A stretch of 50,077 bases of DNA from a bacterium (GTDB lineage: Bacteria > Armatimonadota > Zipacnadia > Zipacnadales > UBA11051), in NCBI GenBank assembly GCA_030604405.1, contig JAUVVY010000029.1, forward strand, positions 1 through 50,077, in the 5' to 3' direction. The stretch's first letter is position 1. The number at the start of each line of letters is the position of its first letter. Below are positions 1 to 50,077 of the stretch, piece after piece. Below the pieces are notes generated by a model, which was given only the letters and a program-made list of their open reading frames with translations, did no database searches and had not been told where the DNA came from. The position numbers and the translations under genes are program-made.

Positions 1-42
1 CTGGCTCAAAGTGCTGTCGGCGATGTGGCGCGATCGAGTATC

Positions 43-1137
43 CTATGATGAACAGCTCCACCAAAACAACCGCCGACAACACGCCGCCTGACACAAAAAC
101 ACACCACCTATTGACATACACAGTCCGGAAAACGGACGGGCGGGACCGTAGGCACCGATGCCGACACCCGCCGCGGGCTGACCGGTTGCCGCGTCGGTCA
201 CGGTGCCGGTGACCAAGCCGCCCTCAATAAGCTCAAAATCCATGTTTTCGATTTTTTGCCCGGGCACGCATTTGACGCCTTCATGTGCGACCGCCGTCCA
301 ACCCTCGGGCGGCTCCAGGCAGACGTTGTAGGTTCCCTGCTGGACGGCCTGAAGCGTGTAGCGGCCCTGGTCATCGGTTACACCCTCTGCCCAGTTTCCT
401 TCACGCACGGCCTGGGACCAGACTCTGACACCTGATATCGGCTCCCCGAGACGAGCTACGCGACCCGATATGACCGCTTCCAGATGTAGCACGAGCTGTA
501 TATCTTGCTGGCGGGCGAACGTGTTCGGCGGCATTACGTTCCCCACTACCAGCGTCGCATAGCCCTCAGCGGTTGCGCAGAGGCTGATGCCCGCATCGGC
601 CGGCAAATCAGCGAACGCAAAGCGGCCCGGCTTATCAGTCAGGTTGCGCAATATTTTGGCTTCCCAAAATACAAGATGCCGCCGGTCGCCCAACTTGTTG
701 GGGCGTTGGAGCATTGTAACGGAGACCTCCGCCCCCTCAATACCATTGCCCTCAGTGTCGGTGACGACACCGCGACTAGTGACCGGATCCGCGCCAAGCT
801 GGAGTGTGACATCGCCGCCCGGCTCTACCATGTCCCAGTCAAGCGCAAATCCCTCTTTCAGCGCGCCCACCTGGACGCGTCGTTGTGGTTGGCGCGAATC
901 AACGGTGAAGGAGAAGCGCCCTTGTGCGTCTGACAGCCCCTCGGCGACGGCAAAGGCCGGCACATCAGGAGCCCGGTACAGCACAAAGACTCTCGCCTCT
1001 GCCGCTGGCTGGCCGTCGGGAGTCAATACCGTGCCTGTGATGGTGACGGTTTCTGCCTGGGCCAGTGTGCAGAAAAACATCCCCAGCAGCAGCACAGCAG
1101 TCACGAAGCATGCAAGAGTCAGTCGCGTTGTTGACAT
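43..1137 (-). CDS. Secreted carboxypeptidase-regulatory-like repeat protein, C-terminally disrupted
   Basis: The protein has an N-terminal signal peptide (residues 1-28, hydrophobic core LACFVTAVLLLGMFF, AQA cleavage site) followed by about four tandem CarboxypepD_reg-like beta-sandwich units starting near residues 31, 116, 218 and 306, each with the G-x-V-x5-G-x-P-x3-A-x-V pattern (for example GTVLTPDGQPAAEARV). It is a paralogue of the 779-residue protein encoded just upstream (1438-3777) and follows it in order up to about residue 340. There the homology stops in the middle of the fourth unit, and the last 24 residues are a Cys/Trp-rich tail that does not fit the fold. No reading frame beyond the break continues the family sequence, so this looks like truncation by rearrangement, not a single frameshift. 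Its role is unknown; such units usually form stalks or adhesive segments of exported proteins. Confidence 0.7.
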   Translation of the reverse strand: MSTTRLTLACFVTAVLLLGMFFCTLAQAETVTITGTVLTPDGQPAAEARVFVLYRAPDVPAFAVAEGLSDAQGRFSFTVDSRQPQRRVQVGALKEGFALDWDMVEPGGDVTLQLGADPVTSRGVVTDTEGNGIEGAEVSVTMLQRPNKLGDRRHLVFWEAKILRNLTDKPGRFAFADLPADAGISLCATAEGYATLVVGNVMPPNTFARQQDIQLVLHLEAVISGRVARLGEPISGVRVWSQAVREGNWAEGVTDDQGRYTLQAVQQGTYNVCLEPPEGWTAVAHEGVKCVPGQKIENMDFELIEGGLVTGTVTDAATGQPAAGVGIGAYGPARPFSGLCMSIGGVFLCQAACCRRLFWWSCSS

Positions 1138-1189
1138 TGGCGCTCACACTCTCTGATAGGAGTTGACATTTTACACTCTGTATATTCGG

Positions 1190-1400
1190 TGTCGGGCTGG
1201 AAGCCCGACCCACGGGTTTTTTTGGGGAAGCCCGACCTACGCGATGCATGGAAGGCATTGTCGGGCTGCCCTTCGGCAAGCTCCCTTCGACAAGCTCAGG
1301 GCAGGCAGGGCGGTGAGCCTGTCGAACCGGAAAGCTTGGCCCACGCGATGCATGGAAGGCCTCAGCTACGCGAGTGTCCAAGGCCCCACCTATCCGACGG
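1190..1400. repeat. Interspersed palindromic repeats filling the gap between two paralogous genes
   Basis: The 300-base gap 1138-1437 has no gene. It holds a GTCGGGCTGGAAGCCCGAC hairpin followed by CCACGGG and a T-run (from about 1192), a second half copy (AAGCCCGACCTACGCG), and an inverted TTCGACAAGCTCAGG / GCCTGTCGAA element (1283-1328). The string ACGCGATGCATGGAAGG occurs twice. The same families recur at 7240, 23812, 27840, 29373, 35126, 46726 and 49775. Confidence 0.8.
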
Positions 1401-1437
1401 ATAGACATGGGTGTCCTACAGTCCATATATAAGTGTG

Positions 1438-3777
1438 TTACTGGGGCTCGTTTTTGTCTATGTCGTCGAGGTTTATTGTCTCGCCGGGTTCGGTGTCGAT
1501 GGATTCGGAGAACAGCGTCAATTGTCGCTGGGTGTCGCGGGCCCAGACGCTGTAGCGGAAGCCCGGAATGAGGCCGTCGAAGTGCCACCTGCCGTCCTGG
1601 TCAGTGACAGTCTTGGACATCAACTGCGCCCCGCGCTGGTATTGGGCAATGTCGCTGGGCCAGGGCATGGATGGCAGGTCACGAGCGCTAAGCTCCACCA
1701 CGAAGTCAGGGATCGGCTGCCCGTCGTCCCCGAGCAGACGGCCCTTGATTGCGCCGAGTGGCTCCAGCACCATATTCAGCTCAAAGCCCCAGTCGGGGTC
1801 AATCCGCTGCTCACCTGCGAACAACGGAAGGCGGGGGTGGATGGCCAGGACGGTGGCCTCATAGAATTGGCCCGGAACACTGTCGTAGTCGAGGTAGGGG
1901 ATGCCGGAGAGCTGGAAGGCCCCAAGCTCATCGGCGCGGGTGATGATCTTGTTTTGCACTTCGAGCACAACACAGCCGGGCACCAGCTCTCGTTCGGCGT
2001 CCATGACGCGGCCGACCAGCTTGCGGCCCTGCCTGTCGAGGGTGGTGGGACCGAAGTCGCGCTCTTCGCCAGGCCTCAGCGACACAGTCTCGGGCCAGAT
2101 GCGGTCCGATATGTAGCGTCCGTCTTCGCCTTTGACGTAGATCAGGAGGTCCACGTCCGAGGGCAGCGGCCCGATGCGGAATGCGCCATTGTCATCTGCT
2201 GTGACCCCGGGGAGGCGGATCCGTGGGAGGCTGTGTGGGATGTTGGGCTTGGTACGATAATGCGCAGCCACCTTCACGCCGCCAACACCGTTGCCGTCCG
2301 GATCAAGTACCCGACCTGTAACGTGAGCGCCGGGCTCCAGCACGATGCGGGCGTTGTCGGTGGCCTCAGCGACCACGGTTCGTCCGGCCAGCCCTGTGTC
2401 TTTGTGGCCGGCGAATACCTCCGTGGGCAGCCCGTCGTAGCCGACTTTAACCTGGAAGCGCCCATCTTCTTCAGTGACTACGTCTCCCCAGAGATGGCCG
2501 ACTGCTCGGACATAGGCACCGGCGACGGGGTTACCCTCGGGATCCACAACGACGCCACCCACCTGGGGCTCCGGGGTTAAGCGCATGTCGAGGTTCGCGA
2601 CGGTCTGTCCTTCAGCTACTTGCACTTCATGCAGCCAGGGCTGCTTGCCGCGGTACTTGTAGCCGCCAGCGGTGGCTTGCAGCCAGTACTCACCTGGGGG
2701 CAGGCGCAGAGAGTAATACCCCTGCCCATCAGTGCCGGCATGCCAGAAACCGCTATATGGAAAGTCGGCCTCTGACGCATAGGCTGTGACGCTGGCGCGC
2801 GGCACCGGCTGGCCGGTTGCGTCGTCCAGGATTGCGCCGGTGACCAGGCCGCCCTCAACGAGTTCGAAGTCAATTCCTGTGGCTGGCTCGCCGACCTTGC
2901 AGGTCACCATGCGGTGGGCTGCTGCTGTGCGTCCGTGGACTGCCGGGCCGGGCGTATTCGGGCTGATGTGGACATTATAGGTGCCGGGCGGCATGCTGTC
3001 GGCGACATAGATTCCATCCTTGTCGCTGACGCCTCCGCCCCTACTGTGACCGAACTCAAGTCCCTCGCAGATTACGTACACTCCCTCGACCGGTTGGCCG
3101 TCACGCGTGATCTTGCCGGTGATTACGGCAGCCGGCAACAGCGTCAGCTCCACGTCGTGTATCTGTTCGGCAGGCTTGTTGCCGAAGTCCTGACGGACAA
3201 AACCGTCGGCGTTGACGAACAGATCCACAACCTTGCCAGCGGGCATCCGAGGTATTCGAAAGCGTCCGTCATCGCCAGTGGTGGCTTTGAATCGCTTCCC
3301 CGGGTAGATCCTGTCGCGCTCGTCGTCGCCGCGGGCATCGTTCACATAGATCTCGGCAGCGGGAATCGGCTCGCCCTGCTCGTCTTTCACAACGCCGGTG
3401 ACGACGGTTTCCTCATTGAGGGTGATCGTGATGCCGGCAGGCTCGTGCACGGATACTTGTGTCCAGCCTAGCCCGAAGCCGTCCTTGAGCGCACCGACCG
3501 CCTGCTTGTACTTGTCAGGAGGCGACCCCTCACCGACGATGTGCAGAGTGAAGGTTCCGTCCTCGGCGGAGGTCGTCTCGGCCTCTACACGGGACGCGCC
3601 GGCCGGAGCCTGCCAGAAATACCAGGCCCCGAAGACAGTAGCGCCGGCAACCGGCTGTCCATCGGGACTTAACACTGTACCGGTGACGCTGAATTCATCT
3701 GCCAGCGTGGCGGAGGCGGTCGCCAGTGCGATAATACAACCGACCACAGCCGCTGCCCTGATGCGATGATTCATCAT
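1438..3777 (-). CDS. Secreted multi-repeat carboxypeptidase-regulatory-like (MSCRAMM-type) protein
   Basis: The 779-residue product has a signal peptide (1-26, cleavage after LADE region) and about eight consecutive beta-sandwich units of roughly 90 residues beginning near 28, 118, 212, 305, 400, 480, 585 and 690. Each carries the unit signature of a G-x-V strand, a D/E-G-x-P turn and a D-G-x-F/Y strand (for example VTGRVLDPDGNGVGGVKVA, DGRFRIPRMPAG). No catalytic domain, sortase motif or membrane anchor is visible, so it is probably a secreted or outer-surface structural protein. A GGAGGT ribosome site lies 7 bases before the first ATG; a second ATG follows directly. It sits 33 bases after the gene ending at 3811, in the same direction, so the two are likely co-transcribed. 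No function beyond the fold can be claimed. Confidence 0.85.
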   Translation of the reverse strand: MMNHRIRAAAVVGCIIALATASATLADEFSVTGTVLSPDGQPVAGATVFGAWYFWQAPAGASRVEAETTSAEDGTFTLHIVGEGSPPDKYKQAVGALKDGFGLGWTQVSVHEPAGITITLNEETVVTGVVKDEQGEPIPAAEIYVNDARGDDERDRIYPGKRFKATTGDDGRFRIPRMPAGKVVDLFVNADGFVRQDFGNKPAEQIHDVELTLLPAAVITGKITRDGQPVEGVYVICEGLEFGHSRGGGVSDKDGIYVADSMPPGTYNVHISPNTPGPAVHGRTAAAHRMVTCKVGEPATGIDFELVEGGLVTGAILDDATGQPVPRASVTAYASEADFPYSGFWHAGTDGQGYYSLRLPPGEYWLQATAGGYKYRGKQPWLHEVQVAEGQTVANLDMRLTPEPQVGGVVVDPEGNPVAGAYVRAVGHLWGDVVTEEDGRFQVKVGYDGLPTEVFAGHKDTGLAGRTVVAEATDNARIVLEPGAHVTGRVLDPDGNGVGGVKVAAHYRTKPNIPHSLPRIRLPGVTADDNGAFRIGPLPSDVDLLIYVKGEDGRYISDRIWPETVSLRPGEERDFGPTTLDRQGRKLVGRVMDAERELVPGCVVLEVQNKIITRADELGAFQLSGIPYLDYDSVPGQFYEATVLAIHPRLPLFAGEQRIDPDWGFELNMVLEPLGAIKGRLLGDDGQPIPDFVVELSARDLPSMPWPSDIAQYQRGAQLMSKTVTDQDGRWHFDGLIPGFRYSVWARDTQRQLTLFSESIDTEPGETINLDDIDKNEPQ

Positions 3778-3810
3778 GGTTATGACCTCCGATGGCGTTT
3801 CGCGTCCAGA

Positions 3811-4998
3811 CTACTGCTCGGCCTGATCCTGCTGGCGCAAGTGCCGGGCGCGGAGCAGGAAGCCGTAGGTCATGGAGCCGGTTGTGGGACTAAGGGCCCC
3901 GTCGCCCTCCAGGTGAGCGCCCACGTACTCCAGTATCTGCTGTTCGACGGCGGGATCGAAGCGTGCCAGGAAGGTCCAGCGGGCAAGCTGGCCGGTGTAC
4001 TTGTCGTTGGACCTGCGGCGGCCGACATTGCCGGAGAACTGGCCGTCACCCAGGTACAGGCCGACGGTGAAAGTGCGGCCCAGCCGCTGCATGTCGGTGT
4101 CATCAAATACGGCGCCGTGCTCCCAGGCCACGTACATGAAATGGGCGTTGATGGCGGCATGTGAGACGTCCTCGCCGCTGCTCGGCGGGGCGTCGGGAGG
4201 CTTTGCCCAGTACGCCCACGCGTAGTGATCGCCATCCTCGATGTGGGTGAGCTTGCTCTTCATGAACGCCGCTAGCTTTTCGGCCTTCTCTTTGTACTCT
4301 GGTTTCCCGGTGATATCGTAGAGGGCGAAGAGGGCGCGTCCCGGAGCATTCATCTGGTTGAGAGGGAGAATCTGACCGCTGAGTTGGCTGTCGCTCTCCG
4401 GGAAGAGATAGTAGCCCTGGCCTGCTTCCGGCCCGTCGCGCCACTCGGCGTCATACTCCTTGACGGCCTCTTCCATGAGCGGGACGTACTGCTCGACCTG
4501 CTGGGCGTAGGTGGCGGTGGCGTCGCCGCCGGCCCGGACAATGCGCACAAATTCGGCCATTGGATAGACCGTCATGCCGGTATGCACCGCCCAACAGGTG
4601 TACTGGCCCTTGGAGTATGAGCCGGTGCCCCAGGCCTTCATCAGGCGCGCGCGCTGGAAATCCTGGTACTTGCCCGGATCGGTGTACTTGGTGGCCAGGT
4701 CGCAGTCGCGCTTGGTGAAGATTTTCTGGATCAACTCAAGCTGCTTGTCGAGATATTGGGTATCGCCCGTGGCCTCGTAAAGCAGATTCAGGGTCACCAT
4801 GCGGTATGACATGCCCCAAGACAGGGCACTGCCATAGCCGACCCGGTCAGCGTCGCCCAGGGTCAGGCTGCCCACGAAGTCAGACAGATGCATCTCGCCG
4901 AGTTGCTCCAACGTTGGAGCATTGGCCTCCTGCGCGACGGAACTGGTCAGAAGACTCACGGCAGCAAGTGCCATTACGATGCGACTGATGGTTCTCAT
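3811..4998 (-). CDS. Secreted helical-toroid-like protein of unknown function
   Basis: The product has 395 residues with a signal peptide (1-22, ending SVAQEA). The body is rich in aromatic residues and amphipathic helices, with recurrent patterns such as YEATGDTQYLDKQLELIQ and YDITGKPEYKEKAEKLAAF. These look like the paired helices of (alpha/alpha) barrels seen in glycosidase-like, lyase and epimerase families. Near the N-terminus are GYGSALSWGMSYR and WAVHTGMTVYPMAEFVR, which could line a binding cleft. I cannot assign a specific enzyme family. A GGGAGGC ribosome site stands before the ATG. It is the first gene of the leftward unit that continues into 1438-3777. Fold confidence is moderate; function is unknown. 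Confidence 0.75.
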   Translation of the reverse strand: MRTISRIVMALAAVSLLTSSVAQEANAPTLEQLGEMHLSDFVGSLTLGDADRVGYGSALSWGMSYRMVTLNLLYEATGDTQYLDKQLELIQKIFTKRDCDLATKYTDPGKYQDFQRARLMKAWGTGSYSKGQYTCWAVHTGMTVYPMAEFVRIVRAGGDATATYAQQVEQYVPLMEEAVKEYDAEWRDGPEAGQGYYLFPESDSQLSGQILPLNQMNAPGRALFALYDITGKPEYKEKAEKLAAFMKSKLTHIEDGDHYAWAYWAKPPDAPPSSGEDVSHAAINAHFMYVAWEHGAVFDDTDMQRLGRTFTVGLYLGDGQFSGNVGRRRSNDKYTGQLARWTFLARFDPAVEQQILEYVGAHLEGDGALSPTTGSMTYGFLLRARHLRQQDQAEQ

Positions 4999-5065
4999 TT
5001 GGTCTGCCTCCCGTTCAGAATGTGCAGTGGTACAGATGTTGAGAAACTCTAGACCCGTCGTGCGT

Positions 5066-5088
5066 ACATTCTACATGAACATTCTACA
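5066..5088 (-). promoter_or_regulatory. Direct repeat upstream of the secreted-protein operon
   Basis: Two exact copies of ACATTCTACA (TGTAGAATGT on the coding strand) are spaced by 3 bases, giving a 13-base period, about 70 bases before the start codon at 4998. Tandem decamers at this distance look like an activator or repressor site; no convincing -35/-10 pair was found next to them. Confidence 0.35.
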
Positions 5089-5202
5089 AGACGCGCCTGA
5101 ATTCCTGTAATAGCGCACTTTTCAGGGATTTTGAGGCTGCGGACGACTGAACGTGAGCAGGCCGTTATCCGTCTCACAGGTGGTGCGAAGACTGCGGCGG
5201 CT

Positions 5203-5232
5203 TTGACTTGGTAATTGGCGCTAAGCTATAAT
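5203..5232 (+). promoter_or_regulatory. Sigma-70-type promoter for the NlpC/P60 gene
   Basis: TTGACT (5203-5208), an 18-base spacer and a perfect TATAAT (5227-5232) precede the start codon at 5265, giving a leader of about 25 bases with a weak AGGCAGG ribosome site. Confidence 0.7.
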
Positions 5233-5264
5233 TCTGGGGCCTGCCAAGGCAGGCTCATCAATAC

Positions 5265-7016
5265 ATGGGCACGAGAATCGGAATTAAATTCGCACTCGTT
5301 GTAGTCATCGGCGTATGGGCGCTGATGCCGTCGAGCGTGTCCGCGGCCAAGGCACGGTCCGCATGGGTGATCCCAGAAACGCTCAACGTGCGCTCCGGCC
5401 CGGGCACCGAGCGCAAGAAGATCGGGACACTCACGCGCGGCACCAAGGTCCATGTGACCGCCTTTGCCAACAACTGGTGCTGGGCGAAGCTGCCGGACAG
5501 GTCGTGGGGCTGGATCGCCGAGTGGCTCTTGCAGTTCTCCCACGATAAGGGCCGAGCGCTGGCCGAGGAGGCCGAAGCGGGCAGAAGCCACAAGAGCGAT
5601 GCCCAGACACCGGCGTGGATCAAAGGAGCAGCAGTCAACGTGCGCGCCGGCCCCGGACTGGGCTACAAGAAGTACGGCACGCTGCCCAAGGGCCACAAGG
5701 TGTATGTGATCGGCCGTCGCAGCGGCTGGTGCAAGGTCAGTACCGGCAACGGCCAGGGCTGGATACTCGGCGAGCTTCTGGAGTACGATGTCAGCAGCGG
5801 CCGCAAATTGGCTCAATCCGCCCCCTCCAGCAGCAAGAGCAGCCCCGAGCCGCAATCAACCGCCAAGGGCTTTGTCGTCGGCAAGGCCGTCAATCTGCGC
5901 AAGGGCCCGGGCACAAGCTATGAATCCAAATGTATCGTGCTCAAGGGCCAGACGCTCTACATAACCGAGACCAAGGGCGACTGGTGCAAGGCGACGGTGC
6001 ATGGGGGCAACAGCGGCTGGATTGCCAAGTGGCTGGTCAAATGCGCCGATGACAGCAGCTCATCGAGTTCAAGCAGCAGACCTGCTAAACCATCTTCCGG
6101 ACGCTTCGAGACGATGCCGTGTTGGGTCTCGGAAGAGGTAATCAATGTCCGCGCAGGTCCGGGCAAGGAGCACGATGCCAAATTCCAGCTCGAACGCGGC
6201 ACCAAGGTAACCGCTAGCGACCAGGATGGGCACTGGATAAAGATTAAGACTTCCGATGGCAAGGTGGGCTGGGCCGGAGGCTGGGTGGTCAGCTTCGTGC
6301 CGCCGGGCGAGGCGATTACAGCCAAGGAGGGCGAGGAGACGGTTGGTGTACACGTGGGCTGGGTGGCGCGGCCGAAGGTCAACTTGCGCTCCGGCCCGAG
6401 CCTCGATGCCGACCGCATCGGCTACGCCGAGCTGAGCACGCGAGTGGTAATCATCGGCCAGAAGGGCTCGTGGTACCGGGTGGCGATGGACAACGGCGAG
6501 GTGGGCTGGATGGCCTCCTGGCTGATCGACACGCGCGCCCAGAGAGTCTCGCGGAAGGATGCCGCGTCGCCAGGGACCGGTTTCTCCAGTCTGGCCGGCG
6601 GCATTGACTTCCCATCGCCGACGACCAGAGGCGGCGTAAGTCGGATCGGCGACAGCATCGTGCAGACGGCGAAGAAATATCTAGGCTACAGGTACGTCCG
6701 CGGCAGCGCGAGCCCGGGCAGAGGCTTCGATTGCTCAGGCTTCGTCCACTACGTGATGAAGCAGTACGGCATCAGCCTGCCGCGCTCCTCCCACACGCAG
6801 TTCAGAAAGGGCCAGCCGGTTGCCCGCAGCGCTCTGCAATCGGGGGATGTCGTATTCTTCAAGAACACCTACAAGCGCGGCATCTCACACGTGGGCATCT
6901 ACATCGGCGGTGACAAGTTCATCCACGCCAGCAACAGCCGGCGCGATGTGGTGATTGATAGTCTCAACTCCAGCTACTACGCTGAACGCTACGCCGGTGC
7001 GCGGAGGATGTACTGA
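5265..7016 (+). CDS. Five SH3-domain NlpC/P60 cell-wall peptidase
   Basis: This 583-residue exported protein has a signal peptide (1-28), five bacterial SH3 domains (about 33-90, 117-173, 202-258, 286-343, 363-421) each with an N-[VL]-R-x-G-P signature, Ser/Pro-rich linkers (185-200, 263-280), and a C-terminal NlpC/P60 cysteine peptidase (about 460-583). The catalytic residues are Cys490 in FDCSGF, His542 in SHVGIY and His554 in FIHAS. Enzymes of this family cleave gamma-D-Glu-diaminopimelate or related links in peptidoglycan stem peptides; the SH3 units hold the enzyme on the wall. Five SH3 domains is more than the usual one to three. It is a single-gene unit with its own promoter and a strong hairpin downstream. 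Confidence 0.92.
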   Translation: MGTRIGIKFALVVVIGVWALMPSSVSAAKARSAWVIPETLNVRSGPGTERKKIGTLTRGTKVHVTAFANNWCWAKLPDRSWGWIAEWLLQFSHDKGRALAEEAEAGRSHKSDAQTPAWIKGAAVNVRAGPGLGYKKYGTLPKGHKVYVIGRRSGWCKVSTGNGQGWILGELLEYDVSSGRKLAQSAPSSSKSSPEPQSTAKGFVVGKAVNLRKGPGTSYESKCIVLKGQTLYITETKGDWCKATVHGGNSGWIAKWLVKCADDSSSSSSSSRPAKPSSGRFETMPCWVSEEVINVRAGPGKEHDAKFQLERGTKVTASDQDGHWIKIKTSDGKVGWAGGWVVSFVPPGEAITAKEGEETVGVHVGWVARPKVNLRSGPSLDADRIGYAELSTRVVIIGQKGSWYRVAMDNGEVGWMASWLIDTRAQRVSRKDAASPGTGFSSLAGGIDFPSPTTRGGVSRIGDSIVQTAKKYLGYRYVRGSASPGRGFDCSGFVHYVMKQYGISLPRSSHTQFRKGQPVARSALQSGDVVFFKNTYKRGISHVGIYIGGDKFIHASNSRRDVVIDSLNSSYYAERYAGARRMY

Positions 7017-7057
7017 ACGGCCGCCGGCCAGCGACAATCAATTAGCGCGAAAACGCG

Positions 7058-7088
7058 ACGAGGTCCGGCCATGACGGCCGGACCTCGT
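7058..7088 (+). terminator. Strong hairpin after the NlpC/P60 gene
   Basis: A perfect 13-bp stem (ACGAGGTCCGGCC / GGCCGGACCTCGT) with a 5-base loop starts 42 bases after the stop codon. There is no long T-run, only TTGTG, so it may act as a Rho-assisted terminator or RNA 3' end stabiliser. Confidence 0.6.
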
Positions 7089-7239
7089 TGTGAATCCGGT
7101 CACCCTTCCTCCACCTGGGCTTTCGGCCCGGCTGACAGAGCTCCCGGATGTACGTGACCTGTGGCTGGAGGTAGCTGTTTAGCGTATGTTGATAACAGGC
7201 ATAAGGAACAGTTATGGGATTGACGGCACTCGCGGGCTG

Positions 7240-7339
7240 CCCTTCGACGTTGCTCAGGGCCGTGAGCCTGTCGAACGGGAAGCTGAGAACGCGATAGATC
7301 GCGTTCCCACCTGAGCTTTGTCAAAAGCACAAAGCTCAG
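7240..7339. repeat. Intergenic repeat and two hairpins
   Basis: The 404-base gap 7017-7420 has no gene. After the terminator it holds a CCCTTCGAC...GTCGAACGG interspersed element (7240-7278), a perfect hairpin GAACGCGAT/ATCGCGTTC (7287-7306) and a perfect 10-bp hairpin CTGAGCTTTG/CAAAGCTCAG (7311-7339). The last lies downstream of the leftward gene ending at 7421 and could end its transcript. Confidence 0.6.
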
Positions 7340-7420
7340 GCCGCGCCACGCGTCACAGAGAAGTGTGCTGTGCTATAAACACGCTAGAGACGTGCGTCTG
7401 TAAAGCAGCCGCAGTTGCCA

Positions 7421-8341
7421 CTACGACATGTCTATCTCGACGTCGTCGGCCACGCCGCCGAGGATTGTATAGTCGGTGCGGCAGGTCTGCAGGCAGGTGC
7501 CCGGGATGAAGCGGGTGACCGGGCCATGCGCCGCCAGACGAGCGATGAAGCGCTGCCAGCACATGTCCGTGGCCGGCCCGCACATGCCATCGAGCCAGAA
7601 GCTGCGATGCCTGGCACCGAGAATGTCCGCCGGGCCGATGGTGGCGGCCTTGGGCGGCACCCACGACCAGTCCCCGCCAAAGGAATGCAGACAGTTCTGA
7701 ACGATCGTCAGCGCGGTAAGCTCGACGATGCGGGCCTTGGCCTTGCACCACTCCTCGTCACTGTCAAACTCATGGCCGAGGCTGCTCTCCCAGAAGGCGA
7801 TGTGGCCGCACCAGCCGATGCCACCATAGCAGCAGTCGGCACCGCCGGTCTCGGCGATGATGTCGGAGTAGTCGCCGATGTTGTCGCTGTCGGGGAAGTG
7901 GATGTTCTGCTCTTTGGGCCGCAGGTCCTCATCAATGCGCCCGAACAGGTTCGCCCACATCGCGGTGGCAAATGATCCCGCCCAGGTCGGCGGGGCCGTC
8001 TGGCCGTTCTCATCGGCGTACTCGTCCATGTTGAAGGTGATGAGATGGCCGCAGTCAATGCGCAAGGTGTTGATGATGCCGGCGGCGATGGCATACTGGG
8101 GCACCGGGCCGACGGGCAGAATCAGCACGCAGTTGCGCCCCTCTTCGGCTGCGGTCACGATCCGCGAGACGATGTCGAGGGCGAACTCGGCGTAGAAGAT
8201 CTCGATCTCCTCGATTACGCGGATCCTAAAGTCGGGGTTGGGGTGCTTGGTGATGTCCTCCTTCCTGATGGCGCGGACGCGGGCACACTCGTCGGCATCC
8301 TGAAAGTCCAGAAACTTCGCTAAAGCCGGCTGGAATTCCAT
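7421..8341 (-). CDS. NagB-like glucosamine-6-phosphate deaminase/isomerase family protein with altered active site
   Basis: The 306-residue product follows the NagB/6-phosphogluconolactonase-type fold: a TFNMDEY strand-loop (Asp106, the catalytic Asp72 equivalent of E. coli NagB) and the GGIGWCGHIAFWE loop (173-185). In E. coli NagB this loop reads GxDGHIAFNE, and Asp141, His143 and Glu148 form the ring-opening triad. Here His180 and Glu185 are kept but Asp141 is replaced by Cys178. The usual GGTP phosphate loop reads GPVP (78-81). So it is a family member that may act on a different substrate or have lost deaminase activity. An AGGAGG ribosome site precedes the ATG at a long spacing (11 bases). 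It is transcribed away from the GHL10-like gene and appears monocistronic. Family assignment is good; the reaction is uncertain. Confidence 0.8.
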   Translation of the reverse strand: MEFQPALAKFLDFQDADECARVRAIRKEDITKHPNPDFRIRVIEEIEIFYAEFALDIVSRIVTAAEEGRNCVLILPVGPVPQYAIAAGIINTLRIDCGHLITFNMDEYADENGQTAPPTWAGSFATAMWANLFGRIDEDLRPKEQNIHFPDSDNIGDYSDIIAETGGADCCYGGIGWCGHIAFWESSLGHEFDSDEEWCKAKARIVELTALTIVQNCLHSFGGDWSWVPPKAATIGPADILGARHRSFWLDGMCGPATDMCWQRFIARLAAHGPVTRFIPGTCLQTCRTDYTILGGVADDVEIDMS

Positions 8342-8363
8342 CTAAACTCAATCCTCCTCTTAC

Positions 8364-8399
8364 TGTCTCAGGAGACAAAGCGTCTGGTATTGGTATAAT
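8364..8399 (+). promoter_or_regulatory. Extended -10 promoter with an overlapping inverted repeat
   Basis: TGGTATAAT (8391-8399) is an extended -10 hexamer; GAGACA (8372-8377), 16 bases upstream, is a 4/6 match to -35. The -35 is half of the inverted repeat TGTCTC-AG-GAGACA (8364-8377), a plausible operator between the divergent genes starting at 8341 and 8574. The untranslated leader would be about 170 bases. Confidence 0.45.
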
Positions 8400-8573
8400 C
8401 TGTAATTATATTCACCGGCCGCACCAGCGATTCCTTCTTTTCGACCTGCCGCAAATTACTCCCCGAGGCAGGAATCGGTGGCACAGGTGGCTAATGACAA
8501 TCTGATGATTGTCACGCTTTGGGGGACAGAAGATTCGTCCACGAACCCGGTATCCGAACAAAGGAACACAACA

Positions 8574-10583
8574 ATGAGCGGACTTTGCTATACGGTGCCG
8601 GCCACCGTCATCTTGCTGCTGTCGGCACAGGTCGCCTCTGTGGCCAACGATCTGACCATCGGTAAGCCGGAGGACCGTCCTGATCGGCTGCTGACCATCT
8701 CGGGCGAGCGGTCGGAAGAACTGCTTGCGGAATACTCCACCGATGGAGGTGAAGCCTGGTACCCCGCGACGATCTATGTGAGCACGACGATAGACGAATG
8801 GCGGGTGTGCAACTACGCCATCTGGAACCAGGCAGCCATCGAGGGGCACATCCCGGCGGGCAACCAGGGATGTCTATGGAATTACTTTTTCGATGTTGCT
8901 GCGCCAGCGGGCGATGTCATCTTGCGGCTGAAGGCAACGCAGACCGGTGAGGTCGTTGTGGAGCGGGCGGTTGCCTTGAGCAGTAATGATAGTGTGTTCA
9001 TGATAGACAGCCGCAATTGCGCTGAGCTTGCGGGTGGCGAGCTGCCCGCGCCGTGGCACCTGGAAGCGGCCGGCAAGAAGCAGCCTCCCGTGCAGTCCAT
9101 TGCCTGTGCGGTTGATGATCCGACCGCACCGCCGCTGGTGCTGAAGCCAGAGCTGCAAGGCTGGCACAGAATCTACATCGGAATGGAGCCATATTCGGCC
9201 TGCCAGTTATACCTCTCGAAGCAGCAGATACGCCACGCGGTTCCCTCCTATCTGGGAAGCCCGAACAGGCATGGCCGTGACCGCTTTCTGCAGGAGTTCT
9301 ATCTGAAGAGCGCCGACCTGACGGGCCAGGATGTCTGCGTGGCTATCGGCGGAGCGCGGTTCTGGCGTGATGTTTCGCTGCGGCACATCCGCTTTGTTCG
9401 GATGACGCCGGAAGAGGTCGCCCACTTTCATCAGGTGCGCAAGCTCGCCCGGGTAAGAGGCCGGCCTTATGTAGGATATGTGGAGACCGTAGAAGGGGCG
9501 TACACTCAGCCGAAAGAGCTGACATTGCGAGGCTACTTGCGCAATGAGATGCGCCTGAATGAGGACCGCGGCGCCACAGAGGTGTACGTACATGTGATTC
9601 GGCTGGGCATCAAGGCGTGGTATCACAGCGATGTGGTCGAGCGGGAGCAGACAGAATCGGAGGCGCAATTCAAGCAAGCGCGGCAGAAGGTTGTTGATAC
9701 CTTTGGCACGAGTCTGCCAACGAAGGACGGCAGTCTGTCACTGAAGGGCGCAATGCAATGGGCGGCGTGGATGAAACAGGGAGATCCGCTTGCGGTGGCG
9801 CTGGAGGAGGGCCACGCCGTGGGTCTGAAGGTGTTCGCCGACATGGGTGTGAACGTCACCCACATTATTGATGCGCCGCAACTGACGGAGCGCACCGTCA
9901 TAGAACATCCTGAGTATCTTTCAGAGCACAAGATGTTTATTGACTACAAGCAGGCGGGAGTTCGCGACTATTGCGTGTCGGTTGCACGGGAATTGATGAC
10001 CAAGTACGACGTTGACGGGATCAACCTCGATTTCGCCCGCTGGGGCTACAACAGGGCGTACGATGAGGCCTCGCTGGTTGAGGTGATGCGGCGCGTTGAC
10101 CAGGCACGGAAGGCAGCCGAGAAGAAGTGGGGGCACCCAATCCTCATCGCCACCCGCATCCCCTCGTACATCTACGGGCCGGACTCCCGCACTTACTCTG
10201 GCGAACATCCCTGGTTCACGGCGGCGTTGCAGACCTGGGCCCGCGAGGGCTGGATAGACCGCGTGATGCCGTGCGTGACATGGGACAAGGTACACGAGCT
10301 ATCTCTGCAGCGATACAAGGCGGCTATCGCGGGGACGGATGTAGAGCTCTGGGGGGATCTCTACGGGCCTCTGCATACGGGCAGGCCGCGTTCATACTAT
10401 CTCGACACAGCGCGAGGGTGGGTGGCGCAGGGCCTTGACGGCGGCTTCTTCATTTACACACGCGACCGGCCCACCGAATACGAGCGGATCAATTGGATGC
10501 TGCGGCTGATAGATTTTGCGGACGTCAATGTTGAACCCTATGGCACGCAAAAACACAATGGCAAAGCGGCGCCAACGGAGTGA
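8574..10583 (+). CDS. Secreted GHL10-like TIM-barrel protein (putative glycoside hydrolase)
   Basis: The start at 8574 is preferred over an upstream ATG at 8478 because it has AAGGAA 7 bases upstream and begins a clean signal peptide (hydrophobic core TVPATVILLLSAQVASVA). The product has 669 residues. The N-terminal half (to about residue 290) looks like beta-sandwich carbohydrate-binding or sugar-receptor modules. The C-terminal half resembles the hypothetical glycosidase-like GHL10/DUF4015 TIM-barrel group: DGINLDFARWG near residues 481-491 matches the strand-4 region, with VFADMGVN before it and DRVMPCVTWD after it. No substrate can be named. It is followed after 4 bases by the FG-GAP protein gene, so the two form an operon. 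Confidence 0.75.
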   Translation: MSGLCYTVPATVILLLSAQVASVANDLTIGKPEDRPDRLLTISGERSEELLAEYSTDGGEAWYPATIYVSTTIDEWRVCNYAIWNQAAIEGHIPAGNQGCLWNYFFDVAAPAGDVILRLKATQTGEVVVERAVALSSNDSVFMIDSRNCAELAGGELPAPWHLEAAGKKQPPVQSIACAVDDPTAPPLVLKPELQGWHRIYIGMEPYSACQLYLSKQQIRHAVPSYLGSPNRHGRDRFLQEFYLKSADLTGQDVCVAIGGARFWRDVSLRHIRFVRMTPEEVAHFHQVRKLARVRGRPYVGYVETVEGAYTQPKELTLRGYLRNEMRLNEDRGATEVYVHVIRLGIKAWYHSDVVEREQTESEAQFKQARQKVVDTFGTSLPTKDGSLSLKGAMQWAAWMKQGDPLAVALEEGHAVGLKVFADMGVNVTHIIDAPQLTERTVIEHPEYLSEHKMFIDYKQAGVRDYCVSVARELMTKYDVDGINLDFARWGYNRAYDEASLVEVMRRVDQARKAAEKKWGHPILIATRIPSYIYGPDSRTYSGEHPWFTAALQTWAREGWIDRVMPCVTWDKVHELSLQRYKAAIAGTDVELWGDLYGPLHTGRPRSYYLDTARGWVAQGLDGGFFIYTRDRPTEYERINWMLRLIDFADVNVEPYGTQKHNGKAAPTE

Positions 10584-10587
10584 GGGC

Positions 10588-12900
10588 ATGATGAGAGTAT
10601 TTTCTGGGCTGTTTATTGTGCTGATGTGTCTGAGTTGCTGGTTGGGCAGTGCCGCGCAGCCCGGCGAGCAGCCCTATTATCTGCGCCTCAGAGTGAGGTC
10701 AGAGCTGCCCTTGTCGAACGTGCCCATGGATCCCACTATTGACTTTGGCGCGCTCATCGAGGCAGCCGGACTCGAAGGTGTGCTGGATCCGAACTCCATC
10801 ATCGTGATGGATGCCGAGAACGGCCAGACCGTACCGCACGCTCTGGAGGGATTCGCCACCAGCGACAAGGGGCGGGTCGAATGGGTCATCCGCGACCCGT
10901 CGCACAAGAGATACGAGATACGTTTCGGGACTGCGGCAAGGCGCCCGCCGTTGATGCCGGCCGACTACACGCCGCTCATTGGTGTAGGCGATCTGCTGCG
11001 CTACAACGCCGGCGAGGGTCGGCCGTTGGTCCCGACAAGGTGCCTTGGCGGACTGGTAGATATAACCGGTGACGGCAAGCGGGATCTAATCGGCATCTGG
11101 AGCTACTCCCACCGGCCAGGGATTCCGTGGCATTGCATGGTGATGTGGCCGCGCCTGGGCAGCACTGAGGAGTTCAAGTTCGGGGACATGATCTACATCC
11201 CGTCTCTGCCCGATAAGGCCTACACGGCGGCTGATGTGCGCGATGTCAACAAGGACGGCTTGCCGGACGTGGTCCATGCGAAGGTGTTCCACGGCAATGG
11301 CCAGAGCACGTTGTCTGTGTATGTGAACTCCGGCGAAAAAACGATCGGCGGGTTGGCGATCTTCGAGCATACCGGCGACCTGCCAACTCAGCCGGTAGAA
11401 TGGCACTCGGTCCGCTGCGTGGACCTGGACAACGACGGGGCCCTGGACGTGGTTATGATTGACGATGGCAGGTACGTGGCGTCGAGTAGCAACTATTTCC
11501 TGAGAAATACCAATCCCCAGGGCTGGCCGTTGGAACTGGCCGACGCCACTGCCATCAACCTCGCGGGCTATAAGGCGGCTTTCTTTGATGTGGACGAGGA
11601 CGGGCTGCTGGATGTCGTCAGTCTAGTTGACAACCCCGAGCCGCGCGGGCTAAGCGACTTTCACCTGGGCTGGCAGAAGAATCTGGGCGGCGCGACGCTG
11701 AGCTTCGGTCCGGTTCAAGACCTGCCCGAGATCAACGCCAGGGTGCGACGGCCACGGGATATCCTGGCGGTGCGCGACGGCGAGCGCCAGGGGTTGCTGG
11801 TGGTCTATGACGATAAACAGAAGACGGCCTTCTTTGAACACGCGGTCAGGGAGGCAGGGGCGCCGTACTTCGAATACTTCGCGGATGCCGAATGCGAATC
11901 GGCTGTCGTTTCGCTGAGTGACCAGGCCGGCCCGTCGCCCACCGACTGGGACGGTGACGGTGACTGGGATTTGCTGGTTGGTGGCGGGTATGGCTGGCCG
12001 CGCATAGTAATCAACGAGGGCAGCAATCAGCGGCCGGTATTGGCCGAGGCCAAGCTGATTGAGTCTGAAGGCGAGCCGATCCGTATCGTGCGTGCAGAAG
12101 TGCTGGGGGCAGGGGGGCACCGCCACAACATGGGCTATCCGTTTCCCTGTTATGTTGACTGGGACGCCGACGGCCTGCCTGATCTGATGATTCCCAACGA
12201 AACAAATCGCATCCTATGGTACAAGAATATCGGCACGCGGCAGGAGCCGGAGTTTGGTCCGCAGCAGCAAGTGATCTGCGACGGCTACCCCGATTCCGCT
12301 CAACAGCGCGCCGAATCAGCACGGCTTGCCGCCGAGCCCGACTCTCCGCACGGGTGCTATCCCCCACAGCCTGATCGGCCCTTTCCGTGGCGGTGCGGCG
12401 CCGGCTTCGCTGACTTCAACGGCGACGGCTTGATGGATATGGTTACCACTAGTGGCATCTCACCGAGGAGGGCGACGCTTTTCGTCCAGTACTACGATAG
12501 CGAGGGCCACCTCCGTCTCAAGCGGGACGGCCCGCTCAAGACCAGCAGTGGGGATAGTTTCTCCGCGTCTTGCTATGCTTGTTGTGACTGGGATGGCGAC
12601 GGCGATATTGACATCGTCTGTACCCACTCAACTCCCAGAGTAACAGATACGATCTATCTGGCACGCAATGTGGGCACAAATAAGGATCCGATATTCGAGT
12701 ATGAGCCGCTGCGGCTTTTCGGTGAGATGCTCTACATCACACGGCACGGGCCGAAGGCCGGTGCGGGTGATCTTGATGGTGACGGCAAACCCGACGTTCT
12801 GGCTTCGACCGAGTGGAGCGTTTACCCGTTCTACACCCACGCGGCGCTGACGATGGAGCAGCGGCCGCAGTTCACACTGAGCAAGGTGCAAAAGCGTTAG
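10588..12900 (+). CDS. Secreted FG-GAP/VCBS repeat beta-propeller protein
   Basis: The ATG at 10588 (or the adjacent one at 10591) is chosen because GGAG lies 7 bases upstream and a signal peptide follows (VFSGLFIVLMCLSCWLG, AAQ cleavage). The reading frame is open farther upstream inside the previous gene. An N-terminal sandwich domain (about 25-130) is followed by at least nine calcium-binding D-x-[DN]-x-D-G loops, such as DITGDGKRD, DVNKDGLPD, DLDNDGALD, DVDEDGLLD, DWDGDGDWD, DWDADGLPD, DFNGDGLMD, DWDGDGDID and DLDGDGKPD. Such repeats form seven- or eight-bladed propellers of integrin-alpha type that bind carbohydrate or protein on the cell exterior. Repeats of NIGT-(R/N)-x-x-P-x-F type between loops are typical of VCBS units. 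Confidence 0.88.
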   Translation: MMRVFSGLFIVLMCLSCWLGSAAQPGEQPYYLRLRVRSELPLSNVPMDPTIDFGALIEAAGLEGVLDPNSIIVMDAENGQTVPHALEGFATSDKGRVEWVIRDPSHKRYEIRFGTAARRPPLMPADYTPLIGVGDLLRYNAGEGRPLVPTRCLGGLVDITGDGKRDLIGIWSYSHRPGIPWHCMVMWPRLGSTEEFKFGDMIYIPSLPDKAYTAADVRDVNKDGLPDVVHAKVFHGNGQSTLSVYVNSGEKTIGGLAIFEHTGDLPTQPVEWHSVRCVDLDNDGALDVVMIDDGRYVASSSNYFLRNTNPQGWPLELADATAINLAGYKAAFFDVDEDGLLDVVSLVDNPEPRGLSDFHLGWQKNLGGATLSFGPVQDLPEINARVRRPRDILAVRDGERQGLLVVYDDKQKTAFFEHAVREAGAPYFEYFADAECESAVVSLSDQAGPSPTDWDGDGDWDLLVGGGYGWPRIVINEGSNQRPVLAEAKLIESEGEPIRIVRAEVLGAGGHRHNMGYPFPCYVDWDADGLPDLMIPNETNRILWYKNIGTRQEPEFGPQQQVICDGYPDSAQQRAESARLAAEPDSPHGCYPPQPDRPFPWRCGAGFADFNGDGLMDMVTTSGISPRRATLFVQYYDSEGHLRLKRDGPLKTSSGDSFSASCYACCDWDGDGDIDIVCTHSTPRVTDTIYLARNVGTNKDPIFEYEPLRLFGEMLYITRHGPKAGAGDLDGDGKPDVLASTEWSVYPFYTHAALTMEQRPQFTLSKVQKR

Positions 12901-12910
12901 CAAGGCCGGC

Positions 12911-12941
12911 AAGACATCAGCAGCGCGCAGCCTGACGTCTT
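12911..12941 (+). terminator. Candidate hairpin between FG-GAP and membrane protein genes
   Basis: AAGACaTCAG pairs with CTGAcGTCTT (one mismatch) around an 11-base loop, just after the stop codon at 12900. There is no T-run; it could be a partial terminator or a transcript-stability element within the unit. Confidence 0.35.
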
Positions 12942-12971
12942 GCGCGGATGCTCGGCTCGTAAAAGAGGTGA

Positions 12972-14342
12972 ATGGCAATAGGCAGGCTGCCGGCTATACG
13001 GAGTGTGGTGGCGGACTGGCTGGCCCACGGCGCGGTTAGTAAGCGGTGGTACGTGTGTGTCGCCGTTGTGCTGGGGATCGCGTCATTGATCGCCACGGCG
13101 GAGTTGGTTTTCGACCCCTGGGTGCAGGCGACGTGGGCAAAAAATGCCGATAGCCTATTGATAGCCGAAAATGGGCTGACCGCACAGTGGTCGGACATCG
13201 GGCGCTGGTGGAGCGGGCCGTGGATTCAGCACGAAATGTACTACCGGCCGCTTTCAAGCATGCTCTTTTTCGCCGAGGCGCACCTGTTCGGGATGAACTT
13301 TCAGGGCTACTGCATCGTGTCGTGGCTGGCCAATGCCGCCAACGTGGTGCTGCTGTTTCTGCTGGGCGCTTCACTTGCCCGGGGCTCGGGGAGGGTAAGA
13401 ACAATCATCGGGGCGCTGACGGCCATCTTCTTCTTGCTCGCCAGGCACCCGGAGATCTTCCAGGGAGTGGGTAATCCGACGGCATCGGCGGCGCGAGTGA
13501 CCTGGGGCATGATGCCGTGGTGGCCGGCGCAGACCGACATCTTTTCGATGCTCTTCGGGCTATCGTCGCTGCTGCTGCTGGACAGGTATCTGCTCAACGA
13601 TAAGAAAGCCTACCTGGCCGGGGCGCTGGCAAGCTTTGTCGCGGCGCTGCTTTTCAAGGAAATGGCCCTGTGCATCCCGCTGATGGTGCCGCTGCTGGTG
13701 CTGTACAGGCAGCGGAAGGCGGTGCCGGCGGTGAGCGCGGCCTATCTCGGCCTGGGAGTGGTGTTTTTCGTGGTCAGGTCGCTGGCGGCGCCGGGTGCCT
13801 CAGGCCTGGAATATCAGGGCATCCAGACCTTCCGTAACTGCGCATACTACGTGGTTAACAGTCTGTACGTGCTCACTCACAGCCCGCCTGGTGTTTCCGG
13901 TGGGTCGGAATGGTTCCCGGTCTTGGGGTCGCTGGGGCTGCTGGCGATCGTCGTGGTCATGACGTGGAAGCGGGTCGAATGGATATGGACGGGGCTGGCG
14001 GTGCTGCTGTGGCTGCTGGCGTCGGGGCAATTGTTTGGCGGCAGTTTCGCCATGTTCAGCGTCGCCGGCCCGATGCTGAAGCTGGGAACCGTGCTGGTGT
14101 TCTGGGGCGGGCTGGCAGTGCTCGTGCTGGTGCGGGACCGGGGTGTGTCGGTGGCGCTGGTGGTGGCGATGCTGGCCGCGTTCGTGCCGGTGCTCAATCG
14201 CATGGGGCCGCACTACTGGTACTGGCCGCTGGCTTTCTACGCTCTGCTCAACGCCGGCCTGCTCAACCGGCTCTATGAGGTAAGCTTTCAGTCGGATGAG
14301 TTCTCGCTTATCGTCAGCCGTAGCTCCAAGTCCAGCGAGTGA
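12972..14342 (+). CDS. Polytopic membrane protein, GT-C glycosyltransferase-like
   Basis: The 456-residue protein has about ten or more hydrophobic segments (for example VAVVLGIASLIATAELV, VVLLFLLGASLA, ALTAIFFLLA, YLAGALASFVAALLF, LGLLAIVVVMTW, LAVLVLVRD). The first extracytoplasmic loop holds WWSGPWIQHEMYYRPLSS, like the loop after helix 1 of GT-C lipid-linked sugar transferases and the TMTC/PMT-type membrane domain where YYRPL motifs recur. The catalytic acidic pair usual in GT-C proteins is not clear. An AGAGGTG ribosome site directly precedes the ATG. Its 3' end overlaps the leftward gene 14288-15187 by 55 bases tail to tail. The assignment to GT-C is tentative. Confidence 0.65.
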   Translation: MAIGRLPAIRSVVADWLAHGAVSKRWYVCVAVVLGIASLIATAELVFDPWVQATWAKNADSLLIAENGLTAQWSDIGRWWSGPWIQHEMYYRPLSSMLFFAEAHLFGMNFQGYCIVSWLANAANVVLLFLLGASLARGSGRVRTIIGALTAIFFLLARHPEIFQGVGNPTASAARVTWGMMPWWPAQTDIFSMLFGLSSLLLLDRYLLNDKKAYLAGALASFVAALLFKEMALCIPLMVPLLVLYRQRKAVPAVSAAYLGLGVVFFVVRSLAAPGASGLEYQGIQTFRNCAYYVVNSLYVLTHSPPGVSGGSEWFPVLGSLGLLAIVVVMTWKRVEWIWTGLAVLLWLLASGQLFGGSFAMFSVAGPMLKLGTVLVFWGGLAVLVLVRDRGVSVALVVAMLAAFVPVLNRMGPHYWYWPLAFYALLNAGLLNRLYEVSFQSDEFSLIVSRSSKSSE

Positions 14343-15187
14343 ACGTCGCGGGCAGTGAATCTGATTCTCCCCGCATAGACGCCTGCAGCCGCATCCTCGG
14401 GTATCTGCATGGTGAGCCAGCAAGGCTGAACCAGATCGGCCTGCAACCGGTTTGCCTCATCGCAGGGCCGCAGCCGGTAGGGGCATGTTTCCCATTCGCG
14501 CTGCTCGGGTTCAAGTGGGGTGGAGCGGGTGGCGGCCAGGTAGCAAGCGGCCCCTAAGCCGGTAAGGCCACCGCCAGGGCCGCTGAGACGGCCCGGCAGC
14601 TTCACCTCGACGCGCTCGATATCGCGGTCAATCGGCACCGCGACGAGCTGGCAATGGAGCAACTGTCCCGGCACGGCATCCAGAGCTACCTTCTGGGAGA
14701 AGATGCCCGGGAAGTCGTGCACCGGCGGGGAGATGAATTCACTCGCCTGCACTTGTGCGATGGCCCAGCGTGGTCGCTTGATACCGGCGCGGATGCAGTG
14801 GGAATAGGCGCGCAGCGGGGCAGAAAAGCAGCGAAGCTGCATCAGATCATCCTGCAGCTCTGCCGCCTTTTGTCGCAACTGCGACCAGTCGCCGCCCTGG
14901 CGTTCGACATTAGTCGCCTCGCGCGAGAGCACCTCCAGCCTCTCGCCCAGCTTTTCCAGCCTCTCAGTGGCTTCGGGGTAGTCGGTCATGTCTCCGGGCA
15001 GGTAGTCGGGGTTTATTTCCTTGACCAGCCGGCCATATTCGCGCACTGCCTCGCGCAATGCGGCAATCGCCGTCTTCGGCTGGTCTGCGGGCTGGGTGGC
15101 CTCGGTGTCGGCAAGCAGTGGAGCGGCCAGGACGACAGCCAGCAGCAGAGCCAGCGCGTACAGTCGCCTATCGCTTCTTCCGCCCAT
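14288..15187 (-). CDS. Secreted protein with helical N-terminus and C-terminal beta-sandwich
   Basis: The 299-residue product has a signal peptide (about 1-27, core LYALALLLAVVLAAPLL). A helical or coiled-coil stretch (40-120, with ERLEKLGERLEVLSREATNVE) leads to a sandwich domain (about 160-295) with LTMQIPEDAAAGVYAGRI. This phrase resembles the N-terminal sandwich domains before DUF4091/DUF6067-type glycosidase-like barrels, but no barrel follows; it ends at LRLTISENSSD. It may be a truncated or stand-alone sugar-binding module. It is the last gene of a leftward operon and overlaps the preceding gene by 20 bases. Confidence 0.65.
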   Translation of the reverse strand: MGGRSDRRLYALALLLAVVLAAPLLADTEATQPADQPKTAIAALREAVREYGRLVKEINPDYLPGDMTDYPEATERLEKLGERLEVLSREATNVERQGGDWSQLRQKAAELQDDLMQLRCFSAPLRAYSHCIRAGIKRPRWAIAQVQASEFISPPVHDFPGIFSQKVALDAVPGQLLHCQLVAVPIDRDIERVEVKLPGRLSGPGGGLTGLGAACYLAATRSTPLEPEQREWETCPYRLRPCDEANRLQADLVQPCWLTMQIPEDAAAGVYAGRIRFTARDVHSLDLELRLTISENSSD

Positions 15188-15440
15188 ACTTTTTCTTGCC
15201 GGCCACCTTTTTCCTCTGGGCTACCCTTTCTCGCCACAGGTGCAGACTGAGCACGGCATAGCCGCCGCCTACCAAGCCGCCACCACAAAACAGCACCACC
15301 ACCAGCAGCGGCAGTATCCCGCCCTTAGAGACCATCTCGTCATAGTACTCGAAGGTCGCAAGCAGGCCATACAGCCCGACCGCGCCCCCAACAAGGGCGC
15401 CGACCATTGTCAATAGCAGCCTGCTGATGTCTTTGCCCAT
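15168..15440 (-). CDS. Small two-helix membrane protein with basic tail
   Basis: The 90-residue product has two transmembrane helices (about 8-27, TMVGALVGGAVGLYGLLAT; and about 40-62, LPLLVVVLFCGGGLVGGGYAVL) and a Lys/Arg-rich tail from residue 70, probably cytoplasmic. Its ATG shares a base with the TAA of the amidohydrolase gene (TAATG), with GAGGGT upstream, which indicates translational coupling. No family is recognised. Longer reading of this frame upstream is only an overlap with the amidohydrolase. Confidence 0.7.
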   Translation of the reverse strand: MGKDISRLLLTMVGALVGGAVGLYGLLATFEYYDEMVSKGGILPLLVVVLFCGGGLVGGGYAVLSLHLWRERVAQRKKVAGKKKYGRKKR

Positions 15441-16270
15441 TATAACTCGACCCTCTGCATAATAGCCTGGAAGTTGAGCCCCAGCAGCTTCTCTTTGGCT
15501 GTGTCGGATATGTCCGCGAAGATGACTGTGCCGATCTCGTGGGCGAGATTGAGCCAGGCGATGTCGGAACCGAACAGCACGCGTTCCTCGCCACAGCCAT
15601 TGACCAGGCGCTCCACGCTGGCGTACCACTTGGGATAGCCGGTCGTATCAAAGTACATATTCTCCACGTGGGCACAGTTTTCCACCACCGCGTCAATGGC
15701 GTCGGGCGCGGTGGCATGCGCGACGATTATTGGCATCTGGGGATACTCGCGGGCTAGAGAGACGTAGCCGGGCAGGCCCTTAACGTAATCGGTGAGGTGC
15801 GTCATCAGCGGTATCTTGCGGGCAGCGCAGTAGTCCACCGCCGGTCGGTAGTTCTCATGCTCGGGCGGCGTCTGGTGCCATGCGGCGTGAAACTTGAGCA
15901 TTCTCATGCCAAGCTGTTCAAAGCAGCGCACCGTCTCGGCCTCGACCTTGTCCGGATAATTCGGATTGATGCAGCAGTGGCCGATTACGCGATCCGGGTA
16001 CTTGCGCACGGCCTCGGCGGTCATGTCGTTGCCGGCCTCAAAGTCGCCCTCCAGAGCCGCCAGCGCATTGATGGCAACCTGGTCAACGCCGACGGAGTCC
16101 ATCGCCTCAATGATGTGGTCAATGTCATCTTCGGGCACAAAATAGCGGCTGTGAGGGCCGATATGCCCGTGACAATCCAGGACCAGAATGTCGTCAAGAT
16201 AGGGCTTAACCGATGCGAGATTGACCACAGCGTCTATAACCTTGTCGAAATCAAGCGCGGGCACTCTCAT
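15440..16270 (-). CDS. Amidohydrolase-2 family metal-dependent hydrolase
   Basis: This 276-residue TIM-barrel protein keeps the metal-site pattern of the Amidohydro_2 family: H-x-H (His34, His36 in DCHGHIG), a histidine after strand 5 (MTHLTD), HATAPD after strand 6, and the FGSDIAW strand-8 aspartate. Members are decarboxylases or hydrolases of small carboxylated or lactone substrates, including isomerised sugar derivatives. The substrate is not visible here. It overlaps the preceding gene by 4 bases (ATGA) and is coupled to the small membrane protein gene downstream. The pairing with a second, degenerate family member suggests a heteromeric enzyme or a scavenging pair. Confidence 0.87.
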   Translation of the reverse strand: MRVPALDFDKVIDAVVNLASVKPYLDDILVLDCHGHIGPHSRYFVPEDDIDHIIEAMDSVGVDQVAINALAALEGDFEAGNDMTAEAVRKYPDRVIGHCCINPNYPDKVEAETVRCFEQLGMRMLKFHAAWHQTPPEHENYRPAVDYCAARKIPLMTHLTDYVKGLPGYVSLAREYPQMPIIVAHATAPDAIDAVVENCAHVENMYFDTTGYPKWYASVERLVNGCGEERVLFGSDIAWLNLAHEIGTVIFADISDTAKEKLLGLNFQAIMQRVEL

Positions 16271-17019
16271 CGTACCCCCTCGAGCAAGTTTACGAGATTG
16301 TCGCGCGCGATCTTGTGCTTGTCTTCAGCGCCGATGCGGGCACAGGCAAGCATGGTCATCGGCGAGGCCGGGGTGAACTCCGGCATCCCGCTGCCGAACA
16401 CGACGCGATCAGCGCCAAACCTGGGGACAACGCTCTCAAGGCCGTTGTGTATCTCGAAGCCGTGCAGCTCAAGGTAAACGTGCTGGTGGCGGGCCAGTGC
16501 GGAGTACAAATGCCGTGTTGCGGTGTAAAGGAAACTGACCAGAACCAGGCGCATTTGCGGGAAATCGCCGGCGACTTCGTCTAGCGCCGCCCAGTCACTG
16601 AACCTGGTCATATCCACAAACAGCGGCATGCGCATGGCCTGCAACTGCTCAAACAGCTCGCCGCAAGTGGCGGTGGCAAAGCGGTAGCCGTGGTCAGTCG
16701 GCGACATGCGCACCGCCCGCACGCCCTGCTCGACCAATTGTGCCAGGTGCCGGTCTGGCGGTGGGAACTCATCGGTCGCCGGCGGCAGGATGGTGAGGCA
16801 GGGGTGCAGCCGGGGCTCGTCGGCGGTCGCCTCAAGCAGCAGCCGGTTGCCTACGGCCGGATGCGTCTCGTCGCCGCAGGCATGATACGCAAGCGCCTCG
16901 GCGATCCGGAAACGGTCCATCGCGCCGAGGATATCTTCGACAGTGCCCTCCATCTCGTAGTGGGGACGGGCCATGGTGTGCCCGATACGCACACAAGCGT
17001 CAAACCAGTCCACAGACAT
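16267..17019 (-). CDS. Amidohydrolase-2-like protein lacking the H-x-H metal motif
   Basis: This 250-residue protein has the amidohydrolase-2 layout: an N-terminal strand at FDACVRIGH, a mid-barrel RMSPTDHGYRF, and a strand-8 FGSGMPEFTP. The normal D-x-H-x-H is replaced by D-A-C-V-R, the strand-5 segment reads PLFVDMTRF without a histidine, and the strand-8 Asp is Gly (GSG for GSD). At least three metal or catalytic positions are gone, so it is probably a non-catalytic or non-metal family member. It overlaps the catalytic paralogue by 4 bases (ATGA). It could be a partner or regulator of that enzyme. Confidence 0.78.
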   Translation of the reverse strand: MSVDWFDACVRIGHTMARPHYEMEGTVEDILGAMDRFRIAEALAYHACGDETHPAVGNRLLLEATADEPRLHPCLTILPPATDEFPPPDRHLAQLVEQGVRAVRMSPTDHGYRFATATCGELFEQLQAMRMPLFVDMTRFSDWAALDEVAGDFPQMRLVLVSFLYTATRHLYSALARHQHVYLELHGFEIHNGLESVVPRFGADRVVFGSGMPEFTPASPMTMLACARIGAEDKHKIARDNLVNLLEGVR

Positions 17020-17139
17020 TACAACGAGCCTCTCATCGCAGCAGTTCGGGAACTAAAACCAAGAGCAGGTTCTTCGCGCGCAAATACAATACCTGCACCG
17101 TCGCAGACCTTCTGAGCGGTGCGAGCGTGCGCCACTACT

Positions 17140-18408
17140 CTACTCCCAGCCATTCAGCTCTATCCGATAGTCGCCTGGTGCGACGAAAGCCGTCATCGCG
17201 CCAGCGTCGAACTCGATGGCGGGCAGACGGCCCCCAGTCAAGACGTGCAGAGCGCCGGGCTCGACACCGTCAGGCAACTGCTCGCCGACCGACGTCTCGA
17301 CATCGGTCCAGTTGCGCACGATGGCATGGTCGCCAAAGAGCTCGATGGAGGCACCACAGCGGTACATCTGGGCGACCTCCCAACTGGTCAGGAAATAGAG
17401 CTCGGGATGCTCGGAGGTCAGCTTGTCGAAGAACCATTCGGCCTGGTCATAGCCGTTCTGTGTCTCCCCGTCAATCATCGAGAGATAATTCTTGCGGTGC
17501 GAGCTGCAGACCGCCGGCACGCCGCGGCTCCAGTCGTTGACCGCAGCCTGAGCCGCTGCGATGGCGCCGCTCGGATGCTGCAGGTCACCAGATCCCAGGG
17601 GCTCCAGGTAGCAGTTTCGGGATAAGTAGGTCATGTCAATGTCGGGGCGCTGGTGGACGCCCATCAGCGATTCATGCTGTGACGCGGCCGACTGGTTGTT
17701 GGGAACATTGCCTCTGCTCATGCGCACGTGCAGGCCTTCGCCGGCCCAGATCTGTTCGGTTTCGGGCATGGCGTCGCTGTTGACGCCGCACTTTGGCGGC
17801 CGCCCGAAGAGCTCATCCATGCGCCTGATGGCCGGGGCAATCCACTCGGCCTGCTGCTGAGGGCTCATATCTTCATACTCCGGCCGCCGTTCCTGGCACT
17901 GAAACATCTGGTACCGGAAGATGGCCGCGGCCTGGGGCGAGCCCTCACGGACCGCCTGCAGCCACTTGTAGGGCTGTGCGTGGTGGAGACGCGCGTGGAA
18001 TTCCGGCAGCCACACGCCGCGTTTGATGCCCTCTTTCGCCTTGGCCAGGATGTCGCCGCGTTCCCAGCGGCCGGGCACGCCCTCGTCCAGAAAGATGTCG
18101 TGGTATTGCCGCAGGTCGCTTGCGAGGATTCTGTCATAGTCGGGGTTGGCCACGGCATAACAGGCGCCGAAATTGGGCGGCCGGCCGTCGCGGCCGCGGT
18201 AGCGCTCCAGGAAGCCGAACAGCCGCTCCATGTCGGCGGGGCTTTCCAGAGTGCCGCCAACCCATCCGGCGAGCTTCTGCCAATACTCCTGCACGACATC
18301 GAGTTTGCGCACCTCTTCGAAGGCCTCGCGGTCGGGCGCCCAGGAGCAGATGCCCCAGTCGTCGCTCTCAATCACCAACACTTTACGGGCGGACCAGTCA
18401 ATATTCAT
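17140..18408 (-). CDS. Polysaccharide-deacetylase-like (NodB-fold-like) protein
   Basis: The start at 18408 is chosen because GGAGA precedes it and the conserved N-terminal strand LVIESDDWG follows at once; the frame is open farther upstream. The 422-residue product has an Asp16-Asp17 pair in the first strand (ESDDWG) and EFHARLHH (His138, His142), matching the D-D and H-x3-H metal ligands of NodB-type deacetylases. Later strands include CGVNSDAMPET and AVCSSHRKNY (compare the strand-7 histidine). It has no signal peptide, so it should act in the cytoplasm. Such proteins remove acetyl groups from sugars, but the substrate is unknown. It is the first gene of the leftward unit, 120 bases before the amidohydrolase pair, and diverges from the hydrogenase operon. 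Confidence 0.7.
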   Translation of the reverse strand: MNIDWSARKVLVIESDDWGICSWAPDREAFEEVRKLDVVQEYWQKLAGWVGGTLESPADMERLFGFLERYRGRDGRPPNFGACYAVANPDYDRILASDLRQYHDIFLDEGVPGRWERGDILAKAKEGIKRGVWLPEFHARLHHAQPYKWLQAVREGSPQAAAIFRYQMFQCQERRPEYEDMSPQQQAEWIAPAIRRMDELFGRPPKCGVNSDAMPETEQIWAGEGLHVRMSRGNVPNNQSAASQHESLMGVHQRPDIDMTYLSRNCYLEPLGSGDLQHPSGAIAAAQAAVNDWSRGVPAVCSSHRKNYLSMIDGETQNGYDQAEWFFDKLTSEHPELYFLTSWEVAQMYRCGASIELFGDHAIVRNWTDVETSVGEQLPDGVEPGALHVLTGGRLPAIEFDAGAMTAFVAPGDYRIELNGWE

Positions 18409-18515
18409 CAGGCAGTCTCCATCGCTTCGCATCAGATTGCGACTGCTGCTGGTGTAGTGTTCGACTATTCGCGCGCGATGGCCTCCCGACATTTCGTGCA
18501 CGCAGCCTGGCACAC

Positions 18516-18544
18516 TTGACACATAGTTACCTATACAATATACT
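18516..18544 (+). promoter_or_regulatory. Consensus sigma-70 promoter of the hydrogenase operon
   Basis: TTGACA (18516-18521), 17 bases, TATACT (18539-18544). This is an almost perfect housekeeping promoter in the 257-base divergent gap. The leader to the first ATG (18666) would be about 115 bases. It ends in a CACC...GGTG pairing (18641-18658) followed by six T residues directly before the ATG, a weak attenuator-like arrangement. Confidence 0.75.
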
Positions 18545-18665
18545 CTGCCACTGAAGACTCAGAGAGTCGCGCAGGATTCTGAGCGACTGATTTGGTGCTG
18601 TCTGTGCTCTGATATGCGGAACCACACCTATCACTAACGTCACCGCCCCAAGTGGGTGTTTTTTC

Positions 18666-18905
18666 ATGGATGGATTCGTGATAGCCGGTCTGGTCGTCAT
18701 AGCGATCTGCGCGGTACTGGCCGTACACCTGCGCGACATCTTGCGCGCAGCGATTGCACTGGCGGTACTCAGCGTCGTGCTGGCCGCGATATTCTTCAAA
18801 CTCGGAGCCCCTTATGCAGGGGCTTTCGAACTTTCTGTGTGCGCTGGTTTGATCACGGTGCTGTTCATTGCTGCCATCTCATCAGTCGAAGCAAGGCGGG
18901 AATAG
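18666..18905 (+). CDS. MbhD-like (DUF4040) membrane subunit of energy-converting hydrogenase
   Basis: This 79-residue protein has three hydrophobic helices and the DUF4040 pattern HLRDILRAAIALAVLSVVLA followed by APYAGAFELSVCAGLITVLF. This is the part of MrpA that stands alone as MbhD in archaeal Mbh and that resembles NuoJ. In such complexes it sits between the antiporter-like modules and the NuoH-like arm and helps to couple electron flow to ion movement. It is the first gene of the operon. The ribosome site is poor (GTGGGTG then T-run), so translation may be controlled. Confidence 0.82.
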   Translation: MDGFVIAGLVVIAICAVLAVHLRDILRAAIALAVLSVVLAAIFFKLGAPYAGAFELSVCAGLITVLFIAAISSVEARRE

Positions 18906-18911
18906 GCGATC

Positions 18912-19136
18912 ATGGGTGGCAAACTCGTACTGGCCATCGTCATTGGGGTAGGCACATTTCTGGCTCTGGTTAACATACTAGTCGTGGGCGGCGTGCTCCC
19001 CTCACCGCTGCTTCTGGAAGAGATCCCTTTCCGCCATGCCCTGTGGGATTATCGCTCGCTCGATGTGCTGGGACAGTTGGCACTGCTCCTGACCGGCACT
19101 TACGGGGTCCTGGTATTGATCAAGGAAAGGCACTAG
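18912..19136 (+). CDS. MbhE-like membrane subunit
   Basis: This 74-residue protein has two helices (LVLAIVIGVGTFLALVNILV and LGQLALLLTGTYGVLVLI). Size and position directly after the MbhD-like gene match MbhE, the MrpA C-terminal piece. It starts 6 bases after the previous stop. The sequence itself has few diagnostic residues, so the name relies on order. Confidence 0.7.
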   Translation: MGGKLVLAIVIGVGTFLALVNILVVGGVLPSPLLLEEIPFRHALWDYRSLDVLGQLALLLTGTYGVLVLIKERH

Positions 19137-19139
19137 GAC

Positions 19140-19445
19140 ATGTGGAGTGCATACTGGATTACTGTCATCTTCCTCTTCAGCCTCGGCATATACACCCTGA
19201 TATTTCGCCATAATCTGATCCATCTGATTATTGGCATTGAGGTAATGGCCAAGGGCCTGTGCCTGGCGGTACTGGTCGGAGGTGCCCAGCACGCCGGCGG
19301 AGTTTTCAGCGTCAGCCAGGCCATCGTCATCACCATAATTCTCATCGAAGTCGCCACCACCGCCATAGCGCTTTCTCTGGTAGTCGCTGCCCATCGCCAC
19401 ACAGGAACTGTAGATGTAGCCGCCTTGCGCCGCCTGAAAGGGTGA
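19140..19445 (+). CDS. NuoK/MrpC-like (MbhG) membrane subunit
   Basis: This 101-residue protein has three helices and the NuoK/MrpC family segment NLIHLIIGIEVMAKGLCLA, including the glutamate in helix 2 that takes part in proton transfer, and QAIVITIILIEVATTAIALS in helix 3 with a second conserved glutamate. In complex I and Mrp antiporters it lies between the antiporter-like subunits and the NuoH arm. Four bases separate it from the MbhE-like gene. Confidence 0.88.
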   Translation: MWSAYWITVIFLFSLGIYTLIFRHNLIHLIIGIEVMAKGLCLAVLVGGAQHAGGVFSVSQAIVITIILIEVATTAIALSLVVAAHRHTGTVDVAALRRLKG

Positions 19446-19476
19446 ACTAGCCACGGATATCCAGAGCCTGGCCTTT

Positions 19477-21228
19477 TTGACTATTGCCACGCCCCTGCTT
19501 GGCGCGCTGGTGGTCTTAGTTGTTGGGATGGCCAGCGAGCGGTTGATGAAATGGATCGCTGTACTGGTTTCGGTGGCCGCAGGTGTATTTGCCCTCAAGC
19601 TGCTTTTCTCGATACCTGCCCAGCCGCCTGAGGGCTATTTCTGGATCCCCGGCATCGCGGTGCAGATCGGCTTTAACCTCACCGGCCTGGGCGTCTGGGT
19701 GGCGGCGATAGCCGGCTGTGTCGGCGCTCTGGCGGTCATCTTTTCTCTCAAGTACATGGAGTCGGAGGAAGCGCACTACCCACCTACCCGCTACTACTTT
19801 TTCACGGTCCTGTTCATCGGCTCGATGATCGGCCTGGCGCTGACCGACAATCTCCTGATCCTGTATCTGTTCTGGGAGATGATCGGCTTCTGCTCGTACA
19901 TCCTCATCGCCTATTACTACAGGGACCCGAAGGCCGTCCGCGCCGGCACGAAGGCGTTGATAGTCACCCGGCTCGGTGACGTCGGGCTGCTGGCCGGCAT
20001 TATCGTGCTGTGGCAGGCGACCGGCACCACCAACATATTCGAGATTACGGACCTGGCCCAGCGCGGCGACATCCCCTTATTCCTGCTCAGCCTGGCGGGT
20101 GCCGGTTTCATCCTTGGCGCGGTCGGCAAGTCCGCCCAATTCCCGCTGCATGTATGGCTGCCTGACGCGATGGAAGCGCCCACTACCATCAGCGCCCTGA
20201 TTCACGCCGCCTGTCTGGTCAATGCCGGCGTCTATCTGCTGGCCCTGACCTATCCGCTGTTCTTGATGCTGGCCTGGTGGGGGCCGGTGGTGTTGTGGAT
20301 CGGCGCTATCACTGCACTTCTGGCCGGCATCCTGGCGCTGATCGAGTACGACATCAAGCGCGTGCTGGCCTATTCGACAGTCAGCCAGCTCGGCTTCATG
20401 GTCGCCGCGGTGGGAGTCGGCGGCATCTTCGCCAGCCAGTTCCACCTGCTCAACCACGCCGTCTTCAAGGCGCTGCTATTTCTGTGTGCCGGCGCGATAG
20501 TTCATGCCATTGGCACGCGCGATTTGCGACAGATGGGCGGCCTCGGCCGAAAGATGCCATTGACCCAGTTCTGCTGCGGCATAGGTGTCTTCGCCCTGGC
20601 TGGGATTCCGGCGTTTAGCGGTTTTTGGTCCAAGGACCAGATACTCGAAAGCGTCGTGATGGCCGGCGATTTGGCGGCCGTGCCGCTGATCATCCTGATT
20701 ATCGCCGCTCTCTTGACCGCCGCGTATTCCCTGCGCATGTACTGGATGGTATTTGCCGGCCCCAGGCCCTACGAGAAAGAGGCCCACGACGGCCCGTGGC
20801 AGATGAGCATCCCCCTGGTCGTGCTGGCGGCGGGAGCTATGTTGTTGTGGCGCGCGGTCGGCTTCTATTCCACCCAGGCCCTTGCAGGCATGGAAATTTA
20901 CAACCTGCATGAACTCACCCTCCCACAGCTCGTGCATGAGACCCTAGCCAGCCCTCTTCTGATCGTCACCGGGATGATCGTCGTGCTGTGGGTGGTCTTT
21001 GGCATTTCGTGGAGCAAGTCCGGCAAGGTGCTTTCGGCCGAGGGTGCCTGGGCCGATGCACTGACAGAAACTAAGTTCGGCTTTGATGCCTTTTATCGGA
21101 CCGGCGTACGCATGATCACCGAATTCTGCCAGGGCCTGCGCACGTGGCAGAGCGGGGATGTCAACTACAATGCCGCGGCCGCGGCTGTCGGTTTGCTCAT
21201 ACTATTGATGCTGTTAGTCACCACTTAG
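19477..21228 (+). CDS. NuoL-like antiporter subunit of the hydrogenase
   Basis: The 583-residue protein shows the NuoL/MrpA-type antiporter core: YLFWEMIGFCSYILIAYYYR with the helix-5 glutamate, GKSAQFPLHVWLPDAMEAP with the helix-7 lysine and loop, and DIKRVLAYSTVSQLGF in helix 12. A long amphipathic stretch and a final helix (AAAAAVGLLILLMLLVT) fit a NuoL-type lateral helix. The TTG at 19477 is the only standard start, but it leaves a very short first helix. AAAGGGTGA at 19438-19445 is ideally spaced for an ACG at 19453, which would give an N-terminus reading MDIQSLAFLTIATPLLG. The subunit should move H+ or Na+ across the membrane, driven by ferredoxin oxidation. MbhA-C of archaeal Mbh are replaced by this larger subunit here. 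Confidence 0.9.
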   Translation: MTIATPLLGALVVLVVGMASERLMKWIAVLVSVAAGVFALKLLFSIPAQPPEGYFWIPGIAVQIGFNLTGLGVWVAAIAGCVGALAVIFSLKYMESEEAHYPPTRYYFFTVLFIGSMIGLALTDNLLILYLFWEMIGFCSYILIAYYYRDPKAVRAGTKALIVTRLGDVGLLAGIIVLWQATGTTNIFEITDLAQRGDIPLFLLSLAGAGFILGAVGKSAQFPLHVWLPDAMEAPTTISALIHAACLVNAGVYLLALTYPLFLMLAWWGPVVLWIGAITALLAGILALIEYDIKRVLAYSTVSQLGFMVAAVGVGGIFASQFHLLNHAVFKALLFLCAGAIVHAIGTRDLRQMGGLGRKMPLTQFCCGIGVFALAGIPAFSGFWSKDQILESVVMAGDLAAVPLIILIIAALLTAAYSLRMYWMVFAGPRPYEKEAHDGPWQMSIPLVVLAAGAMLLWRAVGFYSTQALAGMEIYNLHELTLPQLVHETLASPLLIVTGMIVVLWVVFGISWSKSGKVLSAEGAWADALTETKFGFDAFYRTGVRMITEFCQGLRTWQSGDVNYNAAAAAVGLLILLMLLVTT

Positions 21229-21244
21229 CGGAGATGACAAGCGC

Positions 21245-22720
21245 GTGACAGATTTGGTTTATCCTGTGGCTATACTGCTGGCGGGTTCGCTGGTTGTATA
21301 TATAGTTGCTCGCGTATCTGGCTCCAAGACTCTCACAGGCGCTGTCGCCCTGATAGCTCTGATGCTGTCGGGCTATGTGATGTATCTGCTCTCCGGCGGG
21401 GAAGGCATCGGCCCCCCTGTGCCGTTCAAGGGGCGCGAAGTCTTCGTCAGCTTCGAGCTTAATGGGTTGGCCATCTTTATGGCGGTTGTCAGCCTGGGCC
21501 TTGCCGCCGTCGTTGCGCTCTTTTCCATCGGCTACATGCACGAGAAGAATATCGGCAAGTACTACGCGCTGCTGTTGATGATGACGGCCGGCATGGTCGG
21601 CATCGGCCTGGCCGCCGACCTTTTCAACCTCTTTGTGATGTTTGAACTGATGAGCCTGGCCTCCTTTGCTCTTGTCGCCTTCGAGGACGACTGGGAGCCG
21701 GTCGAGGCGGGTATCAAGTATCTGCTACTCAGTGCGATGGGTTCGATGGTCGCCCTCCTCGGCATCATCCTGGTCTTCACCCATACCGGCAAACTGAGCC
21801 TCGCCGAGCTGCAGGGCACACAGTATGCGTTGTTGCTCAAGCCCGAGTTGATGCTTGGCGTGGCCGCGCTATTCATCGCCGGCTTTGGCGTCAAGGCGGC
21901 GATCGTGCCGATGCACACATGGCTGCCGGACGCCCACAGCGCCGCTCCCAGTGGCATCAGCGCGATGCTCTCCGGCATGGTCATCTCCGCCGGTCTGATT
22001 ACCATGATCAAGGCCCTCAGTGTTCTTCACGGCATAGACCTGCGCCTGGTGTTGCCCGCCCTGGCGATCATCACCATGCTCACCGGCAACCTGATGGCAT
22101 GGGTGCAGACCGATCTCAAGCGCATGTTGGCCTATTCAAGCATCGCCCACATGGGCTACATACTGGCTGGCGTTGGTGTCGCTTTTTCGGCCCCAGGCGT
22201 GGCGGCCCTCGATGGCATGCGTGGCGGTCTCTATCATATTCTCAACCATGCGATCATGAAGGGCGGCGCATTCTTGTGCGCAGGCGCTATTCTCACTCTG
22301 ATCGGCACTCGCGACCTCAAGGAGATGGCCGGCATCGGCAGGAAGCTGCCCCTGGTGGGCATCTGTTTCGGCATCTTTGCGTTAGCCCTGGCGGGCGCTC
22401 CGCCGCTGAATGGCTTCATCAGCAAGCTCTTCATCTGCAAGGCCGCCATCATGTTGGACCCGTGGGGATTCATCCTGGTTGTCATGGTCATTTTCAACAG
22501 CTTACTGTCGCTATTTTACTACTTGCCGGCGCTGAACAAGATTGCTCTGGCCCCCGAGATGTCCGAAAAGGTCAAGCAGGCACCTGATCACTTGCCGGCT
22601 TGCATGGTCCTGGCGATATTCATCCTGGCGCTGCTGACGATAGCGCTGGGCGTGCAGCCGCAGCTTGGCCTGGACCTCGTGCAGCCGGCCGCAGCGTTCC
22701 TGGCCGGCATCATTCAGTGA
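21245..22720 (+). CDS. MrpD/NuoN-like (MbhH) antiporter subunit
   Basis: This 491-residue membrane protein has the proton-conducting transporter core: FNLFVMFELMSLASFALVAF with the helix-5 glutamate, GFGVKAAIVPMHTWLPDAHS with the helix-7 lysine, and QTDLKRMLAYSSIAHMGY near helix 12. It is shorter than NuoL and has no lateral helix, as expected of MrpD/MbhH. It starts with GTG 16 bases after the NuoL-like gene. Together they give two ion-translocating modules. It is followed by a repeat-filled gap of 174 bases inside the operon. Confidence 0.9.
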   Translation: MTDLVYPVAILLAGSLVVYIVARVSGSKTLTGAVALIALMLSGYVMYLLSGGEGIGPPVPFKGREVFVSFELNGLAIFMAVVSLGLAAVVALFSIGYMHEKNIGKYYALLLMMTAGMVGIGLAADLFNLFVMFELMSLASFALVAFEDDWEPVEAGIKYLLLSAMGSMVALLGIILVFTHTGKLSLAELQGTQYALLLKPELMLGVAALFIAGFGVKAAIVPMHTWLPDAHSAAPSGISAMLSGMVISAGLITMIKALSVLHGIDLRLVLPALAIITMLTGNLMAWVQTDLKRMLAYSSIAHMGYILAGVGVAFSAPGVAALDGMRGGLYHILNHAIMKGGAFLCAGAILTLIGTRDLKEMAGIGRKLPLVGICFGIFALALAGAPPLNGFISKLFICKAAIMLDPWGFILVVMVIFNSLLSLFYYLPALNKIALAPEMSEKVKQAPDHLPACMVLAIFILALLTIALGVQPQLGLDLVQPAAAFLAGIIQ

Positions 22721-22744
22721 TACGAGGGTGCGTGTGGGAATTGT

Positions 22745-22856
22745 CGGTAGGACAGGCGTCTCGCCTGTCGCATCACACGCTCATCCGTAGGGGCGCAATT
22801 CATTGCGCCCACCTAGCAGCCGCCTGGAGGGCGTGATAAATCACGCCCCTACGAAC
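22745..22856. repeat. Repeat cluster inside the hydrogenase operon
   Basis: A GACAGGCGTCTCGCCTGTC hairpin (22751-22769) is followed by a composite element at 22787-22853: outer arms GTAGGGGCG and CGCCCCTAC enclose two hairpins, GGGCGCAATTCATTGCGCCC and GGGCGTGATAAATCACGCCC. A near-identical copy lies at 42560-42626. Confidence 0.85.
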
Positions 22857-22894
22857 AGGAATGCCGTTGCACACTCTTTGGCTAAGGTGAACCG

Positions 22895-23212
22895 ATGACA
22901 AATATCTTATATCATCCGGCTATCGTTTTTGCGCTCTGTTTTATCTGCACATGGCTGATCTATGTCATCGGTAAGAGTATGGCGCCGGCGGGCCAGCCCG
23001 CGGCAGGCAAAGGCGACGTCTATGCCTGCGGCGAGGACATCAGCCCCGACATCAAGCCCTCATACAACTGGTTCCACATCGCCTTTGTCTTTACTCTGCT
23101 CGACATCGGTGTTCTGATGATCGCGACGATGCCCTCGGGCGTTGGTTTGCCGCTGGCGATAAGCTGGCTCGTTGGCGGTGGGGCCGCAATCTTTATGGTA
23201 CTCAGAGACTAA
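22895..23212 (+). CDS. NuoA-like (MbhI) membrane subunit
   Basis: This 105-residue protein has a helix at the N-terminus (AIVFALCFICTWLIYVIG), the loop YACGEDISPD that matches the Y-x-C-G-x-(D/E) loop of NuoA-like proteins, and a helix pair around IAFVFTLLDIGVLMIATM. AAGGTGA lies before the ATG. In Mbh the equivalent MbhI links the membrane arm to the hydrogenase module. Confidence 0.82.
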   Translation: MTNILYHPAIVFALCFICTWLIYVIGKSMAPAGQPAAGKGDVYACGEDISPDIKPSYNWFHIAFVFTLLDIGVLMIATMPSGVGLPLAISWLVGGGAAIFMVLRD

Positions 23213-23247
23213 CAGGCTGCTTGCACACCATTAGGAGTCGCCTCAAT

Positions 23248-23769
23248 ATGTTTGAGAAAATGCTTCATTGGGCCATCTGCAAGTCGCCCTGGGTATGCCA
23301 TCTCAACGGGGGATCGTGCAACGGCTGCGACATCGAGATCGTAGCCGCGCTGATGCCGCGCTTTGATTTAGAGCGCTTCGGCATCTTGCTGCAGGGCAGC
23401 CCGCGCCATGCTGACGTGCTACTGTGTACCGGGCCGATTACGCGGCAGATGCGCGATCGGGTGGTCCGCATTTACGAGCAATGCCCGGAGCCCAAGTTCG
23501 TAATCGCCATCGGCACCTGCGCAAGCTCGGGCCGGCCCTTTTGCGGAGATGGCAACTACAACGTCCTCGGCGGCGTTGACAAGGTCATCCCGGTCCACAT
23601 GTACATTCCGGGCTGCCCGCCGCGGCCCGATGCAATCACCTATGGCGTCCTGAAGCTGCTGGCCAGCCTGGACCCCAAGGTTGCAGAGCTCTTGGTCGAA
23701 TTCGAAAAGACCATTCCTGGCATCGAAGAATCGGTACAACTAGCCGATCCCGTGGGTCAGGCTTCCTAA
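23248..23769 (+). CDS. [NiFe]-hydrogenase group 4 small subunit (NuoB-like, MbhJ)
   Basis: The start at 23248 has AGGAG 10 bases upstream; the TTG at 23221 lacks a site. The 173-residue protein carries the four cysteines for the proximal [4Fe-4S] cluster: Cys24 and Cys27 (SCNGCDIE), Cys91 (IGTCASSG) and Cys123 (PGCPPRPD). It passes electrons between the ferredoxin-like subunit and the nickel site in the large subunit. No twin-arginine signal is present, as expected for a group 4 enzyme facing the cytoplasm. Confidence 0.93.
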
Positions 23770-23778
23770 TCCTAATCA

Positions 23779-23860
23779 TTCCGTAGGTCAGGCTTCCCGC
23801 AGGCCCTGCCGTGTTCGCCCTGAGCTTGTCGAAGGGAGCTTGTCGCAGGGCAGCCCGACA
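23779..23860. repeat. Second repeat cluster inside the hydrogenase operon
   Basis: The gap 23770-23890 carries GTAGGTCAGGCTTCCCGCAGG and the TTCGCCCTGAGCTTGTCGAA element with an AGCTTGTCGCAGGGCAGCCCGAC tail. The latter is the inverse of the elements at 1283 and 46726. Confidence 0.75.
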
Positions 23861-23890
23861 CCGAAGAGAGCAAATCAGGAGTTAGGCCTT

Positions 23891-24385
23891 ATGTCCGAGG
23901 TAGCTGAAAAGATCATAACCAAAGTCCGCGAGGACTATTCGGGTGACATCCTCGAGGCCACAACGATGGGCCGTCACGAGCTGGTGTTCACAGTTGCGCC
24001 CGACCAGATCGCCGTCTTCAGCAAGTTCATTGTCGAATACGGCTGGTGGCATCTGTCAACCATCACCGGCGTGGACGAGGGCGAGGAAATCAGCATATTG
24101 TACCATCTTTGCGGCGAGGAAGCTCCGGCGGCGACCATTAAGACAGCGGTCCCCAAGGCCGCCGCCAAGCTTCAGTCAATTACATCGGTCATTCCCGGCG
24201 CGACTATGTACGAGCGCGAGGTACACGATCTGCTCGGCGTAGAATTCGACGGCCACCCACGGCTCGACCGCCTGGTTCTGCCTGATGACTGGCCCGAGGG
24301 CGTCTATCCGCTGCGCATTGAAGAGATAGAAAAACAGGCCGAAAGAGATAAGGAACAAAAGGAAGAAAAGGAAGAAAATGGGTAG
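23891..24385 (+). CDS. NuoC-like 30-kDa-type subunit of the hydrogenase (MbhK)
   Basis: The start at 23891 follows AGGAG; the frame is open into the repeat DNA upstream. The 164-residue protein has the complex I 30-kDa signature: [17 protein letters not shown] and [17 protein letters not shown] charged Glu/Lys tail ends the protein. It docks on the large subunit. Its stop lies inside the first codons of the large-subunit gene (8-base overlap), so the two are translationally coupled. Confidence 0.92.
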
Positions 24386-25466
24386 GATTACATTTCCTAT
24401 CGGACCTCAGCACCCGGCGCTGAAGGAGCCGGAAAGCTTCAAGATAACTGCCGAAGGCGAGCGCGTGGTGGCTGCCGATGTTCGCCTCGGCTATTGCCAC
24501 AGGAGCATCGAAGCCGCCTGTCAGCACCGCAACTACGTGCGCGGGCAGTACATTTGCGAGCGCATCTGCGGAATCTGCTCCCATATCCACTGCAACACCT
24601 TCGCCCGCGCGGTCGAGGAGCTGCTGCAGTTGGAAGTGCCCATGCGCGCCAGGTACATCCGCACCATCGTCGCCGAACTTGAGCGCATCCACAGTCACTT
24701 GCTGTGGCTCGGCGTTGCCGCTCACGAGGTCGGCTTCGATACCTTGTTCATGTACGTGTGGCGCGACCGCGAGGTCGTACAGGACCTGCTCGAACTGATT
24801 TCGGGCAATCGGGTCAACTATGGCATGGCCACCATCGGCGGTGCCAAGATGGACCTGACGCCGGAGATTGTTGACAAGTGCCTCGAAGGCATGGACGTTC
24901 TGCTCGAACGGACCGCGTACTACACTCACGTAGGCACCACCGAGGGCACCTTCCTCAAACGCGTCGAGGGCGTCGGGATGCTGAGCGAGCAGCAGGCCAG
25001 AGAACTCGGCGCAGTCGGGCCCACCTCCCGCGCCTCGAACGTGCCCAATGACATACGTCATGATTTCCCCTACGATGCTTACGATCAGATCGAGACCGAT
25101 TTCGAGCCGATAACCTCGGATCTGTGCGATGTCCTGGGGCGAACCATAGTCCGCGTTCTTGAGACCGTGCAGGCGTGTGAGGTCTGCAAGGACCTGTTGA
25201 CCAGGCTGCCTGAGGGCGAGATTCAGGCGCGGGCCAAGCCGCGAGTTCCGGAGGCCGAAGCCCTGGTGCGTTGCGAGGCGCCGCGCGGAGAGCTGATCTA
25301 CTATATGCGCAGCAACGGCACCGACAAGCCGGCGCGCGTGAAAGTGAGGACACCGAGTCTGGCCAACTGGCCTGCAGCTTTGGCGATGCTTGAGGGGGCT
25401 TATGTGGCCGATGTACCCATCGCCCTCGCCTCCATTGACCCCTGCATGGCATGCACTGACCGCTAG
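24378..25466 (+). CDS. [NiFe]-hydrogenase group 4 large subunit (NuoD-like, MbhL) without C-terminal extension
   Basis: This 362-residue catalytic subunit holds both nickel-binding motifs: Cys64 and Cys67 in [11 protein letters not shown], and Cys356 and Cys359 in DPCMACTDR. They make it a true hydrogenase and exclude complex I, where these cysteines are lost. The GPQHPALKE start is typical of NuoD-like proteins. The gene ends exactly at the arginine after the second motif, which is where the maturation protease usually cuts. No C-terminal extension is encoded, so no HycI-type processing should be needed. The reaction is 2H+ plus reduced ferredoxin to H2, coupled to ion export, or the reverse. 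Confidence 0.95.
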
Positions 25467-25486
25467 CAGATCGGGGGCGGAATACA

Positions 25487-25672
25487 GTGTGGAGTTTTCT
25501 TGGGACCATCGGGGCGCTGCTGGTGTTTGAGATAGGCCTCTTTCTGCTGGTACGTGCTGGGGTACTACCAGGGGCTGCGTTGGACAAGCGCCAGCAGCGC
25601 ATAATGTGGGTGACTATCGCGTGCACAGCGACCGTCTTTCTGATCGCGGGCATCGTGTACGTGGGTACTTGA
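25487..25672 (+). CDS. Small two-helix membrane protein within the hydrogenase operon
   Basis: This 61-residue protein starts with GTG 20 bases after the large-subunit gene, with GGGGGCGG upstream. Two helices (FLGTIGALLVFEIGLFLLV and TIACTATVFLIAGIVYV) are joined by a short basic loop with LDKRQQR. No family is recognised. Its place between the large subunit and NuoH-like genes suggests an accessory subunit or assembly factor. Confidence 0.65.
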   Translation: MWSFLGTIGALLVFEIGLFLLVRAGVLPGAALDKRQQRIMWVTIACTATVFLIAGIVYVGT

Positions 25673-25713
25673 CGGCGCTGTAGGGAGCGCCAAAGGGTTG
25701 CGGAGGCCGCGGT

Positions 25714-26016
25714 ATGAGCCTTTGGGAAATTATTGCCTTGATCCTGGTAGGCGTAATAGTTTCACATGCTCTTAATCGCCTTAAGCTCGTCTTGTCCCAG
25801 CAGGGCGGGGAAATCCTGGAGGCATGCGTATACGGGCTCTTCTTTGGCTTTTTTGTCGTGCGGATCCTTGCCGACGATGCCGCGCCGCTCTATAGCAAGG
25901 GGCTTGCTGCATTGGGAGCGGGGCTGCTTGTGACTGCGGTAATGCTAAGGATGGTTCAGTGGCGGGCAGCAGGGGCTTCAAGTCCGTCAAGGGGAAGTAT
26001 CCCGCCCAGTAGGTGA
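25714..26016 (+). CDS. Second small membrane protein within the hydrogenase operon
   Basis: This 100-residue protein has helices at about 5-18 (EIIALILVGVIVSHA), 38-52 (VYGLFFGFFVVRILA) and 62-80 (LAALGAGLLVTAVMLRM), and a Ser/Pro-rich tail. No family is recognised. It starts 41 bases after the previous gene and 82 bases before the NuoH-like gene. The length of the tail is uncertain. Confidence 0.6.
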   Translation: MSLWEIIALILVGVIVSHALNRLKLVLSQQGGEILEACVYGLFFGFFVVRILADDAAPLYSKGLAALGAGLLVTAVMLRMVQWRAAGASSPSRGSIPPSR

Positions 26017-26098
26017 GCCGCAGCGGCCAACGTAGCCTTCTCGATCTAATCGTACCGCCACTGAAGTTGGCGGACAAAAAAGAGACAGTGACCGCCTT

Positions 26099-27079
26099 AT
26101 GGATGCTGGCAATGAACTGATGTCACTATTCTATATTCTGATCTTTCCCGGCTTTGCCTTTCTGGTGGCTTTCGGGCTATTTGCGGACTTCTTCGACCGC
26201 AAGGTAGTCGCCCGCCTGCAGAACCGCCAGGGCCCGCCGTGGTACCAGCCGCTGGCCGACATGATCAAGCTGCTGGGCAAAGAAGACATCATCACCGACC
26301 ATGCCGACCGCGGCATCGTCAATCTGATACCCCTCTTCGGGCTGGCCTCGGTCGCCGCCGCCTTCCTCTACGTCCCCTTGTGGAGCGTGGAGTGGCCGTT
26401 CTCATTCACCGGCGACCTCGTCGTGATCGTCTATCTGCTCACCATCCCGGCCTTCGTCCTGGTGCTTTTGGGCTGGTATTCGCCGAACCCGTTCGGCTCG
26501 CTGGGCACCGGCCGCGTCATCACCCAACTCTTCGGCTATGAGGTGCCCTTCACTCTCGCGCTGCTTACCCCGGCCATCGTCGCGGAGAGCTGGCAGGTGA
26601 CCGAACTGCTCCGCTTCCAGTTGATGGACACATGGTTCATAGGTATAACGCCGGTTGCTTTCTTCGTCGCTATCGTTGCGCTGGTCGGGAAGCTGGAGCG
26701 GATTCCGTTTGACATCCCGCACGCCGAGACCGAGATCGTCGAGGGCCCCATGACCGAGTACACGGGCCGCAAGCTGGCGCTGCTGAAGATGATGTTTCAG
26801 ACCGAGATGGTGGTCGGCTCGGCTCTTATCGCGGTGCTCTTCCTGGGCGGGCCGTACTTCCCCGGCATCACCGCCGCCCTGGCCGGCACTGTCGCCGGCA
26901 CGGTGGTCGGCTTTCTGATCGTGCTGGTCAAGACGCTGCTGATGATCTTTCTGCTGTCGCTGATCAAGGCGCTGTTTGCCAGGCTGCGGATCGAGCAGAT
27001 GGTCAACTGGTGCCTGGTCTGGCTGACGATTCCGATCCTGCTTCAGATACTCTTCATCATTGTTGCAGCTTCGCTGTAG
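26099..27079 (+). CDS. NuoH-like (MbhM) membrane anchor subunit
   Basis: This 326-residue protein has about eight helices and the NuoH hallmarks: RLQNRQGPPWYQPLADMIK after helix 1 and ERIPFDIPHAETEIVEGPM, the acidic loop that forms the quinone-like cavity and links to the hydrophilic module. In group 4 hydrogenases it anchors the large and small subunits and passes the conformational or electrostatic signal to the antiporter modules. A second ATG at 26120 is an alternative start. Confidence 0.94.
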   Translation: MDAGNELMSLFYILIFPGFAFLVAFGLFADFFDRKVVARLQNRQGPPWYQPLADMIKLLGKEDIITDHADRGIVNLIPLFGLASVAAAFLYVPLWSVEWPFSFTGDLVVIVYLLTIPAFVLVLLGWYSPNPFGSLGTGRVITQLFGYEVPFTLALLTPAIVAESWQVTELLRFQLMDTWFIGITPVAFFVAIVALVGKLERIPFDIPHAETEIVEGPMTEYTGRKLALLKMMFQTEMVVGSALIAVLFLGGPYFPGITAALAGTVAGTVVGFLIVLVKTLLMIFLLSLIKALFARLRIEQMVNWCLVWLTIPILLQILFIIVAASL

Positions 27080-27090
27080 GGAGACGCAGT

Positions 27091-27555
27091 ATGCCCAAAA
27101 CCATCGGCGTAATGTTTAAGGAACTCATCTCGCATCTGTTCGCAAAGCCGGCCACGGTGCTCTATCCGCTGGAGCGTCTGGCACCGCCGGAGCGCTTTCG
27201 GGGGCGGCTGATCTGGAACGCGGATTTGTGCATCGGCTGCAACATGTGCGTGCGCGACTGCCCGTGCGATGTGCTGGAACTGGTCGAGCGCGCAGACGGC
27301 TCGGTGGACGACAAGGGCAAGCCGATCAAAGACCTCGTCGCGGTCATGGACCGCTGCATCTTCTGCGGCCAGTGCTCCTGGGTCTGCCCCAAGGATGCGA
27401 TCCGCTTCGAGCGCGTCTATGAGCTGGCCCAGGGCGACAAGACCGAACTGAAGATGTATGTCGAGCACGGCGAACCCGAACCGGAGTCGGAGGAGCCGGA
27501 GCAAACCGAAGAGCCCGAACCTGCTGAAGAACAAGATAACAGCGACGACCGATAG
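27091..27555 (+). CDS. NuoI-like two-[4Fe-4S] ferredoxin subunit (MbhN)
   Basis: The start at 27091 has GGGAG 7 bases upstream. The 154-residue protein has two C-x2-C-x2-C-x3-C-P motifs: Cys47/50/53/57 and Cys89/92/95/99. It accepts electrons from soluble ferredoxin and hands them to the small subunit. The last 30 residues are almost only Glu, Pro and Gln plus Asp (from about 123), an unusually acidic tail. It is the last gene of the operon, 12 bases after the NuoH-like gene, and is followed by a hairpin. Confidence 0.94.
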   Translation: MPKTIGVMFKELISHLFAKPATVLYPLERLAPPERFRGRLIWNADLCIGCNMCVRDCPCDVLELVERADGSVDDKGKPIKDLVAVMDRCIFCGQCSWVCPKDAIRFERVYELAQGDKTELKMYVEHGEPEPESEEPEQTEEPEPAEEQDNSDDR

Positions 27556-27581
27556 CTTACACTCGCGCCACCCTCCAAACC

Positions 27582-27611
27582 GAAGCGCCGGCCTGAAAAG
27601 GTCGGCGCTTC
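27582..27611 (+). terminator. Hairpin at the end of the hydrogenase operon
   Basis: A 12-bp stem (GAAGCGCCGGCC / GGTCGGCGCTTC, one G-T pair) with loop TGAAAA lies 27 bases after the stop codon, followed by TGCTTGG. No long T-run is present. Confidence 0.6.
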
Positions 27612-27669
27612 TGCTTGGTATGGGTGATTTGCCGTAATGGAGAGGCGTGCCTGAGACTGGCCCGCGCAC

Positions 27670-27900
27670 TTTCCCTCACCCCTGGCCCCTCTCCCTCAGG
27701 GAGAGGGGAATCAAACGGCTGAGGACGTCGTTCCCGTTTGGCGTGTCCGGGCGGGCATCCCAGATGCTGCTGCTTTTTGAAATAGGCTCATGCGGGGACA
27801 GTCCCTAAAGGGACAGTCGCCTACCTCCAAGTATATTCCCGTGGGTCGGGCATCCTGCCCGACTCTGTTGTCGTTGCAGTTCGCCGGGGCCTGAGACTGG
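27670..27900. repeat. Four repeat families between the hydrogenase operon and the channel gene
   Basis: The 446-base gap 27556-28001 has no gene. It holds CCTGGCCCCTCTCCCTCAGG...GGGAGAGGGG (27676-27712), an inverted GGGGACAGTCCC-TAAA-GGGACAGTCGCC element (27793-27820), a GTATATTCCCGTGGGTCGGGC element whose inverted copy is at 29373-29412, and a direct repeat of GCCTGAGACTGGCCCGCGCAC (27648 and 27889). Confidence 0.8.
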
Positions 27901-28001
27901 CCCGCGCACCATTTCCCCACGACCTTCACACACACCCCGCGAGCAGGTACATCAGCACCCCCGAACGAATACCTGCAACAGCGGGAGGAGGAATAACAGC
28001 C

Positions 28002-29339
28002 ATGCCAGCCCAGGACGACAACCAGCCCGACGAGCCGGAAGAAGAAATCGAATACTTCAACAACAAAGACGAATGGCCGGAAGGCCTGTGGGAGGAATGG
28101 GGCGACCCGCCGCCGGACGAAAAGCGCTGCCAGTTTGAGAGCGGCTTTTTCGGCGAGCGCTGTGGCCTGCCGGGGTACGCCGACGACGAAGAGGGCAGCC
28201 CGCGCTGCATCTTTCACTACGAAGGCGACCGTGATGCTGCAAAATTGCGCGAAGAATTGGAAGCTGCTGTCGCCCGCAAGGCCGACCTGCGGCGCGCCAA
28301 ACTGCAAAACGCAAACCTGCGCGGGGCCGAACTGCAAAACGCAAACCTGAGCAAGGCCGAACTGCAAAACGCAGACTTGTACAACGCCGAACTCCAAAAC
28401 GCAGGCCTCTTCGGGGCCAAGCTGCAAAACGCAGACCTGAGATGGGCCAACCTGCAAAATGCAGACCTGGCGTACGCCAATCTGCGAGACGCAGGCCTAA
28501 GCGGAGCCAAACTGCAAGACGGATACTTGCTTCGGGCCGAGCTGCACAACGCAGACCTGAGTTACGCCAATCTGGAAAAATCAAACCTCGTCGAGGCCAA
28601 TCTGCGAAACGTGGACCTGACCAGGGCGAGGATTACGGGCAGTGCTGACCTGCGAAGTGCTGACCTTACTGATGCGGTGCTGTGGGAAGTAGAGATTTCG
28701 CCGCAAGCAAAGCTAGATGGTGTGATATGGGGCGAGGACGAAAAGGGCCCTCTGAGATGCGAGAGGGAAGCGCAGGACAAAACTCATCCTGATGATATGT
28801 CTCAAGCAGAGGCGTTCGCCAAGTGCGAAGCTGTCTATCGGCAGATAAAGCTGAGGTATCAGGAGTCGGGGGATTATCGGCGAGCGGGCGACTTCTTCAT
28901 CCGTGAGATGGAATGTCAGCGCAGGTGGCTAGTTCTTGAAGCAGGTGAGCGAGGCCCGAAGCACCTATTCGAGCGGGCGTTTCGGTGGCTGATGTGCGCC
29001 ACCTGCAGATATGGTGAAGACCCCAAACGGCTCCTGGGTATCATGGGCGGGCTGGTGGGGATATTCGCAGTCGTGCACATGCTCGCCGGATTCAACCAGG
29101 TGCAGGGCGGTGAGAGCGCGCCAGTATTCATGGGGTGGTTCCAGTACAATGACAACCTCGGCTTCGTGGAGGCCGTCTGGAAAGCCGTCTATTTCAGCAT
29201 AGTCAACTTCACGAGCCTGGGGCACGGTGACCTGCAGCCGACCGCCTGGGGGAGTCTGGTGTGTAGCATTGAGGTCGTGCTGGGGGTGACTTTAATCGCG
29301 CTGTTTATGGTCTGTGTGGCGCGGCGGTTCAGCCGGTGA
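28002..29339 (+). CDS. Pentapeptide-repeat protein fused to a two-helix ion channel
   Basis: The 445-residue protein starts after a strong GGGAGGAGG site. Domains: an acidic N-terminus (1-40); a Cys-rich patch (RCQFES, RCGLPG, RCIFHYEGD, about 42-76) that could bind a metal; a pentapeptide-repeat helix (about 93-225, A-[DEN]-L-x-x units); a helical linker (about 265-335) with a QxxKxxYQESGDYRRAGDF pattern; and two helices (about 343-363 and 418-440) flanking a pore loop. The pore reads TSLGHGDLQP (404-413), a potassium-channel-like filter in which His replaces the usual Tyr/Phe. Pentapeptide repeats form a right-handed beta-helix on the cytoplasmic side. It is probably a gated cation channel whose stimulus is unknown. 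Confidence 0.88.
   Translation: MPAQDDNQPDEPEEEIEYFNNKDEWPEGLWEEWGDPPPDEKRCQFESGFFGERCGLPGYADDEEGSPRCIFHYEGDRDAAKLREELEAAVARKADLRRAKLQNANLRGAELQNANLSKAELQNADLYNAELQNAGLFGAKLQNADLRWANLQNADLAYANLRDAGLSGAKLQDGYLLRAELHNADLSYANLEKSNLVEANLRNVDLTRARITGSADLRSADLTDAVLWEVEISPQAKLDGVIWGEDEKGPLRCEREAQDKTHPDDMSQAEAFAKCEAVYRQIKLRYQESGDYRRAGDFFIREMECQRRWLVLEAGERGPKHLFERAFRWLMCATCRYGEDPKRLLGIMGGLVGIFAVVHMLAGFNQVQGGESAPVFMGWFQYNDNLGFVEAVWKAVYFSIVNFTSLGHGDLQPTAWGSLVCSIEVVLGVTLIALFMVCVARRFSR
28291..28620 (+). repeat. Eleven 30-bp tandem units coding two pentapeptides each
   Basis: Units of exactly 30 bases (consensus about GNNGGGCCAA followed by CTGCAAAACGCAGACCTG) repeat in frame from 28291 to 28620, so the coding DNA itself and not only the protein is periodic. 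The middle units (LQNADL) are most alike; the last ones have drifted. This suggests recent expansion by duplication of a decapeptide unit. Confidence 0.85.
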
Positions 29340-29369
29340 GCGGAGGCGATTGTGGCGGGGTTCAGCAAC

Positions 29370-29430
29370 GGAGTCGGGCAGGATGCCCGACCCACGGGGA
29401 TATATTTGGAAAGCCCGACCCACGCGACAG
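29370..29430. repeat. Interspersed GTCGGGCAGGATGCCCGAC element
   Basis: GTCGGGCAGGATGCCCGAC followed by CCACGGGGATATATTTGG and a second AAGCCCGACCCACGCG. It is an inverted copy of the element at 27826-27865, so the channel gene is flanked by inverted repeats, and it closely matches 49775-49862. Confidence 0.8.
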
Positions 29431-29447
29431 CATTTCGGAGGCAGGCG

Positions 29448-32400
29448 CTACCTGGTCGGGACCTTCGGATATACCGTCTCAAGCAGCTTGACGATGCGGT
29501 CGTTGATCCGCGGAGTGATGTCCAGGCGCTCCTGCAAGTACGCCGCAAAAGGCGTCTCAATACCCAGCGCCACCCGCGTCGCAGTCTCATCATCACAGGT
29601 CATTACAATATCAGCCGGCTGCCCCGTCGGCCTGCCTGCGGTGACCTTGCCCTTGCGTATCGTCAGACGCCCTTGCAGGCGGCTGCCAATAAGATCAATC
29701 CTTCCCTCCCAGGCCTTGAAATCTGAAGCCGCCAGGCGCTTTTCTATCGCAGAGGCCATCTCCTGGAGGAACTGCGGCAGATGGCGCACCTGCAACATCC
29801 AGATGCCGCCGGTGGGTTTGCTGACATAGCCGGCACGCTGCAAGGCCGCGTTGGTATTCTCATCATCCGCTTCGCGATACCCGCTGACACGCTTGGCGCC
29901 GGCCTCGCGAAGAGCGCGATGCAGCAGCGCCAGAAGTGAGTCGGCGATGGCAGCCCGCTGGTCATCTTTGGCCACGGCCAGGACCTCGACGTAGGCCTCA
30001 TCGCCCCCGTCGTAGTCAGCGGAAGTTGCCCCGACTATCTTGCCGTCCTTTTCGGCAAGGTAAGCTATCGCCTGCGGCGGCAGTTCTGCGAATAGGAACT
30101 CGCCGATACTCATTGAGTCGCCGTGGACTTCGAGCAAGAAGGCGTTGACCTCTGGGCCGTCGCCCTCCTGATACTCGCGGAACAGAACTCCTGTTGGCAG
30201 TTGCGGCCGGGTGCTGCCGGCCAGCTCGCAGATCCATTGACGCGAGTCGCTCACATCGGTGAAGCCGAAGTCATGGTACAGGCGGTGTGCCACGTTGCGC
30301 GTGCCGGTGCCGAGGCTTGATACTGAGCATTTGGCGGCTGCCGGATGGTGCATCGTTTTCTCCATCAGGCAACGCGACAGTCCGCACCGCCGCCATTGCG
30401 CGGAGGTATGGACCCAGTGGACACTATGCGAACTGACGGCGGCCTCGCTGGTGAAGCGCTGGATCTCGGGCAAGGAAGAAACGTTGGCGACCTTGTAGCC
30501 CTCGACACAGCAGTGCATCGCCAGGTAGCCGTCTGAGATGACTTCCAACTTGCCGACGCGCTTTCCGTGTGCGTCAGTGATGTTGTGGAGTGACAGCTCT
30601 CCTGCCCGGTCTGAGCCGGCCTTGTCCAGGGCATGGCCCGCAGCAAGCTGAAAGCGCGGCTCGAACTTGCGCGCCAGTCGGATCAGCGTGACTGCGACCG
30701 TACTGTCGCCGCTGTCGGCCAGGGCCAGACCTGCGATCGCACGTATCGGGTCCGGCTTGCCTGAGGCGAAAAGCTTTTTCAGTTCTGTAGCGGCGCGCTT
30801 GTCGCCCTGCTTGCTCAGCTTGAGGGCGTGGCAGAGGCGGCTCCAGTCATCGGCCCTCTTAGCGCCGGGTAGCAGCCAGTCTTTCTCCTGTCCGATTGCG
30901 ACCAGGTCCAGCGCGGCCTCCATTCGCGATGACAGACTCTCGGCTTCATCGCGCATCGCCTCATTGAGCCGCGCCATCATTCGGCTCTTGACGATGGTGG
31001 CAGTGGGCTTGACAATCGGCAGCGGGTGCACGGTCAGGCCGCGCTCGGCGAACCAGGGGAAGAGGTCCTTGCCGATTCCCAGGCTCAGATAATAGATGCC
31101 GCGGTCGCTGTGCCACGCATAGCTTGGCGGCAGATGCTTGAAGGGGGCCTTTTCGGGCAGCGCTTCAGCCATCTTACCAATAGCGTCATAGCCGTGGGCA
31201 GTGAGGAACTCGCGTGCCAGCACGAGGCCGCGAGGACATCGCTCCTCGGTGCTGGTGTAATTCCGCGCCAGGTCAAAGGTGGCTGCGCGCCCATCCATCT
31301 CGGCGATCCAACGATCCGCCCGCTGGCGGCACCGGTCTGCTTCTTCCTGATGGCCGATGTCTCCCAGCAGCCGCATGGCAAGCTCGATCACGCAGTTGCC
31401 GGCGCTGAACGGAGCGGCCAGGCACTCCTCATAGATTTCGTGCCGGCCCAGACCGGAGTCGAGCAAGGCCTGGATTGTCTGACGAGCCTGCGAAGGTGCC
31501 GGGACTTGAGCACCGACCCCTGCCGGCCACCAAGGCTCCCAGTGGTGCTGAGCTCTCGGGAGAGTATCGGTAATGCAATGCAGGCGAGCCGGCTTCCAGG
31601 TCTTGCCGAAAAGCTCTTTGCAGGCCGCATCCGCTTGTTGCAGCAAGTCTGTGGCCTGTTGCATCGCGTCGGCACAGTTCGCCTCGCAGGTGATATGAAA
31701 GTAGTCGCCGCGTTGGATCGTGCCGCGGCCGCCGATATATGCCGGGACCTGGGCAGAGGCGGATTTGCTCCGCGAACCGGCAGCCAGCCAGTGGGCCAGA
31801 GCAGGACAAACAAGGGGGCGCTGGTTGCTGAAGCCCGCTGCACCGACCATCACTACCCGACCATTGCCGAACCTGGCAGCGGCTGCCACCGGCTGGCCCG
31901 TGTGCCTGTACGAGGCCAGAGTTCTCGCGCCGGGCGGCGGTACGATCGGCCCGGAGGCATCATCATGCAGCAGATTCTGGGATGAGCACGGGATCCTCGC
32001 CCTCGATTTCATGGGCAGCAGCCCTTTGCTGTGCTCACCCAGGGCGGGATGTTTGTGCGCCTTTATCTGGCGGGAGGGGACATAGATTTCCAGCGAGCCA
32101 TGAGCGCGGGCGCCCTCGCAGTCGGCAGATAGAAACTGTGCACCGAAAAGCCCCGCGACAGCGTTTTGAGCCATCTTTTCAACCGGCTCGTTTGCTTCCA
32201 GCTCAAAGACCGCTGCGCTGGCCGCCAGCAGCAAGCCGCCGCCATCTTCGACGAATTGGCGGATGAGTTTGAGCTCGGCTTTTGTGTACTGCTTCAGCGA
32301 CTGCCCGCCGATGACCAGCACGTCATAGTCGTTCAACAGGGATCGCTTGAGCGGGAGGCGATTGTCGGTGCACCGAAACTGCTCGCCTGGCCGCTCGCGG

Positions 32401-32483
32401 ACGCACGGGAGCAGGTTCGTGAACAGCCGCCCTGCGCCGGCATCCTTGGATCGATCAGCGAGAATGCGAATTGTCCTTGGCAT
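29448..32483 (-). CDS. Multidomain protein: amidotransferase-like, helical repeats, and Eis-like GNAT-GNAT-SCP2 module
   Basis: The ATG at 32483 has AGGTG 5 bases upstream; a GTG three codons earlier is possible. Domains of the 1011-residue product: an amidotransferase-like Rossmann domain (about 5-235; YDVLVIGG, EDGGGLLLAA, GRVVMVGAAG); a helical domain (about 255-540) of unknown family; HEAT-like repeats (545-628); a first GNAT fold (about 632-760, with the acetyl-CoA loop QWRRCGLSRCLM and NVAHRLYHDFGF); a second GNAT fold (about 768-900); and an SCP2-like domain (about 903-1005). The last 380 residues match the size and order of Eis-type N-acetyltransferases, which usually stand alone at about 400 residues. 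No signal peptide is seen. Substrate and the purpose of the fusion are unknown. Confidence 0.82.
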   Translation of the reverse strand: MPRTIRILADRSKDAGAGRLFTNLLPCVRERPGEQFRCTDNRLPLKRSLLNDYDVLVIGGQSLKQYTKAELKLIRQFVEDGGGLLLAASAAVFELEANEPVEKMAQNAVAGLFGAQFLSADCEGARAHGSLEIYVPSRQIKAHKHPALGEHSKGLLPMKSRARIPCSSQNLLHDDASGPIVPPPGARTLASYRHTGQPVAAAARFGNGRVVMVGAAGFSNQRPLVCPALAHWLAAGSRSKSASAQVPAYIGGRGTIQRGDYFHITCEANCADAMQQATDLLQQADAACKELFGKTWKPARLHCITDTLPRAQHHWEPWWPAGVGAQVPAPSQARQTIQALLDSGLGRHEIYEECLAAPFSAGNCVIELAMRLLGDIGHQEEADRCRQRADRWIAEMDGRAATFDLARNYTSTEERCPRGLVLAREFLTAHGYDAIGKMAEALPEKAPFKHLPPSYAWHSDRGIYYLSLGIGKDLFPWFAERGLTVHPLPIVKPTATIVKSRMMARLNEAMRDEAESLSSRMEAALDLVAIGQEKDWLLPGAKRADDWSRLCHALKLSKQGDKRAATELKKLFASGKPDPIRAIAGLALADSGDSTVAVTLIRLARKFEPRFQLAAGHALDKAGSDRAGELSLHNITDAHGKRVGKLEVISDGYLAMHCCVEGYKVANVSSLPEIQRFTSEAAVSSHSVHWVHTSAQWRRCGLSRCLMEKTMHHPAAAKCSVSSLGTGTRNVAHRLYHDFGFTDVSDSRQWICELAGSTRPQLPTGVLFREYQEGDGPEVNAFLLEVHGDSMSIGEFLFAELPPQAIAYLAEKDGKIVGATSADYDGGDEAYVEVLAVAKDDQRAAIADSLLALLHRALREAGAKRVSGYREADDENTNAALQRAGYVSKPTGGIWMLQVRHLPQFLQEMASAIEKRLAASDFKAWEGRIDLIGSRLQGRLTIRKGKVTAGRPTGQPADIVMTCDDETATRVALGIETPFAAYLQERLDITPRINDRIVKLLETVYPKVPTR
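31970..32019 (+). repeat. Inverted 50-bp copy of the hypB P-loop region
   Basis: Plus-strand bases 31970-32019 match the hypB sense strand (complement of 33249-33200) at 47 of 50 positions. In hypB these bases code RKFWDQHGILALDFMGS just before and into the P-loop; here they lie antisense inside the fusion gene and code an unrelated stretch (about residues 155-172). The matching hypB segment fits its own family, so hypB is the likely source. Confidence 0.85.
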
Positions 32484-32546
32484 TTTTGTCACCTAACAAT
32501 GTTTGTGAATGTAACAGTCACGGCGGGAAGGCCGAGCAACGGGATT

Positions 32547-32602
32547 ACCTAACCCCCTAGCCCCCTTCCCTGGTAGGGAAGGGGGAACTAAAGGGGGATA
32601 GG
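32547..32602. repeat. CCTAACCCCCTAG...GGGGGATAGG hairpin element
   Basis: A perfect 11-bp stem (CCCCCTTCCCT / AGGGAAGGGGG, loop GGT, 32561-32585) lies between flanks ACCTAACCCCCTA and AAAGGGGGATAGG. A nearly identical copy is at 37170-37226; the looser form occurs at 27676 and 49634. It lies between hypB and the fusion gene and could stop transcription in both directions. Confidence 0.85.
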
Positions 32603-32650
32603 ACCGGCAAGCGCGTGCCACGCGACGGATAACGGGATTCGAGCGGGCAA

Positions 32651-33310
32651 CTAGCCAGCAATCTCCGCGAGGTGGCGCTCGATGAAGTCGCAGAGAGTGT
32701 CTATGCCCTCGCCGGTGGTGCAGGAGATCGCGAACTGCGGGGCATCAGAGTTCAACTGGTCGCATAAGTCCCAAAACCTGCCGGTATCAAACGGCAAATA
32801 CGGCAGCAGGTCAATCTTATTGAGGATAATGCCGTCGGCCTCGCGGAAAGCCACCGGATACTTCTCCGGCTTGTCATCGCCCTCAGGGACGCTGGCGACG
32901 ACGGTGCGAAAATGTGCGCCGAGCAGGAACGCGGTCGGGCACACCAGGTTGCCGACGTTCTCGATGAGGATGATCTGCACGCCATCCAAATCAAGCTGCT
33001 GCATAGCGCGCGAGACCATCGCCGCGTGCAAGTGGCAGGCCCCGCCGGTGTTGATCTGAAATGCCTCGGCGCCGGCCTGCTCGATGCGACGGGCGTCGTT
33101 GTCTGAGGCGATGTCACCCTCGATGACCTTCAGGGAGCTGCCGCGTTTGATGAGCTCTGCGACGGCGCGTTCGAATATACTGGTTTTGCCGCTGCCCGGG
33201 CTGCCCATGAAATCGAGGGCGAGGATGCCGTGCTGATCCCAGAATTTGCGGTTGCCCTCGGCCGCGGCATCGTTGCTGCCCAGGATGCCCTTCATCACTT
33301 CAACTCTCAT
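32651..33310 (-). CDS. hypB: Hydrogenase nickel-incorporation GTPase HypB
   Basis: The 219-residue G3E-family GTPase starts at the ATG overlapping the hypA stop by 11 bases (ATGAGAGTTGA); the next ATG at 33295 is an alternative. Motifs: Walker A GSPGSGKT (36-43), the metal site ACHLHA (Cys92, His93, His95), ENVGNLVCP (Cys124) and the guanine specificity NKID (164-167). The His-rich or CxxCGC N-terminus of some HypB proteins is absent. HypB with HypA delivers nickel to the hydrogenase large subunit, here most likely the group 4 enzyme upstream. hypC, D, E and F are not in this window. Confidence 0.95.
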   Translation of the reverse strand: MRVEVMKGILGSNDAAAEGNRKFWDQHGILALDFMGSPGSGKTSIFERAVAELIKRGSSLKVIEGDIASDNDARRIEQAGAEAFQINTGGACHLHAAMVSRAMQQLDLDGVQIILIENVGNLVCPTAFLLGAHFRTVVASVPEGDDKPEKYPVAFREADGIILNKIDLLPYLPFDTGRFWDLCDQLNSDAPQFAISCTTGEGIDTLCDFIERHLAEIAG

Positions 33311-33665
33311 CAGATACAGCCTCGCTATCTTCCAACTCCGCTTCCACCACCTGTAGCTCATGGCCCGAGGCCAGCTTCAGGCGCAAGCTCCCGCAAGCCT
33401 CGCACTTTACGAATGGTGTGAACGACTCGGTCTGGTGCCCGCACTCCTGGCACGTGGCGCGAACCGGCACGTGCTCGATATGCAGCTCGGAGCCTTGCAG
33501 CGGCGAGCCGTACGTCACCGCCGTCCAAGCCTCGTGAAGCAGCTCGGGCACGATCATGCTCATCGGGCCGACGGCAACTGTGGCCGCCTGCACACGACTG
33601 CCATGCTCTTGTGCGACGTCCGAGAGGATCGTCGCTATGTATTGGGCGATTGAATACTCGTGCAT
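33300..33665 (-). CDS. hypA: Hydrogenase nickel metallochaperone HypA
   Basis: The start at 33665 gives the required N-terminus MHEYSIAQ (His2 is a nickel ligand). The 121-residue product has a zinc finger of the HypA type: CQECG and CEACG, about 71-74 and 88-91. The ribosome site is weak. The frame upstream is open but begins with an unrelated stretch. It precedes hypB with an 11-base overlap. HypA carries nickel to HypB for insertion into hydrogenase or, in some bacteria, urease; no urease gene is visible. Confidence 0.95.
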   Translation of the reverse strand: MHEYSIAQYIATILSDVAQEHGSRVQAATVAVGPMSMIVPELLHEAWTAVTYGSPLQGSELHIEHVPVRATCQECGHQTESFTPFVKCEACGSLRLKLASGHELQVVEAELEDSEAVSDES

Positions 33666-33709
33666 GGTGAACTCAAGCGATTGGTCGCGTACCGAGGCGC
33701 TGAAAAGCC

Positions 33710-33738
33710 ACCTTAACACCGCACAGCGATGGCGTCAA
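33710..33738 (-). promoter_or_regulatory. Candidate hypAB promoter
   Basis: On the minus strand TTGACG (33738-33733), 17 bases, TAAGGT (33715-33710), about 45 bases before the hypA start. The -10 is poor. Confidence 0.35.
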
Positions 33739-33772
33739 GTAAGAGGCTTTCTGAAGTTGGGCAGGATTGGTA

Positions 33773-33801
33773 TTGACAAGGTGGGGGTGTGGTGCTATGA
33801 T
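33773..33801 (+). promoter_or_regulatory. Sigma-70-type promoter for the prepilin gene
   Basis: TTGACA (33773-33778), 17 bases, TATGAT (33796-33801) with an extended TGC before it. The expected start point is near 33808, before the ATG at 33858. Confidence 0.75.
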
Positions 33802-33857
33802 AACAGGGTGTTACGATAATGCAAATCGTGCTACGCAGTAGCAAGGAACAAAGTGGA

Positions 33858-34541
33858 ATGAAAAGGTCTGACAGAAGCGGCTTCACTCTCATTGAATTGC
33901 TGGTGGTCATCGCGATCATCGCAATTCTGGCCGCTATTTTGTTTCCGGTATTCGCCCGGGCCCGCGAGAAAGCCCGCCAGATTACTTGCCTGAGCAATAT
34001 GAAACAGCAGGGGCTGGCGGCTTTGATGTACGCCGACGACTACGACGAGATGATGGTGCTGGCATACCAGTGGAAGTCGAAGCTGGACCCCTATATGAAG
34101 AACCGCGAGCTGTTCAAGTGCCCGAGCCGCAAAGACCTGCCCTGGTACTACGGGCATGGGCTGAACATCGGTGCCCCGGGCGCTATGCCGCCCTGCGACC
34201 CGATAGTAGCAGGGGTTGATGGCAAGGCGCTGGCCGAAATAGAATGTCCGAGCTACAAGATTTTCACGGTGGAGTGGGATCGGTGTCTGGCCGGGCCGCC
34301 CAGTGGGCCGACAGGATCGCAGCGTGGGGGCCAACTTTGCTTCTGGGCGGTGTGTCGCATCCACAATAATGGCTCCAATGTTCTGTTCTGTGACGGCCAT
34401 GCCAAGTGGCTGAACCCGAGCGATTTCCACAGCAACACCGACCATGTTGACGGTGACGGCAATCCGGTGCCGGATACTGCCACAGCGGTGGCGGAAAGCG
34501 TCTGGCGGAAATACTGGGATACCGCGTATGAGGTCAACTAA
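33858..34541 (+). CDS. Type IV prepilin-like protein with H-x9-DG motif (DUF1559 type)
   Basis: The 227-residue protein has a short basic leader ending in G (RSDRSG), then the [18 protein letters not shown] helix, so it should be cut between Gly and Phe by prepilin peptidase and methylated. After the helix comes [13 protein letters not shown], a signature seen repeatedly in Armatimonadota-like genomes. Near the C-terminus is the H-x9-DG motif ([16 protein letters not shown]). These proteins occur in large families and are pseudopilins or surface proteins with a soluble beta domain. The start at 33858 is chosen over 33819 for the short leader. It is followed by a hairpin that lies inside the next gene. 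Confidence 0.9.
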
Positions 34542-35115
34542 GGGGAGCGAAGAAAAGCCAGGGGCGGCGCTGACGCAAAGTCGGCGCCGTCTCTTTGAGG
34601 CCCGGGACCTGGCCCTCGGCGGGCTGTTTGGGGCGCTGGCGCTCGTGCTGCCTATCGCCTTTCATGTCCTGGGGCCGGGCATGGGCAAGCTGTTTCTGCC
34701 GATGTATTACCCGATCCTGGCCCTGGGCCTGCTGGCCTCGTGGGAAGTGACGTTGATGGTCGGGATGCTAGTCCCGGTTCTGTCTTCCATCCTCACGGGC
34801 ATGCCGCCGCCGCCGATGGCAGTGATGATGGTCTTGGAACTGGGCGCGATCGGCGCGGTAGCGAGTCTGGTGCGCTCTTGGGGTGGTGGCATCTGGCCGG
34901 CGGCGATCGCTGCGCTGGTCGCCGCGCGGATCATCGGCATCGCAGCGATACTCACCATTTTGCCCATGATCGAGATTCATGGCGGCATCTATGAATATGT
35001 CGCCGTGGGGTTTGTCGCCTCGCTGCCGGGCGAAATCATCCTGTTGACCGTAGTGCCCGCCACCGTGTATGCTATCGAGAAGACCAGCATGATAGGCTCG
35101 CGCTATGCGAAATGA
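34528..35115 (+). CDS. ECF transporter S component of unknown specificity
   Basis: The ATG at 34528 overlaps the prepilin stop; the first 25 residues are not hydrophobic, and a terminator-like hairpin lies in codons 12-22, so the true start may lie later. The roughly 195-residue protein has five or six helices, starting with [21 protein letters not shown], followed by [15 protein letters not shown] and [19 protein letters not shown]. This layout is typical of the substrate-binding (S) subunit of energy-coupling-factor importers. It lacks the N-terminal MH start of the CbiM/NikM nickel-cobalt components. Adjacent genes for FmdE-like, EcfT and EcfA support the role; the substrate is not known. 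Confidence 0.8.
34563..34591 (+). terminator. Hairpin behind the prepilin gene
   Basis: GGCGGCGCTGAC and GTCGGCGCCGTC pair (two wobbles) around GCAAA, followed by CTCTTTG, 22 bases after the prepilin stop codon. It lies within the first codons of the S-component reading frame if that frame starts at 34528. Confidence 0.5.
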
Positions 35116-35125
35116 GCGCGAGAAG

Positions 35126-35153
35126 CTGGCGGGCTGGAAGCCCGCCCCACGGT
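35126..35153. repeat. Short GCGGGCTGGAAGCCCGC element
   Basis: GCGGGCTGGAAGCCCGC then CCCACGG. It is a variant of the GTCGGGC family (compare 1192), between the S-component and FmdE-like genes. Confidence 0.65.
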
Positions 35154-35181
35154 ATTGAGATCCGAAGGTAGATGGCTGTAG

Positions 35182-35616
35182 ATGAGATGCGAATCGCAGG
35201 TTATCGCTGACGATATTGAGATGCTCAAAGCTTTTCACGGCCACCTGGGGCCATGGGTCTTCGCCGGAATGCGCATGGGCCGCTACGCTCTGAAAAAGCT
35301 CAGTGCGGACCCGCATTTCGGAATCGAAGCGGAGGCCTGGTGTCCCGCTGCCACTCCCACCTCATGCCTGCTGGATGGGATACAGTTCTCCACCGGCTGC
35401 ACTCTCGGTAAGCAGAATATCCGCCACCATGTCTCCGAAGAGGTGCGCGCCAAGTTCAAGAACCGCGACAGCGGTGAAGTTATAGCCCTGCGGCTGCGGC
35501 CGGAGGCAATGGAGCGGGCTATCAAGGCAATGAACGCAACAAACGACGAGGCCGGGGCCGCAATCATCGCGGCCATGAGCGACGAGGAGCTATTGGAGGA
35601 GATTGTGGCGGAGTGA
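35182..35616 (+). CDS. FmdE-family protein within an ECF transporter operon
   Basis: The 144-residue protein has the FmdE core: FHGHLGPW (His19, His21), AWCPAATPTSCLLDG (Cys54, Cys62) and STGCTLGKQNI (Cys73, Lys76). In FmdE of methanogen formylmethanofuran dehydrogenase operons this fold binds a metal or cofactor; the zinc-finger tail of long members is missing here. There is no Fmd/Fwd operon in the window. It overlaps the EcfT gene by 4 bases (GTGA), so it is made together with the transporter. A metal- or cofactor-binding step of uptake is a reasonable inference. Confidence 0.85.
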   Translation: MRCESQVIADDIEMLKAFHGHLGPWVFAGMRMGRYALKKLSADPHFGIEAEAWCPAATPTSCLLDGIQFSTGCTLGKQNIRHHVSEEVRAKFKNRDSGEVIALRLRPEAMERAIKAMNATNDEAGAAIIAAMSDEELLEEIVAE

Positions 35617-36362
35617 GCCGCGACACTGCTTCGCAGCAGACGAAGCGCGAAAGTTCGGTCAGCCCAAGCTTCTGGCTTGGGCTGCTCGCTGTGCTTATCG
35701 TGGCGTGCTCGGTTGTCAACGTCGGGCAGGGCCGGGCAATCGGAATCCTCAGCGGGATCACGGTGCTCGCCCTGATCGTTACGCGAACGCCCCTGCGGCG
35801 GCTTTCGCGCCTGCTGCCGCTTGTCTCCTTCAGCATATTCTGCTTCCTGCTGCTGCTTATTGTGCCGATTGACCCTGATATGGAGACGGTGCAGTTGCCG
35901 TACTGGGGAAAACGCATCCCGTTGCAGGGAAGCTGGTTCCTGCTGGCGCTTGTGGTCAAGTCAACGCTCATCGTGCTGCTCAGCACCGCCTTCGCGGAGC
36001 CGCTGAGCCAGCGGGACCTGTTGGCCGGCCTCACCGGGCTGGGCCTGCCGCCAAAGCTAGTCAGCCTCTGCTACCTGATAGTTAAAGGGGTGCACTCTCT
36101 GGCCGCAGAAATCAGTCGCCTGGTCCGTGCGCGCGATGCCCGAGGACGCCCGCGAGGCTTGAGAGCGGCTAAAGTCGCCGCTGCGATGGCACAGGTGCTG
36201 ATGATTCGCCTGGGACGGCGCGCCGAGACCCAGGCCTTCGCGCTGTGTGCCCGTGGCTACGCCGGGCGCCTGGCCCTCTCTCAGTGGCGCTACATATCGG
36301 TGCTCGAAGTTACGGCGCTTGGCGTGTGCATGGTGGCACTAACATGGCTGACATTGCTCTAG
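35613..36362 (+). CDS. ECF transporter T component (EcfT/CbiQ family)
   Basis: The 249-residue membrane protein starts with GTG overlapping the FmdE-like stop. After four helices comes the coupling region with two Ala-Arg-Gly-type motifs: VRARDARGRPRG and ALCARGYAG, which lie on the coupling helices that touch the ATPases. A final helix (VTALGVCMVALTWLTLL) ends the protein. It joins the S component to the ATP-binding cassette dimer. Its end overlaps the EcfA start by 19 bases. Confidence 0.88.
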   Translation: MSRDTASQQTKRESSVSPSFWLGLLAVLIVACSVVNVGQGRAIGILSGITVLALIVTRTPLRRLSRLLPLVSFSIFCFLLLLIVPIDPDMETVQLPYWGKRIPLQGSWFLLALVVKSTLIVLLSTAFAEPLSQRDLLAGLTGLGLPPKLVSLCYLIVKGVHSLAAEISRLVRARDARGRPRGLRAAKVAAAMAQVLMIRLGRRAETQAFALCARGYAGRLALSQWRYISVLEVTALGVCMVALTWLTLL

Positions 36363-37054
36363 ACATTGAAGTCGAGGACCTGAGCTTCCATTACCCCGAC
36401 GGCACGCTGGCGCTGGAGGACGTGAGCCTGTGCGTGCCGAGGGGCGGTCGGACGGCGCTGATTGGCCCCAACGGCGCCGGCAAATCCACCCTGATGCTGC
36501 ACCTCAACGGCCTGCTGCGTGGCGAGGGCACGATCGAGGTGCTGGGGCAGGAACTGGCAGAGAGAAACATCGGCGACATCCGCCGTCACGTCGGCCTCGT
36601 CTTCCAGAGCCCGGACGACCAGTTGTTCATGCCCAGCGTGTTCGATGAGGTGGCGTTTGCGGCAGTCAACGCCGGCTACGACACAGAAGAGGTGCGGCGA
36701 AGAGTGAGCAAGGCTCTGGGCACCGTCGGCATGAGCGGGCACGAGGACAAACACCCGACCAAGCTCAGCCTCGGTCAAAAAAAGCGCATCTCGATTGCCT
36801 CAGTGCTGGTCACAGACAATCGCATACTGCTGCTCGATGAGCCCTCCGCGGGCCTCGACCCGGCCGGCCGCCGTGACCTTATCGCGCTGTTCGATTCTCT
36901 GAATTCAACTCTGATTATCGCCACTCACGACCTGGACCTGGTGCGGCAGTTGTGCCCCGATGCCGTGGTGCTGAAGGATGGGAAAGTTGTGCGGACAGGT
37001 CCGACGGCGGAGATCCTGGGCGATGCTGAGTTCCTGCGGTCGTGCGGGTTGTAG
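36344..37054 (+). CDS. ECF transporter ATP-binding protein (EcfA/CbiO family)
   Basis: The start at 36344 lies within the end of the EcfT gene. The 236-residue ATPase has Walker A GPNGAGKST (41-49), Q-loop FQSPDDQLF (87-95, typical of ECF ATPases), signature LSLGQKKR (141-148), Walker B ILLLDEPSAGLDP (161-173) and the switch histidine in ATHDLDLV. A single A gene is present, so the dimer is a homodimer unless a second A is encoded elsewhere. It supplies ATP hydrolysis for uptake by the S component. It is the last gene of the unit; a CCCCCTTCCCT hairpin repeat lies 130 bases downstream. Confidence 0.94.
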   Translation: MADIALDIEVEDLSFHYPDGTLALEDVSLCVPRGGRTALIGPNGAGKSTLMLHLNGLLRGEGTIEVLGQELAERNIGDIRRHVGLVFQSPDDQLFMPSVFDEVAFAAVNAGYDTEEVRRRVSKALGTVGMSGHEDKHPTKLSLGQKKRISIASVLVTDNRILLLDEPSAGLDPAGRRDLIALFDSLNSTLIIATHDLDLVRQLCPDAVVLKDGKVVRTGPTAEILGDAEFLRSCGL

Positions 37055-37169
37055 GGCCTACCTCGTGTTGTGCCTCCCCTTTGTGTGGTCTGATCTGGTG
37101 TTAAAGATTGGGTTTGGAAGAGGGAAAACTGCCTGGCCGTGGAGAAATGGTTAGTGGTGGCCGTCGGGG

Positions 37170-37226
37170 TACCTAACCCCCTACCCCCCTTCCCTGGTAG
37201 GGAAGGGGGAATCAAAGGGGGATAGG
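37170..37226. repeat. Second copy of the CCTAACCCCCTA...GGGGGATAGG element
   Basis: The hairpin CCCCCTTCCCT/AGGGAAGGGGG (37185-37209) with the same flanks as at 32547. The 295-base gap 37055-37349 otherwise holds no gene. Confidence 0.85.
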
Positions 37227-37349
37227 AAGTTGGGCTAGCGGATCCGGCTCAGTACAGCCTCTACCGCCTTCGCCAAGGCTACGGCGGACAAGCCCACGCG
37301 GTCACATTTGGGATGCGTAAGCTGCGCGATCGAGGAGGAACTCGTCAAG

Positions 37350-40250
37350 ATGAAAACGCTTGGGATGCTATTAGTGCTTGTGGCGCTGATTGTGGCGCAA
37401 AGCTGTGCATCGGCGCTTGAGGTCGGAGTCTATACTCGCTCGACAGGCGCCGGGGCCGTCATCGAGGCGCTCGGCCAGCAGGACACTATTACCGTGGTCG
37501 AGCTGGAAAGCCTGGATTTGCCGGCGCTGGTGGGGTGCGATGTCATAGTGCTTGAGAGCATGAAGGGCCTGGGCGGTGGGAATGAAAAATGGCGGGATGC
37601 TATCCGCACTTATGCCGCCGCCGGCGGCGGAGTGGTGTTGGAACACGACTCGGTGGGCTTCCGGGGCTGGGATGATGAGACGCGGCTGTTTCCGGAGATC
37701 ATCGCCCTGGGTATTGATCGCTCTCAGACGGTGACGGTAAGAGTGGTCGCCGAGCATCCGGTGATTGCCGGGCTGCCGGCGGAGTTTAAGCACGCCTACA
37801 GCGACCACATCATGATGCAGGTGGGGCCGGAGGGCGAGACCGTCATCGCTGATGCCGACGGCATGGCAACCACGATAGCCGGAAGCTATGGCAAGGGGCG
37901 GGTGGTCGGCAACGGCATGATCAGCGGCTACGGCGTTGATGAGACCGGGGCGGCCAAGCAGATGCCGGCCACCGGCGATCAGTTGAAGCTGCTGCTGAAT
38001 ACCATCAAATGGGCCGGTGAGGCGCAGTTGTCGGCACTGGAGCCGGGGGAAGTCATTGCGCGTATGACCGAGGCTTTGGAGGCGGAGCTGGCTGCAAAAG
38101 CTCCGCAAGCGCCGCCGTACACCGACTGGTATCCCAATACAGCGATGCAGGAAGCGGGCTACCAGAAGCAGCCGATGGCAGAACTCGGCGGCCGGGCGTG
38201 GCAGTGGTGGACGCTCAAACCGGGCTACAGCAATGAGATGATACACCGGCACGTGCAGCACATGAGGCGGACCGGAGTCACCGATATCATCTACCTCGGA
38301 CAGTCGGGGCTTCAACTGGGCTATCTCAGCGACATCCCTGATGCCCAACGGAAGTTCTGGGTGGGACGCTATAAGGGCCGCGATCCACTGAAGCTCGTAT
38401 GCGAGGCGGCAAAGGCCGAGGGGCTGCGAGTGTGGCTGGGAATGCACAGCGGCGACTACGGCGAGGGGATGGTTTGTGTTGACCACAAGGGCCAACCGTA
38501 CATGTACGGCACCCATCCAATTGATGATGTGCGCAGCCCAACACTACGTGAATTTCTGAAACAAGTGCTCACAGAAGCGAAGGAAAAGTACGACCTGGCC
38601 GGATTTTACTATGACGAGCTATTCTTCAACTACCCCGACAAGTGCGGTGACGACTTCGACGACTTCTCGCAATGGTGCGAGGCGGAATTCGGCGAAAGGC
38701 CGGATAAGTCGCTGCTTGACAAGTTAGAAGCGGGCGTCCGGTGGCACGATCCTGAGGATGTCTGGTGGCGGCGGCTGATGCTGTACAAGGCTCACAATAA
38801 CGCCGACTTCATGAAATTTTTGGCCGATACAGCGCACGGGCTGGGCATGGGAGCTATCGGCGAACTGCGGCCCTGTGCAAGATACGCCAACGGTGCAACC
38901 TATGCCATGGACAACCCGGCACTGGTCAGAGCCGGCTGCGACTGGTACTACGTGGCGGCGGGCTGTGAGGCGGCGATGGTGTATCCGAACGGCTGCTCGG
39001 GGCAGCATCACGGCGGCCCATTTGGCTACTATAACACCCACAATCTGCGCGGCAGGCCCACGTTCAACTTCGTGTACTACCACATTGAGCACCCCATCGC
39101 CTGGGGCACTCCCGAGCATCCCGAGCGGCTGCGGGAGATGCTGCGCGACTGCCGCGAATGGGACGGGGCGAAGTCCTTGACACGCGCCGCGCTGCTGACA
39201 TACCAGTACGGCATCATGCTGCAGAATGCCGATCCACGACCGATTGAAAAGCTTGAGGCCAACCTGCTCTACCGGCTGGGGCGCTACCAGGATGTTGACC
39301 GTCTGGAAACTGAAGACACTCGCTACTACGAGAACTATCGGGTGCTCATCGCGCCGCCTCTGAGCATCCAGGGACACGGCCCGGAGGTCTTCGCTGCGAT
39401 CGAGGAATTCGTGTCCAACGGTGGCACAGTCATCTCGCTGGGCGGGAAGTGGATCCAGTCATTGCGCGACTTCACCCGGCAAGAAGATGTGACCGCCAGG
39501 TTCCTGGGCGGAGATTACAAAGGTGAGTCGCGGCCGGTGGACACCATCAATATCGAGGCGGATGAGGAGATCAAAATCGCGCCGCAAGAACTAATCCCCT
39601 TTGTGCCCGCTGCGGGTACACAGGTGCTGTCCACCTTTGGCGATGGCAAGCCTGCGGCTACGGTAAAAACTATCGGCAAAGGCAATGTCATCGGGATCCA
39701 CTGCGATGTCTTGTCAGAGGCCGCCGCCGATGGATGGGCACACGAGCGACTCCTGGCCGATCTAGTCTCCGAATTCAGTCAGCCGGAGATCAGAGTGCTC
39801 GACGCCGGGGCAGAGATCAAGACCAGCCTGCAGAAGAACAACTGGGTGGCTGTGTCACTGTTCGAGCGCGAGACCCCGGCATCAGTAAGGATCAGTGTGG
39901 ACCTCGAAAAGCTGGGCCTCAACGCCGAGGGCTACCGGGTATTGCTCTACGGCCGCTCGCGGGAACTGCTCAAGCCGACGGGGGTATATCAGCCGAGCAA
40001 CTGGACCGCCGAGGACCTCAAGGAGGGCCTCGAACTGACCATCGCCCCTGCCGGCACCATGCGCTGGGACCTGCCCGAAGACCTGGGGCTGTCGGTGTGG
40101 CCGGAGTGGGACCAGGACTGGCTGGGGACGCAAGTGCCGAAGATGTGGGCGGGACACAAGGGACTGCGCGAATGTGGCTTCGAAGTCCTCATCATCACGC
40201 CCCATGACGAACTGACGATAAGCGGGCAGAAGGCGGTAGTGGGACAATGA
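37350..40250 (+). CDS. Secreted glycosidase-like protein with amidotransferase-like domains
   Basis: The start at 37350 has GAGGAGG upstream and begins a signal peptide (LGMLLVLVALIVAQSCASA). The product has 966 residues. A first Rossmann-like domain (about 25-230; LVGCDVIVLES, YGKGRVVGNGMI) precedes a TIM-barrel region (about 265-600) with TDIIYLGQSG, LRVWLGMHSG, AGFYYDELFFNYP (about 416-428) and CDWYYVAAG. A second flavodoxin-like domain follows (about 640-800; YRVLIAPPLSI, GGTVISLGGKW), as in the trimerisation domain of GH42-type beta-galactosidases. A beta-sandwich ends the protein. It is likely a carbohydrate-active enzyme of an uncharacterised GHL-type family; Asp/Glu of YYDE are candidate catalytic residues. 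Confidence 0.75.
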   Translation: MKTLGMLLVLVALIVAQSCASALEVGVYTRSTGAGAVIEALGQQDTITVVELESLDLPALVGCDVIVLESMKGLGGGNEKWRDAIRTYAAAGGGVVLEHDSVGFRGWDDETRLFPEIIALGIDRSQTVTVRVVAEHPVIAGLPAEFKHAYSDHIMMQVGPEGETVIADADGMATTIAGSYGKGRVVGNGMISGYGVDETGAAKQMPATGDQLKLLLNTIKWAGEAQLSALEPGEVIARMTEALEAELAAKAPQAPPYTDWYPNTAMQEAGYQKQPMAELGGRAWQWWTLKPGYSNEMIHRHVQHMRRTGVTDIIYLGQSGLQLGYLSDIPDAQRKFWVGRYKGRDPLKLVCEAAKAEGLRVWLGMHSGDYGEGMVCVDHKGQPYMYGTHPIDDVRSPTLREFLKQVLTEAKEKYDLAGFYYDELFFNYPDKCGDDFDDFSQWCEAEFGERPDKSLLDKLEAGVRWHDPEDVWWRRLMLYKAHNNADFMKFLADTAHGLGMGAIGELRPCARYANGATYAMDNPALVRAGCDWYYVAAGCEAAMVYPNGCSGQHHGGPFGYYNTHNLRGRPTFNFVYYHIEHPIAWGTPEHPERLREMLRDCREWDGAKSLTRAALLTYQYGIMLQNADPRPIEKLEANLLYRLGRYQDVDRLETEDTRYYENYRVLIAPPLSIQGHGPEVFAAIEEFVSNGGTVISLGGKWIQSLRDFTRQEDVTARFLGGDYKGESRPVDTINIEADEEIKIAPQELIPFVPAAGTQVLSTFGDGKPAATVKTIGKGNVIGIHCDVLSEAAADGWAHERLLADLVSEFSQPEIRVLDAGAEIKTSLQKNNWVAVSLFERETPASVRISVDLEKLGLNAEGYRVLLYGRSRELLKPTGVYQPSNWTAEDLKEGLELTIAPAGTMRWDLPEDLGLSVWPEWDQDWLGTQVPKMWAGHKGLRECGFEVLIITPHDELTISGQKAVVGQ

Positions 40251-40975
40251 GGGCATTGATGACACGTCGAGTACTGCTTGCCGGCGTGCTGATTACTGCA
40301 GCTCTCCTGCCGGTGCAATGCTTCGGTCTGACTATCTTCCAGGCACACTTTAACGGGAGCCTGGAAACCACCGAGGGGCAACAGCCGACCGCCGCCGAGG
40401 GCATCCAGTTCGTGCGGGGCCGGTGTGGCACCCAGGGCCTTATGGTCACCGGCGAGACGACGCTCCAATACCCAGCGCCGGGCAATATCAGCCTGTACCA
40501 GGGCACCTACTACATCTGGGTCAAGCCGGTCGGCTGGCGCGGCGGGCCGGATGACAATGTCCGCGACATACTTTACTGGCGGCAGGAAAAGACCAACAAG
40601 CAGAACTTCCTGGGCTTGGTGCAAAACGCGCGCAATACCGTCAACGTCCTGCTGCGCGCTGACCAGGGCCCCTACCTTCAGGCGATGACCAGACCCGCCA
40701 ATGTGTTCCAGGACGGCGGGTGGGTGCAGATCGCCGCCGCGTGGTCGGTATTCACCGGCGTGCTGCGGCTCTACATCAACGGGCAGCTTGTTGACGAGGT
40801 GAGGGCCGCAGAACCGCTGGTGATCGGGCCGACTGGCGAGACTTTCTTAATCGGCGGCCGCAGCGCATATCCGCTCGACAGCGTGATAGATGAGGTCGTC
40901 ATCAGCGACCAGTGCCATAACCAGCAGCAGATCATGGCTGAGCTGCGCAAGCCAATTGCGGCTTACTCGGACTGA
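40247..40975 (+). CDS. Secreted LamG/concanavalin-A-like lectin domain protein
   Basis: The 242-residue protein starts in an ATGA overlap with the previous gene. It has a signal peptide (about 1-28, LLAGVLITAALLPVQCFG) and one jelly-roll domain of the LamG/laminin-G-like type: LTIFQAHFNGSL, GTYYIWVKP, WVQIAAAWSV, LRLYINGQLVDEV, FLIGGRSAYPLDSVIDEVVI. These domains bind glycans or act as glucanase folds; no catalytic Glu pair is visible, so binding is more likely. Its coupling to the glycosidase-like gene suggests shared substrate. Confidence 0.8.
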   Translation: MRALMTRRVLLAGVLITAALLPVQCFGLTIFQAHFNGSLETTEGQQPTAAEGIQFVRGRCGTQGLMVTGETTLQYPAPGNISLYQGTYYIWVKPVGWRGGPDDNVRDILYWRQEKTNKQNFLGLVQNARNTVNVLLRADQGPYLQAMTRPANVFQDGGWVQIAAAWSVFTGVLRLYINGQLVDEVRAAEPLVIGPTGETFLIGGRSAYPLDSVIDEVVISDQCHNQQQIMAELRKPIAAYSD

Positions 40976-41019
40976 ACGTCTCTGGCGCAGTGTTGTAGCG
41001 CTGTGATATGATGGGTGGT

Positions 41020-41066
41020 GGCACGAGCCGGGCTTCGCGCGAGGATGCCTGACCCACGCGAATCGA
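41020..41066. repeat. Degenerate GCCCGACCCACG element
   Basis: GGGCTTCGCGCGAGGATGCC then TGACCCACGCGAATCGAGG in the gap before hom. It is a worn copy of the 1192/29373/49775 family. Confidence 0.5.
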
Positions 41067-41168
41067 GGGTCCGAGCCAGGAGCGTCCCGCACCGCGCTTG
41101 CTGTGCCGCACGATTACTGCAGCAGTGCCCTGTGACCCCTTCCAAGTAGCGTTCGAGGTGACTGAGCT

Positions 41169-42461
41169 ATGTCCAACGAGCCAATCAATGTCGGCATATT
41201 GGGTTTCGGAGTGGTCGGTGGCGGACTCTACAGGGTGCTCACCGATAATGCCGAGAGCATAACCCAGCGCGTTGGCCGCCCCGTTAACATCCGCAAGATC
41301 GCAGATATTGACTGGGACAGCCCCCGTGATATTGAGGTCCCCGATGAGTTGAGGACCACCGACGCCAACGAGGTCATAAATGACGACGCCATAAGTGTCG
41401 TCGTCGAGACTATCGGCGGCGTGGAGCCCGCGCTTGGGTTTGTCATGGCGGCTATCGAGGCCGGCAAATCGGTAGTCACCTCCAACAAGGAACTGATCGC
41501 AAAACACGGCAACGACATTCTCGACGCCGCGGCCGCCAAATCAGTGGATGTCCAGTTCGAGGGCGCTGTCGGCGGTGTGATTCCCATCATCCGCACCCTC
41601 AAGGAAAGCCTCGATGCTGACCAGATTGACGAGATCATGGGCATCGTCAATGGCACCACCAACTACATCCTCACCCAGATGTCGCGGGAAAAGGTCGAGT
41701 TTGACAGGGCCCTCAAGGAGGCCCAGGACCTCGGCTACGCAGAGGCCGATCCCACCGACGACATCGAGGGCATTGACGCGGCAAACAAGCTGGCCATTCT
41801 GTCCGCTATCGCTTTCGGCCATCGCATGGATGTTGATCGAATCTATCGCGAGGGCATTTCACAGATTCTGCCCGAGGATATAGCGTACGCCGAAAGGATG
41901 GGCTATGTGGTCAAGCTGCTGGCCATCGCCCGACGCCGTGACGACGATGAGTTCGAGGTCCGCGTTCACCCCGTTCTACTGGCCGAGACTCATCCGCTGG
42001 CGGCTGTCGTGGGCCCATTTAATGCCATCTTCGTCCGCGGTCGGGCCTGCGACGAGGTCATGCTCTATGGTCGTGGCGCGGGTGCTTTGCCCACCGGTGC
42101 GGCTGTGGGCGGCGATGTGGTTGATTGTGCCCGCAACATAGTCCACGGCGCGAGCGGCCGCGTGCCCTGTGCGTGTGTTGGTCAGGCCGAGATCGTGCCT
42201 ATGGGCGAGGTCAGGTCACGGGTCTATGTCCGGATGCGCGTCAAGGATCAGCCCGGCGTACTCGGTGCTATCGCCACCATCTTCGGCTCCCAGGCCGTCA
42301 GCATCGCCTCTGTTATGCAGGAAGATAGCGACGGCAAGACCGCTGACATCGTCTGGATCATGCACGAGTGTGAAGACGACCAGCTCACAAGCGCACTCCA
42401 GGCCATCCAGAGCCTGCCGATAGTCGAGTCCATACCCGCCCGCATCCGCGTGGAGGACTAG
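41169..42461 (+). CDS. hom: Homoserine dehydrogenase
   Basis: The 430-residue enzyme reduces aspartate semialdehyde to homoserine with NAD(P)H, the branch step to threonine, methionine and isoleucine. Visible parts: Rossmann GILGFGVVGGG (9-19), TSNKELIAKHG, the substrate loop GIVNGTTNYILTQM, AQDLGYAEADPTDDIEG, and a C-terminal ACT domain (about 350-430; VKDQPGVLGAIATIFGSQAVSI) that usually gives threonine feedback inhibition. GAGGTGA lies before the ATG. It stands 260 bases before thrC in the same direction; repeats fill the gap. Confidence 0.97.
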   Translation: MSNEPINVGILGFGVVGGGLYRVLTDNAESITQRVGRPVNIRKIADIDWDSPRDIEVPDELRTTDANEVINDDAISVVVETIGGVEPALGFVMAAIEAGKSVVTSNKELIAKHGNDILDAAAAKSVDVQFEGAVGGVIPIIRTLKESLDADQIDEIMGIVNGTTNYILTQMSREKVEFDRALKEAQDLGYAEADPTDDIEGIDAANKLAILSAIAFGHRMDVDRIYREGISQILPEDIAYAERMGYVVKLLAIARRRDDDEFEVRVHPVLLAETHPLAAVVGPFNAIFVRGRACDEVMLYGRGAGALPTGAAVGGDVVDCARNIVHGASGRVPCACVGQAEIVPMGEVRSRVYVRMRVKDQPGVLGAIATIFGSQAVSIASVMQEDSDGKTADIVWIMHECEDDQLTSALQAIQSLPIVESIPARIRVED

Positions 42462-42489
42462 AAGCTGTCCGGCAACTCGGTGTGGATGG

Positions 42490-42626
42490 GGGGACTGTCC
42501 CTTCAGGGACTGTCCCCTGGGTAGAAGCAGCAGCGTCTCTCCAGCCTGTGAAGGCCGTTGTAGGGGCGCAATTGATTGCGCCCAATCAGCAACGGTCTTG
42601 AGGGCGTGATAAATCACGCCCCTACA
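42490..42626. repeat. Repeat cluster between hom and thrC
   Basis: An inverted GGGACTGTCCC-TTCA-GGGACTGTCCCC element (42490-42518, same family as 27793) and the composite GTAGGGGCG...CGCCCCTAC element (42560-42626) with two internal hairpins, near-identical in structure to 22787-22853. Confidence 0.85.
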
Positions 42627-42721
42627 ACGATACTAGCTGTTGTCGTTCGAAGGGCCGGCCCACCGACACTGCACAGATCGTCCACACAAAACCTGGTAGG
42701 TACTATCCAGCAATACTGAAG

Positions 42722-43816
42722 GTGGTCAAACTGTCAAGTTCAAGGGCGCTGCCGGGCGGACGCTGGCCGGGGGTTATCGAGGCCTATCGCGACTACTTGC
42801 CCGTAACTGATGACACCCCTTGCATCACGCTTCTGGAGGGCGACACGCCTCTGATACCGAGCCGGCATATCGGGCCCTCGCTGCCCTGTGACATCGAACT
42901 CTATTTCAAGTACGAAGGCACCAACCCTACCGGCTCCTTCAAGGACCGGGGCATGACGATGGCTGTGTCGAAGGCCAAGGAGCGCGGCGTGGAGATTACC
43001 ATGTGCGCCTCCACCGGCAACACTTCGGCCTCGGCGGCGGCGTACTCGGCCCGTGCGGGCATGAGTTGCATCGTGCTGATACCGCGTGGCAAGATCGCTT
43101 TTGGAAAACTTTCGCAGGCGCTCATCCACGGCGCTCGCACGGTGCAGGTGGACGGCAACTTCGACGATTGCCTGCGGATTGTGCGCGAGATTACCGACCG
43201 CTACCCCATCGAGCTGGTCAACAGCCTCAACCCGATGCGCATGGAGGGGCAGAAGACGGCGGCGTTTGAGGTCTGCGACCGGCTTGGCGGCCCGCCTGAT
43301 ATTCATATCCTGCCGGTCGGAAATGCCGGTAACATCACCGCCTACTGGTGGGGCTATCAGCACTACAAAGAGGTCGGCAAGATTTCCGAACTGCCGCGCA
43401 TGGTCGGCTTCCAGGCGGCCGGTGCCGCACCGCTCGTCCACGGCAAGCCGATAGCCAATCCCGAAACCATCGCCACCGCCATTCGCATCGGCGACCCGGC
43501 GCGCTGGGACAATGCGATGGCTGCCATGAATGACAGTGGCGGCCTGGTGGATGTCGTCACCGACGAAGAGATTCTACAGGCCTATCAGCTACTGGCTTCT
43601 GAGGAAGGGATCTTTGTTGAACCGGCGTCGGCGGCTTCCGTGGCAGGACTTTTGAAGCTCGCGGCCAATAAGTATTTTGACAGGGGGCCACAGACGGTGG
43701 TCTGTACGCTCACCGGCCACGGCCTGAAAGACCCTGACACGGCGATTGACCTGTTCGGCGAGCCGGAGCAGATCCCGCCGCAGACTGAGGCTTTAGTGGA
43801 CCTGCTGGGGCTATAG
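42722..43816 (+). CDS. thrC: Threonine synthase
   Basis: The 364-residue PLP enzyme converts O-phosphohomoserine to threonine. Visible: [12 protein letters not shown] (40-51), [11 protein letters not shown] with the PLP lysine Lys74, [34 protein letters not shown] for the phosphate loop, and [17 protein letters not shown] near the end. It is the short, bacterial thrC class without the N-terminal extension. The GTG start at 42722 has only AAGGT overlapping it, so the start is less certain. It follows hom, as expected of a threonine unit. Confidence 0.96.
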
Positions 43817-43869
43817 AGCCATCATCGCGTAGCTCGGGGTTTCTACTGTAGTTGTGCAGATTTCGAGCA

Positions 43870-44130
43870 ATTTTGGTTGCGGGCTGGTGCCCTGCAGCCG
43901 TTAGCCGTAATGGAGGGGCCTGTCGCAGCAAGCTTCGCAATGCGAAGCTTGCAAGCCTGGCCCTGCCGTTGTCGTTGGCCGTTGCGGTATGCAGAGCACG
44001 CCAGAATAGCGCTCTGCGCGGGCCGGGCTCACGTCGGACAAACAACGTCCGACGTTCGACGCGGCCCCTCCGAAAGGCAACGTCTCAACTGTGAGCGCGT
44101 AGCTCGGGCTTTCAGCCCGAGTCGTCGTTG
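43870..44130. repeat. Repeat cluster between thrC and purC
   Basis: The 414-base gap 43817-44230 has no gene. It contains GCAAGCTTCGCAATGCGAAGCTTGC-type inverted sequence (about 43929-43952), an ACGTCGGAC-AAACAAC-GTCCGACGT hairpin with GCGGCCCCTCCGAAAGGCAACG (44031-44082; copies at 49579 and 49884), and CTCGGGCTTTCAGCCCGAG (44105-44123). Confidence 0.8.
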
Positions 44131-44230
44131 TCGTAGCCGTAGCCTTCGGAGGGGCCGCGCCGAGCAGCGCACAGTCGTTTCGTGCGCTGGGAGACCGGCC
44201 CACTAACAACCACCTGAGGAGTGGGAACCC

Positions 44231-45133
44231 ATGACCGACAGCCCACAGCAAGCCGTACTGGCCACCGACCTGCCGGGGGCCATCTCGCGCCGGCAGGGCA
44301 AGGTGCGTGACATCTACGAATTCGCCGACGGCCTGCTGATCGTTGCCACCGATCGCATCTCGGCCTTCGATGTCGTCATGCCCAATGGCATCCCTGACAA
44401 AGGCAAGGTACTCACCCAGCTCTCGCTGTTCTGGTTCGACAGGCTGGCTGGCGTGGTGCCGAACCATCTCATCAGCGCCGATGTAGCCGATTTTCCGGGT
44501 GCCCTGGGCGATTGCGCGGACCTGCTGGCCGGCCGCAGCATGTGGGTGAAGAGGGCCGAGGTGCTGCCAGTTGAGTGCGTGGCCCGAGGGTATCTGAGCG
44601 GCTCGGCGTGGAAGTCGTACCAGGACAGCGGGGAAACCTGCGGCCATAAGGTCCCAGAGGGCCTGGCGGAGTCCGACAAATTGCCGCAGCCGATATTCAC
44701 GCCCGCTACCAAGGCCGAATCCGGCCATGACGAAAACATCACGGGCGAGGTCTGCGCCGAGATGGTGGGCGACGAGCTGGCGCAGCGGCTGCAAGACACT
44801 ACGCTGGCGCTTTATCTGCAGGCTTCCGAGTACGTGGCCGAGCGCGGTCTGATACTGTGCGACACCAAGTTCGAGTTCGGCCTGATTGACGGCGAGCTGA
44901 CGCTGATTGACGAGGCGCTGACGCCGGACTCCTCGCGCTACTGGGATGCGGAGATCTACGAGCCGGGCAGGCCGCAGGACTCTCTGGACAAGCAGCCGGT
45001 GCGGGACTATCTGGAGGCCCTGGACTGGAACAAGGAGCCGCCGGCCCCGGTGCTGCCGCCCGAAATCGTAGCCAACACGCGCCAGACGTACCGCACCATC
45101 TACCGGCGCATCACCGGCCACGAACTTCCGTGA
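44231..45133 (+). CDS. purC: Phosphoribosylaminoimidazole-succinocarboxamide synthase
   Basis: The 300-residue ATP-dependent enzyme joins CAIR and aspartate to form SAICAR in purine synthesis. Motifs: GKVRDIYE (23-30), ATDRISAFDVVMPNGIPDKG, VECVARGYLSGSAWKSY, FTPATKAESGHDENI, and LCDTKFEFGLIDGELTLIDE near the catalytic magnesium site, with TPDSSRYWD after it. A GAGGAG site precedes the ATG. It is the longer form of PurC (around 300 residues). Isolated by repeats on the left; tilS follows after 88 bases. Confidence 0.97.
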   Translation: MTDSPQQAVLATDLPGAISRRQGKVRDIYEFADGLLIVATDRISAFDVVMPNGIPDKGKVLTQLSLFWFDRLAGVVPNHLISADVADFPGALGDCADLLAGRSMWVKRAEVLPVECVARGYLSGSAWKSYQDSGETCGHKVPEGLAESDKLPQPIFTPATKAESGHDENITGEVCAEMVGDELAQRLQDTTLALYLQASEYVAERGLILCDTKFEFGLIDGELTLIDEALTPDSSRYWDAEIYEPGRPQDSLDKQPVRDYLEALDWNKEPPAPVLPPEIVANTRQTYRTIYRRITGHELP

Positions 45134-45221
45134 CCTGCCTGGGGCTAATTGTTTATTATCGTGTGGGAATGCTATCAAAGACGGGTGCGGGAGCCCTGAC
45201 ACCACCGTTGCGAGGGCCGGA

Positions 45222-46649
45222 ATGGCCGAGGGAATTGCGCTGATAACTGAGCTTTTCCGCCGCGCCTTGAGCGACTTTGCGATGCTTGCGGCGGGCGACC
45301 GGGTGCTGGTAGCGGTCTCTGGCGGGCAGGACTCGGTGGCGCTGCTGGCTCTGCTGAGCGACCTGCCGGCCGACGATGAAGTCGAGCTGGTGGTGGCGCA
45401 CTACAACCACGGCCTGCGCCCTGAAGCCGCCGCCGAGGAGCGGTTTGTGATGGACCTGGCCGAAGGCTTGGGATGCCGGGCGCTCACCGGCAGCGGCGAT
45501 GTGGCCGCCTATGCGCGAGAAAATGGTCTGAACCTGGAAGCCGCCGGTCGGGAGCTGCGCTACGGCTTCCTGCGCGAGCAGGCCAAAGCCGCCGGCTGCA
45601 ACAAGATCGCTTTGGGCCACACCGCAAGCGATGTCGGCGAGACGCTGCTGATGAACCTGCTGCGCGGCGCCGGAATTGACGGCCTGGCGTCGATCGCCCC
45701 GGTGCGTGACAATATGATCAGGCCGCTGGTGTATCTCTCGCGCAATCAGACGGCCCAGTACTGCAATGCGCGCGAGTTGGACTTTTGCCTGGATTCCAGT
45801 AACGTGGACACCGAGCAGTTCCATCGCAACCACATTCGCCACCACCTGCTGCCCGCACTGGAGCGGGACTATGGCCCGGGCGTGCAGCAGGCACTACTGC
45901 GGGCTGCCCTGGCTGTGCGTGACGAACTGGACTGGACCGCCGAGCACGTGCGCGAAGCCTTGACCGAGTGCCAGGCCGCCGAGGCGGCGGCGGTCAGTCT
46001 GCTGGTCAGCGCCGCCGCACAACTGCCTGCCGGCCTGCTGCACCGGATCCTGCGGCTGGCCTGTACGGAGGCGAATCTGGATATTCGCGCCTTCGGGTGG
46101 GAACATTGGCAGGGGATGGCGAACATTATATATGGGGAGGCCGGCAGTGGGCAGATCTCGCTGCCCCGCGGCCTGGTTGCACGCCGACAATACGAGCTTT
46201 TTTTCATCGAACAGGCCAGCGAAGCGGCTTCGGAGACGCCACAAGTATTCAGATTGGCGCTGAAAATACCGGGGAAAACGAAACTTCCTGACGGGGGTTT
46301 TGTTAGTATAAGTAGAAAAGAAAGCGCGCCGGCACAACTTCCGGCGTCAGATGGGCCCGGGGCTGTCTTAGACGGCGATGCGGCCGGGGCTGAACTGTCT
46401 GTGCGGCCGGTGCGGCCCGGCGACCGCTTCAGGCCGCTGGGCATGAGCGGAACCAAGAAGGTGAGCGATTTTCTGATTGACGAAAAGGTTCCGGCAGACC
46501 GGCGCGGCAGCGTGTTGGCCGTCGTTGACAGCGATGACGAGATACTGTGGCTGGTGGGCTACCGGATCAGCCAGGTTGCGGCAATCGGACCTGAGACGGA
46601 ATCATATTACTATGTGAATGTGTCGGGGCGGAAGGGTTGTGGCGCGTAG
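45222..46649 (+). CDS. tilS: tRNA(Ile)-lysidine synthase
   Basis: The 475-residue enzyme modifies cytidine 34 of tRNA-Ile(CAU) to lysidine with ATP and lysine, so the tRNA reads AUA. Visible: the PP-loop AVSGGQDSVALLAL (31-44), VAHYNHGLRPEAAAEE, LEAAGRELRYGFL, and LGHTASDVGETLLMNLLRG; further on a TilS substrate-binding region and a C-terminal domain with VSDFLIDEKVPADRRGSVL. Adjacent to ftsH downstream, a very common order in bacteria. Confidence 0.95.
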   Translation: MAEGIALITELFRRALSDFAMLAAGDRVLVAVSGGQDSVALLALLSDLPADDEVELVVAHYNHGLRPEAAAEERFVMDLAEGLGCRALTGSGDVAAYARENGLNLEAAGRELRYGFLREQAKAAGCNKIALGHTASDVGETLLMNLLRGAGIDGLASIAPVRDNMIRPLVYLSRNQTAQYCNARELDFCLDSSNVDTEQFHRNHIRHHLLPALERDYGPGVQQALLRAALAVRDELDWTAEHVREALTECQAAEAAAVSLLVSAAAQLPAGLLHRILRLACTEANLDIRAFGWEHWQGMANIIYGEAGSGQISLPRGLVARRQYELFFIEQASEAASETPQVFRLALKIPGKTKLPDGGFVSISRKESAPAQLPASDGPGAVLDGDAAGAELSVRPVRPGDRFRPLGMSGTKKVSDFLIDEKVPADRRGSVLAVVDSDDEILWLVGYRISQVAAIGPETESYYYVNVSGRKGCGA

Positions 46650-46659
46650 GGTGGCCGGG

Positions 46660-46840
46660 CCATGCGAGGCGTGAAGGCGCGGGCCAGTCTCAGGTGTGTG
46701 CGGCTCCGCCGAACACACCTTCGGCCCCTTCGACAAGCTCAGGGCAGGCAGGCGCCTCCGCAATGCAACGGCTGGGCCGGATGGGGCCCGCCCTTCGCTT
46801 CGCTCAGGCCACCCATTCGGCCCCTCCGCAAGGCAACGGC
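46660..46840. repeat. Repeat cluster between tilS and ftsH
   Basis: GGTGTGTGCGGCTCCGCCGAACACACC-type inverted sequence (about 46692-46719), the CCCTTCGACAAGCTCAGGGCAGGCAGG element (46726-46752, copy of 1283) and CCTCCGCAAGGCAACGGC. Nothing coding is seen in 46650-46911. Confidence 0.75.
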
Positions 46841-46911
46841 AAAGAGAACGACGGTGATTCGGGCTTAGACAGCGATACTGCAAATCGTAGTTTTAGAGAA
46901 GGATGACACGG

Positions 46912-48864
<1,953 letters not shown>

Positions 48865-48998
48865 TACTGACTTGACTCGGTTCGCGTCATGCCGTGGAGA
48901 CTGCAGGGAAAGCAATTGGCCGGCTGGATCGTCGCCACAGTACGCAGTTGCACATCAATGGATGCGTGTAGCGCGGAGCGAAGTGAGGTGCTGGAAAA

Positions 48999-49439
48999 AT
49001 GGCTGAGGACCGTCGGTACAGGGCGCATATACTCGTCGCGAAGGATGGTGATCAGTATTCGGCCCTGTGTTACGAGTTTACGACGGTTGGGTGTGGGCCA
49101 GATATCCTGTCGGCTTTACAGGATGCCATAAATGCGACAATTGAATACTTGGAATACTTGATCGAGGAAGGCCGCTCGCAAGAAGCTTTTCGACCGGCTA
49201 CACCAGAGTTGCTACTTGAGTACCTCAACGTCAGCAGCGATGAGGGGATGACACCAGAGCAAATGAAAGAAGCTCTGGAAAAGGTAATCCTCGCCTCCGT
49301 GCTGTTGGAACGCGAGGTCGAAGTTGAGTACAATGTTGCTAGCGGCGAAACGTCGTACAAGCTTCCGGCGCCGTGCTTCGCGGAGATGGAACAAGCGCTA
49401 ATCAACTATCCGGTGGAAGTGGTGTTCGCAGGTGCGTAG
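48999..49439 (+). CDS. hicB: HicB-family antitoxin
   Basis: The 146-residue protein has the HicB N-terminal fold: YRAHILVAKDGDQYSALCYE, CGPDILSALQDAINATIEYL. Such proteins bind and block HicA and repress their own operon. The C-terminal part (about 85-146) is not a clear helix-turn-helix or ribbon-helix-helix domain. GAGGTG stands before the ATG. Its stop overlaps the following hicA start (GTGCGTAG), as in many hicBA pairs. Confidence 0.8.
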   Translation: MAEDRRYRAHILVAKDGDQYSALCYEFTTVGCGPDILSALQDAINATIEYLEYLIEEGRSQEAFRPATPELLLEYLNVSSDEGMTPEQMKEALEKVILASVLLEREVEVEYNVASGETSYKLPAPCFAEMEQALINYPVEVVFAGA

Positions 49440-49515
49440 AGGCGGCGCACTGCGAAACAGATCAAGCGCCGACGTGGTACGGCTGTTGCGTTATTACGGC
49501 TTTGAGTTAGTGCGT
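49432..49515 (+). pseudogene. hicA: Truncated hicA toxin gene, interrupted by repeat DNA
   Basis: The GTG overlaps the hicB stop by 8 bases. The first 28 codons include SSADVVRLLRYYGFELVRRG, which matches the start of HicA (RExxxLLxxxGFxxxRxxG), but then the reading frame runs into interspersed repeat sequence (GGTCGGCTGAGCGAAGCG...), with no catalytic G-S-H motif (HicA active-site His). The rest of the gene is not found downstream. The toxin should be inactive. Confidence 0.7.
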
Positions 49516-49960
49516 AGGGGTCGGCTGAGCGAAGCGAAACCGGCCCGTATGCCGTTGCAAGTTGCGCGGGGCGAGCTCACGTCGGGCAAACAACGTCCGA
49601 CGTTTGAGACGCCCTCTCTGAAAGGCAACGGCTGCCCTCACCCCTTTCATTCCCCTCTCCCGCAGGGAGAGGGGACAACGGCAATGCCAACGGCGACTCG
49701 GGCCGGATGCCTCATACAGGCCGAAGGCGTGGGTAGCCGACGTTCAGCCGGCCGCTGCAAACGACAACGGCAACGGAGTCGGGCAGGATGCCCGACCCAC
49801 GGGATTTTTTGGGGAAAGCCCGACCCACGGGATTCTTTGGGGAAGCTCGAGCTACGCGAGTAGCAAGGGCGCGGGCCGGGACCACGTCGGACAAGCAACG
49901 TCCGACGTTCGACGCGGCCCCTCCGACGAATGGCAACATCCCACAGGCTAGAAAGACGCT
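49516..49960. repeat. Large composite of repeat families at the right end
   Basis: From left to right: ACGTCGGGC-AAACAAC-GTCCGACGT (49579-49602), CCTCACCCCTTTCATTCCCC with CTCTCCCGCAGGGAGAGG (49634-49675), GTCGGGCAGGATGCCCGAC with two CCCGACCCACGGGATT units (49775-49862), and another ACGTCGGAC-AAGCAAC-GTCCGACGT copy (49884-49937). No gene is seen in 49516-50054. Confidence 0.85.
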
Positions 49961-50054
49961 GCTGCTTTTTGAGGCAGTTGAATTAGGGACTCCTCAAACC
50001 GATTGAAATGTGCTAGACTATAGGCCAGGTCGAACTGATTTAGGAGCGATAGCT

Positions 50055-50077
50055 ATGGCCAAGCCGAAATCTGACCC
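50055..50077 (+). CDS. Start of a gene cut by the window edge
   Basis: An AGGAG site (50042-50046) stands 8 bases before an ATG that opens MAKPKSD and runs off the end. Too short to identify. Confidence 0.5.

Follow-up and report, generated by a model that had tools for sequence, protein, structure and literature searches.

Acetyltransferases of the Eis type known so far are proteins of about 400 amino acids that stand alone, whereas the gene studied here encodes a protein in which 630 residues precede an Eis-type module. The question raised by this locus is what such a protein acetylates and what the added half contributes. The gene lies in a window (the whole stretch of DNA analysed) of 50,077 nucleotides from a member of the Zipacnadia, a class of the little-studied Armatimonadota whose description, based on marine sediment, is that of anaerobic acetogens (PMC10290634). 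Our favoured reading, to which we give a probability of roughly 0.5, is that of a cytoplasmic Eis-type N-acetyltransferase whose dead-peptidase/HEAT half binds a substrate or a partner. The domain architecture and the single acetylating site are almost certain.

Region 29448-32492 was an uninterrupted open frame with zero internal stops; coordinates 29448-32483 correspond to the ATG version of 1011 amino acids, whose numbering is used here (Table 1). The gene was found in a single copy in the genome of the window (G000; 96 contigs, 97% complete). Along the protein, the domains followed the order GATase1-like, dead gluzincin peptidase, HEAT, GNAT1, GNAT2 and SCP2. The AlphaFold model of the full-length protein, with 11 orthologs as input, reached a pLDDT of 82 and a pTM of 0.80.

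Table 1. Positions of the fusion gene and its features in the window.
Feature	Position	Strand	Residues or codons	Basis
Whole fusion gene	29448..32492	minus	1014 codons from GTG 32492, or 1011 from ATG 32483	
GATase1/GIFT-like Rossmann domain without invariant cysteine nucleophile	31764..32483	minus	1-240	Sub-threshold Pfam, IFT52 structure match, alignment
In-frame insert, window copy only	31970..32019	minus	~155-172	Inverted 50-nt copy of hypB 33200-33249, 94% identical
Gluzincin (M60/M1-type) peptidase fold, catalytic HExxH lost	31014..31763	minus	241-490	Model matches and sequence relatives
HEAT-like helical repeats	30594..31013	minus	491-630	Structure matches, helices in model
GNAT1, likely catalytic acetyltransferase domain	30219..30593	minus	631-755	Acetyltransf_10, conservation
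Acetyl-CoA pyrophosphate loop WRRCGLSR	30372..30395	minus	697-704	
G-T-G-T-R-N-x-A-H-R-L-Y, terminal invariant tyrosine at the putative GNAT general-acid place	30276..30311	minus	725-736	
GNAT2, P-loop lost, probably non-catalytic	29799..30218	minus	756-895	Acetyltransf_7, alignment
SCP2-like domain and short C-terminal tail	29451..29798	minus	896-1011	Pfam, structural match, tail lengths

Two GNAT domains were recognised by Pfam above their cut-offs, Acetyltransf_10 at residues 688-748 (37.7 vs. 23.6 bits) and Acetyltransf_7 at residues 805-872 (40.3 and 43.6 vs. 27 bits in two scans), followed by SCP2 at residues 917-989 just under its cut-off (18.5 vs. 21.3 bits). In VIA-align, the top 23 structural matches of the model were all Eis-type (Z 19-22, rmsd 5-6 Å, mostly ~330 residues aligned) and in most cases covered residues ~641-1011, up to the C-terminus; Eis-type structures were also the top matches in Foldseek (E about 1e-11). 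Lower values were obtained for other tandem GNATs without SCP2, such as MshD and VipF (Z about 17 or less, ~240-250 residues aligned). The GNAT-GNAT-SCP2 order of Eis, which an earlier note made from the letters alone had proposed for the C-terminal end, was thus borne out by the Pfam order (sub-threshold for SCP2) and by structure matches at Z 20-22. The window protein did not reach the curated Eis models (23.8 vs. 25 bits for Acetyltransf_9, and no NCBIfam Eis match) and some of its relatives did match them; it is therefore Eis-type by fold and not a curated Eis member. With the Eis type V tandem GNATs (2hv2 and 2i00 from Enterococcus, 4my0 from Kribbella, 2ozg from Anabaena, and mycobacterial Eis) it shares the domain order, a common fold over ~330 residues, a first GNAT predicted to be active, a loop-less second GNAT and, putatively, the motif-B tyrosine in GNAT1, but its sequence identity to known Eis is 11-17% and the C-terminal tail of the window subclade is shorter. 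Eis enzymes are hexamers that carry out multi-acetylation of amines, and we know of no established physiological substrates for them in most bacteria.

The conserved residues point to GNAT1 as the working domain. Its loop, W-R-R-x-G-L-[ST]-R, was invariant in 12/12 fused proteins and its G-T-R-N...Y motif was kept in all copies; both the acetyl-CoA loop and the N-x-A-x-x-L-Y motif singled out previously therefore stood, the tyrosine being invariant as well. This residue, Tyr736, was placed at the motif-B position by motif and alignment, and its Eis counterpart would be Tyr126 of M. tuberculosis Eis. A profile of three stand-alone Eis-like proteins alone gave no PDB match, so that the catalytic residues are not sequence-alignable to solved Eis. 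In GNAT2, the loop was replaced by a variable segment in every member. Only the N-terminal GNAT is active in Eis, the central one being without the conserved Gln/Arg (PMC4964394, PMC8556138), and the loop of the first GNAT is intact in the fused protein. Judging from these motifs, one acetylating site would be expected per fused protein, at GNAT1, as in Eis.

The C-terminal tail past P-x-x-P comprised 9 residues ending in Trp in stand-alone relatives, 7-8 in the fusions of group f5 and 1-3 in the window subclade, a shortfall of ~6-8 residues relative to neighbouring stand-alone proteins. The structural alignment to Eis still extended to residue 1011, with a pLDDT there of 54. In M. tuberculosis Eis the C-terminal carboxylate is the remote catalytic base (PMC8556138). 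Given the short tail, the catalytic base in the window subclade is uncertain and the Eis mechanism may not transfer unchanged.

At the other end of the protein, residues 1-240 gave Pfam matches to DUF4350, ThuA and IFT52_GIFT, all of them sub-threshold, and aligned with the N-terminal domain of IFT52 (5fmr) at Z 15.0 (198 residues, 3.6 Å). The likeness to these members of the GATase1 superfamily lies in the Rossmann-like domain, whereas the domain context differs and the amidotransferase active site was not seen. No cysteine occurred among the invariant or near-invariant columns of this domain in the family alignment. Membership in the class I glutamine amidotransferases was not supported, the catalytic cysteine of the nucleophile elbow not being conserved; the earlier description as amidotransferase-like thus held for the fold (DUF4350, ThuA, IFT52-GIFT) and failed for the active site. 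Folds of the GATase1/ThuA/DUF4350 type are frequently non-catalytic and bind ligands.

The middle domain modelled alone (m306ac2608fa0; pLDDT 78) matched M1 aminopeptidases at Z 11-13 with ~218/260 residues aligned, values that mostly helical models can reach, and 7edx_B was among its best fold matches (Z 12.6). Foldseek alone gave no E below 0.001 for this model, and no domain of the window protein was recognised as a peptidase by Pfam; the gluzincin fold was assigned because the model matches combine with homology to HExxH-bearing Peptidase_M60-related proteins. Many such unfused proteins, of ~460-520 amino acids, were found with the N-terminal-half profile in other Armatimonadota; most of them start with a hydrophobic leader and two match Peptidase_M60, sub-threshold. 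HExxH was present in 17/20 unfused relatives checked vs. 0/12 fused proteins, and the typical motif of the former, HEAxHSWVLPxxEPxWNE, agrees with the gluzincin signature reported for M60-like peptidases (PMC3267712). It was also missing from three unfused relatives (L057, L058, and L117), which indicates that its loss is not restricted to the fusion. The fused protein is not counted among the peptidases, the HExxH...E zinc site being found in 0/12; the fused proteins would carry a peptidase fold without a metal site, from which no peptidase activity is expected.

Secreted Armatimonadota proteins with a GATase1-like and an M60-like part (L075, L106-L116, and L118) share both N-terminal domains and their order with the fused protein, with sequence homology over ~470 residues. 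They differ in the hydrophobic leader and, usually, HExxH...E, neither of which occurs in the fused protein, and in lacking the HEAT, GNAT1, GNAT2 and SCP2 domains that the fused protein has gained. Sequence relationships therefore suggest, as a new observation, that the N-terminal half of the fused protein derives from secreted peptidases, which are widespread in the phylum. No signal peptide or hydrophobic N-terminal segment was seen by eye in the fused proteins, which are probably intracellular; the cell-wall substrate considered in the earlier note is unlikely, as the hydrophobic segment of the secreted relatives is lacking.

The family profile matched artificial HEAT-repeat (alphaRep) and HEAT structures with an E of 5e-18, Pfam HEAT_2 remaining sub-threshold (19.6 vs. 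27.7 bits), so that the half ahead of the module is indeed Rossmann-like, helical and HEAT-like, as had been proposed. The same profile gave a weak sequence match (E 1.2e-4) to 4fca, the structure of a conserved protein without an assigned function. The HEAT part was absent from the unfused peptidase relatives, the C-terminal end of the unfused L117 (759 amino acids) consisted of masked plus unrelated sequence, and no intermediate with HEAT and without Eis was found. M1 aminopeptidases and TAF2 also present a gluzincin fold followed by helical HEAT-like repeats, but there is no close sequence relation, their N-terminal domain is another one and the acetyltransferase occurs only in the fused protein. 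By analogy, a dead gluzincin domain followed at once by HEAT repeats is reminiscent of TAF2, a catalytically dead M1-like subunit of TFIID that we take to be 7edx_B.

The fused gene was found in 13/46 genomes of the class, with 11 intact frames, one frame broken once (G035) and one gene split only by contig ends, its two halves lying on two contigs and each piece reaching an end (G027). In the 291 genomes screened across the phylum, a single further fusion lay beyond the class, in a single-contig genome of 4.9 Mb from another family-level lineage (G245). Intact full-length fusions thus numbered 12 (982-1011 amino acids in alignments), in five family-level groups of Armatimonadota; as 11 other genomes carry it as a single intact ORF, the fusion is real and, for Eis, as unusual as previously stated. 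The tree grouped G245 with G036 (group f3, same order as the window genome; contig JALGTI010000307.1), against taxonomy, and this departure together with the patchy distribution suggests horizontal transfer of the fusion. Stand-alone Eis-like genes without the N-terminal half (L015, L016, and L018) occurred in three genomes of the class and none had both forms, a zero overlap with a chance probability of about 0.36 to which we consequently gave no weight. The fused protein was found neither in plasmids or phages (tblastn) nor in viral contigs (profile search), and a single genome-contig scan, the sole coverage of phyla other than Armatimonadota, yielded only one MAG contig (L003).

The window gene showed pN of 0.28-0.32 and pS of 0.63-0.69 against its three nearest orthologs, and nearest ortholog pairs gave pN of 0.21-0.32 vs. 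pS of 0.51-0.69; with dN well below dS, the fusion is under purifying selection. Mean identity was 50% for SCP2, 49% for GNAT1, 39% for HEAT, 38% for the Rossmann domain, 35% for the dead peptidase and 34% for GNAT2. The dead domain was thus nearly as conserved as the parts beside it (35% vs. 38-39%), which argues for a non-catalytic role that has kept it in the protein.

According to the favoured reading, acetyl-CoA would bind GNAT1, the amine would enter a pocket between GNAT1 and GNAT2, and the acetyl group would pass to it, with Tyr736 as proton donor to the leaving thiol. Together with HEAT, the once-secreted peptidase would have lost cutting and kept a peptide- or partner-binding surface, and the N-terminal half could then act as a substrate-binding or assembly scaffold. 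Owing to this retained surface, a peptide or protein acceptor (a lysine or N-terminus) would be likelier than a free small molecule. The position of GNAT1 and SCP2 as the best conserved parts counts against the scaffold, since the N-terminal half may then be a tolerated accessory. We put the scaffold role and the peptide acceptor forward tentatively, at slightly under even odds. More speculative still is the course of events in which a metallopeptidase that had been secreted came to stay within the cell, its metal site disappeared, and it took on the task of recruiting substrates for an Eis-type acetyltransferase.

The same conservation would fit an N-acetyltransferase of small amines (polyamines, arylalkylamines or aminoglycoside-like molecules) whose N-terminal half sets only stability or oligomeric state. 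Aminoglycosides and arylalkylamines are among the substrates of Eis enzymes, which act on small amines and peptides alike (PMC5799202, PMC4964394), and the stand-alone proteins of the class manage without the N-terminal half; however, 630 N-terminal residues kept in 12/12 intact copies at 35-39% mean identity exceed what a dispensable tag would lead one to expect. Doubtful when taken by itself, this reading of an accessory arm on an enzyme for small amines comes close in likelihood to the main one. It is unlikely that the protein is an allosteric sensor whose acetyltransferase is turned on or off when a metabolite or sugar occupies the pocket of the GATase1-like or the dead-peptidase domain. 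The ligand-binding habit of GATase1-type folds and several carbohydrate-acting neighbours in other genomes (GH4, RGL-like, GxGYxYP, RmlC-like) would suit such a sensor, but no ligand-binding motif was identified and the neighbours vary by family. Regulated GNATs with fused sensor domains do exist (PMC8556138). An enzyme with two activities, cleavage of one group and acetylation of another, as envisaged in the earlier note, which had not named the middle peptidase fold, is very improbable: this fold is supported and unfused relatives bear HExxH, but the motif is gone from all fused proteins and the GATase1-like domain has no invariant cysteine. An artefact (missed stop, chimeric assembly or pseudogene) can practically be dismissed despite the draft MAG, the broken frame in G035 and the insert in the window copy, as the 12 intact copies, 11 of them further full-length orthologs that rule out a missing stop between two genes, come from genomes assembled independently of each other, one of them as a single contig of 4.9 Mb, dN is well below dS and the insert preserves the frame.

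If the speculative course of events from secreted metallopeptidase to recruiting arm is true, the protein would be a pseudopeptidase-guided protein or peptide acetyltransferase. Eis enzymes have so far been studied as stand-alone drug-modifying and protein-acetylating enzymes, and our literature search, itself incomplete, met no report of this fusion among work on them. That an Eis-type enzyme is naturally joined to a pseudoenzyme of the peptide-handling kind is a hint that its acceptor may be a peptide or protein, and the isolated N-terminal half offers a testable handle for the acceptor search. In addition, the change from enzyme to pseudoenzyme coincides with the loss of secretion and with domain fusion, and peptidase relatives of both kinds, active and dead, coexist within the phylum and, in G245, within a single genome. 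The interest thus resides in the conserved fusion and its pseudopeptidase rather than in new chemistry.

The genomic surroundings of the gene varied. In the window, hypA-hypB lie 5' of it on the same strand, hypB ending at 32651, 158 bp ahead of the GTG, and together they adjoin a [NiFe]-hydrogenase/complex-I-like operon. In f5 genomes the gene is preceded by a pair of M16-type peptidases and an RmlC-like gene, in some cases with an orotate-phosphoribosyltransferase-like neighbour (by eye), and elsewhere MgtC and Gfo/Idh genes (L083) or GH4 (L086) were found. The window's family and f5 had no neighbour in common and none pointed to a protein target; gene context therefore gives no function.

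The insert of the window copy has its source in hypB codons 38-54, 1.2 kb off, and added ~18 codons with the frame kept. The pattern shared with hypB had exactly two occurrences in the genome of the window and was absent from all ten relatives examined. The region (residues 157-174) showed pLDDT <50 in the full-length model, and its likely cause is a template-switch insertion.

The Eis module, the C-terminal GNAT1-GNAT2-SCP2 part of the fusion protein, was encoded by two adjoining genes in family-level group f38 of Armatimonadota (L071, L072, L073, L074, L078, L079, L081, and L082). The first gene product (about 230-250 aa) consisted of GNAT1 followed by a separate SCP2-like tail, the second (about 278 aa) of GNAT2-SCP2. 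This division in two genes suggests that the pair forms a two-subunit Eis, and also that each GNAT of the module formerly had an SCP2-like domain of its own.

The fusion and two unfused relatives of its N-terminal half, one bearing HExxH and the other lacking it (dead), occurred together on the single contig of genome G245, from another family-level lineage. The fusion of G245 clustered with a lineage other than its own, suggesting horizontal transfer.

In family f5 (L084, L085, L087, L088, L089, L092, and L093), the fusion had a conserved, co-directional gene set upstream of it, comprising a pair of M16 peptidases, of which the first was less degenerate than the second, and an RmlC-like protein, joined in some cases by an orotate-phosphoribosyltransferase-like protein.

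The fusion gene of the window contained an insert that was a reversed copy of a hypB stretch with the reading frame kept. This insert, absent from every other ortholog of the gene, probably arose by templated (template-switch) insertion.

Coordinates of features in the window and in G245
Feature	Location	Remark
Inverted repeat, 50 nt, 94%	window 31970-32019; 33200-33249	fusion gene; hypB
Fusion and two unfused relatives, G245	L076 6515-9463; L077 6311-7864; L117	
Complex-I-like/group 4 [NiFe]-hydrogenase operon	window 23840-27555	
hypA/hypB	window 32651-33719	accompany hydrogenase operon
Pentapeptide-repeat protein	window 28002-29339	C-terminal Ion_trans_2 pore domain; convergent to fusion gene
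980-aa ORF	window 37308-40250	further ThuA/GATase1-like stretch at N-terminal start (by eye)

The hydrogenase large subunit retained the cysteine motifs RICGIC and DPCMAC, and the operon may be of note since no Ech complex was reported among 77 Armatimonadota genomes (PMC10290634). In the 980-aa ORF, the region following the ThuA/GATase1-like stretch was judged by eye as possibly glycoside-hydrolase-like.
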